From: Miniimonas arenae
GTDB taxonomy: Bacteria > Actinomycetota > Actinomycetes > Actinomycetales > Beutenbergiaceae
Assembly (NCBI RefSeq): GCF_006351005.1
Contig: NZ_VENP01000024.1
Span: 1-47,982 of the forward strand
DNA: 47,982 nucleotides
Direction of reading: 5' to 3'
Shown here: positions 1 to 47,982 of the stretch, in pieces
Layout of the letters: each line of letters opens with the position of its first letter
Position numbering within the stretch: the first letter of the stretch is position 1
Notes under the pieces: generated by a model
Databases searched by the model: none
Seen by the model: the letters and a program-made list of their open reading frames with translations, nothing else
Told to the model about the DNA's origin: nothing
Translations under genes and position numbers: made by a program

Positions 1-216
1 CTCAGCGTCATACCCAAGAACCCTCACCGATCCACCTCAAGCCCCGCTCCCGTCGACGAGAACCTCATGAAAGACCGGGGCTAGCACCGGCGCACGAGAA
101 GCGGCGGCGTTCGGTGCGACGGAACGAAGACGGGTTCGGGCAGCCTTGTGGTGCGACCACGATCTGACTGCGGCGCACGAGGCACTCCCGGGACTCCTCA
201 ACGAAGCGGACACCGA

Positions 217-231
217 TAGCGTGGGAGCGTG
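217..231 (+). promoter_or_regulatory. -10 box placed for a leaderless GTG start
   Basis: TAGCGT (217-222), then six bases, then the GTG of the lipid kinase gene at 229. A -10 hexamer six bases before the start codon puts the transcription start on the start codon, so the mRNA would be leaderless. No Shine-Dalgarno is visible in the six-base gap other than a weak GGGAG that is too close to the GTG. The same TAGCGT-N6-GTG pattern recurs at 33447 (minus) and 35815. Confidence 0.6.
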
Positions 232-1359
232 GTCCATGCGGCGCTCGTCCTCGGCATCATCGCCGTCGTGCTCGCCTCCGTGGCGCTGTGGATCGCCGCC
301 GTGACCTACCGCGAGCACCGCACCATGGCGACGCTCCCCCCGATGCGCGCGCCTCGCCCGGTCCCGGTGCCACGTCCCACGCTGGAGGACGACGGCACGC
401 CCCGCCCTGTCGGCCCGGCGGCATTCGTCATCAACCCGATCAAGGTGCCCGACGTCGAGGCCCTCGAGACCGCGGCGCGCACGATCTCGCGCGAGCTCGG
501 CCTGCCCGACCCGCTGATCTTCCACACCACCGTGGCCGACCCGGGCGTCGGTCAGGCGACGGAGGCTCTGGAGTCGGGGGCGAGCGTCGTCGTGGCCGCC
601 GGCGGCGACGGCACCGTGCGGTCGGTCGCCACCGCGCTCGCGGGCGGCGACATCCCCATGGCTCTCATCCCCGCGGGGACGGGCAACCTGCTCGCCCGCA
701 ACCTCGACCTCCCGGTCGACGGTCACTTCCCGCTCGTGCGCACCGCGCTCACCGGGCGGGAGATGGAGATGGACCTCGGCTGGCTCACCGCCGTGCCGGC
801 CGACAGCGACCCGGGCGCCGAGGGGTACCCCGAGCACCTCTTCCTCGTCATGGCAGGCGCCGGGTTCGACGCGCAGATGGTGGCCGGCGCCGACGACGCG
901 CTCAAGCGCCGGATCGGCTGGGTCGCCTACTTCTTCGCGGGCGTCCGGCACCTGCACGCGCGCCGCACCCGCCTCGCACTCCAGGTGGGCAACGGCGCGT
1001 GGCAGGCGCTGCGCGTGCGCACCCTGCTGTTCGCGAACTGCGGCCGCCTCCCGGCCGGCATCGTGCTGCTGCCCGACGCCGACCTCGACGACGGCTACCT
1101 CGACGTCGCCGCGATCGACACCCGCGGCGGGCTCATCGGCTGGGCGTCGCTGCTGTGGCGCGTGCTGCTGCAGGGCATCGGGGTGCGGCACACCGTGCTC
1201 TACAACCCCAGCAGCATCGAGTTCTTCCGCGGCCGGTCGATCTCCGTGCAGCTGGACAAGCCCGAGCCGGTGCAGGTCGACGGCGACCTCGTGGGCGAGG
1301 CCGTCGAGGTGCACGTGCGGGTGCAGGCGGGCGGCCTGCGGGTGCGCGTGCGCCGCTGA
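229..1359 (+). CDS. Diacylglycerol/lipid kinase family protein (YegS/DagK type)
   Basis: Probably a membrane-associated kinase that phosphorylates diacylglycerol or a related lipid, feeding phosphatidic acid back to phospholipid synthesis. The 376-residue protein opens with one hydrophobic segment (about residues 3-22), then the DAGK catalytic domain. Seen directly: the nucleotide-binding GGDGT motif near residues 125-129 and the GTGN motif near 151-154, both intact, and a C-terminal beta-rich part ending in the LD-Q-DGD-like stretch typical of the family. The GTG at 229 is chosen because a -10 box lies six bases upstream. It converges on the AAA ATPase gene with a 33-bp gap. A lipid kinase close to a pheA-like gene is a common actinobacterial neighbourhood. 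The exact lipid substrate cannot be read from sequence. Confidence 0.88.
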   Translation: MVHAALVLGIIAVVLASVALWIAAVTYREHRTMATLPPMRAPRPVPVPRPTLEDDGTPRPVGPAAFVINPIKVPDVEALETAARTISRELGLPDPLIFHTTVADPGVGQATEALESGASVVVAAGGDGTVRSVATALAGGDIPMALIPAGTGNLLARNLDLPVDGHFPLVRTALTGREMEMDLGWLTAVPADSDPGAEGYPEHLFLVMAGAGFDAQMVAGADDALKRRIGWVAYFFAGVRHLHARRTRLALQVGNGAWQALRVRTLLFANCGRLPAGIVLLPDADLDDGYLDVAAIDTRGGLIGWASLLWRVLLQGIGVRHTVLYNPSSIEFFRGRSISVQLDKPEPVQVDGDLVGEAVEVHVRVQAGGLRVRVRR

Positions 1360-1392
1360 CGCACTCCCCGTCCTTCCAGCCGGCCACGCGCG

Positions 1393-2925
1393 TCAGAGCG
1401 CGTCGGCACCGCCGTCGGCCGCGGCGTCAGCGTCGGCGTCACCCGGGGCTGCGGCCGCGCGAGCAGGCGACGCCCCGAGCATCGACTGCCCGATCCCGCG
1501 CGCCTCACGCATCACCTCCGCGACAGCAGCCGCGAGGTCCTCGTCGGCCACGGCTCGGCCCTCCTCCGCGGCCGTGAGCACGGCCCGGCGGACGAGCTCC
1601 TTGGCGAGCGACGCCGTCGTACCCGTCGTCTCCCGTGCCGCGGACGCGAGCGCCTCGGCGCCGAGATCGAGGTGTCGCGCGTACACCTCGAGCAGGGCGA
1701 GGCGAGCCCGCTCGTCCGGCAGCGGCAGCTCCACCGCGAGGTCGATGCGCCCCGGCCGCTGGGCGAGCGCCGGCTCGAGGACGTCGACGCGGTTGGTGGT
1801 GAGCAGGAACGTGACGTCCGCATCGGGATCGAGCCCGTCGAGCGCGTCGAGCACCTCGAACAGCAGCGGTGAGCTCGTGTAGGTGCTGCGCTCCTCGGCG
1901 ACGAGATCACAGTCCTCGAGCACGAGGATCGAGGGCGCGAGGGCACGCGCGGTCCGCGCCGCCAGCGTGATGTTCGCGAGCGCTGCGCCGGTCAGCACGA
2001 TGACCGTCGACGACGACTCCCCGACGAGGTGGCGAACGGTCAAGGTCTTGCCGGTGCCCGGAGGCCCGTACAGCAGCACGCCGCGCTTGAGGTGCTGACC
2101 GAGCGCCCGCAGCTCGCTCGCCCGCTCCCCGATGCCGATGACGTGCCGCCGCAGCCGCGCCAGGAGCCCGTCGGGCAGCACGATCTGACCCGACTCGATC
2201 CGCGGTCGGGCCAGGAAGCTGACTCCGCCGCTGCCGGGCTCGAACGGGGAGGAGGTGAAGACGACGACCTGCCCGCGCAGGACCGAGTGCGTGGACATCG
2301 CCTCGCGCACCTCGGCCAGGACCCTGCGCACCGCGTCCGCGTCGGGGCTGACCACCTCCAGCTTGGGCTCACCGCCGAACTGCGGGTTGCTGCCGCGCTG
2401 GAGCAGGGCGACCGGTACGCCGTCGTGGCGGAACAGGTGCAGCCCGTAGGCGACGATGTCGCGCTCGGTGTCCGGGCCGGTCGACTCGCGCCGGTACTCG
2501 ACGGCGCCGACCCTCAGTCGTGCCCACCCGTTCTCCTGCAGCATGTCGGCGAACGACATGTGCCAGCGCTGGTCGCCTCCCCCGACACCGACCAGCTCGC
2601 CACCACCGTGCGCCTCGACGACGTGCGCGACCGCGACGTCGATGTCGACCACGCGCATCGGGGCGACCGCCTCGGTCACGACCGGCAGCGTGCCCGGGTT
2701 GACGCCGAGGTGGTCGGTGACCCGGGCGACCAGTCCGACACCCCCGGCGGCCTCACTGGCCGCGCGGGCCGCTGCCGCCTGGGACAGTCGGTGGAACGCC
2801 GTGAGGAACGTGTCCAGACGACTGTCCGCGTAGGCGTCCGGCGGCGGTGGCGGCTCCTCGCCGGAGCCGTCGGGGCGAGGGCGATCGTCGGGCGAGGGCG
2901 ACATGGACGCGGAGGTGAAGAACAC
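1393..2925 (-). CDS. AAA-family ATPase (CDC48/FtsH-like single AAA module)
   Basis: An ATP-driven remodelling protein of about 510 residues with one AAA module. The Walker A motif GPPGTGKT lies near residues 286-293, the Walker B core LVLEDCD near 332-338, and a LLTTNR sensor-1 and RPGRID arginine-finger region follow. The C-terminal helical lid ends in an Ala/Asp-rich tail. The first 200 residues match nothing I recognise and may be a substrate-adaptor domain. The GTG at 2925 is preceded by CAGACT-N6, as for a leaderless mRNA. An in-frame ATG at 2904 is the alternative, but it has no Shine-Dalgarno. There are no transmembrane segments or protease domain. The partner is unknown. Confidence 0.8.
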   Translation of the reverse strand: MFFTSASMSPSPDDRPRPDGSGEEPPPPPDAYADSRLDTFLTAFHRLSQAAAARAASEAAGGVGLVARVTDHLGVNPGTLPVVTEAVAPMRVVDIDVAVAHVVEAHGGGELVGVGGGDQRWHMSFADMLQENGWARLRVGAVEYRRESTGPDTERDIVAYGLHLFRHDGVPVALLQRGSNPQFGGEPKLEVVSPDADAVRRVLAEVREAMSTHSVLRGQVVVFTSSPFEPGSGGVSFLARPRIESGQIVLPDGLLARLRRHVIGIGERASELRALGQHLKRGVLLYGPPGTGKTLTVRHLVGESSSTVIVLTGAALANITLAARTARALAPSILVLEDCDLVAEERSTYTSSPLLFEVLDALDGLDPDADVTFLLTTNRVDVLEPALAQRPGRIDLAVELPLPDERARLALLEVYARHLDLGAEALASAARETTGTTASLAKELVRRAVLTAAEEGRAVADEDLAAAVAEVMREARGIGQSMLGASPARAAAAPGDADADAAADGGADAL

Positions 2926-3020
2926 CCCCGCAGTCTGCCGTCGAGTCCGCCGCGGCGCACCGAACTCCCCCATCGTGGCGGGCACAGGCCGGCCGCGCCT
3001 CGATGGCCGGGAGACGCACC

Positions 3021-5420
3021 TCAGCCGGGCCGCACCACCGGAGTGCGCGGGCTCCACGGGATCTCTCCCAGCAGCCGCGCGCGCTCGGCGAACGGCTCCC
3101 CGCCCGCCGCGAGCCCAGTCCCCGCGATCCCCCCGGGCCCGGGCCCGCTCGTCACGAGGAGGAACCGGCCCTCACCGTCGGAGAGCAGCTCGTCGAACCG
3201 CGCCTCCGTGCCGGTCGCCGCGAGCGCGCCCGCGCGCAGCCCGGAGCCCACCCACACGCTGCGCAGCGTCGGCCGCGCCCCGCCCGGCGCCGCACCGAAC
3301 GTGCCCGCCGGGCCGACCACGAGGAACCGCGTGATCGAGCCCGGAAGGTCGTCGACCTCGCGCTCGAGCGTCACCAGGCCGAGGTTCGCCCCGCGGTCCT
3401 GCACGCCGAGCGCGACGGCGGGCTCGCCGTCGAGAACCCCGGCGACGCCGGGCACGTCCGCGAGGCCGTCGACGACGGCGAGCCCCGGGTCCGCGAGGAT
3501 CTCCAGCCCGCGCGCGGTGGAGGACACCGGGACCGGGCGCAGGCCCCAGCGCCGGATGAACGCCCCGCACTGCGCGATCGCCTGCGGATGGCTGAGCACG
3601 ACGGCACCGCGCAGGTCCTCGAGGAACGTGCCGGGACGGCCGTAGGCGTCGAAGCGGACGGCGACGTCGATCATCCCGCCCGCGGTCGGGCCGCCGTCCG
3701 CGGCGGGCGGCGCGGCCAGGAGCGCCTCGACGGCGCGCCAGACCAGGCCCGACGCCGAGCTCGACACCGGCAGCACGCCCAGTCCGCCCGCCGCGACGCC
3801 CGCGAGGACCGCGTCGAACGACGGTTCGGCCACGAGCGCACGCGGCCGCGCGGCGACGAGCTGCTCGACGCTGCCGGCCGCGACCTCGGAGAACGAGCCG
3901 CGCGGTCCGAGGAAGTGGACGCGGGCCTGTGCTGGGGCGTCGGTCGGCCCTGTGGCTGCATCACCCGCTGCCTCGTGCGCGAGCGCCACCCCCGCGGGCC
4001 ACCGGTACACGCCCGCGACGTACGCCCGGACCGACTCCACGGTCGCCTCGAGGTCGCGGTCGGCCCGGATGCCGATGCGCAGCACGACGGACCGCTGGCC
4101 GACCCGCACGACGTCGTCGACGTGCGCGGCGTCGCGCACCTGCGGCAGCTGCGCGACGGCGGCCAGCACGCCGAGCCCCGAGACCGACTCGGGCACGAGC
4201 AGCCGCACGTCGCGGTGGATGATCCCGAGCCAGGCGTCGAGCTCGGCCTGCAGCGCGGTCGGCTCGAGCAGCGTGACGTGGCCGAGGGCGAACGTCGTGC
4301 GGTGCACCCGGCCTGCGACGCCGAGCCGGCGCGCGTTGCGCACCCCCGGCCCGTCCAGCAGCGCCGCGCGCCCGGGCGGCCCGACGAGCAGCTCCTCGAG
4401 CGTGACGGTGTTCGGCTCGATCCCGACGACCCGGCCCACCCGCAGGCTGCCCGCGTCGGTGACGGTGCGCAGCCCGATGAGCGCTCCGGTGCGGCGGTGC
4501 AGCGCGAGCTCGGCACGCTTGGCCTGCACCGCCGCGACGGCGTTCGCGCCGACCCGGCGCAGGGAGTCGTAGGCGGCGCCGGTGAGCGCGTCGCGCACCA
4601 CGCCGAGGTGGTCCGCGGTGGCGTGCGCGTCGGCCGCGGCGTCGAAGCGCGCGAGCGCGGCGTCGTAGCCCGCACGGACGGCCGGCGTGGTGGGCAGCTC
4701 CTGCGCCGCGGCCAGGGAGTTCTCCCGACGGGTGTCGAGCACGCCGACGCCGAGGCTGAGCAACGCCTCGAACAGCGGCGTGCGGGCCGCCCACAGCTCG
4801 TCCTCCAGGTGCACGTCCGAGCGCAGCACCTCGTCGACGAACGCCGTGAGCATGCGGTGCGGCAGCGCCTGGACCAGCGCCATCGTCTCGTCGTGCACCG
4901 CGGCGGGGCCGGACTTCACGACGCCGCCGGCCCGCTCCACGAGCGCGGCCACCCACTGACCGAGCGGGTTCGTGCGCTCCACGACGTAGCAGGTCTGCCC
5001 CTGCGGACCCGTGCGGTAGATGTCGAACAGCATGTGCAGCCCGCACACCTGCCAGCTCGGCTCGACGGCGGTCACCGCCGCGAGGCTCGCCATGCTGCCC
5101 GCGGTCACCACGACCACGCCGGACCCGGGCGGCAGCACCCCGGCCAGCCGCGCCGCGTACCCGGCGACCTCGTCCGAGGGGACGGCGAGCACGGCGAGCG
5201 CGGGCAGGTCCGGGAGGGCGGGGACGTCCGCGGCGTCAGGAGCGGCGGCACCCTGCCCACCCCCACCGTGCGCGACGGCGAGCGCACCCGCCGAGGCCGG
5301 CTCGCCGTCGAGCGCCTCGACGCGGGACCAGGCGGTGCCGCGCAGGAGGTGCTCGACGACCCACGGGCCGGCGCCGCGAGCGAACCCGGCGACGACGAGC
5401 GGCCGGGCCCCGTTCTCCAC
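3021..5420 (-). CDS. Fused prephenate dehydrogenase-like / prephenate dehydratase-like protein (TyrA-PheA)
   Basis: Roughly 799 residues. The N-terminal third resembles prephenate dehydrogenase: a Rossmann-like strand (VVAGFARGAGPW), the GLH segment that carries the catalytic histidine in TyrA proteins, and a helical dimerisation region to about residue 330. A linker/regulatory stretch follows. A prephenate dehydratase-type domain starts near residue 500 with HFLGPRGSFSEVAA and includes the catalytic TRF motif near 694. Together these would direct prephenate to both tyrosine and phenylalanine. Oddities: the Rossmann glycines are irregular, the usual ENS motif of dehydratases reads PVSSSASG, no clear ESRP-type ACT motif is present, and there is no chorismate mutase. 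The GTG at 5420 has GGAG five bases upstream. Either activity may be altered or lost. Confidence 0.72.
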   Translation of the reverse strand: MENGARPLVVAGFARGAGPWVVEHLLRGTAWSRVEALDGEPASAGALAVAHGGGGQGAAAPDAADVPALPDLPALAVLAVPSDEVAGYAARLAGVLPPGSGVVVVTAGSMASLAAVTAVEPSWQVCGLHMLFDIYRTGPQGQTCYVVERTNPLGQWVAALVERAGGVVKSGPAAVHDETMALVQALPHRMLTAFVDEVLRSDVHLEDELWAARTPLFEALLSLGVGVLDTRRENSLAAAQELPTTPAVRAGYDAALARFDAAADAHATADHLGVVRDALTGAAYDSLRRVGANAVAAVQAKRAELALHRRTGALIGLRTVTDAGSLRVGRVVGIEPNTVTLEELLVGPPGRAALLDGPGVRNARRLGVAGRVHRTTFALGHVTLLEPTALQAELDAWLGIIHRDVRLLVPESVSGLGVLAAVAQLPQVRDAAHVDDVVRVGQRSVVLRIGIRADRDLEATVESVRAYVAGVYRWPAGVALAHEAAGDAATGPTDAPAQARVHFLGPRGSFSEVAAGSVEQLVAARPRALVAEPSFDAVLAGVAAGGLGVLPVSSSASGLVWRAVEALLAAPPAADGGPTAGGMIDVAVRFDAYGRPGTFLEDLRGAVVLSHPQAIAQCGAFIRRWGLRPVPVSSTARGLEILADPGLAVVDGLADVPGVAGVLDGEPAVALGVQDRGANLGLVTLEREVDDLPGSITRFLVVGPAGTFGAAPGGARPTLRSVWVGSGLRAGALAATGTEARFDELLSDGEGRFLLVTSGPGPGGIAGTGLAAGGEPFAERARLLGEIPWSPRTPVVRPG

Positions 5421-5485
5421 GACTTCTCCGTCTCGCCTCGACCTCGGGTGCGGAGTTCCGCCCCGAGCGACCCTATCCGCTCGCC

Positions 5486-5500
5486 TACCCTGGCAGCGTG
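5486..5500 (+). promoter_or_regulatory. -10 box placed for a leaderless GTG start
   Basis: TACCCT (5486-5491), six bases, then the GTG at 5498. No Shine-Dalgarno precedes the start, so the mRNA is probably leaderless. On the other strand the TyrA-PheA gene starts at 5420, so this 77-bp gap carries divergent promoters. Confidence 0.55.
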
Positions 5501-8056
5501 ATCGCACCCGCCGCCCGACGCCCCCGCCGACGCGGCGACAGACCGGTCCCTCCCACGGCGCGGCTGCTCGCGCTGACCCTCCTCGCAGCGCTTCTGACGA
5601 CGGTGCTCGGTCCGCTGGCACCCTGGTCTCCCGCGGCGCACGCGGACACCCGCGACGGCGAGGACGAGGCCCGCCCGCTCGTGGTCGTCGGCTTCACGGG
5701 CGTGCGCTGGGACGACGTCTCGCCGGAGGCGACGCCGTCGCTGTGGCGCCTCGGCGTGGGCACGGGCGTGGGCAACCTCGTGGTGCGCAGCGTCCGGTCG
5801 ACCACCTGCCCCGCGGACGGCTGGCTCGCGGTCTCCTCGGGCGCGCGTGCGGCCGACCTGGCGGCGGCGGACCGCACCACCGACGACTCCGGCCTCACCT
5901 GCCGGCCGCTCGAGGAGGCCTCGACCGACGGCGCCGCGACCGGCGCGACGGTGCCCGGCTGGGCGGACTACGCGGCGGCGTCCGCGAGCTCCTCCTACGA
6001 CTCCCGCCCCGGTCTCCTCGGCGACGAGCTGCGCGCGGCGGGTGTGGCCGCGACGGCGATCGGGCCCGGCGCCGCGATCGCGCTGGCCACGTCGAACGGT
6101 GCCGTCGCCGGCACCGCGCTCCCCCGGCCCGAGGACGCCGCGGCGCTCGAGCACGCCGTTCGCGACGCGATGGCGGACTCCGCGGTGCTCGTCGTCGACG
6201 TCGGCTCCGTTCGGGACTGGGTGGCGCAGCCGGGATCGGCGGCCGCGGACGAGCCGTCGGAGGCGGACCGGGCGGCGTTCCGCGCCCAGCAGGTCGCGGT
6301 GGTCGACGCGCTCGTCGGCGAGGTGCTCAGCGGCGTCGCGGAGGCCGCCGGGGACGCACGGGACCGCCCGCTCGTCGTCGCCGCCTCGCTCGCCGACTCC
6401 GGGTCCAGCCCCGCGCTCCAGGTCATCGCCGCCGACGGGCTCGGCCCGGGCACGCTGACCTCGACCTCCACGCGCCAGCCCGGGTACGTGCAGGCCACCG
6501 ACCTCACGCCGTGGTTCCTGCGCACCGCCGGCATCGCGCGGCTCACCACGCCGTCCGCCTCGCTCGTGGGCTCGGCGCCGTACGTCGTCGGCGGCGCCGG
6601 GACCACCGACGCGGGCGAGGACCGCATCGCGGCCCTCGTGGACGCGAACGACCACGCGCAGGCGCAGCGTCCGCTCGTCGCGCCGTTCTACCTCCTGCTC
6701 GTCATCCTCAACGTCATCCTCTACGCGGGGGTCGCGCTCGGCCTCTCACGACAGACCGCGACCCGGCTCGGCCGGTGGTTCGCGCGCTGGCGGCGCACCG
6801 ACCCGGCGACGGTCTCGCCGACCCGCGAGCGGCCTCGGGTCCTGCGCACGCTGCGCGTCGTCGCCGTCGCGATGGCCGCGATCCCGGTCTCCACGTTCCT
6901 CGCCAACCTCCTGCCGTGGTGGCGGGTGGAGCCGGCGGGGCTGGCCCTGGCCGTCGCCACGCTGGCGATCTGCGCCGTCGTGACCGCGGGCGCGCTGGTC
7001 GCGGCCGCAGCGGCGGGACGACGGCGAGCCTCGCGTCACGCCGTCGACGCTGTGGCCGGATCGCCCGCACAAGCGCCCGCGCCCGCGCCCGCCGCAGGCT
7101 CGGACGTCACGGGCAGCGCGCGCCCCGCGCCGAGCATCCCCGGCCTGCTCGTCCCGATGGGCGTGGTGGCCGGGCTCACGGCGCTCGTGCTCGCCGTCGA
7201 CGTCGCGACCGGCGCGCGCCTGCAGCTCTCGGCCGTGATGGGCGTGCCCGTGCTCGTGGCCGGCCGTTTCTACGGCTTCAACAACACGGCGTTCGCACTG
7301 TTCACGACGGCGTGCATCCTCCTCTGCCTGGCCGTCACGAACCACCTCGTGCGCCGCGGGCAGCGGGCCGGTGCTGCGGCGATCGTCGCGATCGTCGGTC
7401 TGCTCGCCACCGTGCTCGACGGCGCCCCCGGCATCGGCGCCGACTTCGGCGGTCCGCCGGCGATCATCCCGGCGTTCGCCCTGCTCGCCCTCATGGCCGC
7501 GGGGGTGCGGATCACGTGGGGGCGGGTGCTCGCCGTCGTCGGCGCCGCCGTCGCCGCGACCGCGGCGCTCGCGGTCCTGGACTACCTGCGCCCGGCGGAG
7601 GACCGCACCCACCTCGGCGGGTTCGTGCAGACCGTGCTGGACGGCGGGGCGTGGGACGTGGTGGGCCGCAAGCTCGAGGCGAACCTGCGGATCCTCGCGA
7701 ACAACCGGCCGCTCACGATCCTCGCGATCGCGGGCGTCGCGCTGGTCGTGCTGCTGCTGGCCCGGCCGGTGCGCTCGGCGATCACCTCACCCGGCGGGGG
7801 CCGGTTCTCGTGGCTGAGCGCGGGGGCGCGGCTGTCCGAGCTCGGCGACGTGGTGCCGATGCTGCGGCCCGGCTTCGTGGCGCTCGCCGTGGCGCTCGGC
7901 ATCGGGTTCGCCGTCAACGACTCCGGGATCGCGATCCCGGCCTACGGCGTCGCGCTCGCGGTGCCGCTGCTGCTCGCGACGTGCGCGAGCTGGCTGCTCA
8001 CGCTGGCGCCGAGCGAGGAACCGGCGCAGGCGAGCGCGGGCGACGGCGAGCGCTGA
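5498..8056 (+). CDS. Large integral membrane protein with alkaline-phosphatase-like ectodomain
   Basis: About 852 residues. An N-terminal signal segment (around residues 22-48, ending in AAHA) is followed by a roughly 340-residue exported domain. That domain opens with VVVGFTGVRWDDVSPEATPSLWRL, a layout like the first strand and TP-L element of alkaline-phosphatase/sulfatase-fold proteins. Many hydrophobic segments follow from about residue 390 to the end, with a GRFYGFNNTAF motif and a charged Pro/Ala-rich cytoplasmic loop near 505-540. The metal ligands of a true phosphatase cannot be assigned with confidence. It is convergent with a GT2 glycosyltransferase 21 bp away, which is weak evidence for a role in envelope polymer assembly. 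That role is inference only. Confidence 0.7.
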   Translation: MIAPAARRPRRRGDRPVPPTARLLALTLLAALLTTVLGPLAPWSPAAHADTRDGEDEARPLVVVGFTGVRWDDVSPEATPSLWRLGVGTGVGNLVVRSVRSTTCPADGWLAVSSGARAADLAAADRTTDDSGLTCRPLEEASTDGAATGATVPGWADYAAASASSSYDSRPGLLGDELRAAGVAATAIGPGAAIALATSNGAVAGTALPRPEDAAALEHAVRDAMADSAVLVVDVGSVRDWVAQPGSAAADEPSEADRAAFRAQQVAVVDALVGEVLSGVAEAAGDARDRPLVVAASLADSGSSPALQVIAADGLGPGTLTSTSTRQPGYVQATDLTPWFLRTAGIARLTTPSASLVGSAPYVVGGAGTTDAGEDRIAALVDANDHAQAQRPLVAPFYLLLVILNVILYAGVALGLSRQTATRLGRWFARWRRTDPATVSPTRERPRVLRTLRVVAVAMAAIPVSTFLANLLPWWRVEPAGLALAVATLAICAVVTAGALVAAAAAGRRRASRHAVDAVAGSPAQAPAPAPAAGSDVTGSARPAPSIPGLLVPMGVVAGLTALVLAVDVATGARLQLSAVMGVPVLVAGRFYGFNNTAFALFTTACILLCLAVTNHLVRRGQRAGAAAIVAIVGLLATVLDGAPGIGADFGGPPAIIPAFALLALMAAGVRITWGRVLAVVGAAVAATAALAVLDYLRPAEDRTHLGGFVQTVLDGGAWDVVGRKLEANLRILANNRPLTILAIAGVALVVLLLARPVRSAITSPGGGRFSWLSAGARLSELGDVVPMLRPGFVALAVALGIGFAVNDSGIAIPAYGVALAVPLLLATCASWLLTLAPSEEPAQASAGDGER

Positions 8057-8077
8057 GCACGCCGTGCCGGCGGACGC

Positions 8078-8872
8078 TCAGTACCGGCGGACCTTGCGCA
8101 CCGAGATCGCGTAGGCGATGTCGCGGTACTGCGCCGCACGGTGCAGGTAGCCCCGCAGGTCCTTGCCGCTGGGCCGGTGGCGCAGGTCGCACGGCACCTC
8201 CACGACGGCGAAGCCCTGCTCGAGCAGGTCGATCGTCATCCCGGTCTCCACGCCCCAGCCACGCGCGAGCGGCGTCGCGGCCTCGAACGCCTCGCGGGTG
8301 AGGCAGCGCTGACCGGACAGCGGCGCCTTGGGCGTCCACCCGCCCGACACCGCCTGGATCGCGCGACGTGCGAGGCCGAGCACGATGCCGTGACCACCGG
8401 CGCCCGCCTGCGGCGGGAGGATCGCGACCGAGAGGTCGGCCTTGCCGGCGAGCACCGGCGGGACGAGTGGTGCGGTGTTCACCGCGGTGTCGCCGAGGTC
8501 GGCGTCGATGAAGAGCAGGAGGCGGGGCGGCTCGCCGTCGGCGTCGCGCATCGCCGCGACCGCGGCGCCGGTCTCCATCGCCGAGGCCTTGCCGCGGTTG
8601 TGCGAGTGCCGCACGACGACGGCACCGGCGGCGCGGGCGACGTGCTGGGTGTCGTCCGTGCTGCCGTCGTCCACGACGAGCACGAGGTCGACGCTCGGGA
8701 TGGCGCGGGCGGCGCGGATGGTCGCGGCGATCCGCTCGGACTCGTCCTTGGCGGGGATGACGGCGGCGACGCGCTGAGCCCGGCGCACGGTGTCGGAGGG
8801 TGCGGGACGCGACGCGCCACGGGCGCGGACGACGCGCAGTGGGTCCCGGCTCGAGGCGCCCTGTCCGTCCAC
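8078..8872 (-). CDS. Glycosyltransferase family 2 protein
   Basis: About 264 residues, GT-A fold. Visible motifs are VAAVIPAKDE at the start of the domain, VVDDGSTDDT (nucleotide-sugar binding), RGKASAME, and the DADLG DxD-type metal site, followed by an acceptor region with SGQRCLTREAF and GWGVETGMTIDLL. The layout resembles glucosyl-3-phosphoglycerate synthase and dolichol-phosphate-type transferases, but the donor and acceptor cannot be named. The start is uncertain: GTG 8872 has AAGG upstream with a suitable gap, while ATG 8917 in the same frame falls inside an 11-bp direct-repeat array and has no ribosome site. I prefer GTG 8872. No membrane anchor is seen. Confidence 0.82.
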   Translation of the reverse strand: MDGQGASSRDPLRVVRARGASRPAPSDTVRRAQRVAAVIPAKDESERIAATIRAARAIPSVDLVLVVDDGSTDDTQHVARAAGAVVVRHSHNRGKASAMETGAAVAAMRDADGEPPRLLLFIDADLGDTAVNTAPLVPPVLAGKADLSVAILPPQAGAGGHGIVLGLARRAIQAVSGGWTPKAPLSGQRCLTREAFEAATPLARGWGVETGMTIDLLEQGFAVVEVPCDLRHRPSGKDLRGYLHRAAQYRDIAYAISVRKVRRY

Positions 8873-8895
8873 GGTGCTTACCTTACGATGCTCGT

Positions 8896-8961
8896 CGGTT
8901 GCTGGTCTGTTGCTCATCGCTTGCCGACCGGTTGCCGGTCGGTTGCCCGCCACTTGCCCAT
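8896..8961. repeat. Six head-to-tail 11-bp direct repeats (consensus CGGTTGCCGGT)
   Basis: Units begin at 8896, 8907, 8918, 8929, 8940 and 8951. Each is exactly 11 bp and keeps TTGC at the same offset, with variation around it. The array lies just upstream of the preferred GT2 start on the minus strand and downstream of the DUF5926 stop. One turn of DNA per repeat puts every TTGC on the same face. This is the layout of a cooperative direct-repeat operator, though plain slippage is also possible. Confidence 0.75.
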
Positions 8962-9016
8962 CGTGGCCGCGCTCGCCTCGAGGACTGCGGGCGCGCCGTC
9001 GTGCGTGGCGTGTGCT

Positions 9017-10012
9017 TTAGCGAAGGTTGACCTGGCGGGAGACGAGTCCGGCGCGGGCTCGGCGCTCGTCGGAGGTCAGCGGGTCCGTGGTCCGCAGCGC
9101 GGTCCCGAGCCGCTCGGCGAGGGCCGCGACCGGCTCGGCCAGCTCGTCGGCCTCCGTGCCGCGGACCAGCTCCCACACCGGGACCAGCACGCCGCACGTG
9201 CGGAACGCCCCGATCAGCCGTGCGCCGTCCTCCAGGGCCGCGGTGCGCCGCGCCGCGAGCCGCGCCAGCGCGTCGAGCGTCTCCTCCTCGGCGGCGGCCA
9301 CGACCCAGCGCAGGAACTCCTTGCCGTTCATCCGGCACCAGAACGCCTTGCCCAGCTCCTCCGGGACGGCGACGGGGCGCGTCGGCACGATGAGCTCGTT
9401 GGCGTTCTCGAGCGCCGCCTCCACCTCGTGCGCGTGCTCGCCCGGCGCGAGCCAGAAGTCGAACTCGTCGCGCACCTCGGGTTCGAAGGGGACGGCGGGG
9501 TCGAGTACGTCCTGCAGCCGGGGTCCCGGCTCGGGCAGGTCGTTGGTGGTCAGGGCGTCCCCGGGCTCGAGCTCGAGGGCGCGCAGCAGCGCGTCCGCGA
9601 CGTCGCGGCTCGCGTCGCCGCTCGTGCCAACCGTCTGCAGGGCCACAAGCACCTGGCCGTCCTCGCGACGCACGGCCGGCATGAGGTCGGGCAGAAGGCT
9701 CACGATCGTGACGTCGACGGCGCCGTGCTCGGCCGTCGTGCGCACCGTGCCCACCGCGGACGGCACGATCTCGCGCACCGCGACCCAGTCGGCCTCGCCC
9801 GCGAGGCCCTCGAACGGGCGGGCGACGAAGGGGACCGGGGTGCGACGCTGCCGCGTGGTCGCCTCGGCGCTCGCGGCGCCGGGAGCGGTGGCGGCGCCGG
9901 CGTCGGCACCGGCGCCGTGCGTGTCCGGGCGGGAGCTGGCGGGACGGGTTCCGGGGCGCGTGCCGCCCGCGCGCTGCGCGGGGCCCGAGGACCGGCGGTT
10001 CTTCTTGGCCAT
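9017..10012 (-). CDS. DUF5926 family protein
   Basis: About 331 residues starting MAKKNRRSSG. A basic, Ala/Thr/Pro-rich disordered head of about 60 residues leads into a compact domain. I recognise the family (DUF5926, widespread in actinobacteria, function unknown) from the MAKK start, the PVPFVARPFEGLAGE segment and the FDFWLAPGE and FWCRMNGKEFLRWV stretches near the C-terminus. There is no signal peptide, membrane segment or catalytic motif I can name. ATG 10012 is chosen over an in-frame TTG three codons earlier. TAGGCT lies eight bases upstream of the ATG, so the leader is very short or absent. It is divergent from pgm. Confidence 0.85.
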   Translation of the reverse strand: MAKKNRRSSGPAQRAGGTRPGTRPASSRPDTHGAGADAGAATAPGAASAEATTRQRRTPVPFVARPFEGLAGEADWVAVREIVPSAVGTVRTTAEHGAVDVTIVSLLPDLMPAVRREDGQVLVALQTVGTSGDASRDVADALLRALELEPGDALTTNDLPEPGPRLQDVLDPAVPFEPEVRDEFDFWLAPGEHAHEVEAALENANELIVPTRPVAVPEELGKAFWCRMNGKEFLRWVVAAAEEETLDALARLAARRTAALEDGARLIGAFRTCGVLVPVWELVRGTEADELAEPVAALAERLGTALRTTDPLTSDERRARAGLVSRQVNLR

Positions 10013-10019
10013 GGCGAGC

Positions 10020-10110
10020 AAGCCTAGTCGGAGTGCGTCGCCGGACGCCCCCGCCGGGGGCCGTGGTGACCGGCGGCGTGACGGGCGTCGCGGCCGCGAA
10101 GCCTAGTCGG
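10020..10110. promoter_or_regulatory. Divergent DUF5926/pgm promoter region with a repeated 12-mer
   Basis: The 12-mer AAGCCTAGTCGG occurs at 10020-10031 and again at 10099-10110. On the minus strand each copy contains TAGGCT, a -10-like hexamer. The first copy sits just before the DUF5926 start, and the second could be an alternative start or an operator half. The pgm start at 10140 is preceded by CAGGAT-N6. Confidence 0.4.
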
Positions 10111-10139
10111 CGCGTGCGCGGCGCTGGCAGGATCAGGCC

Positions 10140-11819
<1,680 letters not shown>

Positions 11820-11848
11820 CGCCTCGCGCCCACACAGGCGCCGGGCAC

Positions 11849-11889
11849 GCAGAAGGGGGCCGACCGCATCGCGGTCGGCCCCCTTCTGC
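11849..11889. terminator. Bidirectional hairpin terminator between pgm and the nuclease gene
   Basis: A perfect 19-bp inverted repeat (11849-11867 with 11871-11889) around a 3-base loop. It lies between two convergent genes, 29 bp after the pgm stop and 4 bp from the nuclease stop, so it can serve both. Confidence 0.92.
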
Positions 11890-11893
11890 TGCG

Positions 11894-14800
11894 TCAGCGG
11901 ACCCGGAACTTCACCGGAGCGCTCGTCGACCCGGCCGGGCCGCCGTCGCGCGGGATGAAGGTCGCGGTCAGCTCCTGTGTGCCGACCTGCTGCTGCCAGG
12001 GCCAGATCAGCGCGATCGAGACCCCGGCGAACACCGGTGCCCGGCTCACCACCCGGTCACCGGACCGGATCTCGACCGTGCCGGTCACGAACGACCCGTC
12101 CGAGGCCCGCACGTAGGACGTCGCGAGCACCGGCAGGATCTGCCACTTGCGCACGTCCTGCTGCGACAGCCACAGGCTCGTCGTGGTCGTCACCTTCACC
12201 GGCGGAGCCGCCTCGACCTCGATCGGGATCGTCACCTCGGTGCCCGAGGGCGCGAGCCGCACCGTGAGGAGCTGCTGCCCCACGGGCGTCGTGGCCGGCA
12301 CCACGACGTTCAGCGTCACGGACCCGCCCGACACCGTCGCCGTCCCGACCGCGGTCCCACCGAGCAGCGCGGTCGCCGTGGTGTTCTGCGGCGCGCCGAG
12401 CGAGGTGAGGTCGAACCGGGAGAGCGTCACGGCCAGCGTGCCGCCCGCCACGACGGGCTCCACCGGCTCCACGGCCACCGCCTGCTTGGCGAAGTCCGGC
12501 GAGAGCGGCGAGGCGTCACGCAGGTAGTCGATCCACGCGTCACGGTCGATGAGACCCGAGTCGCGCGTGTCGGTGCCCGACGTGAAGATCCGGAAGTTGT
12601 CCCCGCCCTGCAGGAGGAAGGAGAACGACCCGATCCGGTACTGCCCGGCCTCGTCGATCGGTGCCCCGTCGACCGTGACCGAGGTGATGTGCCTGCCCTG
12701 GTCGTCGAGGTCGCCGAGCAGCACGCCGTCGCCGTCCGGGTCGGGGTCGTAGGTGTAGGAGACGTTCTCGGACAGGCCGAGCTTGAGGAACGGCCGCGAG
12801 GGCACGGTCCCGGTCGCCGTGGTCTGCCACTGCTGCTCGAGCATCTCGATGACCTGGTCGCCCGTGAGCGTCGTGGTCCAGAGGTTGTTCACGAACGGCA
12901 GGACCGCGTTGGCCTCGGCGTACGTGATCACCCCGTCCGCCCCGCGCAGGAGCTCGGCCCGCAGGCCGCCGGGGTTGACCACGCCGATCGTCGCCGCGCC
13001 CCGCTCGGGTGCCGACAGCGACTCCACCAGCGAGTTCGCCACGAGGTTCCCGAGTGCCGACTCCGACGCCCGGTCGTCCCGGGTGCCCCCGGTCCAGACC
13101 CCGTTGACGTACGAGCCGCCGGCGAACGCGGTCGTGATGTCCGCGGTCACCGAACCGACCGGCTCGGCGCCGATCACGTCCGCGTAGGCGAGCGCCGCGT
13201 CGACGATCGTCTTGACCTCGGCCACCCGCGGGTAGGCCGCCACGAGCTCGGCGTCGGCCGTCGTGGTGCGGGCCACGTTGGTCGCCGTGTGGGCGGTGAC
13301 CGTGTCGGTCTCGGTGTCGTAGGTGAGGTCGACGCGACCCACGAACTCCCCGTAGGAGCCCGTCTGCAGCACCGGCCGGGTCGCCCCGTCCACGCCCGGG
13401 ACCGGGGCGTCCCACGCGTACTGCTTGTGCGTGTGGCCGGTGAAGATGACGTCCACCGACGCCGAGGTCTTCGTCACGATGTCGGCGAACGCGCCGCCGG
13501 CCGCGACCTCCTCCTCGAGCGTGGCGCCGTCGGGCGTGCCCGCGCCGGCCCCCTCGTGGTACTCGGCCACGAGGACGTCGGCCTCGCCGTTGGCCGGGTC
13601 GCCGTCGGTGAGCTGCGCCGCGACGCGGTTGACCGCCTCGACCGGGTCACCGAAGGTGAGGCCCTCGATGCCGCCCGGCGAGACGAGCGACGGCGTCTCC
13701 TGGGTGACGGCGCCGATCACGCCGACCGTCACGTCGCCCAGCTCGAGCAGCTCGTACTCGGGCAGGACCGGGTTGCCCGTGGCGTCGTAGACGTTCGCCC
13801 CGAGGTAGGTCCAGTCCGCGTTGGGGTCGGCCTCCGACCCGATCACCCGGTCGGTCAGGTCGGCGAAGGAGCCGTCGAACTCGTGGTTCCCGACGGCGGA
13901 GGCCGCCAGGTCCAGTGCGTTCAGCACGTCGATGGTCGGCTGGTCCTGCGCGACCGACGAGGCGAACAGCGACGCCCCGATGTTGTCGCCCGCAGACAGG
14001 AACGCGACCTCGCCGCCGGCGGCCTCGACCTCGGCCCGCTGCTGCTCGATCGTCCCGGCGACCTTCACGGTGTTGGCGTCGATCCGGCCGTGGAAGTCGT
14101 TGACGTTGAGCAGCGTGAGGTCCACGGTCTTCTCGGCCGCGGCCGCGATCGTCACGGGGATCTGCGCCACCGTCCCGGCCGGGTCGACCGTGACCGTGAA
14201 CGCGGTGTCCCCGGCCACGGCGTCGGCGGGCACCGTGACGGTGACCGACGACGTCCCGGCGAGGACCGGCGCCGTGCCGACGAGGGCGTCCCCGAGCGTC
14301 ACCGAGACGCTCGCGTTGGCGGGCGCCCCCAGCGACGTGAGGTTGAGCCCGGCGAGGTCGAGCGTCACGTCCGAGCCGGCCTCGACCGTGCCGGGCAGGG
14401 CCGGCAGGACGGTGCGGGTGCGGGCGAACGACGGCGTCAGCGGGCTGTTGGCCGTGATGTAGTCGATCCACGCGTCGCGGTCCACGAGGCCGGAGTCACG
14501 CACCCCGGTGCCCTGCGTGAAGACCCGGAAGTTGTCACCTCCGGTCGCCAGGAACGAGAACGTCGCCACGGTGAACGTGTCGTCGGGCTGCACGAGCTCG
14601 CCGTTCACGTAGATCGCCGACACGTTGTCGCCCGGCGTCGCGTTGCCGTCGGCGGTGTCCGCGACCCAGGTGACGTTGTCCGACAGACCCAGAGCGAGAT
14701 ACGGCCGGGAGGGCCGCGTCACGCCGTCGGCGTTCGTCTGCCACTGCTGCTCGAGCAGCGTGTCCAGCTGCGCGCCCGTGAGCGTGACCGTCCAGAGGTT

Positions 14801-17800
14801 GTTCACGAACGGCAGGACGCCGTTCGCCTCCGCGTAGGTCACGACGCCGTCCGGGGCGTAGTACAGCTCGGACCGCAGGCCGCCCGGGTTGACGACGCCG
14901 ATGTCGGCGCCGCCCCGGCTGTCGTCGGCGAGCGTGTCGCGCAGCGAGCTCGCCACGAGGTTGCCCAGCGCGGACTCCGACGCGCGGTCGTCCCGCGTGC
15001 CGCCGGTCCAGACGCCGTTCGCGAACGACCCGCCCGCGAACGCCGTCGTGATGTCCGACGTCACCGCACCCACCGGCTGCGCGCCGATCACGGTCGCCTC
15101 GGCGAGCGCCGCGTCGACGATCGTCTTGACGTCGGCCACCCGCGGGTAGGCCGCGACGAGCTCGGCGTCTGAGGTGGTCGTCCGGGCGACGTTCTCCACG
15201 GCGTAGTCCACGACCTCGAACGAACCCGGGTCCACGAGCAGCGTGGTGTGCCCCACGAACTCGCCGTAGCTGCCGGTCTGGATGACCGGTCGCGTGCGGT
15301 CGGTGCCCGTGATCGGCGCGTCCCACGCGTACTGCTTGTGGGTGTGGCCGGTGAGGAAGGCCGCGACCCGCGGGTCGGTGCCGGTCACGACGTCGGCGAA
15401 CGCGCCGCCGGCGGCGATCTCCTGCTCGATCGTGGCGCCGTCGGGCGTGCCCGCGCCGGCGCCCTCGTGCACGAGCGCGACCACCACGTCGGCCTCGCCG
15501 TTCGACTCGTCGCCGTCGAGCAGCTCGCCGGTCACCCGGTTGAGCGCCTCGACGGGGTCGCCGAAGTCGAGGTCCGCGATGCCCGACGGCGTCACGAGCG
15601 TCGGCGTCTCCTCCGTCACCACGCCCACGAAGCCCAGGCGCACGCCGTCGACCTCCACGACGTCGTACTCCGGCAGAGCCGGGGTCTGGGTGCCCTTCTC
15701 GTAGACGTTCGCACCGAGGTAGGCCCACTGCGCGTTCGGCTTGTCGGCCCCGATCACGCGGTCGGTGAGGTCGGCGTAGCCCTGGTCGAACTCGTGGTTG
15801 CCCACGGCCGAGGTGGCGAGGTCGAGCGCGTTGAGGACGTCGATCGTCGGCTGGTCCTGCTGCAGCGCCGAGGCGAACAGCGATGCGCCGATGTTGTCAC
15901 CGGCGGACACGAAGACCGTGCCCTCGGGGTTCTGCGCGCGCAGCTGCTCCACCGTGCCTGCGACCTTCACGGTGTTGGCGTCGATCCGCCCGTGGAAGTC
16001 GTTGAGGTTGACGAGGTCGAGCTCGATCGGCTCGGCCGCTCCGCCGTCGGCCGTGAGGCCCACGACCACCGGGTCGTGGTCGGAGGACCGGTAGGCGTCC
16101 GGGGCGTAGAAGAGCGTGCCGTGGTAGTTGTACCGGCTGTACTCCAGCGCGATCGACTCGCCCGAGTTGATCGACCAGATGTCGGCGCCGGTCGCGCGCG
16201 CCAGGGCCGCCTCGTTGAGGAGGACGTGGTCCAGCGACCCGGACAGGCCCGAGAAGCTGTAGGAGCTCTCCGGGACGTCGAAGTGCTGCTCGACGTCGGT
16301 GAACCCGTCGTCGTAGAGCACCTCGAGCGGGTCCTCCGTGCCGTAGGAGTTGAAGTCACCCACGAGGGCGACGGCGTCGCCCTCCTCGGTCACCGTCGGC
16401 AGCCAGTCGCGCAGCGCCGTGGCCTGCGCGACGCGGGAGGCGTTGGACGCACCCTGGCCGTCACCGCTGTCCGCGTCGCCCGGCAGCGGTCCCGCCGAGC
16501 CCTTGGACTTGAAGTGGTTGACCACGACGAAGATCGCGTCCTCGTCGTCGCCGGAGTCCCCCGCGGGGACGAACCGCTGGCCGATCGGCTCACGCGCGTT
16601 GTCGAACGCCTGGTTCGTGCCCGACGCCGTGCCGAGCGCGTGGGAGGCGCCGTCCGGGGTGACCTCGGCCGGCTGGTAGATGATCGCGTTCGTGATCACG
16701 TCCTGCGTGCTCACGGGCGGCAGCTCGGTGCTGGACGGGACGTAGGCCCACTTCGTGGTGCCCGCTGCCGCGTTGAGGGCGGCGACGAGCGTGGCCGTGG
16801 CCTCGTCCGGGGTCTCGCCGAGCTTGGCCGAGTTCTCGATCTCCATGAGCCCGATGACGCTCGCGTCGATGCCCCCGATCGCGGCGACGATCTTGTCCTG
16901 CTGCCGCTTCAGGTCGTCGGCGTCCCAGGCCCCTCGGGGGTCGCAGCCGCTGTTCACGGTGACGCCGTTGCCGGTCCGGTCCGTGTACGCGGTGCACCCG
17001 GGCGTGTCCGCGCCGAGCGTCGTGAAGTAGTTGAGGACGTTGAACGAGGCGAGGGTGAGGTCGGCGTCGCCGATCGCGGCGGCGTCCGGCCCGGCGGTCC
17101 GGGTGTTCGCGAACGTCGCGGGGTAGGCGGCCGGGTCCGCGGGGGTGACCTGCGACGTCGGCGCGAGCTTCCACGTGTTGTTGCGGTAGTCGACGACGAC
17201 CGGGTGCGTGAACGTCACCGGGGCACCGACGCGCACCGGGTCGGTGAGCGAGACGTAGGGCGGCGTCTGCGACTGGTTGGCGGCAGCGAGGAAGTTCGTC
17301 GTCGCGCCGTCGTCGAGCGTGACCGCGCGAGAGGCGTTGTCGGCGACCACCGCAGCGGCCTCGACGCTGTTCGGACGCGCGACGTCGGTGGGCTGGCGCA
17401 GCGGCGTGGTGCCGCTCGCGAGGCCGACCTCGGCGTACTGGTTGGTGGAGTAGGTGTTCGTCACCGTGTAGTCGCCCGCGGGCGCGAGGAGCATCGACTC
17501 GATCGCCTCGCGCTCGGCGTCGGTGGCCGGCCAGGCCATCGAGAGCGGGACGACCGGCTCGACCTCGTCGGTCAGCTCCGTGAGGGTGCCGCTGCGCAGG
17601 TCGACCTGGCTCAGGCCGTTGAACTCACCCGCCGCGCCGGTCACCTCGACGTAGTCGCCGATCTCGACCTGGGCCACGGTGTTCGGGGAGTAGACGAAGA
17701 TCGCGTCCGACGCCGTCCGGCCGGTGGTGGTCCCGCCGGTGCCGGGGGTCTGGATGACGTAGCCGGCGAACCCGCCCGTGGGGTACGCCGCCGTGACCAC

Positions 17801-18655
17801 GCCGCGCGTCGTCACGGTGCCCGTGACGGCGACGGAGGTGCCGGTGCCCTGGATCTGCGCGATCGGGGTCCAGCTCGGGGCCGTGGGCCCGCCCGTCGGC
17901 TCTGCCGTGGGCTCACTGGTCGGCTCGGTGGTGGGCCCAGTGGTCGGTCCGGTGGTGGGCTGGATGGTCGGCTCAGTGGTCGGCGCCACCGTCGGCTCGG
18001 TGGTGGGCTCCGGCGTCGGAGTCGTGCCCGTCGAGGCCTGCGGCGTCGGCGCGCCGGCCGCGAAGTCCGCGGCGTTGTTGCCGGTGTTGGTGCCCGCGGC
18101 GTTGCGGGCGACGGAGGTGGTCTGGCTCATCCCGGTGGCCGGGCCGGACCCGGCGAAGGCGGCGCCGGTGCCGTAGCCGACGAGGTCGACGACCGCGTCG
18201 TCGGTGGCGCAGGCCGTGGTGGCGCACGTGAGCGCCGTCTGACGGGACACGAGGGCGACGTTGCCGTTGGCCTGGGCCAGGTTGACCGATCCGGTGACGT
18301 CTCCCGTCGGCGTCGGGGTGCCGGACCCGGCCGTGCCCGTGACCACGAGGAAGGTGTCGCCCGGGGCGATCGAGCCGGCGAGATCGATTCGACCCGACCA
18401 GTTCGTCCCCGCGGCTGCGGCGTACTGCACCGAGTATCCGGTCAGGTCGACCGGTGCAGCACTGGTGTTGCGAAGCTCGACGAAGTCCTGCTGGTAGACG
18501 GAGGATCCCCCGCCACCACCTCCGTAGACCTCGTTGATCACCACGGCGGCGTCGGCGCTGACGTCCGCGTAGGCGGTAGCCGGGACGATCACCGCCCCCG
18601 CCGTGACGAGACTTGCGGCTCCGGCCGCAGCGACGAATCGTGTCCGTCTGTGCAT
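11894..18655 (-). CDS. Giant secreted nuclease with lamin-tail domain, EEP nuclease and two tandem 5'-nucleotidase modules
   Basis: About 2253 residues. Order: signal peptide (MHRRTRF..., cut near AYA, residue 30); lamin-tail domain about 37-135; a Thr/Pro-rich TEPT linker about 207-262; an OB-like region; an ExeM/NucH-type endonuclease/exonuclease/phosphatase domain about 535-865 with LMEIEN, VVNHFKSKG, GDFNSYG and SDHDP; then two 5'-nucleotidase modules starting near 881 and 1515. Each module has its own DFHG, GDN, GNHEFD and GHTHKQY metal motifs and a C-terminal substrate domain. An Ig-like tail ends the protein without LPXTG, so it is probably released. The modules repeat with a 634-codon offset. 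It is likely to degrade external DNA and dephosphorylate the nucleotides. ATG 18655 has GGAGGG nine bases upstream. Confidence 0.92.
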   Translation of the reverse strand: MHRRTRFVAAAGAASLVTAGAVIVPATAYADVSADAAVVINEVYGGGGGGSSVYQQDFVELRNTSAAPVDLTGYSVQYAAAAGTNWSGRIDLAGSIAPGDTFLVVTGTAGSGTPTPTGDVTGSVNLAQANGNVALVSRQTALTCATTACATDDAVVDLVGYGTGAAFAGSGPATGMSQTTSVARNAAGTNTGNNAADFAAGAPTPQASTGTTPTPEPTTEPTVAPTTEPTIQPTTGPTTGPTTEPTSEPTAEPTGGPTAPSWTPIAQIQGTGTSVAVTGTVTTRGVVTAAYPTGGFAGYVIQTPGTGGTTTGRTASDAIFVYSPNTVAQVEIGDYVEVTGAAGEFNGLSQVDLRSGTLTELTDEVEPVVPLSMAWPATDAEREAIESMLLAPAGDYTVTNTYSTNQYAEVGLASGTTPLRQPTDVARPNSVEAAAVVADNASRAVTLDDGATTNFLAAANQSQTPPYVSLTDPVRVGAPVTFTHPVVVDYRNNTWKLAPTSQVTPADPAAYPATFANTRTAGPDAAAIGDADLTLASFNVLNYFTTLGADTPGCTAYTDRTGNGVTVNSGCDPRGAWDADDLKRQQDKIVAAIGGIDASVIGLMEIENSAKLGETPDEATATLVAALNAAAGTTKWAYVPSSTELPPVSTQDVITNAIIYQPAEVTPDGASHALGTASGTNQAFDNAREPIGQRFVPAGDSGDDEDAIFVVVNHFKSKGSAGPLPGDADSGDGQGASNASRVAQATALRDWLPTVTEEGDAVALVGDFNSYGTEDPLEVLYDDGFTDVEQHFDVPESSYSFSGLSGSLDHVLLNEAALARATGADIWSINSGESIALEYSRYNYHGTLFYAPDAYRSSDHDPVVVGLTADGGAAEPIELDLVNLNDFHGRIDANTVKVAGTVEQLRAQNPEGTVFVSAGDNIGASLFASALQQDQPTIDVLNALDLATSAVGNHEFDQGYADLTDRVIGADKPNAQWAYLGANVYEKGTQTPALPEYDVVEVDGVRLGFVGVVTEETPTLVTPSGIADLDFGDPVEALNRVTGELLDGDESNGEADVVVALVHEGAGAGTPDGATIEQEIAAGGAFADVVTGTDPRVAAFLTGHTHKQYAWDAPITGTDRTRPVIQTGSYGEFVGHTTLLVDPGSFEVVDYAVENVARTTTSDAELVAAYPRVADVKTIVDAALAEATVIGAQPVGAVTSDITTAFAGGSFANGVWTGGTRDDRASESALGNLVASSLRDTLADDSRGGADIGVVNPGGLRSELYYAPDGVVTYAEANGVLPFVNNLWTVTLTGAQLDTLLEQQWQTNADGVTRPSRPYLALGLSDNVTWVADTADGNATPGDNVSAIYVNGELVQPDDTFTVATFSFLATGGDNFRVFTQGTGVRDSGLVDRDAWIDYITANSPLTPSFARTRTVLPALPGTVEAGSDVTLDLAGLNLTSLGAPANASVSVTLGDALVGTAPVLAGTSSVTVTVPADAVAGDTAFTVTVDPAGTVAQIPVTIAAAAEKTVDLTLLNVNDFHGRIDANTVKVAGTIEQQRAEVEAAGGEVAFLSAGDNIGASLFASSVAQDQPTIDVLNALDLAASAVGNHEFDGSFADLTDRVIGSEADPNADWTYLGANVYDATGNPVLPEYELLELGDVTVGVIGAVTQETPSLVSPGGIEGLTFGDPVEAVNRVAAQLTDGDPANGEADVLVAEYHEGAGAGTPDGATLEEEVAAGGAFADIVTKTSASVDVIFTGHTHKQYAWDAPVPGVDGATRPVLQTGSYGEFVGRVDLTYDTETDTVTAHTATNVARTTTADAELVAAYPRVAEVKTIVDAALAYADVIGAEPVGSVTADITTAFAGGSYVNGVWTGGTRDDRASESALGNLVANSLVESLSAPERGAATIGVVNPGGLRAELLRGADGVITYAEANAVLPFVNNLWTTTLTGDQVIEMLEQQWQTTATGTVPSRPFLKLGLSENVSYTYDPDPDGDGVLLGDLDDQGRHITSVTVDGAPIDEAGQYRIGSFSFLLQGGDNFRIFTSGTDTRDSGLIDRDAWIDYLRDASPLSPDFAKQAVAVEPVEPVVAGGTLAVTLSRFDLTSLGAPQNTTATALLGGTAVGTATVSGGSVTLNVVVPATTPVGQQLLTVRLAPSGTEVTIPIEVEAAPPVKVTTTTSLWLSQQDVRKWQILPVLATSYVRASDGSFVTGTVEIRSGDRVVSRAPVFAGVSIALIWPWQQQVGTQELTATFIPRDGGPAGSTSAPVKFRVR

Positions 18656-18823
18656 CCTTGCGTTCCCTCCGTACGACGGCTGACCTCGTGACGTTACGAC
18701 GAGCCACCGACGCGGGGTACCCCGGGGCGTAACGCTTCGATGAACTTTTCCCGCCGACCGTCGGAGGCGGGACGCACCGAATCGATTCGACCGTCCGGCC
18801 GGTCGGGTGAGAGACTGCGGGCG

Positions 18824-20074
18824 ATGTTCCGCCCCTACCGCGAGGTCCTCAGCAAGCCCGGCGCCTGGAAGTTCTCCCTCGCCGGCCTGTTCGCGCGCCT
18901 GCCGATCTCCATGGTCGGCATCGGCATCGTCCTCATGCTGTCCGACCAGCGTCTGTACGGCTCCTACGGACTCGCCGGACAGGTCTCGGGCGTGTTCGTC
19001 GTCGCGCAGGCGGTCGCCGCGCCGCAGATCGCCAAGCTCATCGACCGCTACGGCCAGGCGCGTGTCATGCGCCCGGCGATCGCGATCTCGATGACCGCGC
19101 TCGCCGCCCTCGCCCTCGCGGCGAACGCGATGGCGCCCGTCCCCGTCCTGCTCGTGCTCGCCGTCGTCGTCGGTGCGTCGCTGGGAAGCATGGGCTCGCT
19201 GGTGCGCACGCGGTGGAACGCCGTGACCGACACCCACGACGAGATGCACACCGCCTACGCGCTCGAGTCGGTGCTCGACGAGGTCGTGTTCGTCGTCGGC
19301 CCCGTCCTGGCGACCGTGCTCGCGACCGGGGTGCACCCGGCGGCCGGTCTCGCCGTCGCGATCGTCGCCGCGGTGCTGGGCGGCTACGCGTTCCTCGCGC
19401 AGCGCGCCACCGAGCCGCCGCCCAGCGGCCGGGTCGACGCCGCGAGCGCGGGCTCCCGGCAGTCCCTGCTGCGCAACCGCCGGATGCTCGTGCTCGTCGT
19501 GGTGTTCGTGTGCATGGGCACGATCTTCGGCGCGACCGACGTCTCGACCGTCGCGTTCGCCGAGGAGTCCGGCTACAAGGGCCTGTCGGGCGTGATCCTC
19601 GCGTGCTTCGCGGCCGGCTCCCTCGTGGGCGGGTTCGTGTACGGCGCGCGGCGCTGGTCCAGCCCGCTGTGGCGCCGGTTCAGCATCGGCACGGTGGTGC
19701 TCGCCGTCGGCGTCTCGCTCTTCTTCCTCACGACGTCGCTCGTCATGCTCGCCGGCGTCATGGTGGTGGTCGGGCTGTCCATCGCCCCGACGCTGGTCTC
19801 GGGCAACTCGCTCGTGCAGGAGATCGTGCCGGGCACGCGCCTCACCGAGGGGCTCACGTGGGTGGGCACGGCGCTCGGCGTCGGGGTCGCGGCGGGGTCC
19901 GCGATCGCGGGTCCGCTCATCGACGCGCACGGCTCCCACACCGGCTTCCTCGTCTCGACCGGGGCGGGCGTCGTCGCCGTCGTGGTGACGCTCGGCGCGG
20001 GCTGGACCATGCGGGCCCGGCGGAATGCCGACGCACCGCTCGGCGTTGACGCGCATGGACACCCGACGTCGTAG
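18824..20074 (+). CDS. MFS transporter
   Basis: About 416 residues with around twelve hydrophobic segments in two halves and a polar central loop near RATEPPPSGR. The N-terminal FSLAGLFARLPISMVGIGIVL and the following IDRYGQARVMRP (loop 2-3, a version of the MFS D-R-GRR signature) identify the superfamily. This subfamily commonly starts with M-x-PYR, which fits ATG 18824 (MFRPYREVL). An in-frame ATG at 18740 would add a polar, basic head and is less likely. GAGACT seven bases before 18824 is a possible -10 box. The gene is divergent from the nuclease and 33 bp before the thioredoxin gene. The substrate is unknown. Confidence 0.85.
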   Translation: MFRPYREVLSKPGAWKFSLAGLFARLPISMVGIGIVLMLSDQRLYGSYGLAGQVSGVFVVAQAVAAPQIAKLIDRYGQARVMRPAIAISMTALAALALAANAMAPVPVLLVLAVVVGASLGSMGSLVRTRWNAVTDTHDEMHTAYALESVLDEVVFVVGPVLATVLATGVHPAAGLAVAIVAAVLGGYAFLAQRATEPPPSGRVDAASAGSRQSLLRNRRMLVLVVVFVCMGTIFGATDVSTVAFAEESGYKGLSGVILACFAAGSLVGGFVYGARRWSSPLWRRFSIGTVVLAVGVSLFFLTTSLVMLAGVMVVVGLSIAPTLVSGNSLVQEIVPGTRLTEGLTWVGTALGVGVAAGSAIAGPLIDAHGSHTGFLVSTGAGVVAVVVTLGAGWTMRARRNADAPLGVDAHGHPTS

Positions 20075-20107
20075 CGGAGCCCGATCCCGCAGACAGGAGC
20101 AGCACGC

Positions 20108-20491
20108 ATGGCCACCATCGAGATCACGGCCGAGAACTTCGAGAGCACGATCAGCGAGAACGGCACCGTCGTGCTCGACTTCTGGGCCTCGTGGTGCGGC
20201 CCGTGCCGCCAGTTCGCGCCGACCTTCAGCAAGGCCTCGGAGTCCCACCCCGAGATCGTCTTCGGCAAGGTGGACACCGAGGACCAGCAGGCGCTGGCCG
20301 CGCAGGCGCAGATCACGTCGATCCCGACGCTCATGGTCTTCCGCGACCAGATCCTGGTCTACCGCAACGCCGGCGCGATGCCGCCCGCGGCCTTCGAGGA
20401 CCTCCTCGGCAAGGTCAACGCGCTCGACATGGACGACGTGCGGCGCCAGATCGCCGAGCAGGAGGCGAGCGCGGCGGCCGACCAGGCCTGA
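20108..20491 (+). CDS. trxA: Thioredoxin
   Basis: A 127-residue cytoplasmic thiol-disulfide reductant. The active site WCGPC lies near residues 31-35 after the VLDFWASW strand, and the cis-proline loop reads SIPTLMVF, both classic. A helical Ala/Glu-rich extension of about 20 residues follows the fold. AGGAGCAGCACGC before the ATG is a good ribosome site. It follows the MFS gene by 33 bp and may be cotranscribed with it. A long inverted repeat at 20585-20669 follows. Confidence 0.93.
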   Translation: MATIEITAENFESTISENGTVVLDFWASWCGPCRQFAPTFSKASESHPEIVFGKVDTEDQQALAAQAQITSIPTLMVFRDQILVYRNAGAMPPAAFEDLLGKVNALDMDDVRRQIAEQEASAAADQA

Positions 20492-20584
20492 CGCGCCCGA
20501 GCCGAGCGCGACCGAGTCGCACCCGCACCACCTGCGCCGCCACCCTCACCAGGACGACGGCGCAGCGCACCACCCGCACGACGC

Positions 20585-20669
20585 ACGACGGCGCGAGAAC
20601 GGCCCGAGGCGACGAGGACGGCCCCCAGCGGGCCGTTCTGGTCGCGGAGGGCCGTTCTCGCGCCGTCGT
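20585..20669. terminator. Long inverted repeat between trxA and pgi
   Basis: A perfect 21-bp inverted repeat (20585-20605 with 20649-20669) with a 43-base spacer. The spacer holds a further copy of the arm core GGGCCGTTCT near 20630, so an alternative shorter hairpin can form. It sits between convergent genes and most likely ends both. Confidence 0.7.
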
Positions 20670-20697
20670 TCGCTGTCTGAGCGCGCGGCTCGCGTGA

Positions 20698-22377
20698 CTA
20701 CACGCGGTGCTCGCGGTAGTAGGCGATGAGCGCCTGGGTGGAGGCGTCCTGCGCGGCGAGCGCGGCGTCGTCGCCCTCGATCGCGGGCGCGATCTCCAGG
20801 GCGAGCTTCTTGCCCAGCTCCACGCCCCACTGGTCGAAGGAGTTGATCCCCCAGACCACGCCCTGCGTGAACGTGATGTGCTCGTACAGCGCGATGAGCT
20901 GGCCCAGCACCGACGGCGTGAGCGCCGGCGCGAAGATCGACGTCGTGGGGCGGTTGCCCGCGAAGGTCCGCGCCGCGACGAGCGCGCCCGTCGTGCCCTC
21001 GGCCTCGACCTCCTCGGCCGTCTTGCCGAACGCGAGCGCCTTGGTCTGCGCGAGGAAGTTGGCGAGGAAGAGGGCGTGGACGTCCTGCTCGCCGTCGCGC
21101 AGGGGGTAGGCGGGGTTCACGACGGCGATGAAGTCCGCCGGGATGAGCCGCGTGCCCTGATGGATGAGCTGGTAGAAGGCGTGCTGGCCGTTCGTGCCGG
21201 GCTCGCCCCAGAACACCTCACCGGTGTCGGTCGAGACCGGCGAGCCGTCCCAGCGCACGGACTTGCCGTTCGACTCCATCGTGAGCTGCTGGAGGTAGGC
21301 CGGGAAGCGGTGCAGCTGCTGCGCGTACGGCAGCACGGCGTGCGTCTGCGAGCCGAGGAAGTTGACGTACCAGACGTTGAGCAGGCCCATGAGGACCGGC
21401 ACGTTCTGCGCGAGCGGCGTGGTGCGCACGTGCTCGTCGACGGCGTGGAAGCCCGCGAGCAGGTCGCGGAAGACCTGCGGGCCGAGCGCGATCGCCAGGC
21501 TCGTGCCGATCGCGGAGCCCACAGAGTAGCGCCCGCCCACCCAGTCCCAGAACCCGAACGCGTTCGCCGGGTCGATCCCGAACGCCGCGACCTTGTCCAG
21601 CGCCGTCGAGACCGCGATGAAGTGGTGCGCGACGGCGTTGCTCCGGTCCTCCTCGGACGTCCCGATCGCGCCCGCCGCGCCGAGCTTCTCCCACAGCCAG
21701 TCGCGCGCGAGCCGCGCGTTCGTGAGGGTCTCCAGCGTGGTGAACGTCTTCGACGCAACGATGAAAAGGGTGGTCTCGGCGTTGAGCCCCGAGACCTTCT
21801 GCGCGAGGTCGGTCGGGTCGATGTTGGAGACGAACCGCGCCTCGATGCCCGCGTCGGCGTAGGGCTTGAGCGCCTCGTAGGCCATGACGGGGCCGAGGTC
21901 GCTGCCGCCGATGCCGATGTTCACCACGTGCGTGACGCGCTGCCCCGTGACGCCCACCCACTCGCCCGAGCGGACCCGTTCGGCGAACGCGGACATCCGG
22001 TCGAGGACGGCCTGCACGTCCGCGTCGACGTCCTGGCCGTCGACCTCGAGCGGCGGGGTCGCACCCGCGGGGCGGCGCAGCGCGGTGTGCAGGACGGCGC
22101 GGTCCTCGGTGGTGTTGATGTGCTGGCCGGCGAGCATCGCGGCGAAGCGGTCGGCGACGCCGGTCTGCTCGGCCAGGCGCACGAGCGCGGCGAGGACCTC
22201 GTCCGTCACGAGGTTCTTCGACAGGTCCACGTGCAGGTCCGCCAGCGGCAGCGAGAACCGGCCGACCCGGCCCGGGTCGCCGTCGAACCAGGCGCGCAGG
22301 TCCGGGGTGAAGGCGGTGCGCAGGGCGTCCAGCTCCGCCCAGGCCGCAGTGGTGGTGGGGTCGATCGGAGAGGTCAT
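20698..22377 (-). CDS. pgi: Glucose-6-phosphate isomerase
   Basis: Interconverts glucose 6-phosphate and fructose 6-phosphate in glycolysis and gluconeogenesis. At 559 residues it has the length of the E. coli-type enzyme. Visible family stretches: [11 protein letters not shown], the [11 protein letters not shown] signature, the catalytic MESNGKS region after [10 protein letters not shown], and [11 protein letters not shown] near the C-terminus. The open frame extends upstream, but ATG 22377 matches the family start ([13 protein letters not shown]). TAGGGT lies seven bases before it, so the mRNA is likely leaderless. It is divergent from the LppM-like lipoprotein gene. Confidence 0.97.
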
Positions 22378-22456
22378 GGCGCCCACCCTAGGGCTCCGGG
22401 ACCAGTAGCGTCCCTTATGCTGCTCCGTTCTGCTGGTCCCCCTCCGAGGAGTCCCC

Positions 22457-23638
22457 GTGCCGACCCTGACCCGTGCCGCCACCTCCCGCCCGACTTCCCC
22501 ACCCGCGCACCGATCCCCCCGTTCCCGCTCCCGCCGCATCCTGTCCCGGGTGCCGCGGCTCGCCGTCGTGATCGCCGCCGTGGCGATGCTCGCGGGCTGC
22601 ATGAAGTACAACGCCGACCTCACCGTGAACGGCGACCTCGAGGTCACCGGCACGCTCGAGATCGCGATGCAGACCAGCGCGCTGGAGACGATGGGGATGT
22701 CGAAGGACGACTTCCTCCAGCAGATGACCTCCGGCACCGACGACGCGCCCGAGGGCGTCACCGTCGAGCAGATCGACGACGGCGAGTACGTCGGGATGCG
22801 CGTAGTGATGGACGACGTGCCCGCGAGCGAGTTCCAGGGCACCGACGAGGGCCAGTCGTTCACGTTCACCAAGAACGACGACGACGACACCATCACGTTC
22901 TCGATGCCGAGCTTCACCTCCACCCTCGGCGACCTCGACTCCAGCGGCACCGACCTGGGCGCCGACCCCGCGACCCTGCTGGACGAGGGCACCATCGTGG
23001 TGACCTTCCCGGGCAAGGTCCTCGAGGCTCCCGGCGCCGACATCGACGGCAACACCGCGACGTGGGACCTCACGAGCTACACCGAGGCGCTCACCGCGAC
23101 GGCGGAGGCCGGCGGGTCCGCGGGTGGCTTCCCGATCTGGATCGTCGTCGTGCTGCTCGCATTCCTCGTGGTGGTCGCGCTGGTGGTGTGGTTCGTGCTG
23201 CGCAACCGCAAGAACGGCGGCCCGGACGCGGCCGCCGCCTACGCGGGGGCGTACGCGGGCGCCGGTGGCGGGGCCGCCGGTGGGGCGGGCGTCGTGCCGG
23301 CGGTGCCCGGCGCGCCGACGAGCCCGGAGGCGGCGCCGTGGGCGCAGCCGCAGGCGCCTGCGCAGCCCGTCGCGCCCACCGCGCCGAGCGAGTCGGCCGC
23401 GCCGCAGGCGCAGCCGAGCCAGCCCTGGGACCGTCCCGCCGCGCCCCCCGCGCCGAGCGAGCCGCAGGCGCAGCCGAGCCAGCCCTGGGACCGTCCGGCT
23501 GAGCCCACCGCGCCGACCACGCCCGCTGCGCCCGACGGCGAGCCCACGTCCGGCGAGCCCGACGGCGAGCCCACGCCCACGGAGCCCGACGGCGAGCCCA
23601 AGCCGCCGACGCAGCCGTGGGGCCCGCCGTCGAGCTGA
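22457..23638 (+). CDS. LppM-like lipoprotein with C-terminal membrane anchor and Pro-rich tail
   Basis: About 393 residues. A basic head and hydrophobic stretch end in the lipobox LAGC, with the lipidated cysteine near residue 48. An exported domain of about 165 residues ([21 protein letters not shown]...) resembles the LppM domain of actinobacteria. A transmembrane helix lies near 222-246 ([19 protein letters not shown]). The cytoplasmic tail is Ala/Pro/Gln-rich and carries repeats of QPSQPWDRP (twice) and DGEP (three times). The GTG start at 22457 follows GAGGAG by five bases. TAGCGT at about 22405 could be its -10 box. Function in this group is not known; the mycobacterial protein affects phagosome traffic, which need not apply here. 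Confidence 0.8.
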
Positions 23639-23684
23639 CGCCCACCATCGCACCCCCCGCACGACCCGCACCACCCGCACGACC

Positions 23685-23721
23685 CGCACGGCCCCGGAGC
23701 TCCTCGCCCCGGGGCCGTGCG
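23685..23721 (+). terminator. Hairpin terminator after the LppM-like gene
   Basis: A perfect 13-bp inverted repeat (23685-23697 with 23709-23721) with an 11-base loop, 47 bp after the stop codon. It is preceded by a short run of CCGCACGAC-like repeats. Confidence 0.75.
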
Positions 23722-23802
23722 GCGTTCCCGCGACGTCGGGCCGGCGGCCTCACTAGGGTGTGCTCGACCCTGCCGACCCCCCGTCACCCCCCTGGATGCC
23801 GC

Positions 23803-25137
23803 ATGCCCGCACGCCCGACCACCGGCCCCTCCACCGACGCCACCGCGAACCACCCCTTCCGCTGGCGGGTGCACGGCGACGGACGCACGGTGGCCTCGGG
23901 CACCGTCGTCAGCCCCGGCGAGCGGCTGAGCTGGCCGCGCACCATCGGCATCGGGATGCAGCACGTCGTCGCGATGTTCGGCGCGACGTTCCTCGTCCCG
24001 CTGATCACGGGCCTGCCGCCCGCGACGACGCTGTTCTTCTCCGGCATCGGGACCTTCCTGTTCCTGCTCATCACCCGGGGGCGGGTGCCGAGCTACCTCG
24101 GCTCGTCGTTCGCCTTCATCGCGCCGATCGCGGCCGCCAGCCAGAGCGGCGGGATGGCGAGCGCGCTGGGCGGCGTGGTGGTCGCGGGAGCGGTGCTCGC
24201 CGTCGTCGGCCTCGTGGTGAGCTGGGCCGGGCACGGCTGGATCGACGTGCTCATGCCGCCGATCGTGACCGGCACGATCGTCGCGGTGATCGGGCTCAAC
24301 CTCGCGCCCGCGGCGTGGAACAACGTCAAGGTGGCGCCGGTCACGGCGCTGGTGACCATCCTCGCCGTCGTGCTCGTGACCGTGCTGTTCCGGGGCATCC
24401 TCGGCCGACTGTCGATCCTGCTCGGCGTGCTCGTGGGCTACGCGGTCGCGCTGGTGCGCGGCGAGGTCGTGTTCGACGAGGTGCGCGCCGCGGCCTGGGT
24501 CGGGCTGCCGCACTTCACGACGCCGACGTTCAGCGTGGCCGTCCTCGGCCTGTTCGTGCCGGTGGTGCTCGTGCTCATCGCCGAGAACATCGGCCACCTC
24601 AAGTCCGTCGCGGCCATGACGGGCGACAACCTCGACCCCATGGCAGGGCGCGCGCTCTTCGCGGACGGGTTCGCCACGGTCCTCGCGGGCCTCGGCGGTG
24701 GGTCCGGCACCACGACGTACGCCGAGAACATCGGCGTCATGGCGGCCACGCGGGTGTACTCGACGGCCGCGTACTACGTCGCGGCGGTGACCGCGTTCCT
24801 GCTGTCGCTGTCGCCCAAGTTCGGCGCGCTCATCGCGACGATCCCGGTCGGGGTGCTGGGCGGGGCCGGCACGGTGCTCTACGGCATGATCGGCGTGCTC
24901 GGCGCCCGGATCTGGGTCCAGAACAAGGTCAACTTCGCCGATCCGGTCAACCTCACGACGGCAGCGATCGCCCTGGTCGTCGGGATCGCCAACTTCACGT
25001 GGAGCGCGGGGCAGCTCACGTTCGAGGGCATCGCGCTCGGCACGTTCTCGGCGCTCGCGGTGTACCACCTCATGCGGTCCGTGGCCCGGTGGCGCGGGAC
25101 GCACGACGAGCCGGCGTCGCCCGCGTCGGTGCCCTGA
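23803..25137 (+). CDS. Uracil/xanthine permease (NCS2 family)
   Basis: About 444 residues, membrane-bound, importing uracil or a purine base with protons or sodium. A soluble head of about 45 residues precedes a nucleobase-cation-symporter-2 core with many hydrophobic segments. Family features: GMQHVVAMFGATFLVPL in the first helix, the AENIGHLKSVAAMTGDNL segment, and the signature GGGSGTTTYAENIGVMAATRVYS in the middle. The ATG at 23803 is chosen because upstream in-frame sequence overlaps the preceding terminator. There is no obvious ribosome site, but TAGGGT at about 23755-23760 may be a -10 box. UraA-type is most likely; xanthine specificity cannot be excluded. Confidence 0.9.
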   Translation: MPARPTTGPSTDATANHPFRWRVHGDGRTVASGTVVSPGERLSWPRTIGIGMQHVVAMFGATFLVPLITGLPPATTLFFSGIGTFLFLLITRGRVPSYLGSSFAFIAPIAAASQSGGMASALGGVVVAGAVLAVVGLVVSWAGHGWIDVLMPPIVTGTIVAVIGLNLAPAAWNNVKVAPVTALVTILAVVLVTVLFRGILGRLSILLGVLVGYAVALVRGEVVFDEVRAAAWVGLPHFTTPTFSVAVLGLFVPVVLVLIAENIGHLKSVAAMTGDNLDPMAGRALFADGFATVLAGLGGGSGTTTYAENIGVMAATRVYSTAAYYVAAVTAFLLSLSPKFGALIATIPVGVLGGAGTVLYGMIGVLGARIWVQNKVNFADPVNLTTAAIALVVGIANFTWSAGQLTFEGIALGTFSALAVYHLMRSVARWRGTHDEPASPASVP

Positions 25138-25207
25138 CCGGGCCGGGTCCGTCCGGACCGGCCGCCCGATGGCGCCCTGACCTGCGTCGATGCCGCCCGT
25201 CGTTCGC

Positions 25208-25228
25208 CTTGAGTGAACCCGACTCAAC
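25208..25228. promoter_or_regulatory. HAIR element (HspR operator) upstream of hsp20
   Basis: CTTGAGT-N7-ACTCAAC matches the HspR-binding HAIR consensus (CTTGAGT-N7-ACTCAAG) at 13 of 14 defined positions. It sits 85 bases upstream of the hsp20 start and four bases before a CIRCE element. Confidence 0.9.
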
Positions 25229-25232
25229 TCTC

Positions 25233-25259
25233 TTGGCACTCACCGCTACCGAGTGCTAG
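25233..25259. promoter_or_regulatory. CIRCE element (HrcA operator) over the hsp20 promoter
   Basis: TTGGCACTC-N9-GAGTGCTAG matches the HrcA-binding CIRCE consensus (TTAGCACTC-N9-GAGTGCTAA) with one change per arm. A possible promoter, TTGGCA (25233-25238), 18 bases, then TAGCAA (25257-25262), lies across it, so bound HrcA would block polymerase. Confidence 0.9.
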
Positions 25260-25313
25260 CAATGACGTCAGCGGGACCGCACGGGGCAGTCCCACCGTCA
25301 CGAGGAGCGACAG

Positions 25314-25769
25314 ATGGCCAAGACCTACGACCCGTTCCGCGAGCTCGACCGCTTCGTCGGACAGATGCTCAACGCCGACCGCGCCGCCGCGCAGATGCCG
25401 ATGGACCTGTACCGGTCCGGCGACCACTACGTGCTCACGGTCGACATCCCCGGGGCGGACCCGGGCACGATCGACGTCAACGTCGAGGACCGCACGCTGA
25501 GCATCCGGGCGCAGCGCACGGCCCCCGAGGCGAACGACGTGCAGTGGCTCGCCAAGGAGCGCCCGACCGGCACCTACGCGCGCCAGCTCACCGTCGGCCG
25601 CGGTCTCGCGCTCGACGCGATCAGCGCGACCTACCACGACGGCGTGCTCACGCTCACCATCCCGGTGGCGCAGGAGGCGAAGCCGCGTCGCATCGAGGTG
25701 CAGCACGGCCAGAGCGACGGAGGCGTCGTCCAGGCCGAGGCCGTCGAGGCCGCGCCCGCGAACGACTGA
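25314..25769 (+). CDS. Small heat-shock protein, Hsp20/alpha-crystallin family
   Basis: A 151-residue ATP-independent chaperone that holds unfolding proteins in the cytoplasm. The alpha-crystallin domain runs from about residue 28 (MDLYRSGDHYVLTVDIPGADP) to about 128, with the family GVLTLTIPV motif (the G-x-L motif) near its end. A short acidic tail follows. GAGGAG lies about eight bases before the ATG. Two heat-shock operators, HAIR and CIRCE, lie directly upstream, and a strong terminator follows at 25815, so this is a single-gene unit under double repression. Confidence 0.95.
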   Translation: MAKTYDPFRELDRFVGQMLNADRAAAQMPMDLYRSGDHYVLTVDIPGADPGTIDVNVEDRTLSIRAQRTAPEANDVQWLAKERPTGTYARQLTVGRGLALDAISATYHDGVLTLTIPVAQEAKPRRIEVQHGQSDGGVVQAEAVEAAPAND

Positions 25770-25814
25770 GTCGCCGCGCACATGGCCTGACGCCCGCCGC
25801 GCTCGCAGCACCCC

Positions 25815-25850
25815 CGAGGGGCCGCCGTCCACCCGGACGGCGGCCCCTCG
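25815..25850 (+). terminator. Hairpin terminator after hsp20
   Basis: A perfect 16-bp inverted repeat (25815-25830 with 25835-25850) with a 4-base loop, 45 bp after the hsp20 stop. Confidence 0.9.
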
Positions 25851-25884
25851 CCGTCGTGACTCGTCCCACCTCACCGGGAATGCG

Positions 25885-25914
25885 TTGGCCCTTGTCGGCG
25901 TTATGACGTAACGT
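25885..25914 (+). promoter_or_regulatory. Putative promoter with a long leader ahead of the 26141 gene
   Basis: TTGGCC (25885-25890), 18 bases, then TAACGT (25909-25914). Starting here gives a leader of roughly 220 bases before the ATG at 26141. The leader contains a hairpin with an 8-bp perfect stem (25992-25999 with 26004-26011) that extends with wobble and bulged pairs. Nothing else is seen in the 25851-26140 gap. Confidence 0.4.
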
Positions 25915-26140
25915 GGGCGGCTCGTCCACGGCCGTGGTCACACCGGCCGGACGAGTCGACCGGGCACCCGCCCGGCACCCACGGGGAGCGTGGCGACGAC
26001 GGATCGTCGCCGTGCCCCCTCCCGGACGTCACCGGCACGGTGCGCCGCCCACCTGGGCGAGCTGCGCCGTCGTGAGCGCGCACCCGCTGCGTTCCTCGGA
26101 ACCCGACGACCGGGCCGCATGCACGCAAGGAGCAGTACCC

Positions 26141-26512
26141 ATGACCACCATCCCGACCTTCCGACCGATCGACCGCACCGGCATGACCGACGAGGCCACC
26201 GCCGTGCTCGCCGTCACCGAGACCGTCCGCAGCCTCCTGGCCGGCGAGCTCGCCGGCGAGACCACCCTCACCGCGAGCCGGCCCGTGCCGATCGCGTTCC
26301 TCGACGACGGCCGCCGTGTCTTCCTCGTGGTCGACGACGGCCCTGGCCGTCCCGCCGACCAGCCCCGCTCCTGGGGCGTCGAGGTGCACACCGACGGCGA
26401 CCTCGTCGGCGACGCGCCCGGCGCGCAGACGGCGGTGCGCACCACGCACCGCCTCACGCCGCAGGCCGCGGCCGACGCCGCCCGCTACGTGCTGGCTGCC
26501 ACGGCCGCCTGA
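26141..26512 (+). CDS. Hypothetical protein, 123 residues
   Basis: I do not recognise the family. The protein starts MTTIPTFRPIDRTGMTDEA, has an Ala/Thr/Glu-rich helical N-terminal half, a middle with FLDDGRRVFLVVDDGPG, and an Ala-rich helical end. There is no signal peptide, membrane segment or cysteine. AAGGAG lies nine bases before the ATG, a good ribosome site. The frame is open upstream to 25913, but the ribosome site supports this start. It lies after a long leader and 65 bp ahead of an FAD oxidoreductase that appears to have its own promoter. Confidence 0.75.
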   Translation: MTTIPTFRPIDRTGMTDEATAVLAVTETVRSLLAGELAGETTLTASRPVPIAFLDDGRRVFLVVDDGPGRPADQPRSWGVEVHTDGDLVGDAPGAQTAVRTTHRLTPQAAADAARYVLAATAA

Positions 26513-26565
26513 GCCACCTGAGCCGCGCGGCGGCTCGAGCGCCCGCCCTCCGGACGGCGGCGCCC

Positions 26566-26580
26566 TACGCTCGGGTCGTG
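26566..26580 (+). promoter_or_regulatory. -10 box placed for a leaderless GTG start
   Basis: TACGCT (26566-26571), six bases, then GTG at 26578. There is no Shine-Dalgarno, so the FAD oxidoreductase mRNA is probably leaderless. Confidence 0.55.
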
Positions 26581-28224
26581 CAGCGCTACGACGTCGTCGT
26601 CCTCGGCGGCGGCCACAACGCCCTCACCGCCGCGGCCTACCTCGCGCGGGCCGGTCGGCGCGTCCTCCTGCTGGAGCGCGCCGACCACCTCGGTGGCGCC
26701 GCCGTGTCCGAGCGACCGTTCGACGGCGTGGACGCGCACCTCTCGCGCTACTCCTACCTCGTCAGCCTGCTGCCCCGGGCGATCGCCCGGGACCTCGACC
26801 TCGACCTCGACCTCACCCTCGTCCGGCGCCGCTTCTCCTCCTACACGCCCGACCCGCACGACCCCGCCCGCGGCCTGCTCGTCGACTCCGCCGCCGACGC
26901 CGTCGCCCACCGGGCGGCGTTCGCGCGCGTGGGCGCGGAGCACGACGCCGAACCCTGGTCGCGCTGGTACGCGGGCACCGCGGCACTCGCCCGGGCGCTG
27001 GCACCGACCCTCATCCAGCCGCTGCCCACCCGGACCGAGGTGCGCGAGCGGTTCCTCGCCGAGGCCGGCGCCCTCGCACGCACGGAAGCCGACGCCGAAC
27101 CCGGAGCCGACGCCGGAGCCGAGGCGCTCTGGCGCGACCTCGTCGAGCGCCCGCTCGGCGAGGCCCTGGACCGCCGCTTCGCGTCCGACCTGGTCCGCGG
27201 CGTCGTCGCGACCGACGCCCTCATCGGCACGTTTGCCGACCTCCACGAGCGCTCCCTCGCGCAGAACCGGTGCTACCTCTACCACGTGATCGGCGGCGGC
27301 ACTGGCGACTGGGACGTCCCGGTCGGCGGCATGGGCACGGTCTCCGGCGCCCTCGCCCGCGCCGCGAGCAGCGCGGGCGCCGAGCTGCTCACCGGCGCCG
27401 AGGTCGTCGCGGTCAGCCCCGCGGGCGAGGTGCGCTTCACCCGGGCGGGCCGCACGCACGAGGTGAGCGGCGCCGTCGTGCTCGCGGGCCTCGCCCCGGC
27501 CGTGCTGGACCGCCTGCTGGCAGAGGACGCCGGCACCGACCCGGCACCGGCGACCGCCCCGGAGGGCGCGCAGGTCAAGGTGAACCTCGTCCTGGACCAG
27601 CTGCCGCGCCTGCGGGACACGAGCGTCGACCCCGCCGCCGCCTTCGCCGGCACGTTCCACGTGCACGAGCTCGCGAGCGAGCTGACCGCCGCGTTCGCGC
27701 GCGCGGCGGGTGGCGCCGTGCCCGACCCGCTGCCCTGCGAGATCTACTGCCACACCCTGAGCGACCGCTCGATCCTCGGGCCGGAGCTCGCGGCGTCCGG
27801 CGCGCAGACCCTCACCGTGTTCGGCCTGCACACACCGCACCGGCTCGTCGCGGCGCACGGCAACGACGCGCTCCGCGAGGCGCTGCGGGACGCGGTCCTG
27901 CGAGCCCTGGACTCCGTCCTCGCCGAGCCGGTGCTCGACGTCGTCGCGCACGACGCCCACGGCAACCCCTGCGTCGAGGTGCGCACCACGCTCGACGTCG
28001 AGCGCTCCGTCGGCATGCCCGGCGGACACATCTTCCACGGGCCGCTCGCCTGGCCGTGGCGCGAGGACGCGGCGCCCGACGGCGAGCTCTCCCCCGCGCA
28101 GCGCTGGGGCGTCGCGACGGCGCACGATCGGATCCTGCTGTGCGGGTCCGGTGCGGTGCGCGGCGGCGCGGTGTCGGGGCTCGGCGGGCACAACGCGGCG
28201 CAGGCCGTGCTGGAGCAGGCGTGA
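26578..28224 (+). CDS. FAD-dependent oxidoreductase, phytoene desaturase/PYROXD2-like
   Basis: About 548 residues. An N-terminal Rossmann FAD site (VVVLGGGHNALTAAAYLARAG, then LLERADHLGGAA) is followed by a substrate domain and a C-terminal FAD-closing segment ending LCGSGAVRGGAVSGLGGHNAAQAV. This is the carotenoid-desaturase-like amine oxidase superfamily. The length and ends are closest to PYROXD2-type proteins, whose substrate is not settled. No carotenoid genes lie nearby, so a carotenoid role is not supported. An Ala/Asp/Pro repeat (ADAEPGADAGAEA) near residues 170-182 is a low-complexity insert. The next gene starts at the stop codon (GTGA overlap), so the two are translationally coupled. 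Confidence 0.85.
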   Translation: MQRYDVVVLGGGHNALTAAAYLARAGRRVLLLERADHLGGAAVSERPFDGVDAHLSRYSYLVSLLPRAIARDLDLDLDLTLVRRRFSSYTPDPHDPARGLLVDSAADAVAHRAAFARVGAEHDAEPWSRWYAGTAALARALAPTLIQPLPTRTEVRERFLAEAGALARTEADAEPGADAGAEALWRDLVERPLGEALDRRFASDLVRGVVATDALIGTFADLHERSLAQNRCYLYHVIGGGTGDWDVPVGGMGTVSGALARAASSAGAELLTGAEVVAVSPAGEVRFTRAGRTHEVSGAVVLAGLAPAVLDRLLAEDAGTDPAPATAPEGAQVKVNLVLDQLPRLRDTSVDPAAAFAGTFHVHELASELTAAFARAAGGAVPDPLPCEIYCHTLSDRSILGPELAASGAQTLTVFGLHTPHRLVAAHGNDALREALRDAVLRALDSVLAEPVLDVVAHDAHGNPCVEVRTTLDVERSVGMPGGHIFHGPLAWPWREDAAPDGELSPAQRWGVATAHDRILLCGSGAVRGGAVSGLGGHNAAQAVLEQA

Positions 28225-28712
28225 CCCCCGCGCAACTGCGCGCGAGCGCGGTGGTGCGGATCGCCGTCGTGGCCCTCGTGGTGGCGGCGGAGACGTACCT
28301 CGTGACGTCGCTCGGGGACGCGTTCTCCCCCGCGAACCACTACTCCTACTTCACGGTGCTCTCGAACCTGCTCGGCGCCGTGGTGTGCGCGTGGGCGCTC
28401 GTGGCACCCGTGCCCGACGTCGTCCGCGGCGCCGCCGTGACCTTCCTCGGACTCACCGGGATCGTCTACAACACGATGCTGCGCGGTGTGGACGTGCAGA
28501 CCGAGGGGTTCCCGAACACGGTGCTGCACGTCGTCGTGCCCATCCGCATGGTCGCCGACTGGCTGCTGGACCCGCCGCGCACGCGCACCACGCCGCGCCG
28601 CGTGGTGGCGTGGATGCTCGTGCCCCTCGCCTACCTCGCCTACACCCTCGTGCGCGGTCCGATCGTGGACTGGTACCCCTACCCGTTCCTCGACCCGCGC
28701 GACGGCGGGTAG
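28221..28712 (+). CDS. Pr6Pr family membrane protein, apparently truncated by an in-frame TAG
   Basis: The 163-residue product has about five hydrophobic segments. NHYSYFTVLSNLLGA, GIVYNTMLRG, the conserved middle His/Pro region and DWYPYPFLDP are what I associate with the Pr6Pr (Rhodobacter-type, FAR-17a/AIG1-like) family, whose function is unknown. Family members continue for one more membrane helix. Here TAG at 28710-28712 stops the frame right after DPRDGG, yet the same frame stays open to a TGA at 28854 and encodes a further hydrophobic helix (VVVGSLLVAVAFFAMALLVAW). A TAC-to-TAG change would explain this. Full length would be 211 residues. The GTG overlaps the upstream stop codon. Confidence 0.78.
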   Translation: MTPAQLRASAVVRIAVVALVVAAETYLVTSLGDAFSPANHYSYFTVLSNLLGAVVCAWALVAPVPDVVRGAAVTFLGLTGIVYNTMLRGVDVQTEGFPNTVLHVVVPIRMVADWLLDPPRTRTTPRRVVAWMLVPLAYLAYTLVRGPIVDWYPYPFLDPRDGG

Positions 28713-28888
28713 GCACCCGTGGTGGTGGGCAGCCTGCTCGTGGCCGTCGCGTTCTTCGCCATGGCGTTGCTGGTGGCGTGGGTGGGCAACGCGCTCGGCG
28801 GGACGGGCCCGAGGGGCCGCTCGGGCCGCACGGGCCGCTCGGGCCGGCGAGGGTGACGCGGGGCGGCCCCGCGCGGCACAGTGGGGCG

Positions 28889-29539
28889 ATGCGCATCGAG
28901 CGGCTCGTCGTGCCGGCCCCGGGCCGCACGGACTTCACGAACAACGTGTGGCTCGTCGGGGACGACGCGGAGGTCGTCGTCGTGGACGCGGCGCACGACG
29001 GCGACGCGATCGCCGACGCGGTCGGTGACCGGCGCGTCGTGGCCACCCTCGTGACGCACGGGCACTGGGACCACGTCGGCGCGGCGCCGCGGCTGCGCGC
29101 CCGCACGCACGCGCCCGTCCTCCTGCACGCGGCCGACCGCACCCTCTGGCACGAGTCGCTCGTGGACGCGCCCGACGGCGAGCTCACTGATGGCCTGCGG
29201 CTCGCCGTCGCCGGGGGCGAGGTCGAGGTGCGGCACACGCCGGGGCACACCCCCGGCTCGTGCGTCGTGGTCGCGTGGCCGGAGGGTGGCGAGGGTGACG
29301 GCGAGGAGCAGCGCGGGGCGGCCCGGCCGCTCGCCGTGATGACCGGCGACACCCTCTTCCACGGCGGCCCGGGCGCGACGCGCTGGCCCTACTCCTCGTT
29401 CGAGGGCATCGTCGCGTCGATCCGCGAGCGCCTGCTCGTCCTGCCGCCCGAGACCCCCGTGCACACCGGGCACGGCGAGGACACCACCATCGGGGCGGAG
29501 GCGGCCGACGTCGCGGCCTGGCTCGCGCGCGGCTGGTGA
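28889..29539 (+). CDS. MBL-fold metallo-hydrolase
   Basis: A 216-residue zinc hydrolase of the metallo-beta-lactamase fold. Metal motifs in order: THGHWDHVG (the HxHxDH site), HTPGHTPGS, TGDTLF and TGHGEDT near the C-terminus. The pattern matches glyoxalase-II-like and generic hydrolases of about 210-220 residues. The substrate is not known. There is no signal peptide. CACAGT lies six bases before the ATG, so its own leaderless mRNA is possible. It follows the Pr6Pr gene and the leftover Pr6Pr reading frame. Confidence 0.88.
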   Translation: MRIERLVVPAPGRTDFTNNVWLVGDDAEVVVVDAAHDGDAIADAVGDRRVVATLVTHGHWDHVGAAPRLRARTHAPVLLHAADRTLWHESLVDAPDGELTDGLRLAVAGGEVEVRHTPGHTPGSCVVVAWPEGGEGDGEEQRGAARPLAVMTGDTLFHGGPGATRWPYSSFEGIVASIRERLLVLPPETPVHTGHGEDTTIGAEAADVAAWLARGW

Positions 29540-29560
29540 GCGGGCGGCGTCGGCGCCGGG

Positions 29561-29590
29561 CGCTGCTCAGCCCAGCGCTGCTCAGCCCAG
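29561..29590. repeat. 15-bp tandem duplication over the XRE-cupin stop codon
   Basis: CGCTGCTCAGCCCAG is repeated exactly at 29561-29575 and 29576-29590. The second copy contains the stop codon of the minus-strand regulator gene. It probably arose by slippage. Confidence 0.85.
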
Positions 29591-30172
29591 CTCGGACAGC
29601 AGCACCGCCCACGTGCCGGGCTCGAGCGCCTCGAACACGTGCGCGACGTCGCCGGGGTAGGCGAGGTAGTCCCCCGGGGCGAGCTCGACCGGCTCGTCCG
29701 TCGGGCCCACGAGCGCCCGACCCGCCGCGAGCACCACGTGCTCCTGCGTCCCGCGCGCGTGCGGCGTCGAGCGTCGCGGCACGCCCGGCTCGGCCGTGAT
29801 GCGGTAGGCGTCGCGTCGCGCCGTCGGCGGGCACGCGGCGAGCAGCGTTGCGGCGTAGGTCGCCTCGCCCGCGGGGACCCGTGGACCCTCGCCCGCCCGG
29901 AGGAGTCGCACGGGCGAGGGTGGTGGGTCGACGAGCTCCGAGAACCGGACGCCGAGCGCGTCGCTGAGCGCCCAGAGGGTCTCCACGCCGGGATTGCCCT
30001 GACCGGCCTCGAGCGCCGAGAGCGTGGACTTCGCCACTCCGGCGCGGCGCGCGACCTCCGAGAGGCTCAGGCCGCTGCGCGTCCGCGCGGCGCGCAGGCC
30101 CGCAGCGACGAGCGCGCGCACGTCCGGGGCAGCCTCACGGTCGGCTCCGTTCGGCGACGTCGGTCCGCTCAT
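29582..30172 (-). CDS. XRE-family regulator with C-terminal cupin domain
   Basis: A 196-residue DNA-binding regulator. The helix-turn-helix lies near residues 29-82 (RTRSGLSLSEVARRAGVAKSTLSALEAGQGNPG...). A cupin sensor domain fills the C-terminal half with the family PHARGTQEHVVLAAG and APGDYLAYPGDVAHVFEAL motifs. It is divergent from azlCD across 66 bp that holds a palindrome. This regulator-exporter arrangement is common and suggests it controls azlCD and itself, perhaps in response to an amino acid. TAGGGT lies six bases before the ATG, so the mRNA is probably leaderless. Confidence 0.9.
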   Translation of the reverse strand: MSGPTSPNGADREAAPDVRALVAAGLRAARTRSGLSLSEVARRAGVAKSTLSALEAGQGNPGVETLWALSDALGVRFSELVDPPPSPVRLLRAGEGPRVPAGEATYAATLLAACPPTARRDAYRITAEPGVPRRSTPHARGTQEHVVLAAGRALVGPTDEPVELAPGDYLAYPGDVAHVFEALEPGTWAVLLSELG

Positions 30173-30184
30173 GTGTTCACCCTA
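30170..30184 (-). promoter_or_regulatory. -10 box placed for a leaderless ATG start
   Basis: On the minus strand TAGGGT (30184-30179), six bases, then ATG (30172-30170) of the XRE-cupin gene. Confidence 0.55.
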
Positions 30185-30194
30185 GCGGACCGTC

Positions 30195-30212
30195 CGTTCG
30201 ACTTGACGAACG
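30195..30212. promoter_or_regulatory. Palindrome between the XRE-cupin gene and azlC, likely operator
   Basis: CGTTCG-N6-CGAACG, an exact inverted repeat in the middle of the 66-bp divergent gap. It overlaps a possible -35 (TTGACG, 30203-30208) for azlC, whose -10 would be CACGAT (30227-30232), six bases before the azlC ATG. Binding here would block both directions. Confidence 0.55.
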
Positions 30213-30238
30213 TTCGGTCACCGCTGCACGATCCCCGC

Positions 30239-30991
30239 ATGGCCCACGGACTGCGAGCGATCCGGGCGCTGTGGCACGACGTGCCCCGCGACCTGCGTCG
30301 CCCGATCCTGCTCATGTCGCTCGCCGTCGCCCTGGTCGGCGTGACCTACGGCGTGACCGGCGTCAGCGCCGGGTTCGCCGCCTGGCAGCTGCTGCTGCTC
30401 GCGCTCACCGTGCTCGCGGGCTCGGCCGAGCTGCTCTTCGTCGGCCTCGTCGGCGCCGGTGCCAGCCCGTGGCTCGCGGCAGCGGCGGGCATCCTCGTCA
30501 ACCTGCGCAACAGCGTCTACGGCATGGCCGTCTCGCCGCTGCTGCCGCGCGGGTGGCGCCGGGCGCTCGGAGCGCACCTCGTGAACGACGAGACCGTCGC
30601 GTTCGCCACCTCGCCGGCGCCGGCAGCCGCGCCGGTCCCCACGGCCCACCGCGGGCGGGTCGCCACGTTCTGGGTCGCCGGGATCGGCGTCGCGCTCGGC
30701 TGGCCGGTCGGCGCCGCGGTGGGCGCGGGCCTCGGGCTCGTCGTCTCCGACCCGCGCGTGTGGGGCCTGGACGCCGTGCTGCCCGCGCTGCTCGGCGCGC
30801 TCGCGGTGCCGGCGATCCGCGCGGGCCGCACGCTCGCCGTCGCCGTCCTCGCCGCGGTCATCGCCCTGGTGACCACGCCGCTCGTGCCCGCCGGGCTGGC
30901 GCCGGTGCTCGCCCTGGCGGCGCTCGCCGTCGTGCTCGTGCCCGGCCGCTCGCGGCCTGCCCAGAGCGACGCACCCGGCGGCCTCGCGTGA
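30239..30991 (+). CDS. azlC: AzlC family branched-chain amino acid exporter subunit
   Basis: A 250-residue membrane protein, the large subunit of the AzlCD amino acid exporter. Family features are the N-terminal YGVTGVSAGFAAWQLLLLA, then GSAELLFVGLVGAGASPW and the LVNLRNSVYGMAVSPLL stretch, with a run of hydrophobic helices to the end. ATG 30239 matches the family start and lies six bases after a CACGAT -10-like box. The stop overlaps the azlD start (GTGA), so the two are translationally coupled. The divergent XRE-cupin gene is the likely regulator. Confidence 0.92.
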   Translation: MAHGLRAIRALWHDVPRDLRRPILLMSLAVALVGVTYGVTGVSAGFAAWQLLLLALTVLAGSAELLFVGLVGAGASPWLAAAAGILVNLRNSVYGMAVSPLLPRGWRRALGAHLVNDETVAFATSPAPAAAPVPTAHRGRVATFWVAGIGVALGWPVGAAVGAGLGLVVSDPRVWGLDAVLPALLGALAVPAIRAGRTLAVAVLAAVIALVTTPLVPAGLAPVLALAALAVVLVPGRSRPAQSDAPGGLA

Positions 30992-31302
30992 GCGCCGTCG
31001 TCGCCGCCGGCCTGCTCCTGGCGCTCGGCACGTACGCGACGCGCCGCCTCGGCGTCGAGCTCGGCGGCCGCGTGCTCGGCCGCGCCGCCCAGGTCGAGCA
31101 GCTGCTCGAGCAGGGCGTCGTCGCGCTCCTCATCGCCGTCACCGCCTCGGCCGCGGTGTACGACGGCGCCGCACCGGACGGGTGGGCACGTCCCGTGGGC
31201 GTGGGGCTGGCGCTCGGCGCGGCGGCCGTGCGCGCACCGCTCGTGGTGAGCGTGCTGCTCGGCGCCGGTGCGACCGCGCTGCTGCGCCTCCTCGGCCTGT
31301 GA
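30988..31302 (+). CDS. azlD: AzlD domain-containing protein
   Basis: A 104-residue membrane protein with about four hydrophobic segments, the small subunit that pairs with AzlC. The TYATRRLGVELGG segment after the first helix is a recognisable AzlD feature. The GTG start overlaps the azlC stop codon. Confidence 0.88.
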   Translation: MSAVVAAGLLLALGTYATRRLGVELGGRVLGRAAQVEQLLEQGVVALLIAVTASAAVYDGAAPDGWARPVGVGLALGAAAVRAPLVVSVLLGAGATALLRLLGL

Positions 31303-31428
31303 GCCGTCCTGTGAGTTGGCCCTGAGCCGGCTCGCGAGATGGCCCCTGAGGTCGCCTCGGACCCCGTGCCCGTTCGGCCACCCGAAAGGGGGAGGCCCGC
31401 CCGGGGACCTGGACGTACCGTCACGCTC

Positions 31429-31914
31429 ATGACCGCATCTCAGGAGGACCTGGAGACCATCGCGGGTCTCGTCAAGAAGGCCCGGACCGCGTTCGTCACC
31501 ACCGTCGGACCCGAGGGCGAGCTGCTGAGCCGGCCCCTCGCCGTCGTCGAGCGGGACTTCGACGGCACGCTGTACTTCCTCGTCGCCGAGCCCTCCCCGA
31601 AGACGGCCCAGCTCGAGGCGCACCCGCACGTCAACGTCGCGATCACCGCGGGCGACAGCTACCTCTCGATCGCCGGGACCGCGTCGGTCTCGCGCGACCA
31701 GGCGAAGATCGACGAGCTGTGGAACCCGCACGCGGAGGCCTGGTTCGAGGGCGGCCGCGAGGACCCGGCCGTCGCGCTGCTCAAGGTGGACGCGGACTCC
31801 GCCGAGTACTGGACCATGGACGACCCGAAGCCGGTGGCGCTGGTCAAGTACGCCGTCGCGATGGTCAAGGGCGAGGAGCCCGACGTCGCGACCAACCGCT
31901 CGGTCGACCTCTAG
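31429..31914 (+). CDS. Pyridoxamine 5'-phosphate oxidase-like (general stress FMN-binding) protein
   Basis: A 161-residue split-barrel flavin-binding protein. LVKKARTAFVTTVGPEGELLSRPL, LYFLVAEPSPKTAQLEAHPHVNVAI and the WFEGGREDPAVALLKVDADSAEYW region match the general-stress-protein-26 type, not the true PdxH enzyme. The substrate is unknown. TACCGT seven bases before the ATG suggests a leaderless mRNA. An inverted repeat that can end transcription follows at 31951. Confidence 0.88.
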   Translation: MTASQEDLETIAGLVKKARTAFVTTVGPEGELLSRPLAVVERDFDGTLYFLVAEPSPKTAQLEAHPHVNVAITAGDSYLSIAGTASVSRDQAKIDELWNPHAEAWFEGGREDPAVALLKVDADSAEYWTMDDPKPVALVKYAVAMVKGEEPDVATNRSVDL

Positions 31915-31950
31915 CCGCGCTGCCGCCCAGCGCCCGACGCGTCCCAGACC

Positions 31951-32004
31951 GTCGGTGACTCCCGCCCCCGGGCAACCCGTCGCGCGCGGCCGGGAGTCAC
32001 CGAC
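31951..32004. terminator. Inverted repeat between convergent genes
   Basis: A perfect 14-bp inverted repeat (31951-31964 with 31991-32004) with a 26-base spacer, between the PNPOx-like gene and the convergent MFS gene. Confidence 0.6.
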
Positions 32005-32070
32005 ACCAGGGCGCGGCGCGGTGGGCACGTGCGTGACGGCGCCGCCGCCGAGCCGCCGATGCCGGGTGCG

Positions 32071-33447
32071 CTACGGCGTCGGGTGCCGCGCGTCGTAGCG
32101 CAGGAAGCCGCGCTGGCCGAACGCGACGGCGAGCACCGCGAGGATGCACACGATCCCGCCGCCGACGGCGGCCGACGCCTCGCCGAACCGGGTCGCGGCC
32201 GACCCGAGCACGAGGTCGCCGAGCCGCGGGCCGCCGGCGACCACCACGATGAACACGCCCTGGAGGCGGCCCAGCAGGTGGTCCGGCGTGGCCGACTGCA
32301 TCACCGTCTGGCGGAACACCGCGCTCACCGCATCCGCGGCGCCCGCGCCGACGAGGAACAGGCCCGCGACGATCGCGACGGGTACGAGCAGCGACGACGG
32401 CGAGGTCCGCCCGGCCGCCATGAGTGAGAGGCCGAACCCCACCGCACACACGCCGAACGCCACGATCGCCACGACGATCGCGACGCCCTGGCGGCGCACC
32501 CGGCCCAGGCCGCCGGACAGCGCGCTCGCCAGCACCGACCCGATCGCGATGGCCGCCGTGAGGCCGCCCGTGGTCGTCTCGCCGCCGCCGAGGATCACCG
32601 CGCCGACCGCGGGGAACATCACGCGAGGCATGGCGGTGACCATGGCGATGATGTCGAGCACGAAGGTCGTGCGCAGGTTCGGCCGCGTGCGCAGGAACTG
32701 CAGGCCCTCCCACACCGCCGCGAAGCCGGCCTGACGGCGGGGGGCGGGCTCGCCGTCGGCGGCCGTGGGGTCGGCCGGCAGCACGGCGGCGACGTCGTCC
32801 GACCCCGGGCCCGCGGCAGGGAGCCCGGGCGCCGCCGCGATCGGCGTGCCCGGCGGCATCGCCGGGAGGCGGAGCAGCGCGTAGAGCGCGAACCCGAAGA
32901 GCACGACGTCGAGCGCGTAGGTCGCCGCGTAGCCCACCGACGCGGCGAGCACGGCCCCGAGCAGCGGGCCGACCGTGAGGCCGAGGGAGCCGGTGAGGGT
33001 GCCGAGCGCGTTCGCGGCGGGCAGCAGGTCGCGCCCGACGAGCCGCGGGATGATCGACATCCGGGTGGGGACGTTGACCGCCGAGCCGGCCGACTGGATC
33101 GCGACGAGCAGGTAGAGCACCCAGGGCTGCTCGAGCTGCAGCGCGGCCTGCACGACGAGCCCCACGGTGGCCGAGATCATCACGACGCCGGACACGAGGG
33201 CGACGGTGCGCCGGTCGAACGCGTCGGCCAGCGCGCCGCCGTACAGGCCGAGCACCACGAGCGGGACGAGGGCCGCGATGCCCAGGATGCCGACCGCGAA
33301 CGTCGAGGACGTCTGCTCGTAGATCTCCAGGCTGACCGCGACCTGCGTGACCATCGTGCCGATCTGCGCGAGGCCGAGGCCCCACCACAGGCGGCGGTAG
33401 GCGGGTGAGACGTGGAGCGGTCGGGTGTCCAGGAGCAGGCGGCGCAC
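32071..33447 (-). CDS. MFS transporter (EntS/MFS_3-like)
   Basis: A 458-residue exporter-like protein with about twelve hydrophobic segments. Near the start, HVSPAYRRLWWGLGLAQIGTMVTQVAVSLEIYEQT and the ALADAFDRRTV loop (a version of the MFS D-R signature) resemble the MFS_3/EntS group. A long polar loop (about residues 207-240) separates the two halves. GTG 33447 is chosen because TAGCGT lies six bases upstream. The gene begins 18 bp after the stop of the lipoprotein gene on the same strand but seems to have its own promoter. The substrate is unknown. Confidence 0.87.
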   Translation of the reverse strand: MRRLLLDTRPLHVSPAYRRLWWGLGLAQIGTMVTQVAVSLEIYEQTSSTFAVGILGIAALVPLVVLGLYGGALADAFDRRTVALVSGVVMISATVGLVVQAALQLEQPWVLYLLVAIQSAGSAVNVPTRMSIIPRLVGRDLLPAANALGTLTGSLGLTVGPLLGAVLAASVGYAATYALDVVLFGFALYALLRLPAMPPGTPIAAAPGLPAAGPGSDDVAAVLPADPTAADGEPAPRRQAGFAAVWEGLQFLRTRPNLRTTFVLDIIAMVTAMPRVMFPAVGAVILGGGETTTGGLTAAIAIGSVLASALSGGLGRVRRQGVAIVVAIVAFGVCAVGFGLSLMAAGRTSPSSLLVPVAIVAGLFLVGAGAADAVSAVFRQTVMQSATPDHLLGRLQGVFIVVVAGGPRLGDLVLGSAATRFGEASAAVGGGIVCILAVLAVAFGQRGFLRYDARHPTP

Positions 33448-33459
33448 CGACCCACGCTA
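33445..33459 (-). promoter_or_regulatory. -10 box placed for a leaderless GTG start
   Basis: On the minus strand TAGCGT (33459-33454), six bases, then GTG (33447-33445) of the MFS gene. The box lies inside the 18-bp gap after the lipoprotein gene. Confidence 0.55.
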
Positions 33460-33465
33460 GTCGGC

Positions 33466-34383
33466 TCAGGTGGTGCCGTCGCACGCCTCGACGCCGGGGG
33501 CGAGAGCCCTGGTGAGGAGGCCGTGGTCGTCGGCGGCCGTTCCGGAGAGCAGCTGCGCGACCTCGTCCGGGTCGGTGACCGCGCTGCACGCGTCCGTCGG
33601 CCAGTAGACCTCCAGCCGCGTGACGGGAACCTCGCGCACGCCGCTCGTGTACCTGACGACGGTGTCCTGCATCTGCCGCATCAGCTCGCGTGCGTCACGC
33701 TGGCGCTGGCTGTAGCGCGAGGCCGGGTCGCCGTCCGCGTCCACGTCCAGACCGTAGGCGGAGGCGACGACGGCGGGCTCGCCCCGGTAGTCGAGGATCG
33801 TCGTCGCGAGGTCCGTGGTGGCCCAGACGCCGAGATCGCCGTCGAGCTCCCCGACGTGATGGGCGAGGTCTGCGGCCTGGGCAGCCAGGAGACCGAGGGC
33901 GCACGGGGAGAGCTGCCCGGCCCAGAGCGTGGGGACGTCCGGGACCACGGGCCACGGCCACGCCATCGCGGGCACCATCTCGGCGGCCCCGGCGCCGGGT
34001 CGCAGGGTTCCGGCCGCGAGCACCGCGGTGAACCCGGGTGCCGGTGGTGCGTCGGTGAGGGCCGCGCTCGCGGTGGGCTCGCCGTCGGGCCGCTCGCCGT
34101 CCCAGCCCTCGACGTCCATGATCGCGACGCGTCCGTCGGCGTAGACCACGACGCGGGAGAAGTTCGTGACGGCGTCGAGGGCGAGGACGTCGGCCTCGCC
34201 GAGCCCGTCGAGCGTGACGTCCGTGGCCGGCTCGACGACGGCGCAGGACGATCCCGGCTCACCGCCAGGGCCGTTGGTCGCACAGCCGGTCAGAGCGGCC
34301 GTGCCCAGCATCGCGAGCACGGCGAGCGACCGCGTGGTGCCGGGGCCGTTCGTGCCGGGGCTTCTCCTGCCGGGCCGGTTCAT
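33466..34383 (-). CDS. Hypothetical lipoprotein
   Basis: About 305 residues. A basic head, hydrophobic stretch and lipobox LTGC put the lipidated cysteine near residue 34. The mature part is soluble, with Ala/Pro/Gly-rich loops, and matches no family I know. ATG 34383 gives a normal signal peptide; an in-frame GTG further upstream is possible. It is followed by an MFS gene 18 bp away. Confidence 0.72.
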   Translation of the reverse strand: MNRPGRRSPGTNGPGTTRSLAVLAMLGTAALTGCATNGPGGEPGSSCAVVEPATDVTLDGLGEADVLALDAVTNFSRVVVYADGRVAIMDVEGWDGERPDGEPTASAALTDAPPAPGFTAVLAAGTLRPGAGAAEMVPAMAWPWPVVPDVPTLWAGQLSPCALGLLAAQAADLAHHVGELDGDLGVWATTDLATTILDYRGEPAVVASAYGLDVDADGDPASRYSQRQRDARELMRQMQDTVVRYTSGVREVPVTRLEVYWPTDACSAVTDPDEVAQLLSGTAADDHGLLTRALAPGVEACDGTT

Positions 34384-34458
34384 ACCGGGTCTGTGTCGCA
34401 CCTCCGCCGGGCCTTGCACCGCGCGCGGCGGTCGCCTCGGCGGGGGTGCGGGCGTGCG

Positions 34459-35691
34459 TCAGCCGACCTGCGTGCCGAACGCGAGGCCGAGGAGATAGGT
34501 GGCGGCCGCCGCGCCCCAGCCGATCGCGAGCTGGCGCAGCGCCCGGCGCAGCGGCGGACCGCCCGAGAGCACCCCGACGATCGCACCGGTGACGAGCAGC
34601 GCGACCCCCACGAGGATCGCCGCCACGAGCACGGCCGAGCGGCCGGTCAGGCCGAACAGGTAGGGCAGCACCGGTACGACGGCGCCCGCCGCGAAGAGCC
34701 CGAAGCTGGAGAACGCAGCCGACCAGGCGCTGCCGATCTCCTCGAACTCGGTGTGCAGGTGGCGCGGCTGCACCGAGTCGGGTCGGTAGCTCGTGATCGC
34801 GCGCTCGGCGTGCACGCGCGCGTCCTCGGGCGACTCTCCGCGGGCGCGATAGACGAGCGCGAGCTCGTTGTGGTCGAGGTCGAGGTGCGGGTAGACGGTC
34901 CGCGAGAGGGGGTCCGGGGTCGAGGCCTCGAGCAGCTCCCGCTGGCTGCGCACGGACACGAACTCCCCCGCACCCATGGAGAGCGCGCCCGCGAGCAGGC
35001 CGGCGAGCCCCGTGGCGAGCACCACGCCGGTGGAGACGCCCGTGGCGCCGATGCCGAGCACGAGGGCGAGGTTGGACACGAGGCCGTCGTTCATCCCGAA
35101 CACCGCGGCCCGGAACGAGCCCGACATCTGTGCGCGGCCGCGCGCCGCGAGCGTGCGCACCACCTCGGCGTGGATGCGCTCGTCGGCCACCATCTGCGGC
35201 GTCGCGTCGCGCTCGGTGGCGTACGTGGACCGCGCCTCGGCGCGCTGCACGAGCGCCAGCACGAAGACCGACCCGAACCGGCGCGCGAACCAGCCGAGCA
35301 CCCGGCTGCGCAGGGGCAGCCGCTGCCGGTCGCCGGCGTGCTCGCCGAGGAGGTGGAGCCAGTGCTGCTCGTGCCGCTTCTCGGCCTCGGCGAGCGCCAG
35401 GAGGATCGCCCGCTCCTCGCCCGTGCGGCGGGACGCGAGGTCCGTGTAGATCTGCATCTCGGCGCGCTCGTCGGCGAGGTAGCCGCGCCAGCGCCGGATG
35501 TCCGCGGCCCGCGCGCTCGTCCGCAGGCCCTCGGCCGACGGAGTCGGGGTCGGCGGGGGGAGATTGGGGGCGGGCGGCTGCGGGGCCGTCTCCTGCGAGG
35601 CCGGGGTCGGCGCGGGGGGCGTCGACGGGGCAGGGGTCGACGCGGGAGGGGACGGCTGGGACGTCCCCGCCGCCGGCTCTGGGGAGGTCAC
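34459..35691 (-). CDS. Ferritin-like/VIT1-CCC1 fusion, probable metal (Fe/Mn) transporter
   Basis: About 410 residues. A Pro/Thr/Ala-rich disordered head (to about residue 55) precedes a rubrerythrin/ferritin-like helical domain (DERAEMQIYTDLAS, then EAEKRHEQHWLHLL with Glu and His ligands). A VIT1/CCC1 membrane domain with five helices follows, starting at the FRAAVFGMNDGLVSNLALVLG motif near residue 190. It includes the cytoplasmic metal-binding helices between helices 2 and 3 (ELALVYRARGESPEDARVHAERAI). Related MbfA-type proteins export ferrous iron, and the ferritin-like part may sense or feed metal. GTG 35691 is in frame with an AGGA upstream. It is divergent from the nuclease-helicase. 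Confidence 0.85.
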   Translation of the reverse strand: MTSPEPAAGTSQPSPPASTPAPSTPPAPTPASQETAPQPPAPNLPPPTPTPSAEGLRTSARAADIRRWRGYLADERAEMQIYTDLASRRTGEERAILLALAEAEKRHEQHWLHLLGEHAGDRQRLPLRSRVLGWFARRFGSVFVLALVQRAEARSTYATERDATPQMVADERIHAEVVRTLAARGRAQMSGSFRAAVFGMNDGLVSNLALVLGIGATGVSTGVVLATGLAGLLAGALSMGAGEFVSVRSQRELLEASTPDPLSRTVYPHLDLDHNELALVYRARGESPEDARVHAERAITSYRPDSVQPRHLHTEFEEIGSAWSAAFSSFGLFAAGAVVPVLPYLFGLTGRSAVLVAAILVGVALLVTGAIVGVLSGGPPLRRALRQLAIGWGAAAATYLLGLAFGTQVG

Positions 35692-35802
35692 CGGGTCATC
35701 CTGACGGCGCGTTGGGGCCGCTCGCAACGTGTCGGGGAGCCGAACTCCTGCGCGCGGCCACCCGGCCGGGTGGGCCCACGCCCGGACGTCGGTGGTCGGC
35801 GT

Positions 35803-35817
35803 TAGCGTGCAGAGGTG
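35803..35817 (+). promoter_or_regulatory. -10 box placed for a leaderless GTG start
   Basis: TAGCGT (35803-35808), six bases, then GTG at 35815. The gap does contain AGAGG, but it touches the start codon and cannot act as a ribosome site. Confidence 0.55.
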
Positions 35818-38800
35818 TTCATCCTCGCCGGTCGCGACGCCGTCGCCGACTCTCCCACCGTGGTCTACTCGCCCACGGACGTGACGCTCGCGGACTGCCC
35901 GTTCCGCCTGCTGCGCACGCTCGACGGCGTGCTCGGGCGCGCCGAGCGACTGCCCGAGGTGGACGACCCGATGCTGCGCCGAGCCGCCCTCCTCGGCGAC
36001 GCGCACGAGGCGCGCGTGCGGCTCGCCTACGAGGAGCAGTACGGGACGTACGACGGCGTGACCCCCCGCGGCGTCGCGGCGATCGAGCCGGAGGGCGACT
36101 TCCGGGCGACGATCGCCACCGCGCGGGAGCAGACGATCGCAGCGCTGCGCGGCGGCGCCGACGTGGTGTTCCAGGCGACGTTCTTCGACGGGCGGTTCTA
36201 CGGACGCGCCGACTTCCTCGTCAAGGACGGCGACGGCGGCGGCGAACGCCAGGCGAGCTCGACGCCCCGGCCGCGCTACGCCGTCGTGGACACGAAGCTG
36301 ACCGCCAAGGTGCGCGGCACGGCCCTGCTCCAGCTTGCCGCGTACGCCGACCAGCTCCTCGCCCTCGACGTGCCGATCACCGACCGGGTGTGGCTGCACC
36401 ACGGCAACGGCGTGCGCAGCGACCACCTGCTCGCCGATCTCCTCGAGGTCTACCGCGGCGAGCGGCGGCTCGTGGAGGGCCTCATCGACGCCCACGTCGC
36501 GCTCGGGCGTCCCGTCTCGTGGCAGGAGTGGCGCGATGGCGACGCCGAGCCTGCCGAGCTCGCGCTCCTGCCCGCCGGTCTCGGCGTACGTCGGCGCGCG
36601 TGCGGGCGGTGCGAGGCGTGCACGCCCGAGGTGGAGCGGACCGACGACGTCCGGCTCGTGCACGGCATGAAGGCGGTGCACCGCACGCGGCTGTTCGCCG
36701 CCGGCGTGCACACGGTGGCCGAGCTCGGCGCCCTGCGCACGCCGGTGCCCCGGATCCCGCCGCTGGTCCAGGACCGGCTCGTCCGCCAGGCGGCCGCGCA
36801 GGCCGGGCAGCGCGCGCGGATCGCCGCGGTCGAGGCGGCCGGCTGGACCCTCGGTCCGGGCGCGCGGGTCGTGACGCCCGACGGCGTGCCGCTCGCCGAC
36901 GTCGACCCCGCGGCGTCCGCGGCGCTCGAGCCGGTCGTGCGGTTCCAGGTGCTCCAGCGGGAGGGCCGGCACGTCCTGGCCGCGCTGCCCGCGCCCGACC
37001 CGGGCGACGTCTACTTCGACTTCGAGGGCGACCCCATGTGGGCGCCGCACGGCGCGCTCGAGGGTGGCCTGGAGTACCTGTTCGGGCTCGTCGAGGAGGG
37101 CGAGCAGGAGCGGTACGTCGCGTTCTGGGCACACGACCGAGCGCAGGAGAAGGCGGCGCTCGTCGACTTCCTCGCCTGGCTGCAGCGGCGCCGCGCGCGC
37201 TTTCCCGGGATGCACGTCTACCACTACGCGTCCTACGAGAAGACCGCGCTCGAGCGGCTGGCCGAGCGGCACGGCGCGGGGCTGGAAGAGGTGCTCACGC
37301 TCGTGCGCGAGGGCGTCCTCGTGGACCTCTACCCGGTGGTGCGCAACGCCGTCGTCGTCTCGCAGCCCTCCTACGGCCTCAAGTCGCTCGAGCCCCTCTA
37401 CATGGGCGCCGAGCTGCGCGACGCGGGCGGCGTGACGACCGGCGGCGACTCCGTCATCGCCTACGCCGAGGCCGCGGCCGCGCGCGGGGCGGGCGAGCCG
37501 GGCGCCGAGGAGGCCTTTGCCGCGGCCATGGCGGAGATCGCCGACTACAACCGGTACGACTGCGTCTCCACCCGCCGACTGCTGCTCTGGCTGCGCTCGC
37601 TGGCCGGCGCCGGAGCCGGCGTCACGTCGCAGCCCGTCTCGACCGCGGAGTCTTCGGCGCGCGGCCCGGCGCCCGTCGGCACACCCGGCCCGGCCGCCGA
37701 CCTGCCCGCGTCGCCCGCCACGCCCGGCCCGACGGCGAGCCCCGAGATCGGCCTTCGTCCCACCGGCGAGCAGCGCCTCGTGGGCGCGCTCCTCGCCGCC
37801 GCGGGCGAGTCGCCCCGCTCCGACGACGACCAGGCGTTCGCCCTCCTCGCGGCGGCCGTCGACTACCATCGGCGCGAGCAGGCTCCGGGCTGGCGCGAGC
37901 ACTTCGAGCGGCTCGCCCAGCCGCGCGACTGGTGGGCCGAGACGCGCGACGTGCTCAGCGTCGGCGACGGGCCCGAGGCGGTCGAGGTGGTCGAGCCGTG
38001 GTCGACCGCCGGGCGCTACCGCCGGCGGCGGCTGCGCCTGACCGGCACGCTCGGGCCGGCCAGCTCCCCCGACGCCGGCCGCGACGTCTTCTGCCTGCAC
38101 CCCGCCGGTGCCGCCGAGGGCCTGCGGATCGGCACCGGCGCGGCCTACGCCGCCACGAACGCGGTCCTCGCCGAGGTCTCGGTCTCACCCGACGGCACGC
38201 GCGCCGTGTTCGAGGTCGTCGAGCGGGCGCCGGCCGAGTTCGCCGAGGGTGTCGGCGTCGACGCGACCCCGGTCGCCGTCGTGCCCGGCGCCCCCGTGCC
38301 CACGAAGAACCCGCACGCGGCGATCATCGACGTCGCCGCGCGGGCCGCGGGACTCTCGCTCCGCGATCTGGACGCGCTCCCCGCCGGTGCCCCCACGCCG
38401 TCGGGCACGCCGGCGCTGTCGGACACCGCCGCGGTCGAGCTGCTCCGACGCCGCACGCCGCGCCTGGCGGGCGGGGGCGCGCTGCCGCCGCTCGGGGAGG
38501 ACCGCGCCGCCGCGATCGCGCGGGCGACCGCCGCGCTCGACCGCTCCTACCTGGCCGTGCAGGGGCCGCCGGGCAGCGGCAAGACGCACGTCGGCGCGCG
38601 GGTCATCGCGCGGCTCGTGCAGCAGCTGGGCTGGCGGGTCGGCGTCGTCGCGCAGTCGCACGCCGTGGTGGAGAACCTGCTCGACCAGGTGGTCGCCGGT
38701 GGGCTCGACGCGGCCCAGGTCGCCAAGAAGCCCGCCACCACGCCGGACCTGTCCGACCCCGCCGTCGTCCCGCCGCCGTGGACGATGCTCGGGCCGGACG

Positions 38801-39753
38801 CGCACGCGACCTTCCTCGCGCAGCACGCCTCGGACGGGTGCGTCATCGGCGGCACGATGTGGGACTTCACCAACAGGTCACGGATCGCCGACGGCGAGCT
38901 GGACCTCCTCGTCGTCGACGAGGCCGGGCAGTTCTCGCTCGCGAACACGCTCGCCGCGTCCACGTCTGCGCGGCGGCTCCTGCTGCTGGGCGACCCGCAG
39001 CAGCTGCCGCAGGTGAGCCAGGGCCACCACGACGAGCCCGTCGACCAGTCCGCGCTCGCCTGGGTGACCGGTGGGGAGCCGGTGATGCCGCCCACGCACG
39101 GCTACTTCCTCGACCGCTCGTGGCGCATGCACTCGGCGCTGTGCGCCGCGGCCTCCGACCTGGCCTACGCAGGCCGGCTGCGCTCGGAGGTCGACGTCAC
39201 CGACGTCCGGCACCTGGACGGCCTCGCGCCGGGCGTGCACCGGCGGCCGGTCGCGCACCGTGGCAACAGCTCGGCGTCCACGGAAGAGGCAGCCGAGGTC
39301 GTCCGGCTGGTGCGCGACCTCATCGGCCGGCCGTGGCGGCCCGACGGCGAGAGCGCGCCGCGCCCCACCGAGTCCCGCGACGTGCTGGTCGTCGCCGCCT
39401 ACAACGCGCAGGTCGCCCTCGTGCGGGCGATGCTCGACGACGCCGGCCTGCCCGGCGTGCGCGTCGGCACGGTCGACAAGTTCCAGGGCCAGGAGGCCGC
39501 CGTCGCGATCGTGACGCTCGCGGCGTCGTCGGCCCGGGAGATCCCGCGCGGCGTCGGGTTCCTGCTGGACCGGCACCGGCTCAACGTGGCGGTGTCGCGC
39601 GGCCAGTGGGCCGCGGTGCTCGTCGCCTCGCCCGCACTCACCGACGGCGTGCCCCTGGACGGCGACGCGCTCGCCGACCTCGGCGCCTACCTGCGCCTGT
39701 GCGCCCGCGCACCCGTGCTCGAGCTGCGCGAGGCCCAACCGCTCGGGGCGTAG
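35815..39753 (+). CDS. TM0106-type RecB-like nuclease fused to SF1 helicase
   Basis: A 1312-residue protein. The N-terminal RecB/Cas4-like nuclease shows GDAHEARVR, GRADFLV, the DTKL active site and QLAAYADQL, with four cysteines (C28 and CGRCEAC at 263-269) placed as in Cas4/AddB iron-sulfur clusters. An RNase H-like exonuclease domain begins with YFDFEGDPM near 400 and includes YHYASYEKTALERLAERHG and YNRYDCVSTRRLL. A superfamily 1 (Upf1/Dna2-like) helicase has Walker A GPPGSGKT at 917-924, VVDEAGQ near 1030 and DKFQGQE plus VAVSRGQ near the end. It probably acts in DNA repair or replication-fork processing. This is a family-level inference; no partner genes lie beside it. Confidence 0.9.
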   Translation: MFILAGRDAVADSPTVVYSPTDVTLADCPFRLLRTLDGVLGRAERLPEVDDPMLRRAALLGDAHEARVRLAYEEQYGTYDGVTPRGVAAIEPEGDFRATIATAREQTIAALRGGADVVFQATFFDGRFYGRADFLVKDGDGGGERQASSTPRPRYAVVDTKLTAKVRGTALLQLAAYADQLLALDVPITDRVWLHHGNGVRSDHLLADLLEVYRGERRLVEGLIDAHVALGRPVSWQEWRDGDAEPAELALLPAGLGVRRRACGRCEACTPEVERTDDVRLVHGMKAVHRTRLFAAGVHTVAELGALRTPVPRIPPLVQDRLVRQAAAQAGQRARIAAVEAAGWTLGPGARVVTPDGVPLADVDPAASAALEPVVRFQVLQREGRHVLAALPAPDPGDVYFDFEGDPMWAPHGALEGGLEYLFGLVEEGEQERYVAFWAHDRAQEKAALVDFLAWLQRRRARFPGMHVYHYASYEKTALERLAERHGAGLEEVLTLVREGVLVDLYPVVRNAVVVSQPSYGLKSLEPLYMGAELRDAGGVTTGGDSVIAYAEAAAARGAGEPGAEEAFAAAMAEIADYNRYDCVSTRRLLLWLRSLAGAGAGVTSQPVSTAESSARGPAPVGTPGPAADLPASPATPGPTASPEIGLRPTGEQRLVGALLAAAGESPRSDDDQAFALLAAAVDYHRREQAPGWREHFERLAQPRDWWAETRDVLSVGDGPEAVEVVEPWSTAGRYRRRRLRLTGTLGPASSPDAGRDVFCLHPAGAAEGLRIGTGAAYAATNAVLAEVSVSPDGTRAVFEVVERAPAEFAEGVGVDATPVAVVPGAPVPTKNPHAAIIDVAARAAGLSLRDLDALPAGAPTPSGTPALSDTAAVELLRRRTPRLAGGGALPPLGEDRAAAIARATAALDRSYLAVQGPPGSGKTHVGARVIARLVQQLGWRVGVVAQSHAVVENLLDQVVAGGLDAAQVAKKPATTPDLSDPAVVPPPWTMLGPDAHATFLAQHASDGCVIGGTMWDFTNRSRIADGELDLLVVDEAGQFSLANTLAASTSARRLLLLGDPQQLPQVSQGHHDEPVDQSALAWVTGGEPVMPPTHGYFLDRSWRMHSALCAAASDLAYAGRLRSEVDVTDVRHLDGLAPGVHRRPVAHRGNSSASTEEAAEVVRLVRDLIGRPWRPDGESAPRPTESRDVLVVAAYNAQVALVRAMLDDAGLPGVRVGTVDKFQGQEAAVAIVTLAASSAREIPRGVGFLLDRHRLNVAVSRGQWAAVLVASPALTDGVPLDGDALADLGAYLRLCARAPVLELREAQPLGA

Positions 39754-39775
39754 CGGGGACGGGGGGAAGCAGGTG

Positions 39776-39870
39776 CGGCGCCGGTGCGGCGCGCAAGCTC
39801 GACCGGCGCCGGTGCGGCGCGCAGTCTCGACCGGCGCCGGTGCGGCGCGCAGTCTCGACCGGCGCCGGTA
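39776..39870. repeat. Three 28-bp tandem repeats plus a partial copy
   Basis: Units start at 39776, 39804 and 39832, with a partial one at 39860. The second and third are identical; the first differs by two bases. Each junction carries the 12-bp palindrome ACCGGCGCCGGT. The array sits in the 219-bp gap between the helicase stop and the permease stop (convergent). Confidence 0.9.
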
Positions 39871-39917
39871 GCGTGTGCTCACCGCACGCGGGCGCCGAGT
39901 CGACCGCAAGCACGCGA

Positions 39918-39947
39918 AGGCCCCCCGCCCTGCTGGGCGGGGGGCCT
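39918..39947 (-). terminator. Hairpin terminator at the end of the sugar ABC operon
   Basis: A perfect 13-bp inverted repeat (39918-39930 with 39935-39947) with a 4-base loop, 25 bp after the stop of the last permease gene. It could also act on transcripts from the helicase gene. Confidence 0.88.
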
Positions 39948-39972
39948 CCTCTCCTCCTGGCAGCGATCGGCG

Positions 39973-40917
39973 TCAGCCCTTGACCGACCCCGCCAGAAGC
40001 CCTCGGACGAAGTACCGCTGCAGCGAGAAGAACACCACGAGCGGCACGATCATCGAGATGAACGCACCCGCGGTGAGCAGGTGCCACTGGCCGCCGCGCG
40101 AGCCCGCGAGCTCGGCGATCGCCACCGTGATCGGGCGGCTGCCGGTGTCGGTGAACGTCAGGCCGACGAGCAGGTCGTTCCAGACCCAGAGGAACTGGAA
40201 GATCCCGAACGCGGCGATCGCCGGGACGAGGAGCGGCAGCAGCACCTGGAAGAAGATCTTCACGTGGCCGGCGCCGTCCACCCGGGCCGCCTCGACCAGC
40301 GCGGGCGGGATGTCTTTCATGAAGTTGTGCAGCAGGAAGATCGCCAGCGGCAGGCCGAACATCGCGTGCGAGATCCACACCGACCAGAAGGTGCCGTTGA
40401 TCCCCATGTCGACGTACGCCTTGAGCAGCGGCACGAGCGCCACCTGAAGCGGCACGACTTGCAGCGCGAACATCGCCACGAACAGGAAGTTGCGCCCCTT
40501 GAAGTCGATCCACGCGAACGCGTAGGCCGCCAGCAGCGCGATCGTGATCGGGATGAGCACGGCCGGCAGCGTGATGACGAACGAGTTGACGAAGAACGGC
40601 CCCAGACCGCCGGACCCGGACCAGGCGGTCTCGTAGTTCTGGACGGTGAACGGACCGGTCAGGCCGGTCCACCAGCCGCTGCGGCGGATGTCCAGCTCCG
40701 GTCGGAACGAGGTCACCAGCAGGCCGACGGACGGGATGGTCCACAGGATCGCCACGAGGATCGCGACGGCCGACGCCCAGGGCGAGGACAGGCGCGAGGC
40801 GGCGGACTCCGACCGTTCGGCGATCTTCGAGCGACGCAGCCGCCCACGGCGCCGCTCGTCACCTCCGCCGTCGGCCGTCTCGACGAGAGTCGTGGACTCG
40901 ATCGCGGGATAGCTCAT
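39973..40917 (-). CDS. Carbohydrate ABC transporter permease (MalG/AglG-like)
   Basis: A 314-residue inner-membrane subunit of a sugar importer. A polar head of about 45 residues precedes six hydrophobic segments. The EAA loop that contacts the ATPase reads EAARVDGAGHVKIFFQVLLPLLVPA near residue 200-225, intact. The ATG overlaps the stop of the upstream permease gene (ATGA), so translation is coupled. The family is CUT1, by length and loop. No ATPase gene is present in the operon. A shared MsiK-type ATPase encoded elsewhere, as known in actinobacteria, would be expected. Confidence 0.92.
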   Translation of the reverse strand: MSYPAIESTTLVETADGGGDERRRGRLRRSKIAERSESAASRLSSPWASAVAILVAILWTIPSVGLLVTSFRPELDIRRSGWWTGLTGPFTVQNYETAWSGSGGLGPFFVNSFVITLPAVLIPITIALLAAYAFAWIDFKGRNFLFVAMFALQVVPLQVALVPLLKAYVDMGINGTFWSVWISHAMFGLPLAIFLLHNFMKDIPPALVEAARVDGAGHVKIFFQVLLPLLVPAIAAFGIFQFLWVWNDLLVGLTFTDTGSRPITVAIAELAGSRGGQWHLLTAGAFISMIVPLVVFFSLQRYFVRGLLAGSVKG

Positions 40918-41903
40918 CGGATCTCCTCCACCTTCTTCATCTGCCCGATGTTGTAGACGACGATCGGGATGACCAGGACGAACAGGATGACGGCGAGGGT
41001 GGCCGCGAGGCCCTGGTTCGCCTGCCGGAACTGCTGCGTGTAGAACTCGTTCGCCACGACCGACGTGCCGAACTGGCCACCGGTCATCGTGCGGACGATG
41101 TCGAACACCTTGAGCGTGCCCATCGCGATCGTCGTGAGCACGACGACGAGGGCAGGCCGGACGCTCGGGATCGTGATGTAGCGGAACATGCTCATGCCCT
41201 TGAGCCCGTCCAGCCGCGCCGCCTCGATGATGTCGTCGGGGATCGCCTTGATCGCGGCCGAGAGGATGGTCATCGCGAAACCGGTCTGGATCCAGATCAT
41301 CACGACGATGAGGAAGAACGTGTTCCACGGCTGGGTGGAGAGGAACTGCTGCGGCTCGCCGCCGAGCCACACGATCACCTGGTTGAGCAGACCGGTCTGC
41401 TTCACACCGGGCTGGTTGGGCTTGAACTCGTAGACGAACTTCCAGATGATCGAGGCGCCCACCATGGAGATCGCCATCGGCAGGAAGACCAGCGCCTTGG
41501 CCACCTTCTCCCCGCGGGTGCGGTCCACCAGCACGGCGTAGATCAAGCCCAGTGCCGTCGAGAGCAGCGGCACGAGGATGACCCAGATCGCGGTGTTGCG
41601 CAGCACGAGCAGGAGCTCGGGGTTGCTGAACGCCTGAGAGTAGTTGTCAAGGCCGACCCAGGCGCTGCCGTTCTTGTTCTTGAACGAGTTGATGATCGTG
41701 AGGATCGCGGGATAGATCAGGCCGATCGTCACGAGGATGATCGCCGGGCCCGCGAAGGCCACGGCGACGACGGTGCCGCTGATCCGCTTGGGGCGGTCGA
41801 CGGCGAACAGGATGAGGGCCATGACGGCGGCGAACAGGAGGATCGCGATGACCATCACCACGATCTTCTCGCCCGCGGCCTCAGGCCGGAGCAACCAGTC
41901 CAT
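40914..41903 (-). CDS. Carbohydrate ABC transporter permease (MalF/AglF-like)
   Basis: A 329-residue inner-membrane subunit with about eight hydrophobic segments. An extra N-terminal helix pair precedes the transport core (MDWLLRPEA, VVMVIAILLFAAVMALILF), as in AglF-type permeases. The EAA loop reads EAARLDGLKGMSMFRYITIPSVRPA near residues 228-252. ATG 41903 has GGGAGGGAG seven bases upstream and is preferred over GTG 41933. The gene lies 216 bp downstream of the binding-protein gene, with a hairpin between them. Confidence 0.92.
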   Translation of the reverse strand: MDWLLRPEAAGEKIVVMVIAILLFAAVMALILFAVDRPKRISGTVVAVAFAGPAIILVTIGLIYPAILTIINSFKNKNGSAWVGLDNYSQAFSNPELLLVLRNTAIWVILVPLLSTALGLIYAVLVDRTRGEKVAKALVFLPMAISMVGASIIWKFVYEFKPNQPGVKQTGLLNQVIVWLGGEPQQFLSTQPWNTFFLIVVMIWIQTGFAMTILSAAIKAIPDDIIEAARLDGLKGMSMFRYITIPSVRPALVVVLTTIAMGTLKVFDIVRTMTGGQFGTSVVANEFYTQQFRQANQGLAATLAVILFVLVIPIVVYNIGQMKKVEEIR

Positions 41904-42023
41904 GAAGGGGCTCCCTCCCGCCGGCGACGTCACCGGCGGATGCGTGTCCGACCTCGCGGCCGGAGAGGTGGGCTGACTCGAGCAGGACCTCGAGACTGGC
42001 TCGGCACGAGTGCCGAGGTGGAA

Positions 42024-42055
42024 CGAGGGGGCCCACCAGGAGGTGGACCCCCTCG
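42024..42055 (-). terminator. Hairpin between the binding-protein gene and permease genes
   Basis: A 14-bp inverted repeat with one mismatch (42024-42037 with 42042-42055) and a 4-base loop. It sits 65 bp after the binding-protein stop, inside the operon. Such hairpins commonly protect the upstream mRNA or reduce read-through, so that binding protein exceeds permease. A second small hairpin (42000-42017) follows. Confidence 0.65.
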
Positions 42056-42119
42056 AACCGGTGCTACGGGTGAAGCGGGGTGCCGGCGCTCAGCCGGCGC
42101 TGTGCCGTTCGACGGGCGA

Positions 42120-43547
42120 TCAGCTGCTGGCGGGCCAGGAGGCCTCGATCGTGTCGACCACCGTCTGGGTGTCCGTGCCGGTCAGCCAGTTGACGATGCC
42201 GGTCCAGAACGTCCCGGCGCCGACCTCGCCGGGCATGAGGTCCGAGCCGTCGAAGCGGAACACGGACTCCGGGTCCTGGAGGATCTGGGCGTTGAGCTTG
42301 TCGAACTCGGTCGCGAGGTTCTCCGGGTCCAGGCCCTTGTTGGCGCTGACCCAGCCGCCGGTGTCGGTGGCCTTCGCCTTGGCGTTGGCCCACTCCGGGG
42401 AGGACAGGTAGGTCTGGAACGCCTGGACCTCGGGACGGTCGGCGAACGCGGCCACGAACTCGCCGCCGCCGAGGACCGGCTTGCTCGTGCCGTCGCCCGG
42501 GAGGTAGAACGCGTAGACGTCGCCGTCGGGGGCCACGTTGGTGCCCTCGGGCCACTGCGTCGCGTAGAAGTTCGCGGCGCGGTGCATCCAGCAGGTGCCG
42601 TCGAGGATCCCGAAGCCGGCGTCCGTCCACGTCGTGGTGGCGATCGAGTCGACGCCGCCGAGGCCGGCGTTGACGAACTCCGGGTTCTTGAGGATCTCGC
42701 CGGCGGTGTCCCACGCGTCGACGATCTGCGGGTCGTTGAACGGGATCTCGTGGGTGACCCACTGGTCGTAGACGTCGGGGCCGGCGGTGCGCAGCACCAC
42801 GTCCTCGATCCAGTCGGTGCCCGGCCAGCCGGTCGCGTCACCGGACTCGACACCGGCGCACCACGGCATTGCGCCGTTGCCCGCCTTGGCCTCGTCGGCG
42901 ATCGTCTGCGACAGGGTGATCATGTCGTCCCACGTCTCCGGGATCTCGTAGCCCGCGTCCTCGAACATCGAGGGCGAGTACCAGACGAAGGACTTCACGT
43001 TGGCGCCGAGCGGAGCGGCGTAGAACGTGCCGTCGACCGAGCCGTAGTCCTTCCACTTCGGGTCGTAGTACTCGTCCACGTTCGCGGCGGTCTGCTCGGG
43101 CGCCGCCACGATCTTGTCGCCGTACTGCGTGACGATCGTGTTAAGCAGGCCCGGCTGGGGCAGGTACGCGACGTCGGGCAGGTTGCCCGCCTGGATCCGC
43201 ACCAGGAGCTGCGCCTCGAACTCGCGCGAGCCCTCGTAGTTGATGGTGACGCCGGTGCAGTCCTCGAACGGCTTGTACGACGCGATCTGCTGGTCCGACT
43301 CCGGCTCCACGATCGACGTGTAGACCGACACGCTCGTGCCGCTCAGGTCGCCGAACTCCTCGTACGGTGCGCAGTCGATCCCCTCGGCCGTGTCGCCGCC
43401 GCCGTCGCCCGTCGCATCGCCCCCACCGGTGGCGTCCCCACCGCCACCGTCGCCGCCCGAACACGCGGCCAGAACGAGTGCGAGCGAGCCAGCAGCCACG
43501 ATGGCAGCGCTCCCACGCACACGTCGCATCCCAATCGATGAGGTCAT
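42120..43547 (-). CDS. Sugar ABC transporter substrate-binding lipoprotein (AglE-like)
   Basis: A 475-residue extracytoplasmic lipoprotein that binds a sugar and delivers it to the two permeases. The lipobox LAAC puts the lipidated cysteine at residue 29. A Gly/Asp-rich flexible linker follows to about residue 55. The type-1 fold then shows GTSVSVYTSIVEPESDQQ, KPFEDCTGVTINYEGSREFEAQ and NLPDVAYLPQPGLL. This wording is what I associate with AglE-type alpha-glucoside-binding proteins, but the sugar is not proven. GGAG lies nine bases before the ATG. Regulation is probably by a LacI-type repressor at the operator-like dyad around 43654-43672; no regulator gene is in the window. Confidence 0.9.
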   Translation of the reverse strand: MTSSIGMRRVRGSAAIVAAGSLALVLAACSGGDGGGGDATGGGDATGDGGGDTAEGIDCAPYEEFGDLSGTSVSVYTSIVEPESDQQIASYKPFEDCTGVTINYEGSREFEAQLLVRIQAGNLPDVAYLPQPGLLNTIVTQYGDKIVAAPEQTAANVDEYYDPKWKDYGSVDGTFYAAPLGANVKSFVWYSPSMFEDAGYEIPETWDDMITLSQTIADEAKAGNGAMPWCAGVESGDATGWPGTDWIEDVVLRTAGPDVYDQWVTHEIPFNDPQIVDAWDTAGEILKNPEFVNAGLGGVDSIATTTWTDAGFGILDGTCWMHRAANFYATQWPEGTNVAPDGDVYAFYLPGDGTSKPVLGGGEFVAAFADRPEVQAFQTYLSSPEWANAKAKATDTGGWVSANKGLDPENLATEFDKLNAQILQDPESVFRFDGSDLMPGEVGAGTFWTGIVNWLTGTDTQTVVDTIEASWPASS

Positions 43548-43653
43548 CTCGTTGCTCCTCCACAGCGTCGTGGTTCGCCGCCCCCGGTCAGGCCGCGGCG
43601 ATCCCCCGAAGGGGCTGACCGCCCGATACAACCCCGGGACAGCGCGCTGCGCA

Positions 43654-43693
43654 ACTGACGAAACGATTCAGTGCCGTAACGGTTGCGTAACGG
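43654..43693 (-). promoter_or_regulatory. Possible LacI-type operator and direct repeats upstream of the sugar ABC operon
   Basis: A 19-bp dyad ACTGA-N9-TCAGT (43654-43672) has a GAAACGATTC core like LacI-family sites. Two copies of CGTAACGG (43675-43682 and 43686-43693) lie 11 bp apart next to it. On the minus strand TTGCGC with TTGTAT 17 bases on is a weak promoter candidate. Nothing else is recognised in 43548-43810. Confidence 0.35.
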
Positions 43694-43810
43694 ACGCCAT
43701 CGAATCGCAAGAATCCAGTAAAGACTTGCGGTGCCTTGCGAGCGAGCGTTCGACGCGGCGGCCACCGGGACCACGTGGGGCGCGCCGTCGGACACGTGGC
43801 CACGTCTACG

Positions 43811-44171
43811 GTGGACACGGCGACCGCGGCGTCCACAGGAGACGCGACTTCGGTCTCGTTGCCGCGTCCCTGGTGGACACCACGACCACGGCGTCCACGC
43901 AGCGCGCTCGAGGAGCCCCGTTGCCGCGCCCACGGTGGACGTGGCGACCGCGGCGTCCACGCAGCACGCGGCAGGAGCCCCGCTGCCGCGCCCACGGTGG
44001 ACACGGCGACCGCAGCGTCCACGCAGCACGCACCAAGAGCCCCGCTACCGCGTCCCTGGTGGACACGGCGACCGCAGCGTCCACGCAGCACGCGGCAGGA
44101 GCCCCGCTGCCGCGCCCACGGTGGACGTGGCGACCGCGGCGTCCACGCAGCACGCACCAAGAACCCCGGGT
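43811..44171. repeat. Six-copy 62-bp tandem repeat array with an invariant dyad
   Basis: Repeat starts at 43811, 43873, 43935, 43997, 44059 and 44121 are exactly 62 bp apart. Every copy keeps GTGGAC-N14-GTCCAC (26 bp) with CGACC in the middle. The other 36 bp varies in two alternating types: copies 3 and 5 share GCGGCAGGAGCCCC and copies 4 and 6 share GCACCAAGA, suggesting growth by doubling of a two-unit block. Copies 3 and 5 can fold a second hairpin (GCGGCAG with CTGCCGC). Since 62 is not divisible by 3, the repeat is not a coding repeat. It lies between the metE terminator and the sugar operon promoter. Confidence 0.95.
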
Positions 44172-44197
44172 GACGCGCCCCACGCAGGCCCGCGCAC

Positions 44198-44231
44198 GCC
44201 CGTGGCGACCCCCGCGGGGACCGCCACGGGC
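44198..44231 (-). terminator. Hairpin terminator after metE
   Basis: A perfect 10-bp outer inverted repeat (44198-44207 with 44222-44231), with CCCC/GGGG pairing inside the loop, 16 bp after the metE stop. Confidence 0.85.
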
Positions 44232-44246
44232 CACGCGCAACCGGCG

Positions 44247-46619
44247 TCAGACCGCCGTCGTCGCCCCGATCTCCGCGCGCACCCGCCGGGCCGCCCCGAC
44301 GAGCGCCTGCAGCGCCGCCGTCGTCTCGGCGTAGCCGCGCGTCTTGAGCCCGCAGTCCGGGTTGACCCACAGCGAGCGCTCGCCCACCGACTCCAGTGCA
44401 AGCCGGAGCAGCTCGGTGACCTCCTCCTCGGACGGCACCCGCGGGGAGTGGATGTCCCATACGCCCGGACCGATGCCGCGCTCGAAGCCGGCCGCCGCGA
44501 CGGCGGGCAGCAGCGACATCCGCGAGCGGGCCGCCTCCACGGAGGTGACGTCGGCGTCGAGCGCGTCGATCGCCCCGAACACCTCTTCGAACTCCGAGTA
44601 GCACAGGTGCGTGTGCACCTGGGTGCGCACCGCCACCCCCGAGGTCGCGAGCCGGAAGGCCGCGACCGCCCAGGCCAGGTAGGCGTCCTGGTCCGCGCGG
44701 CGCAGCGGCAGCAGCTCGCGCAGCGCCGGCTCGTCCACCTGGATCACGCCGATGCCGGCGGCCTCGAGGTCGGCGACCTCGTCCCGCAGCGCGAGGCCGA
44801 CCTGCGTCGCGGTGTCGCCGAGCGGCAGGTCGTCGCGCACGAAGGACCACGCGAGGATCGTCACGGGCCCGGTGAGCATGCCCTTGACCGGGGCCGACGT
44901 GAGCGACGCCGCGTAGGTGGCCCAGGGCACGGTGATCGGAGCGGGCCGCGCGACGTCGCCCCACAGGATCGAGGGACGTGTGCAGCGCGAGCCGTAGGAC
45001 TGCACCCAGCCCTGCTGCGTCACCGCGAAGCCGTCGAGCTGCTCCGCGAAGTACTGCACCATGTCGTTGCGCTCCGGCTCGCCGTGCACGAGCACGTCCA
45101 GCCCGAGCTCCTCCTGCAGCGCGATCACGCTGGCGACCTCGGCGCGCATCGCGTCCTCGTAGCCCTGTTCGGTGAGCTCGCCGCGGCGCAGCGCGGCCCG
45201 CGCCCGGCGCAGCTCTGCGGTCTGCGGGAAGGAACCGATCGTCGTGGTCGGCAGCGCCGGCAGGTCGAGCACCGCCTCCTGCGCAGCGCGGCGCACCGCG
45301 TACGGCTCCCGCGTGAAGGACGACGGCGTGAGCGCGGCAGCCCGCGCCCGCACCTCGGGCCGGACCACGCCGGGCGCGCCGGCACGGTCGGCCAGGGCGG
45401 TCCGGGCCGCGGCGAACGCGTCGGGTGCGCCGTCGGCGCCGGCCGCGATCGCGAGCACCTCGGCCACCTTCTCGTCCGCGAACGCCAGCCAGCCGGCCAC
45501 GCGCTCGGGCAGCAGCGGGGCACCGGCCTCGTCGGCCACCGTGTGCGGGACGTGCAGGAGCGACGTCGACGTCGAGACCGTCGTCGCGCCCGCGCCCAGC
45601 GCAGCCAGCGCGGCGGCCCGCTCGGCCGCCGCGTCGAGGTCGGTGCGCCAGACGTTGTGTCCGTCGACCACGCCCGCGACCAGGGTGAGCGCGCCGAGGT
45701 CGGGCGCCTCGCCGTCGGGCAGCTCACCCTTGACCAGGTCGACGCCCACGGCCTCGACCCCCGCGCCCGCGAGCGCCTCGAGCGCCTCGCCGGGCAGCGT
45801 GCCGTAGGGCGCGGCGACGAAGATCGCCGGTCGCTCCTGCGCCGCGGCGAGCGCTGCGTACGCGTACCCGACGGCGGAGGCGAGCTCCGCCGTCGTGCGC
45901 GCCCAGGAGTCGCTCACCAGGGCGGGCTCGTCGAGCTGCACCCACTCCGCGCCCGCCGCGCGCAGGTCCGCGAGGAGCGCGGCGTAGCCGGCGACGACGT
46001 CGTCGAGCCGGTCGAGCGGGTCGAAGCCCGCCGGGGCGTCGGCCGCGGCCTTGGCGAGCAGGAGGAACGTCACGGGACCCACGAGCACCGGACGGCCGGC
46101 CACGCCGAGCGCCGCCGCCTCGCGGACGTGGTCGGCGCGGCGCGAGCCACGGTAGGCGAGCGGGGTGTCCGGGCCGATCTCGGGCACGAGGTAGTGGTAG
46201 TTGGAGTCGAACCACTTGGTCATCTCGAGCGGACCCTGCGCCGTCGTGCCGCGCGCGAGCGCCCACTCGACGGCGAGCGGCAGCGGCTGCACCGTCGCGC
46301 CGTCCACCTCGGTCAGGAGCGGAGCGACCTCGGGGTCGGTGGCGAGCCGCGCAGGCAACGCACCGAGTGCGAGCACGACGTCGAGCACCTGGTCGTAGTG
46401 GGCGAAGTCCAGCGGGACGGCGGCCGGCTCGGTGAGGCCGAGGTCGCGCAGGCGCGTCACGGCTGCGCGACGCACCTGCGCGGCGCTCGCCTCGAACGCG
46501 GCCTCGTCGGTGCGGCCGGCCCAGTGGTCCTCGAGCGCACGCTTGAGCTCGCGGCGGGGGCCGATGCGCGGGTAGCCGAGGATCGTGGCGGCGGGGAACG
46601 GGGTGGACTGAGTGGTCAT
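44247..46619 (-). CDS. metE: Cobalamin-independent methionine synthase
   Basis: 5-methyltetrahydropteroyltriglutamate-homocysteine methyltransferase, the last step of methionine synthesis without vitamin B12, in the cytoplasm. At 790 residues it is slightly longer than the usual 750-770. The N-terminal domain starts ILGYPRIGPRRELKRALE, the folate-side half. The C-terminal half begins around LPTTTIGSFPQT and holds the zinc ligands in VHTHLCYSEF near 669-677 and NPDCGLKTRGY near 752. GGAG lies shortly before the ATG. It is 85 bp downstream of metF on the same strand with no terminator between, so it should share the SAM-I riboswitch control. Confidence 0.97.
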   Translation of the reverse strand: MTTQSTPFPAATILGYPRIGPRRELKRALEDHWAGRTDEAAFEASAAQVRRAAVTRLRDLGLTEPAAVPLDFAHYDQVLDVVLALGALPARLATDPEVAPLLTEVDGATVQPLPLAVEWALARGTTAQGPLEMTKWFDSNYHYLVPEIGPDTPLAYRGSRRADHVREAAALGVAGRPVLVGPVTFLLLAKAAADAPAGFDPLDRLDDVVAGYAALLADLRAAGAEWVQLDEPALVSDSWARTTAELASAVGYAYAALAAAQERPAIFVAAPYGTLPGEALEALAGAGVEAVGVDLVKGELPDGEAPDLGALTLVAGVVDGHNVWRTDLDAAAERAAALAALGAGATTVSTSTSLLHVPHTVADEAGAPLLPERVAGWLAFADEKVAEVLAIAAGADGAPDAFAAARTALADRAGAPGVVRPEVRARAAALTPSSFTREPYAVRRAAQEAVLDLPALPTTTIGSFPQTAELRRARAALRRGELTEQGYEDAMRAEVASVIALQEELGLDVLVHGEPERNDMVQYFAEQLDGFAVTQQGWVQSYGSRCTRPSILWGDVARPAPITVPWATYAASLTSAPVKGMLTGPVTILAWSFVRDDLPLGDTATQVGLALRDEVADLEAAGIGVIQVDEPALRELLPLRRADQDAYLAWAVAAFRLATSGVAVRTQVHTHLCYSEFEEVFGAIDALDADVTSVEAARSRMSLLPAVAAAGFERGIGPGVWDIHSPRVPSEEEVTELLRLALESVGERSLWVNPDCGLKTRGYAETTAALQALVGAARRVRAEIGATTAV

Positions 46620-46704
46620 GGTGCTCTCCTGGAACGGGCGGTGGCGAGGAGAGGCTTCGTGCTCGCCGGTGGTCGGGTGAGGTCGAGTGACTGAGGGAGG
46701 CGGC

Positions 46705-47652
46705 TCAGGCCGGAGCCAGGACCTCGTCGAGCAGCCGCGTCACCGCGGCGTGCTGGTTGAACGTGTAGAGGTGCAGACCGGGGGCGCCCGCGGCGAGCAC
46801 GCCGCGGACGAGGTCGGCGGTGCGCCGCACGCCGAGCGCGTACGCCTCCTCCGGGCCGCCGGCCGCCTCGAGCTCGGCGAGCAGCTCGGCGGGCTCGGGG
46901 ATCCGGTTGAGCGCGCACAGCCTGCGGATCCGGTCGGGGTCGGTGAGCGGGAGCACGCCCGGCACGAGCGGCAGGACGATCCCGGCCGCGCGCGCGGCGC
47001 GCTGCAGCGCGACGTACGCCTCGACGTCGAAGAACACCTGGGTGATTGCGAAGTCCGCCCCCGCGTCCTGCTTGGCGCGCAGGGCGGTGAGCTCGTCGTC
47101 GCGCACCTGGAACTCGCCGGACAGGCCGGGCACGGTGTAACCCGGGTAGGCGGCGACGGCGATGCTCACGCCGTCGCGCCGGGTGCGGCGAGCGACGAGG
47201 CGCTCGACCGGGCTCGCGGGCGGCAGGCCGAAGCGCTCCGCCTCCACCTCGCGGATGAGCGCGACGAGGTCGCACGCGCGCGCCAGGCCGTCACCCCCCG
47301 GCGACCACTCGCCGCCCTCGGGCGGGTCGCCGCGCAGCGCCAGGAAGTCGCGCACGCCCGCGTCGAGCAGGCCGCTGACGACGTCGCGCAGCTGCGACCG
47401 GCTGCGCCCCACGCAGGTGAGGTGGGCAATGACTGGGACTCGGGTCTCGGCCAGCAGGTGCTCGACGAGCGCCTGCGAGCGCTCCGACGTGGTGCCCGAG
47501 GCGCCGTAGGTGACCGAGAAGTAGTCCGCCTCGCCGGCCGCCAGGCGCGCCGCCGTCTCGTGGACCTGCTCCTCGCCGCGCGGAGTGCGCGGTGGGTAGA
47601 GCTCGAAGCTGATCGTGGGTCGTGGGGCGCGGTAGAGCTCCGACGTGGTCAT
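46705..47652 (-). CDS. metF: Methylenetetrahydrofolate reductase [NAD(P)H]
   Basis: Reduces 5,10-methylene-THF to 5-methyl-THF, the methyl donor for MetE, using FAD. The 315 residues form a TIM barrel. ISFELYPPRTPRGEEQ at the start carries the catalytic Glu, with YFSVTYGASGTTSER, VIAHLTCVGRSRSQL, DFLALRGDPP and the DFAITQVFFD segment following, all family-typical. ATG 47652 follows GGGAGG by five bases. The start codon overlaps the stop of a 13-codon leader ORF, and a SAM-I riboswitch lies upstream, giving SAM feedback. It is the first gene of the metF-metE operon. Confidence 0.96.
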   Translation of the reverse strand: MTTSELYRAPRPTISFELYPPRTPRGEEQVHETAARLAAGEADYFSVTYGASGTTSERSQALVEHLLAETRVPVIAHLTCVGRSRSQLRDVVSGLLDAGVRDFLALRGDPPEGGEWSPGGDGLARACDLVALIREVEAERFGLPPASPVERLVARRTRRDGVSIAVAAYPGYTVPGLSGEFQVRDDELTALRAKQDAGADFAITQVFFDVEAYVALQRAARAAGIVLPLVPGVLPLTDPDRIRRLCALNRIPEPAELLAELEAAGGPEEAYALGVRRTADLVRGVLAAGAPGLHLYTFNQHAAVTRLLDEVLAPA

Positions 47653-47690
47653 CGTCGCCTCCCGCTGCGCCACGGGTGGTGTGCCCGCAT
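47649..47690 (-). CDS. 13-codon leader ORF overlapping the metF start
   Basis: ATG 47690 to TGA 47649 encodes MRAHHPWRSGRRR. GGAG (47699-47696) lies five bases upstream, an ideal ribosome site. The TGA overlaps the metF ATG as ATGA, and the metF Shine-Dalgarno lies inside this ORF. The 3' strand of the riboswitch P1 helix overlaps the GGAG. The peptide has no Met or Cys run, so a role as a coupling device is more likely than codon-sensing attenuation. Confidence 0.5.
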   Translation of the reverse strand: MRAHHPWRSGRRR

Positions 47691-47697
47691 GGTGTCT

Positions 47698-47793
47698 CCA
47701 TCGATCCTGGCGTGAGCACCCTTCCCGCGGGAGGCTTCCGTTGGGGGTTGCTGCGGCGTCGACGAGCCAGGTCTCTCGGCCGCTCTGGATGGT
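47698..47793 (-). ncRNA. SAM-I (S-box) riboswitch
   Basis: Read on the minus strand, the S-box core is present in order: AGAG at the P1/P2 junction, GGCCGAGAGACCTGGCTC around the kink-turn and P2 loop, the CGCAGCAACCC stretch, a variable P3 arm, then AAGGGTGCTCACGCCAGG. P1 forms between CCATC (47792-47788) and GATGG (47702-47698). There is no terminator hairpin or T-run before metF, so control is probably at translation. It binds S-adenosylmethionine and turns off metF-metE. Confidence 0.92.
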
Positions 47794-47799
47794 GTGGGG

Positions 47800-47805
47800 A
47801 GCCTA
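47800..47805 (-). promoter_or_regulatory. -10 box of the metF-metE promoter
   Basis: TAGGCT on the minus strand, about seven bases before the first bases of the riboswitch P1 helix, so the transcript would start at about 47793. The -35 region is not clear. Confidence 0.5.
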
Positions 47806-47935
47806 GCGCGGGCGCCGAATCCCCGTCCACGGACCGGATCGCCGTCCGCATCGCGAGACGGAGTGCGAGGTGCCCTGCTGGGCCATCTGTTGTGCCGCTC
47901 AACCTGCGCCGTCTCCTTCCGCCCATCGCTCTAGA

Positions 47936-47956
47936 TGCACATCATTCTCATGTGCA
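47936..47956. promoter_or_regulatory. Zur/Fur-like 21-bp palindrome
   Basis: TGCACAT-N7-ATGTGCA, with ATCATTCTCAT across the centre. By eye 16 of 21 positions agree with a Zur-type site (TGAAAATGATTATCATTTTCA). It lies 27 bp from the right edge. The gene it serves probably starts beyond the window; it is about 140 bp from the metF promoter, so it could act there too. Confidence 0.5.
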
Positions 47957-47982
47957 ACTACGGCCCCCTCGTGCGACGAACC

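Follow-up and report, generated by a model that had tools for sequence, protein, structure and literature searches.

Mycobacterial MIRU/VNTR loci are intergenic tandem repeats of 50-100 bp, in which we know of no dyad constraint. The matS/MatP-like families consist of scattered palindromic sites that are read by a dimer able to bridge sites, and the attC sites of integrons carry the boxes GTTRRRY and RYYYAAC beside cassettes. Among the palindromic repeats, the tandem REP arrays of P. fluorescens SBW25 are described with spacings of 112 and 72 bp (PMC3116915). The dRS3 repeat of the neisserial NIME elements, as presented in PMC3898611, is a pair of 6-bp inverted halves, ATTCCC(N8)GGGAAT, and is a target of a phage integrase. 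The CGTC-REP layout comprises, in the account of PMC3733652, the letters CGTC, a stem of 8-9 bp with A-T at its base, and a CCA tail, and is found in palindromic repeats without a dedicated transposase.

Here, we describe a tandem array of 62-bp units of Miniimonas arenae, located in a window (i.e., the whole stretch of DNA that was analysed) of 47,982 nucleotides of the contig NZ_VENP01000024.1. A preliminary description of the window had not recognised the array as a described element; it turned out to be a member of a dispersed family without common flanks, which has the look of the REP/NIME-type repeats.

The array and its 62-bp unit

The six perfect GTGGAC-N14-GTCCAC dyads claimed in the preliminary description were confirmed, as was their constant step of 62 bp (Table 1). 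With one mismatch allowed, 0.42 dyads are expected by chance in the window, and six or more were obtained in 0 of 100 shuffles. TRF detected a period of 62 bp with 6.0 copies and 81% matches (43808-44180), and the array can also be read as two copies of a 186-bp block of three units (86% matches in TRF; 136 of 164 letters alike). The array had been placed between a metE terminator and a sugar ABC promoter. The metE side of this setting stands, with the gene confirmed by Pfam and a hairpin located after it, but the term sugar ABC is drawn entirely from the neighbour genes: the ORF that adjoins the array had no Pfam match, and two further genes there encode binding-protein-dependent permeases. 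Elsewhere in the window there are a 28-bp repeat beside the permease genes (39776-39869; 3.4 copies, 96% matches) and tandem repeats of 60 bp and 27 bp (23375-23609).

Table 1. Coordinates of the array, its neighbours and examples of other repeats (positions without a prefix are those of the window).
Feature	Position	Strand	Remark
Degenerate seventh half-unit, left of array	43769-43784	.	GACCAC at 43769, then CGCG at 43781; 62 bp before right half of unit 1
Unit 1, A dyad (GTGGAC-N14-GTCCAC)	43811-43836	.	Exact dyad
Linker 1, B dyad (CGCG-N16-CGCG)	43843-43866	.	
Unit 2, A dyad	43873-43898	.	Exact dyad
Linker 2, B dyad (CGCT-N16-CGCG)	43905-43928	.	One letter off
Unit 3, A dyad	43935-43960	.	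Exact dyad
Linker 3, B dyad (CGCG-N16-CGCG)	43967-43990	.	
Unit 4, A dyad	43997-44022	.	Exact dyad
Linker 4, B dyad (CGCA-N16-CGCG)	44029-44052	.	One letter off
Unit 5, A dyad	44059-44084	.	Exact dyad
Linker 5, B dyad (CGCG-N16-CGCG)	44091-44114	.	
Unit 6, A dyad	44121-44146	.	Array likeness fades near 44171 by eye (TRF: 44180)
metE, cobalamin-independent methionine synthase	44247-46619	-	Pfam
Strong GC-rich hairpin after metE, probable terminator	44190-44235	-	-34.9 kcal/mol, z -3.06
ORF adjoining array, probably solute-binding protein	42120-43499	-	459 or 473 aa by start; beside two binding-protein-dependent permease genes
Examples of the G004 repeat	L113:3258, L113:4203, L114:15002, L118:7362		
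Examples of the G008 repeat	L131:1205, L131:2354, L137:3133, L138:16474		

The unit is two-fold symmetric about two centres, A and B, that lie 31 bp apart. A is the dyad GTGGAC-N14-GTCCAC with two inner GC pairs (four letters of the N14), and B is a second dyad, CGCG-N16-CGCG, located in the linker. The conservation was measured in 36 units of M. arenae from 16 places, picked on the 12 letters of A (34 exact and two with one mismatch), and the conservation of the A letters is thus partly built in, because they were the search key. The CGCG positions (-9 to -6 and +33 to +36) and the inner GC positions are each kept in 31-35 of the 36 units, and the letters between them are mixed. By arithmetic, the block centres are spaced 11, 20, 11 and 20 bp, i.e., near whole turns, and the blocks should therefore all be turned toward roughly one side of the helix.

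The preliminary description had taken the linker as free to drift, a view that has to be abandoned, since eight linker letters, the two CGCG blocks of the B dyad, are kept genome-wide. The two alternating types of linker that it had also proposed are found by eye in linkers 3/5 and 4/6, while units 1 and 2 are different. It had further argued for selection from the contrast between an intact dyad and the drifting letters beside it, and this argument holds, given that CGCG, which was not a search key, varies far less than the rest. Between neighbouring copies of 13 arrays, CGCG differs in 7 of 132 cases (5.3%) and the other letters in 123 of 614 (20%; p 1.3e-5); the A half-sites, partly ascertained, differ in 5 of 276 (1.8%), and the inner GC in 11 of 92 (12%), which is not significant against the rest (p 0.086). 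Comparison across 12 loci gave no difference at CGCG (0 of 528 cases), against 38 of 264 for the inner GC, 64 of 792 for the A halves and 1210 of 2508 (48%) for the other letters. Single copies and degraded loci were excluded from these comparisons, and L027, which probably forms one array with L025, was dropped between loci. The alignment A1 (32 of the 36 units) omits window 43811, L017, L019:3995 and L019:4119, all with weak CGCG, and flatters CGCG for this reason; the position and constraint counts given here are independent of A1.

Occurrence in Miniimonas arenae and its relatives

The absence of the dyad elsewhere had been named in the preliminary description as a sign of a neutral VNTR, and the search that it proposed gave the opposite result: the whole genome (3.40 Mb, 148 contigs) contains 36 exact dyads, against 0 in the reversed control, and 34 of them are spread over 16 places, alone or in rows of up to six, with neighbours 62 bp apart. 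The remaining two were excluded from the family as chance (C61:118148, within a called gene, and C101:12909, without CGCG and with poorly called surroundings); C98:19575, also within a called gene, was excluded as well. A sequence-only model scan, in which 150 candidates were scored and weak copies of this genome may be missed, adds at least five places, i.e., C57 and C85, which are strong, and C138:57.5 kb, C72:44.5 kb and C46, which are degraded or variant. This brings the family to 21 places, which would correspond to 19 loci if contig ends that break off within look-alike arrays adjoin in two cases. Four contig ends (C68 end, C107 end, C82 end and C97 start) are inside arrays, and the copy numbers there are probably larger. 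At C138:57442-57551 (L071:3955 and 4017) there is a variant pair with GTGGCC, whose second unit is changed on both arms (GTGGCC..GGCCAC), like the half-site of the relative G009.

The dyads are uncovered by called genes at 15 of the 16 places, and at C76 the called start, which may be miscalled, coincides with a dyad. Where the genes on either side share a contig (17 loci), they are convergent in 4 cases, divergent in 6 and in the same direction in 7. Half-site distances in the analysed stretches, chosen around elements of this genome, peak at 62 and 124 bp for the same direction and at 20, 82 and 144 as well as 42 and 104 bp for opposed directions, the next best distance having a count of at most 4. 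Among the best 45 pairs listed, elements of different loci are 72-90% alike, excluding two pairs that are 97% alike, each of which is probably one array. The 400-bp flanks gave 7 short matches of 21-64 bp. No common function was found among 20 flanking proteins scanned, 18 of them with a Pfam match, and the idea of a regulon was rejected on this basis. The contigs C1, C61 and C83 (464 kb together, chosen post hoc) are element-free beyond background where about 2.9 elements are expected; with a Poisson chance near 0.06, we do not claim any clustering of the elements.

When up to one mismatch is allowed, GTCCAC-N36-GTGGAC-N14-GTCCAC has 24+24 matches in M. arenae and 6+3 in G009, which belongs to another genus; on each strand, the remaining 22 genomes of the bacterial family have 0 or 1 match. 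The reversed control matched once in G001 and not at all in the 23 others. The model R2, strictly filtered at E 1e-4, detects the repeat family in 2 of 297 genomes, which belong to the order and were taken from a larger group, and in 2 of 95 genera (M. arenae and G009); the two genomes detected are also the source of R2, which was built on 37 of the 67 candidates listed, including the doubtful L087:3648. An earlier model, R1, based on the alignment A1, marked something in 48 of 59 genomes at E <=0.01, but in GC-rich DNA its E-values are overly permissive, and they are not used as evidence; of five R1 places inspected, the two in G009 were taken as real and the other three (one from G018, two from G050) as chance. 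A scan of a genome collection, from which the records of the source genome itself may be absent, yielded 11 stretches with letters of the own type and one site each (three Streptomyces, two Sphingomonadaceae and others), which were taken as chance. A phage or plasmid origin was also considered and rejected, as there was no match in plasmids or phages and three pattern scans of viral contigs were empty.

The G009 version of the repeat has its own features. Its second dyad is mostly CCGG-N14-CCGG, with GTGGCC common, and in 14 of 17 aligned units the two arms of the B core have changed jointly (columns 24/45; CCGG). The arrays contain up to eight B dyads, and three of them are organised in higher-order repeats of 142, 148 or 254 bp; the pitch of 62 bp is found only within pairs, the stretch between B dyads being often 17-18 bp longer. 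The half-site GTGGCCAC reads both ways, and thus distances of 2, 18, 44 and 142 are also common. In 13 neighbouring pairs, partly ascertained since the source scan already required near-matches at half-sites and CCGG, CCGG differs in 9 of 104 cases, the half-sites in 12 of 156 and the letters elsewhere in 139 of 364. By eye, the genes flanking the G009 loci differ from those in M. arenae. Directly downstream of one G009 array, L088:4767-4870 looks by eye like a TPP riboswitch.

The purD locus allows a comparison between relatives. The gap upstream of this gene measures 209 bp in M. arenae and contains an array of ~158 bp, and the site is arrayless in G009 (gap of 52 bp) and G008 (73 bp); G013, with a different gene upstream of purD (83-bp gap), is uninformative. 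In G004 the gap is 217 bp and contains a different repeat. Sampling of 20 stretches of 20 kb from each of G004 and G008 revealed that each has a different repeat family enriched between genes. The G004 repeat has the half-sites CTCGCCGAGCG-NNN-GGTTGCGC, often inverted, with 36+41 matches genome-wide (control 0); each of the other 23 genomes has 0 to 5 matches on a strand, compared with 0 to 3 for the control. The G008 repeat is a 22-bp direct or tandem repeat, CGAGGCCCTTCGGGTCCACTCG and variants, with 60+48 matches in G008, 2 in G004 and 0 in 22 others, including the congeners G013 and G017.

Origin of the family and candidate readers

We consider it probable that the array is one tandemly expanded member of a REP/BIME/NIME-like family of dispersed intergenic palindromic repeats, the blocks of which are kept by a putative reader acting in trans. 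Copies would reach new sites through some mobilising activity, and unequal exchange or slippage would add and remove units and keep neighbours alike, and the symmetric blocks would be kept because a factor acting in trans recognises them, either in the duplex or in folded DNA. As the candidate reader, a mobilising or recombining enzyme appears somewhat more probable than a host protein with an architectural or regulatory role, and a hairpin comes third; a host protein or a hairpin, both considered below in their own right, can also be the reader in this explanation, so their odds overlap. A purely selfish repeat is less fitting because more decayed copies would be expected than the few that we judged present (about 3 to 5 of ~20 places), and a site with a host function is less fitting because more sharing between relatives would be expected than was seen at purD, the one locus tested. 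The empty purD site could represent a loss in the relatives.

Concerning partner enzymes, Y1/RAYT (PF01797) is absent from M. arenae and G009 and present in 1 of 24 genomes (G001). The phage integrase that targets dRS3 is of the IS110/Piv kind, and a partner of the IS110 type, considered by this analogy, was not supported, IS110 being near absent: one short match near a contig end was found in M. arenae and none in G009.

It is possible, although rather unlikely, that the dyads are above all host DNA-binding sites, each occupied by a lineage-specific dimer or oligomer that would bridge sites or polymerise along the helix face, organising the chromosome or insulating neighbour genes, with the arrays as strong multi-site loads. 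Discontinuous symmetric blocks on one helical face, the constraint on CGCG outside the ascertainment and the joint change of both arms of the B core in G009 are all in line with such a binder, and the presence of all gene orientations suggests sites that are not tied to promoters or gene ends. However, the flanking proteins share no function and the purD site is not common to G009 or G008. A placement restricted to the terminus was considered in view of the single dif-like site of M. arenae (C65:48239-48258, reverse strand, two mismatches to the motif), which is close to one end of a contig that carries two loci. This idea was dropped, because purD, which has the C72:54 kb array beside it, is separated from dif by 1.3 to 2.4 Mb in six relatives with single-contig genomes (G002, G004, G005, G006, G010 and G011), through which its position in M. 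arenae was judged. The symmetric double changes would be expected of stems too, and an imperfect hairpin, acting as RNA (terminator or mRNA end) or as folded ssDNA, with stems of CGCG, GTGGAC and GC and symmetric internal loops, is an unlikely reading. Elements from nine loci were folded, one of them on both strands, and all ten folds gave a single hairpin on the block stems, with z of -1.2 to -5.6. In the B-centred alignment of both genera, covariation is 0.186 versus 0.157 in shuffles, of which 13 of 500 reach 0.186, a signal that comes from changes between the genera, and pairing is 64.4% versus 63.5%. Within M. arenae, by contrast, the dyad of the A1 units, taken whole, pairs at 72.1% versus 78.0% in shuffles and covaries at 0.066 versus 0.138, with 500 of 500 shuffles as high; this excludes a continuous stem and leaves room for an imperfect hairpin, and the pairs within blocks test nothing because they hardly vary in this genome. 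Neither a preference for gene ends at the 17 loci nor a known RNA family was seen, the three Rfam matches at positions 43400-44600 of the window being all far below the gathering scores.

Tandem copies, like neighbours, the doubled three-unit block and the contig ends inside arrays would also be produced by slippage and gene conversion in a neutral VNTR, the dyads of which would be remnants of a recent common seed. We hold this to be very improbable, as the other letters are nearly saturated between loci while CGCG is invariant there, and an equal architecture is found in another genus beside other genes.

If the preferred explanation, a dispersed and tandemly expanded family with a reader in trans, is true, palindromic repeats without a dedicated transposase gain a family in high-GC bacteria, probably actinobacteria to judge by base composition and the dif motif, and any candidate binder or mobilising enzyme must account for the strict two-dyad geometry. 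Moreover, the different private families of the sampled relatives make repeat turnover measurable. More speculatively, and with a small chance of being right, each lineage may own fast-changing intergenic multi-site arrays together with an equally fast-changing dedicated DNA-binding protein. This would be a bacterial counterpart of satellite-plus-binder co-evolution, in which the 62-bp version would act as a helically phased scaffold with one dimer every three turns; its second motif differs between the two genera in nearly all aligned copies (CGCG in M. arenae, CCGG in G009).

Comparison with described repeats

Two other classes were considered and discarded. In a CRISPR array the spacers would not be expected to resemble each other, whereas here the 'spacers' are alike within an array and the repeat middles differ between arrays. 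The integron attC boxes are not those of this family either, since its kept blocks are, by inspection, GTGGAC, GC and CGCG, and its flanks are ordinary genes. Like the MIRU/VNTR loci, the family consists of intergenic tandem repeats, but symmetric blocks are constrained in it; like the matS sites read by MatP, it consists of scattered palindromic sites, but these form 62-bp arrays and apparently extend beyond the terminus.

The 62-bp unit does not follow the CGTC-REP layout as described in PMC3733652, although YGTCCA occurs inside each half-site. When the 62-bp alignment was inspected against the published description, as far as that account goes, no GTAG or CGTC end tag, short stem or tail was found. 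With NIME/dRS3, as portrayed in PMC3898611, the family has in common the intergenic arrays, the dispersal and the kept 6-bp inverted halves round a variable middle. It differs from the N8, the RS repeats of 30-160 bp and the almost 700 copies given there in having N14, other letters, a second dyad in the linker, a pitch of 62 bp and ~20 places, and its consensus contains neither ATTCCC(N8)GGGAAT nor the RS partner repeats. With REP/BIME/REPIN, in the terms of PMC3116915, it shares dispersed, intergenic, palindromic repeats with regular spacing in composite arrays, at a copy number below the typical one; unlike REP/BIME, it occurs in a genome without RAYT, lacks a GTAG end and showed no bias toward gene ends. 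Because it lacks their defining letters and the RAYT test failed, the 62-bp family is a member of neither group, but it works like both REP/BIME/REPIN and NIME/dRS3.
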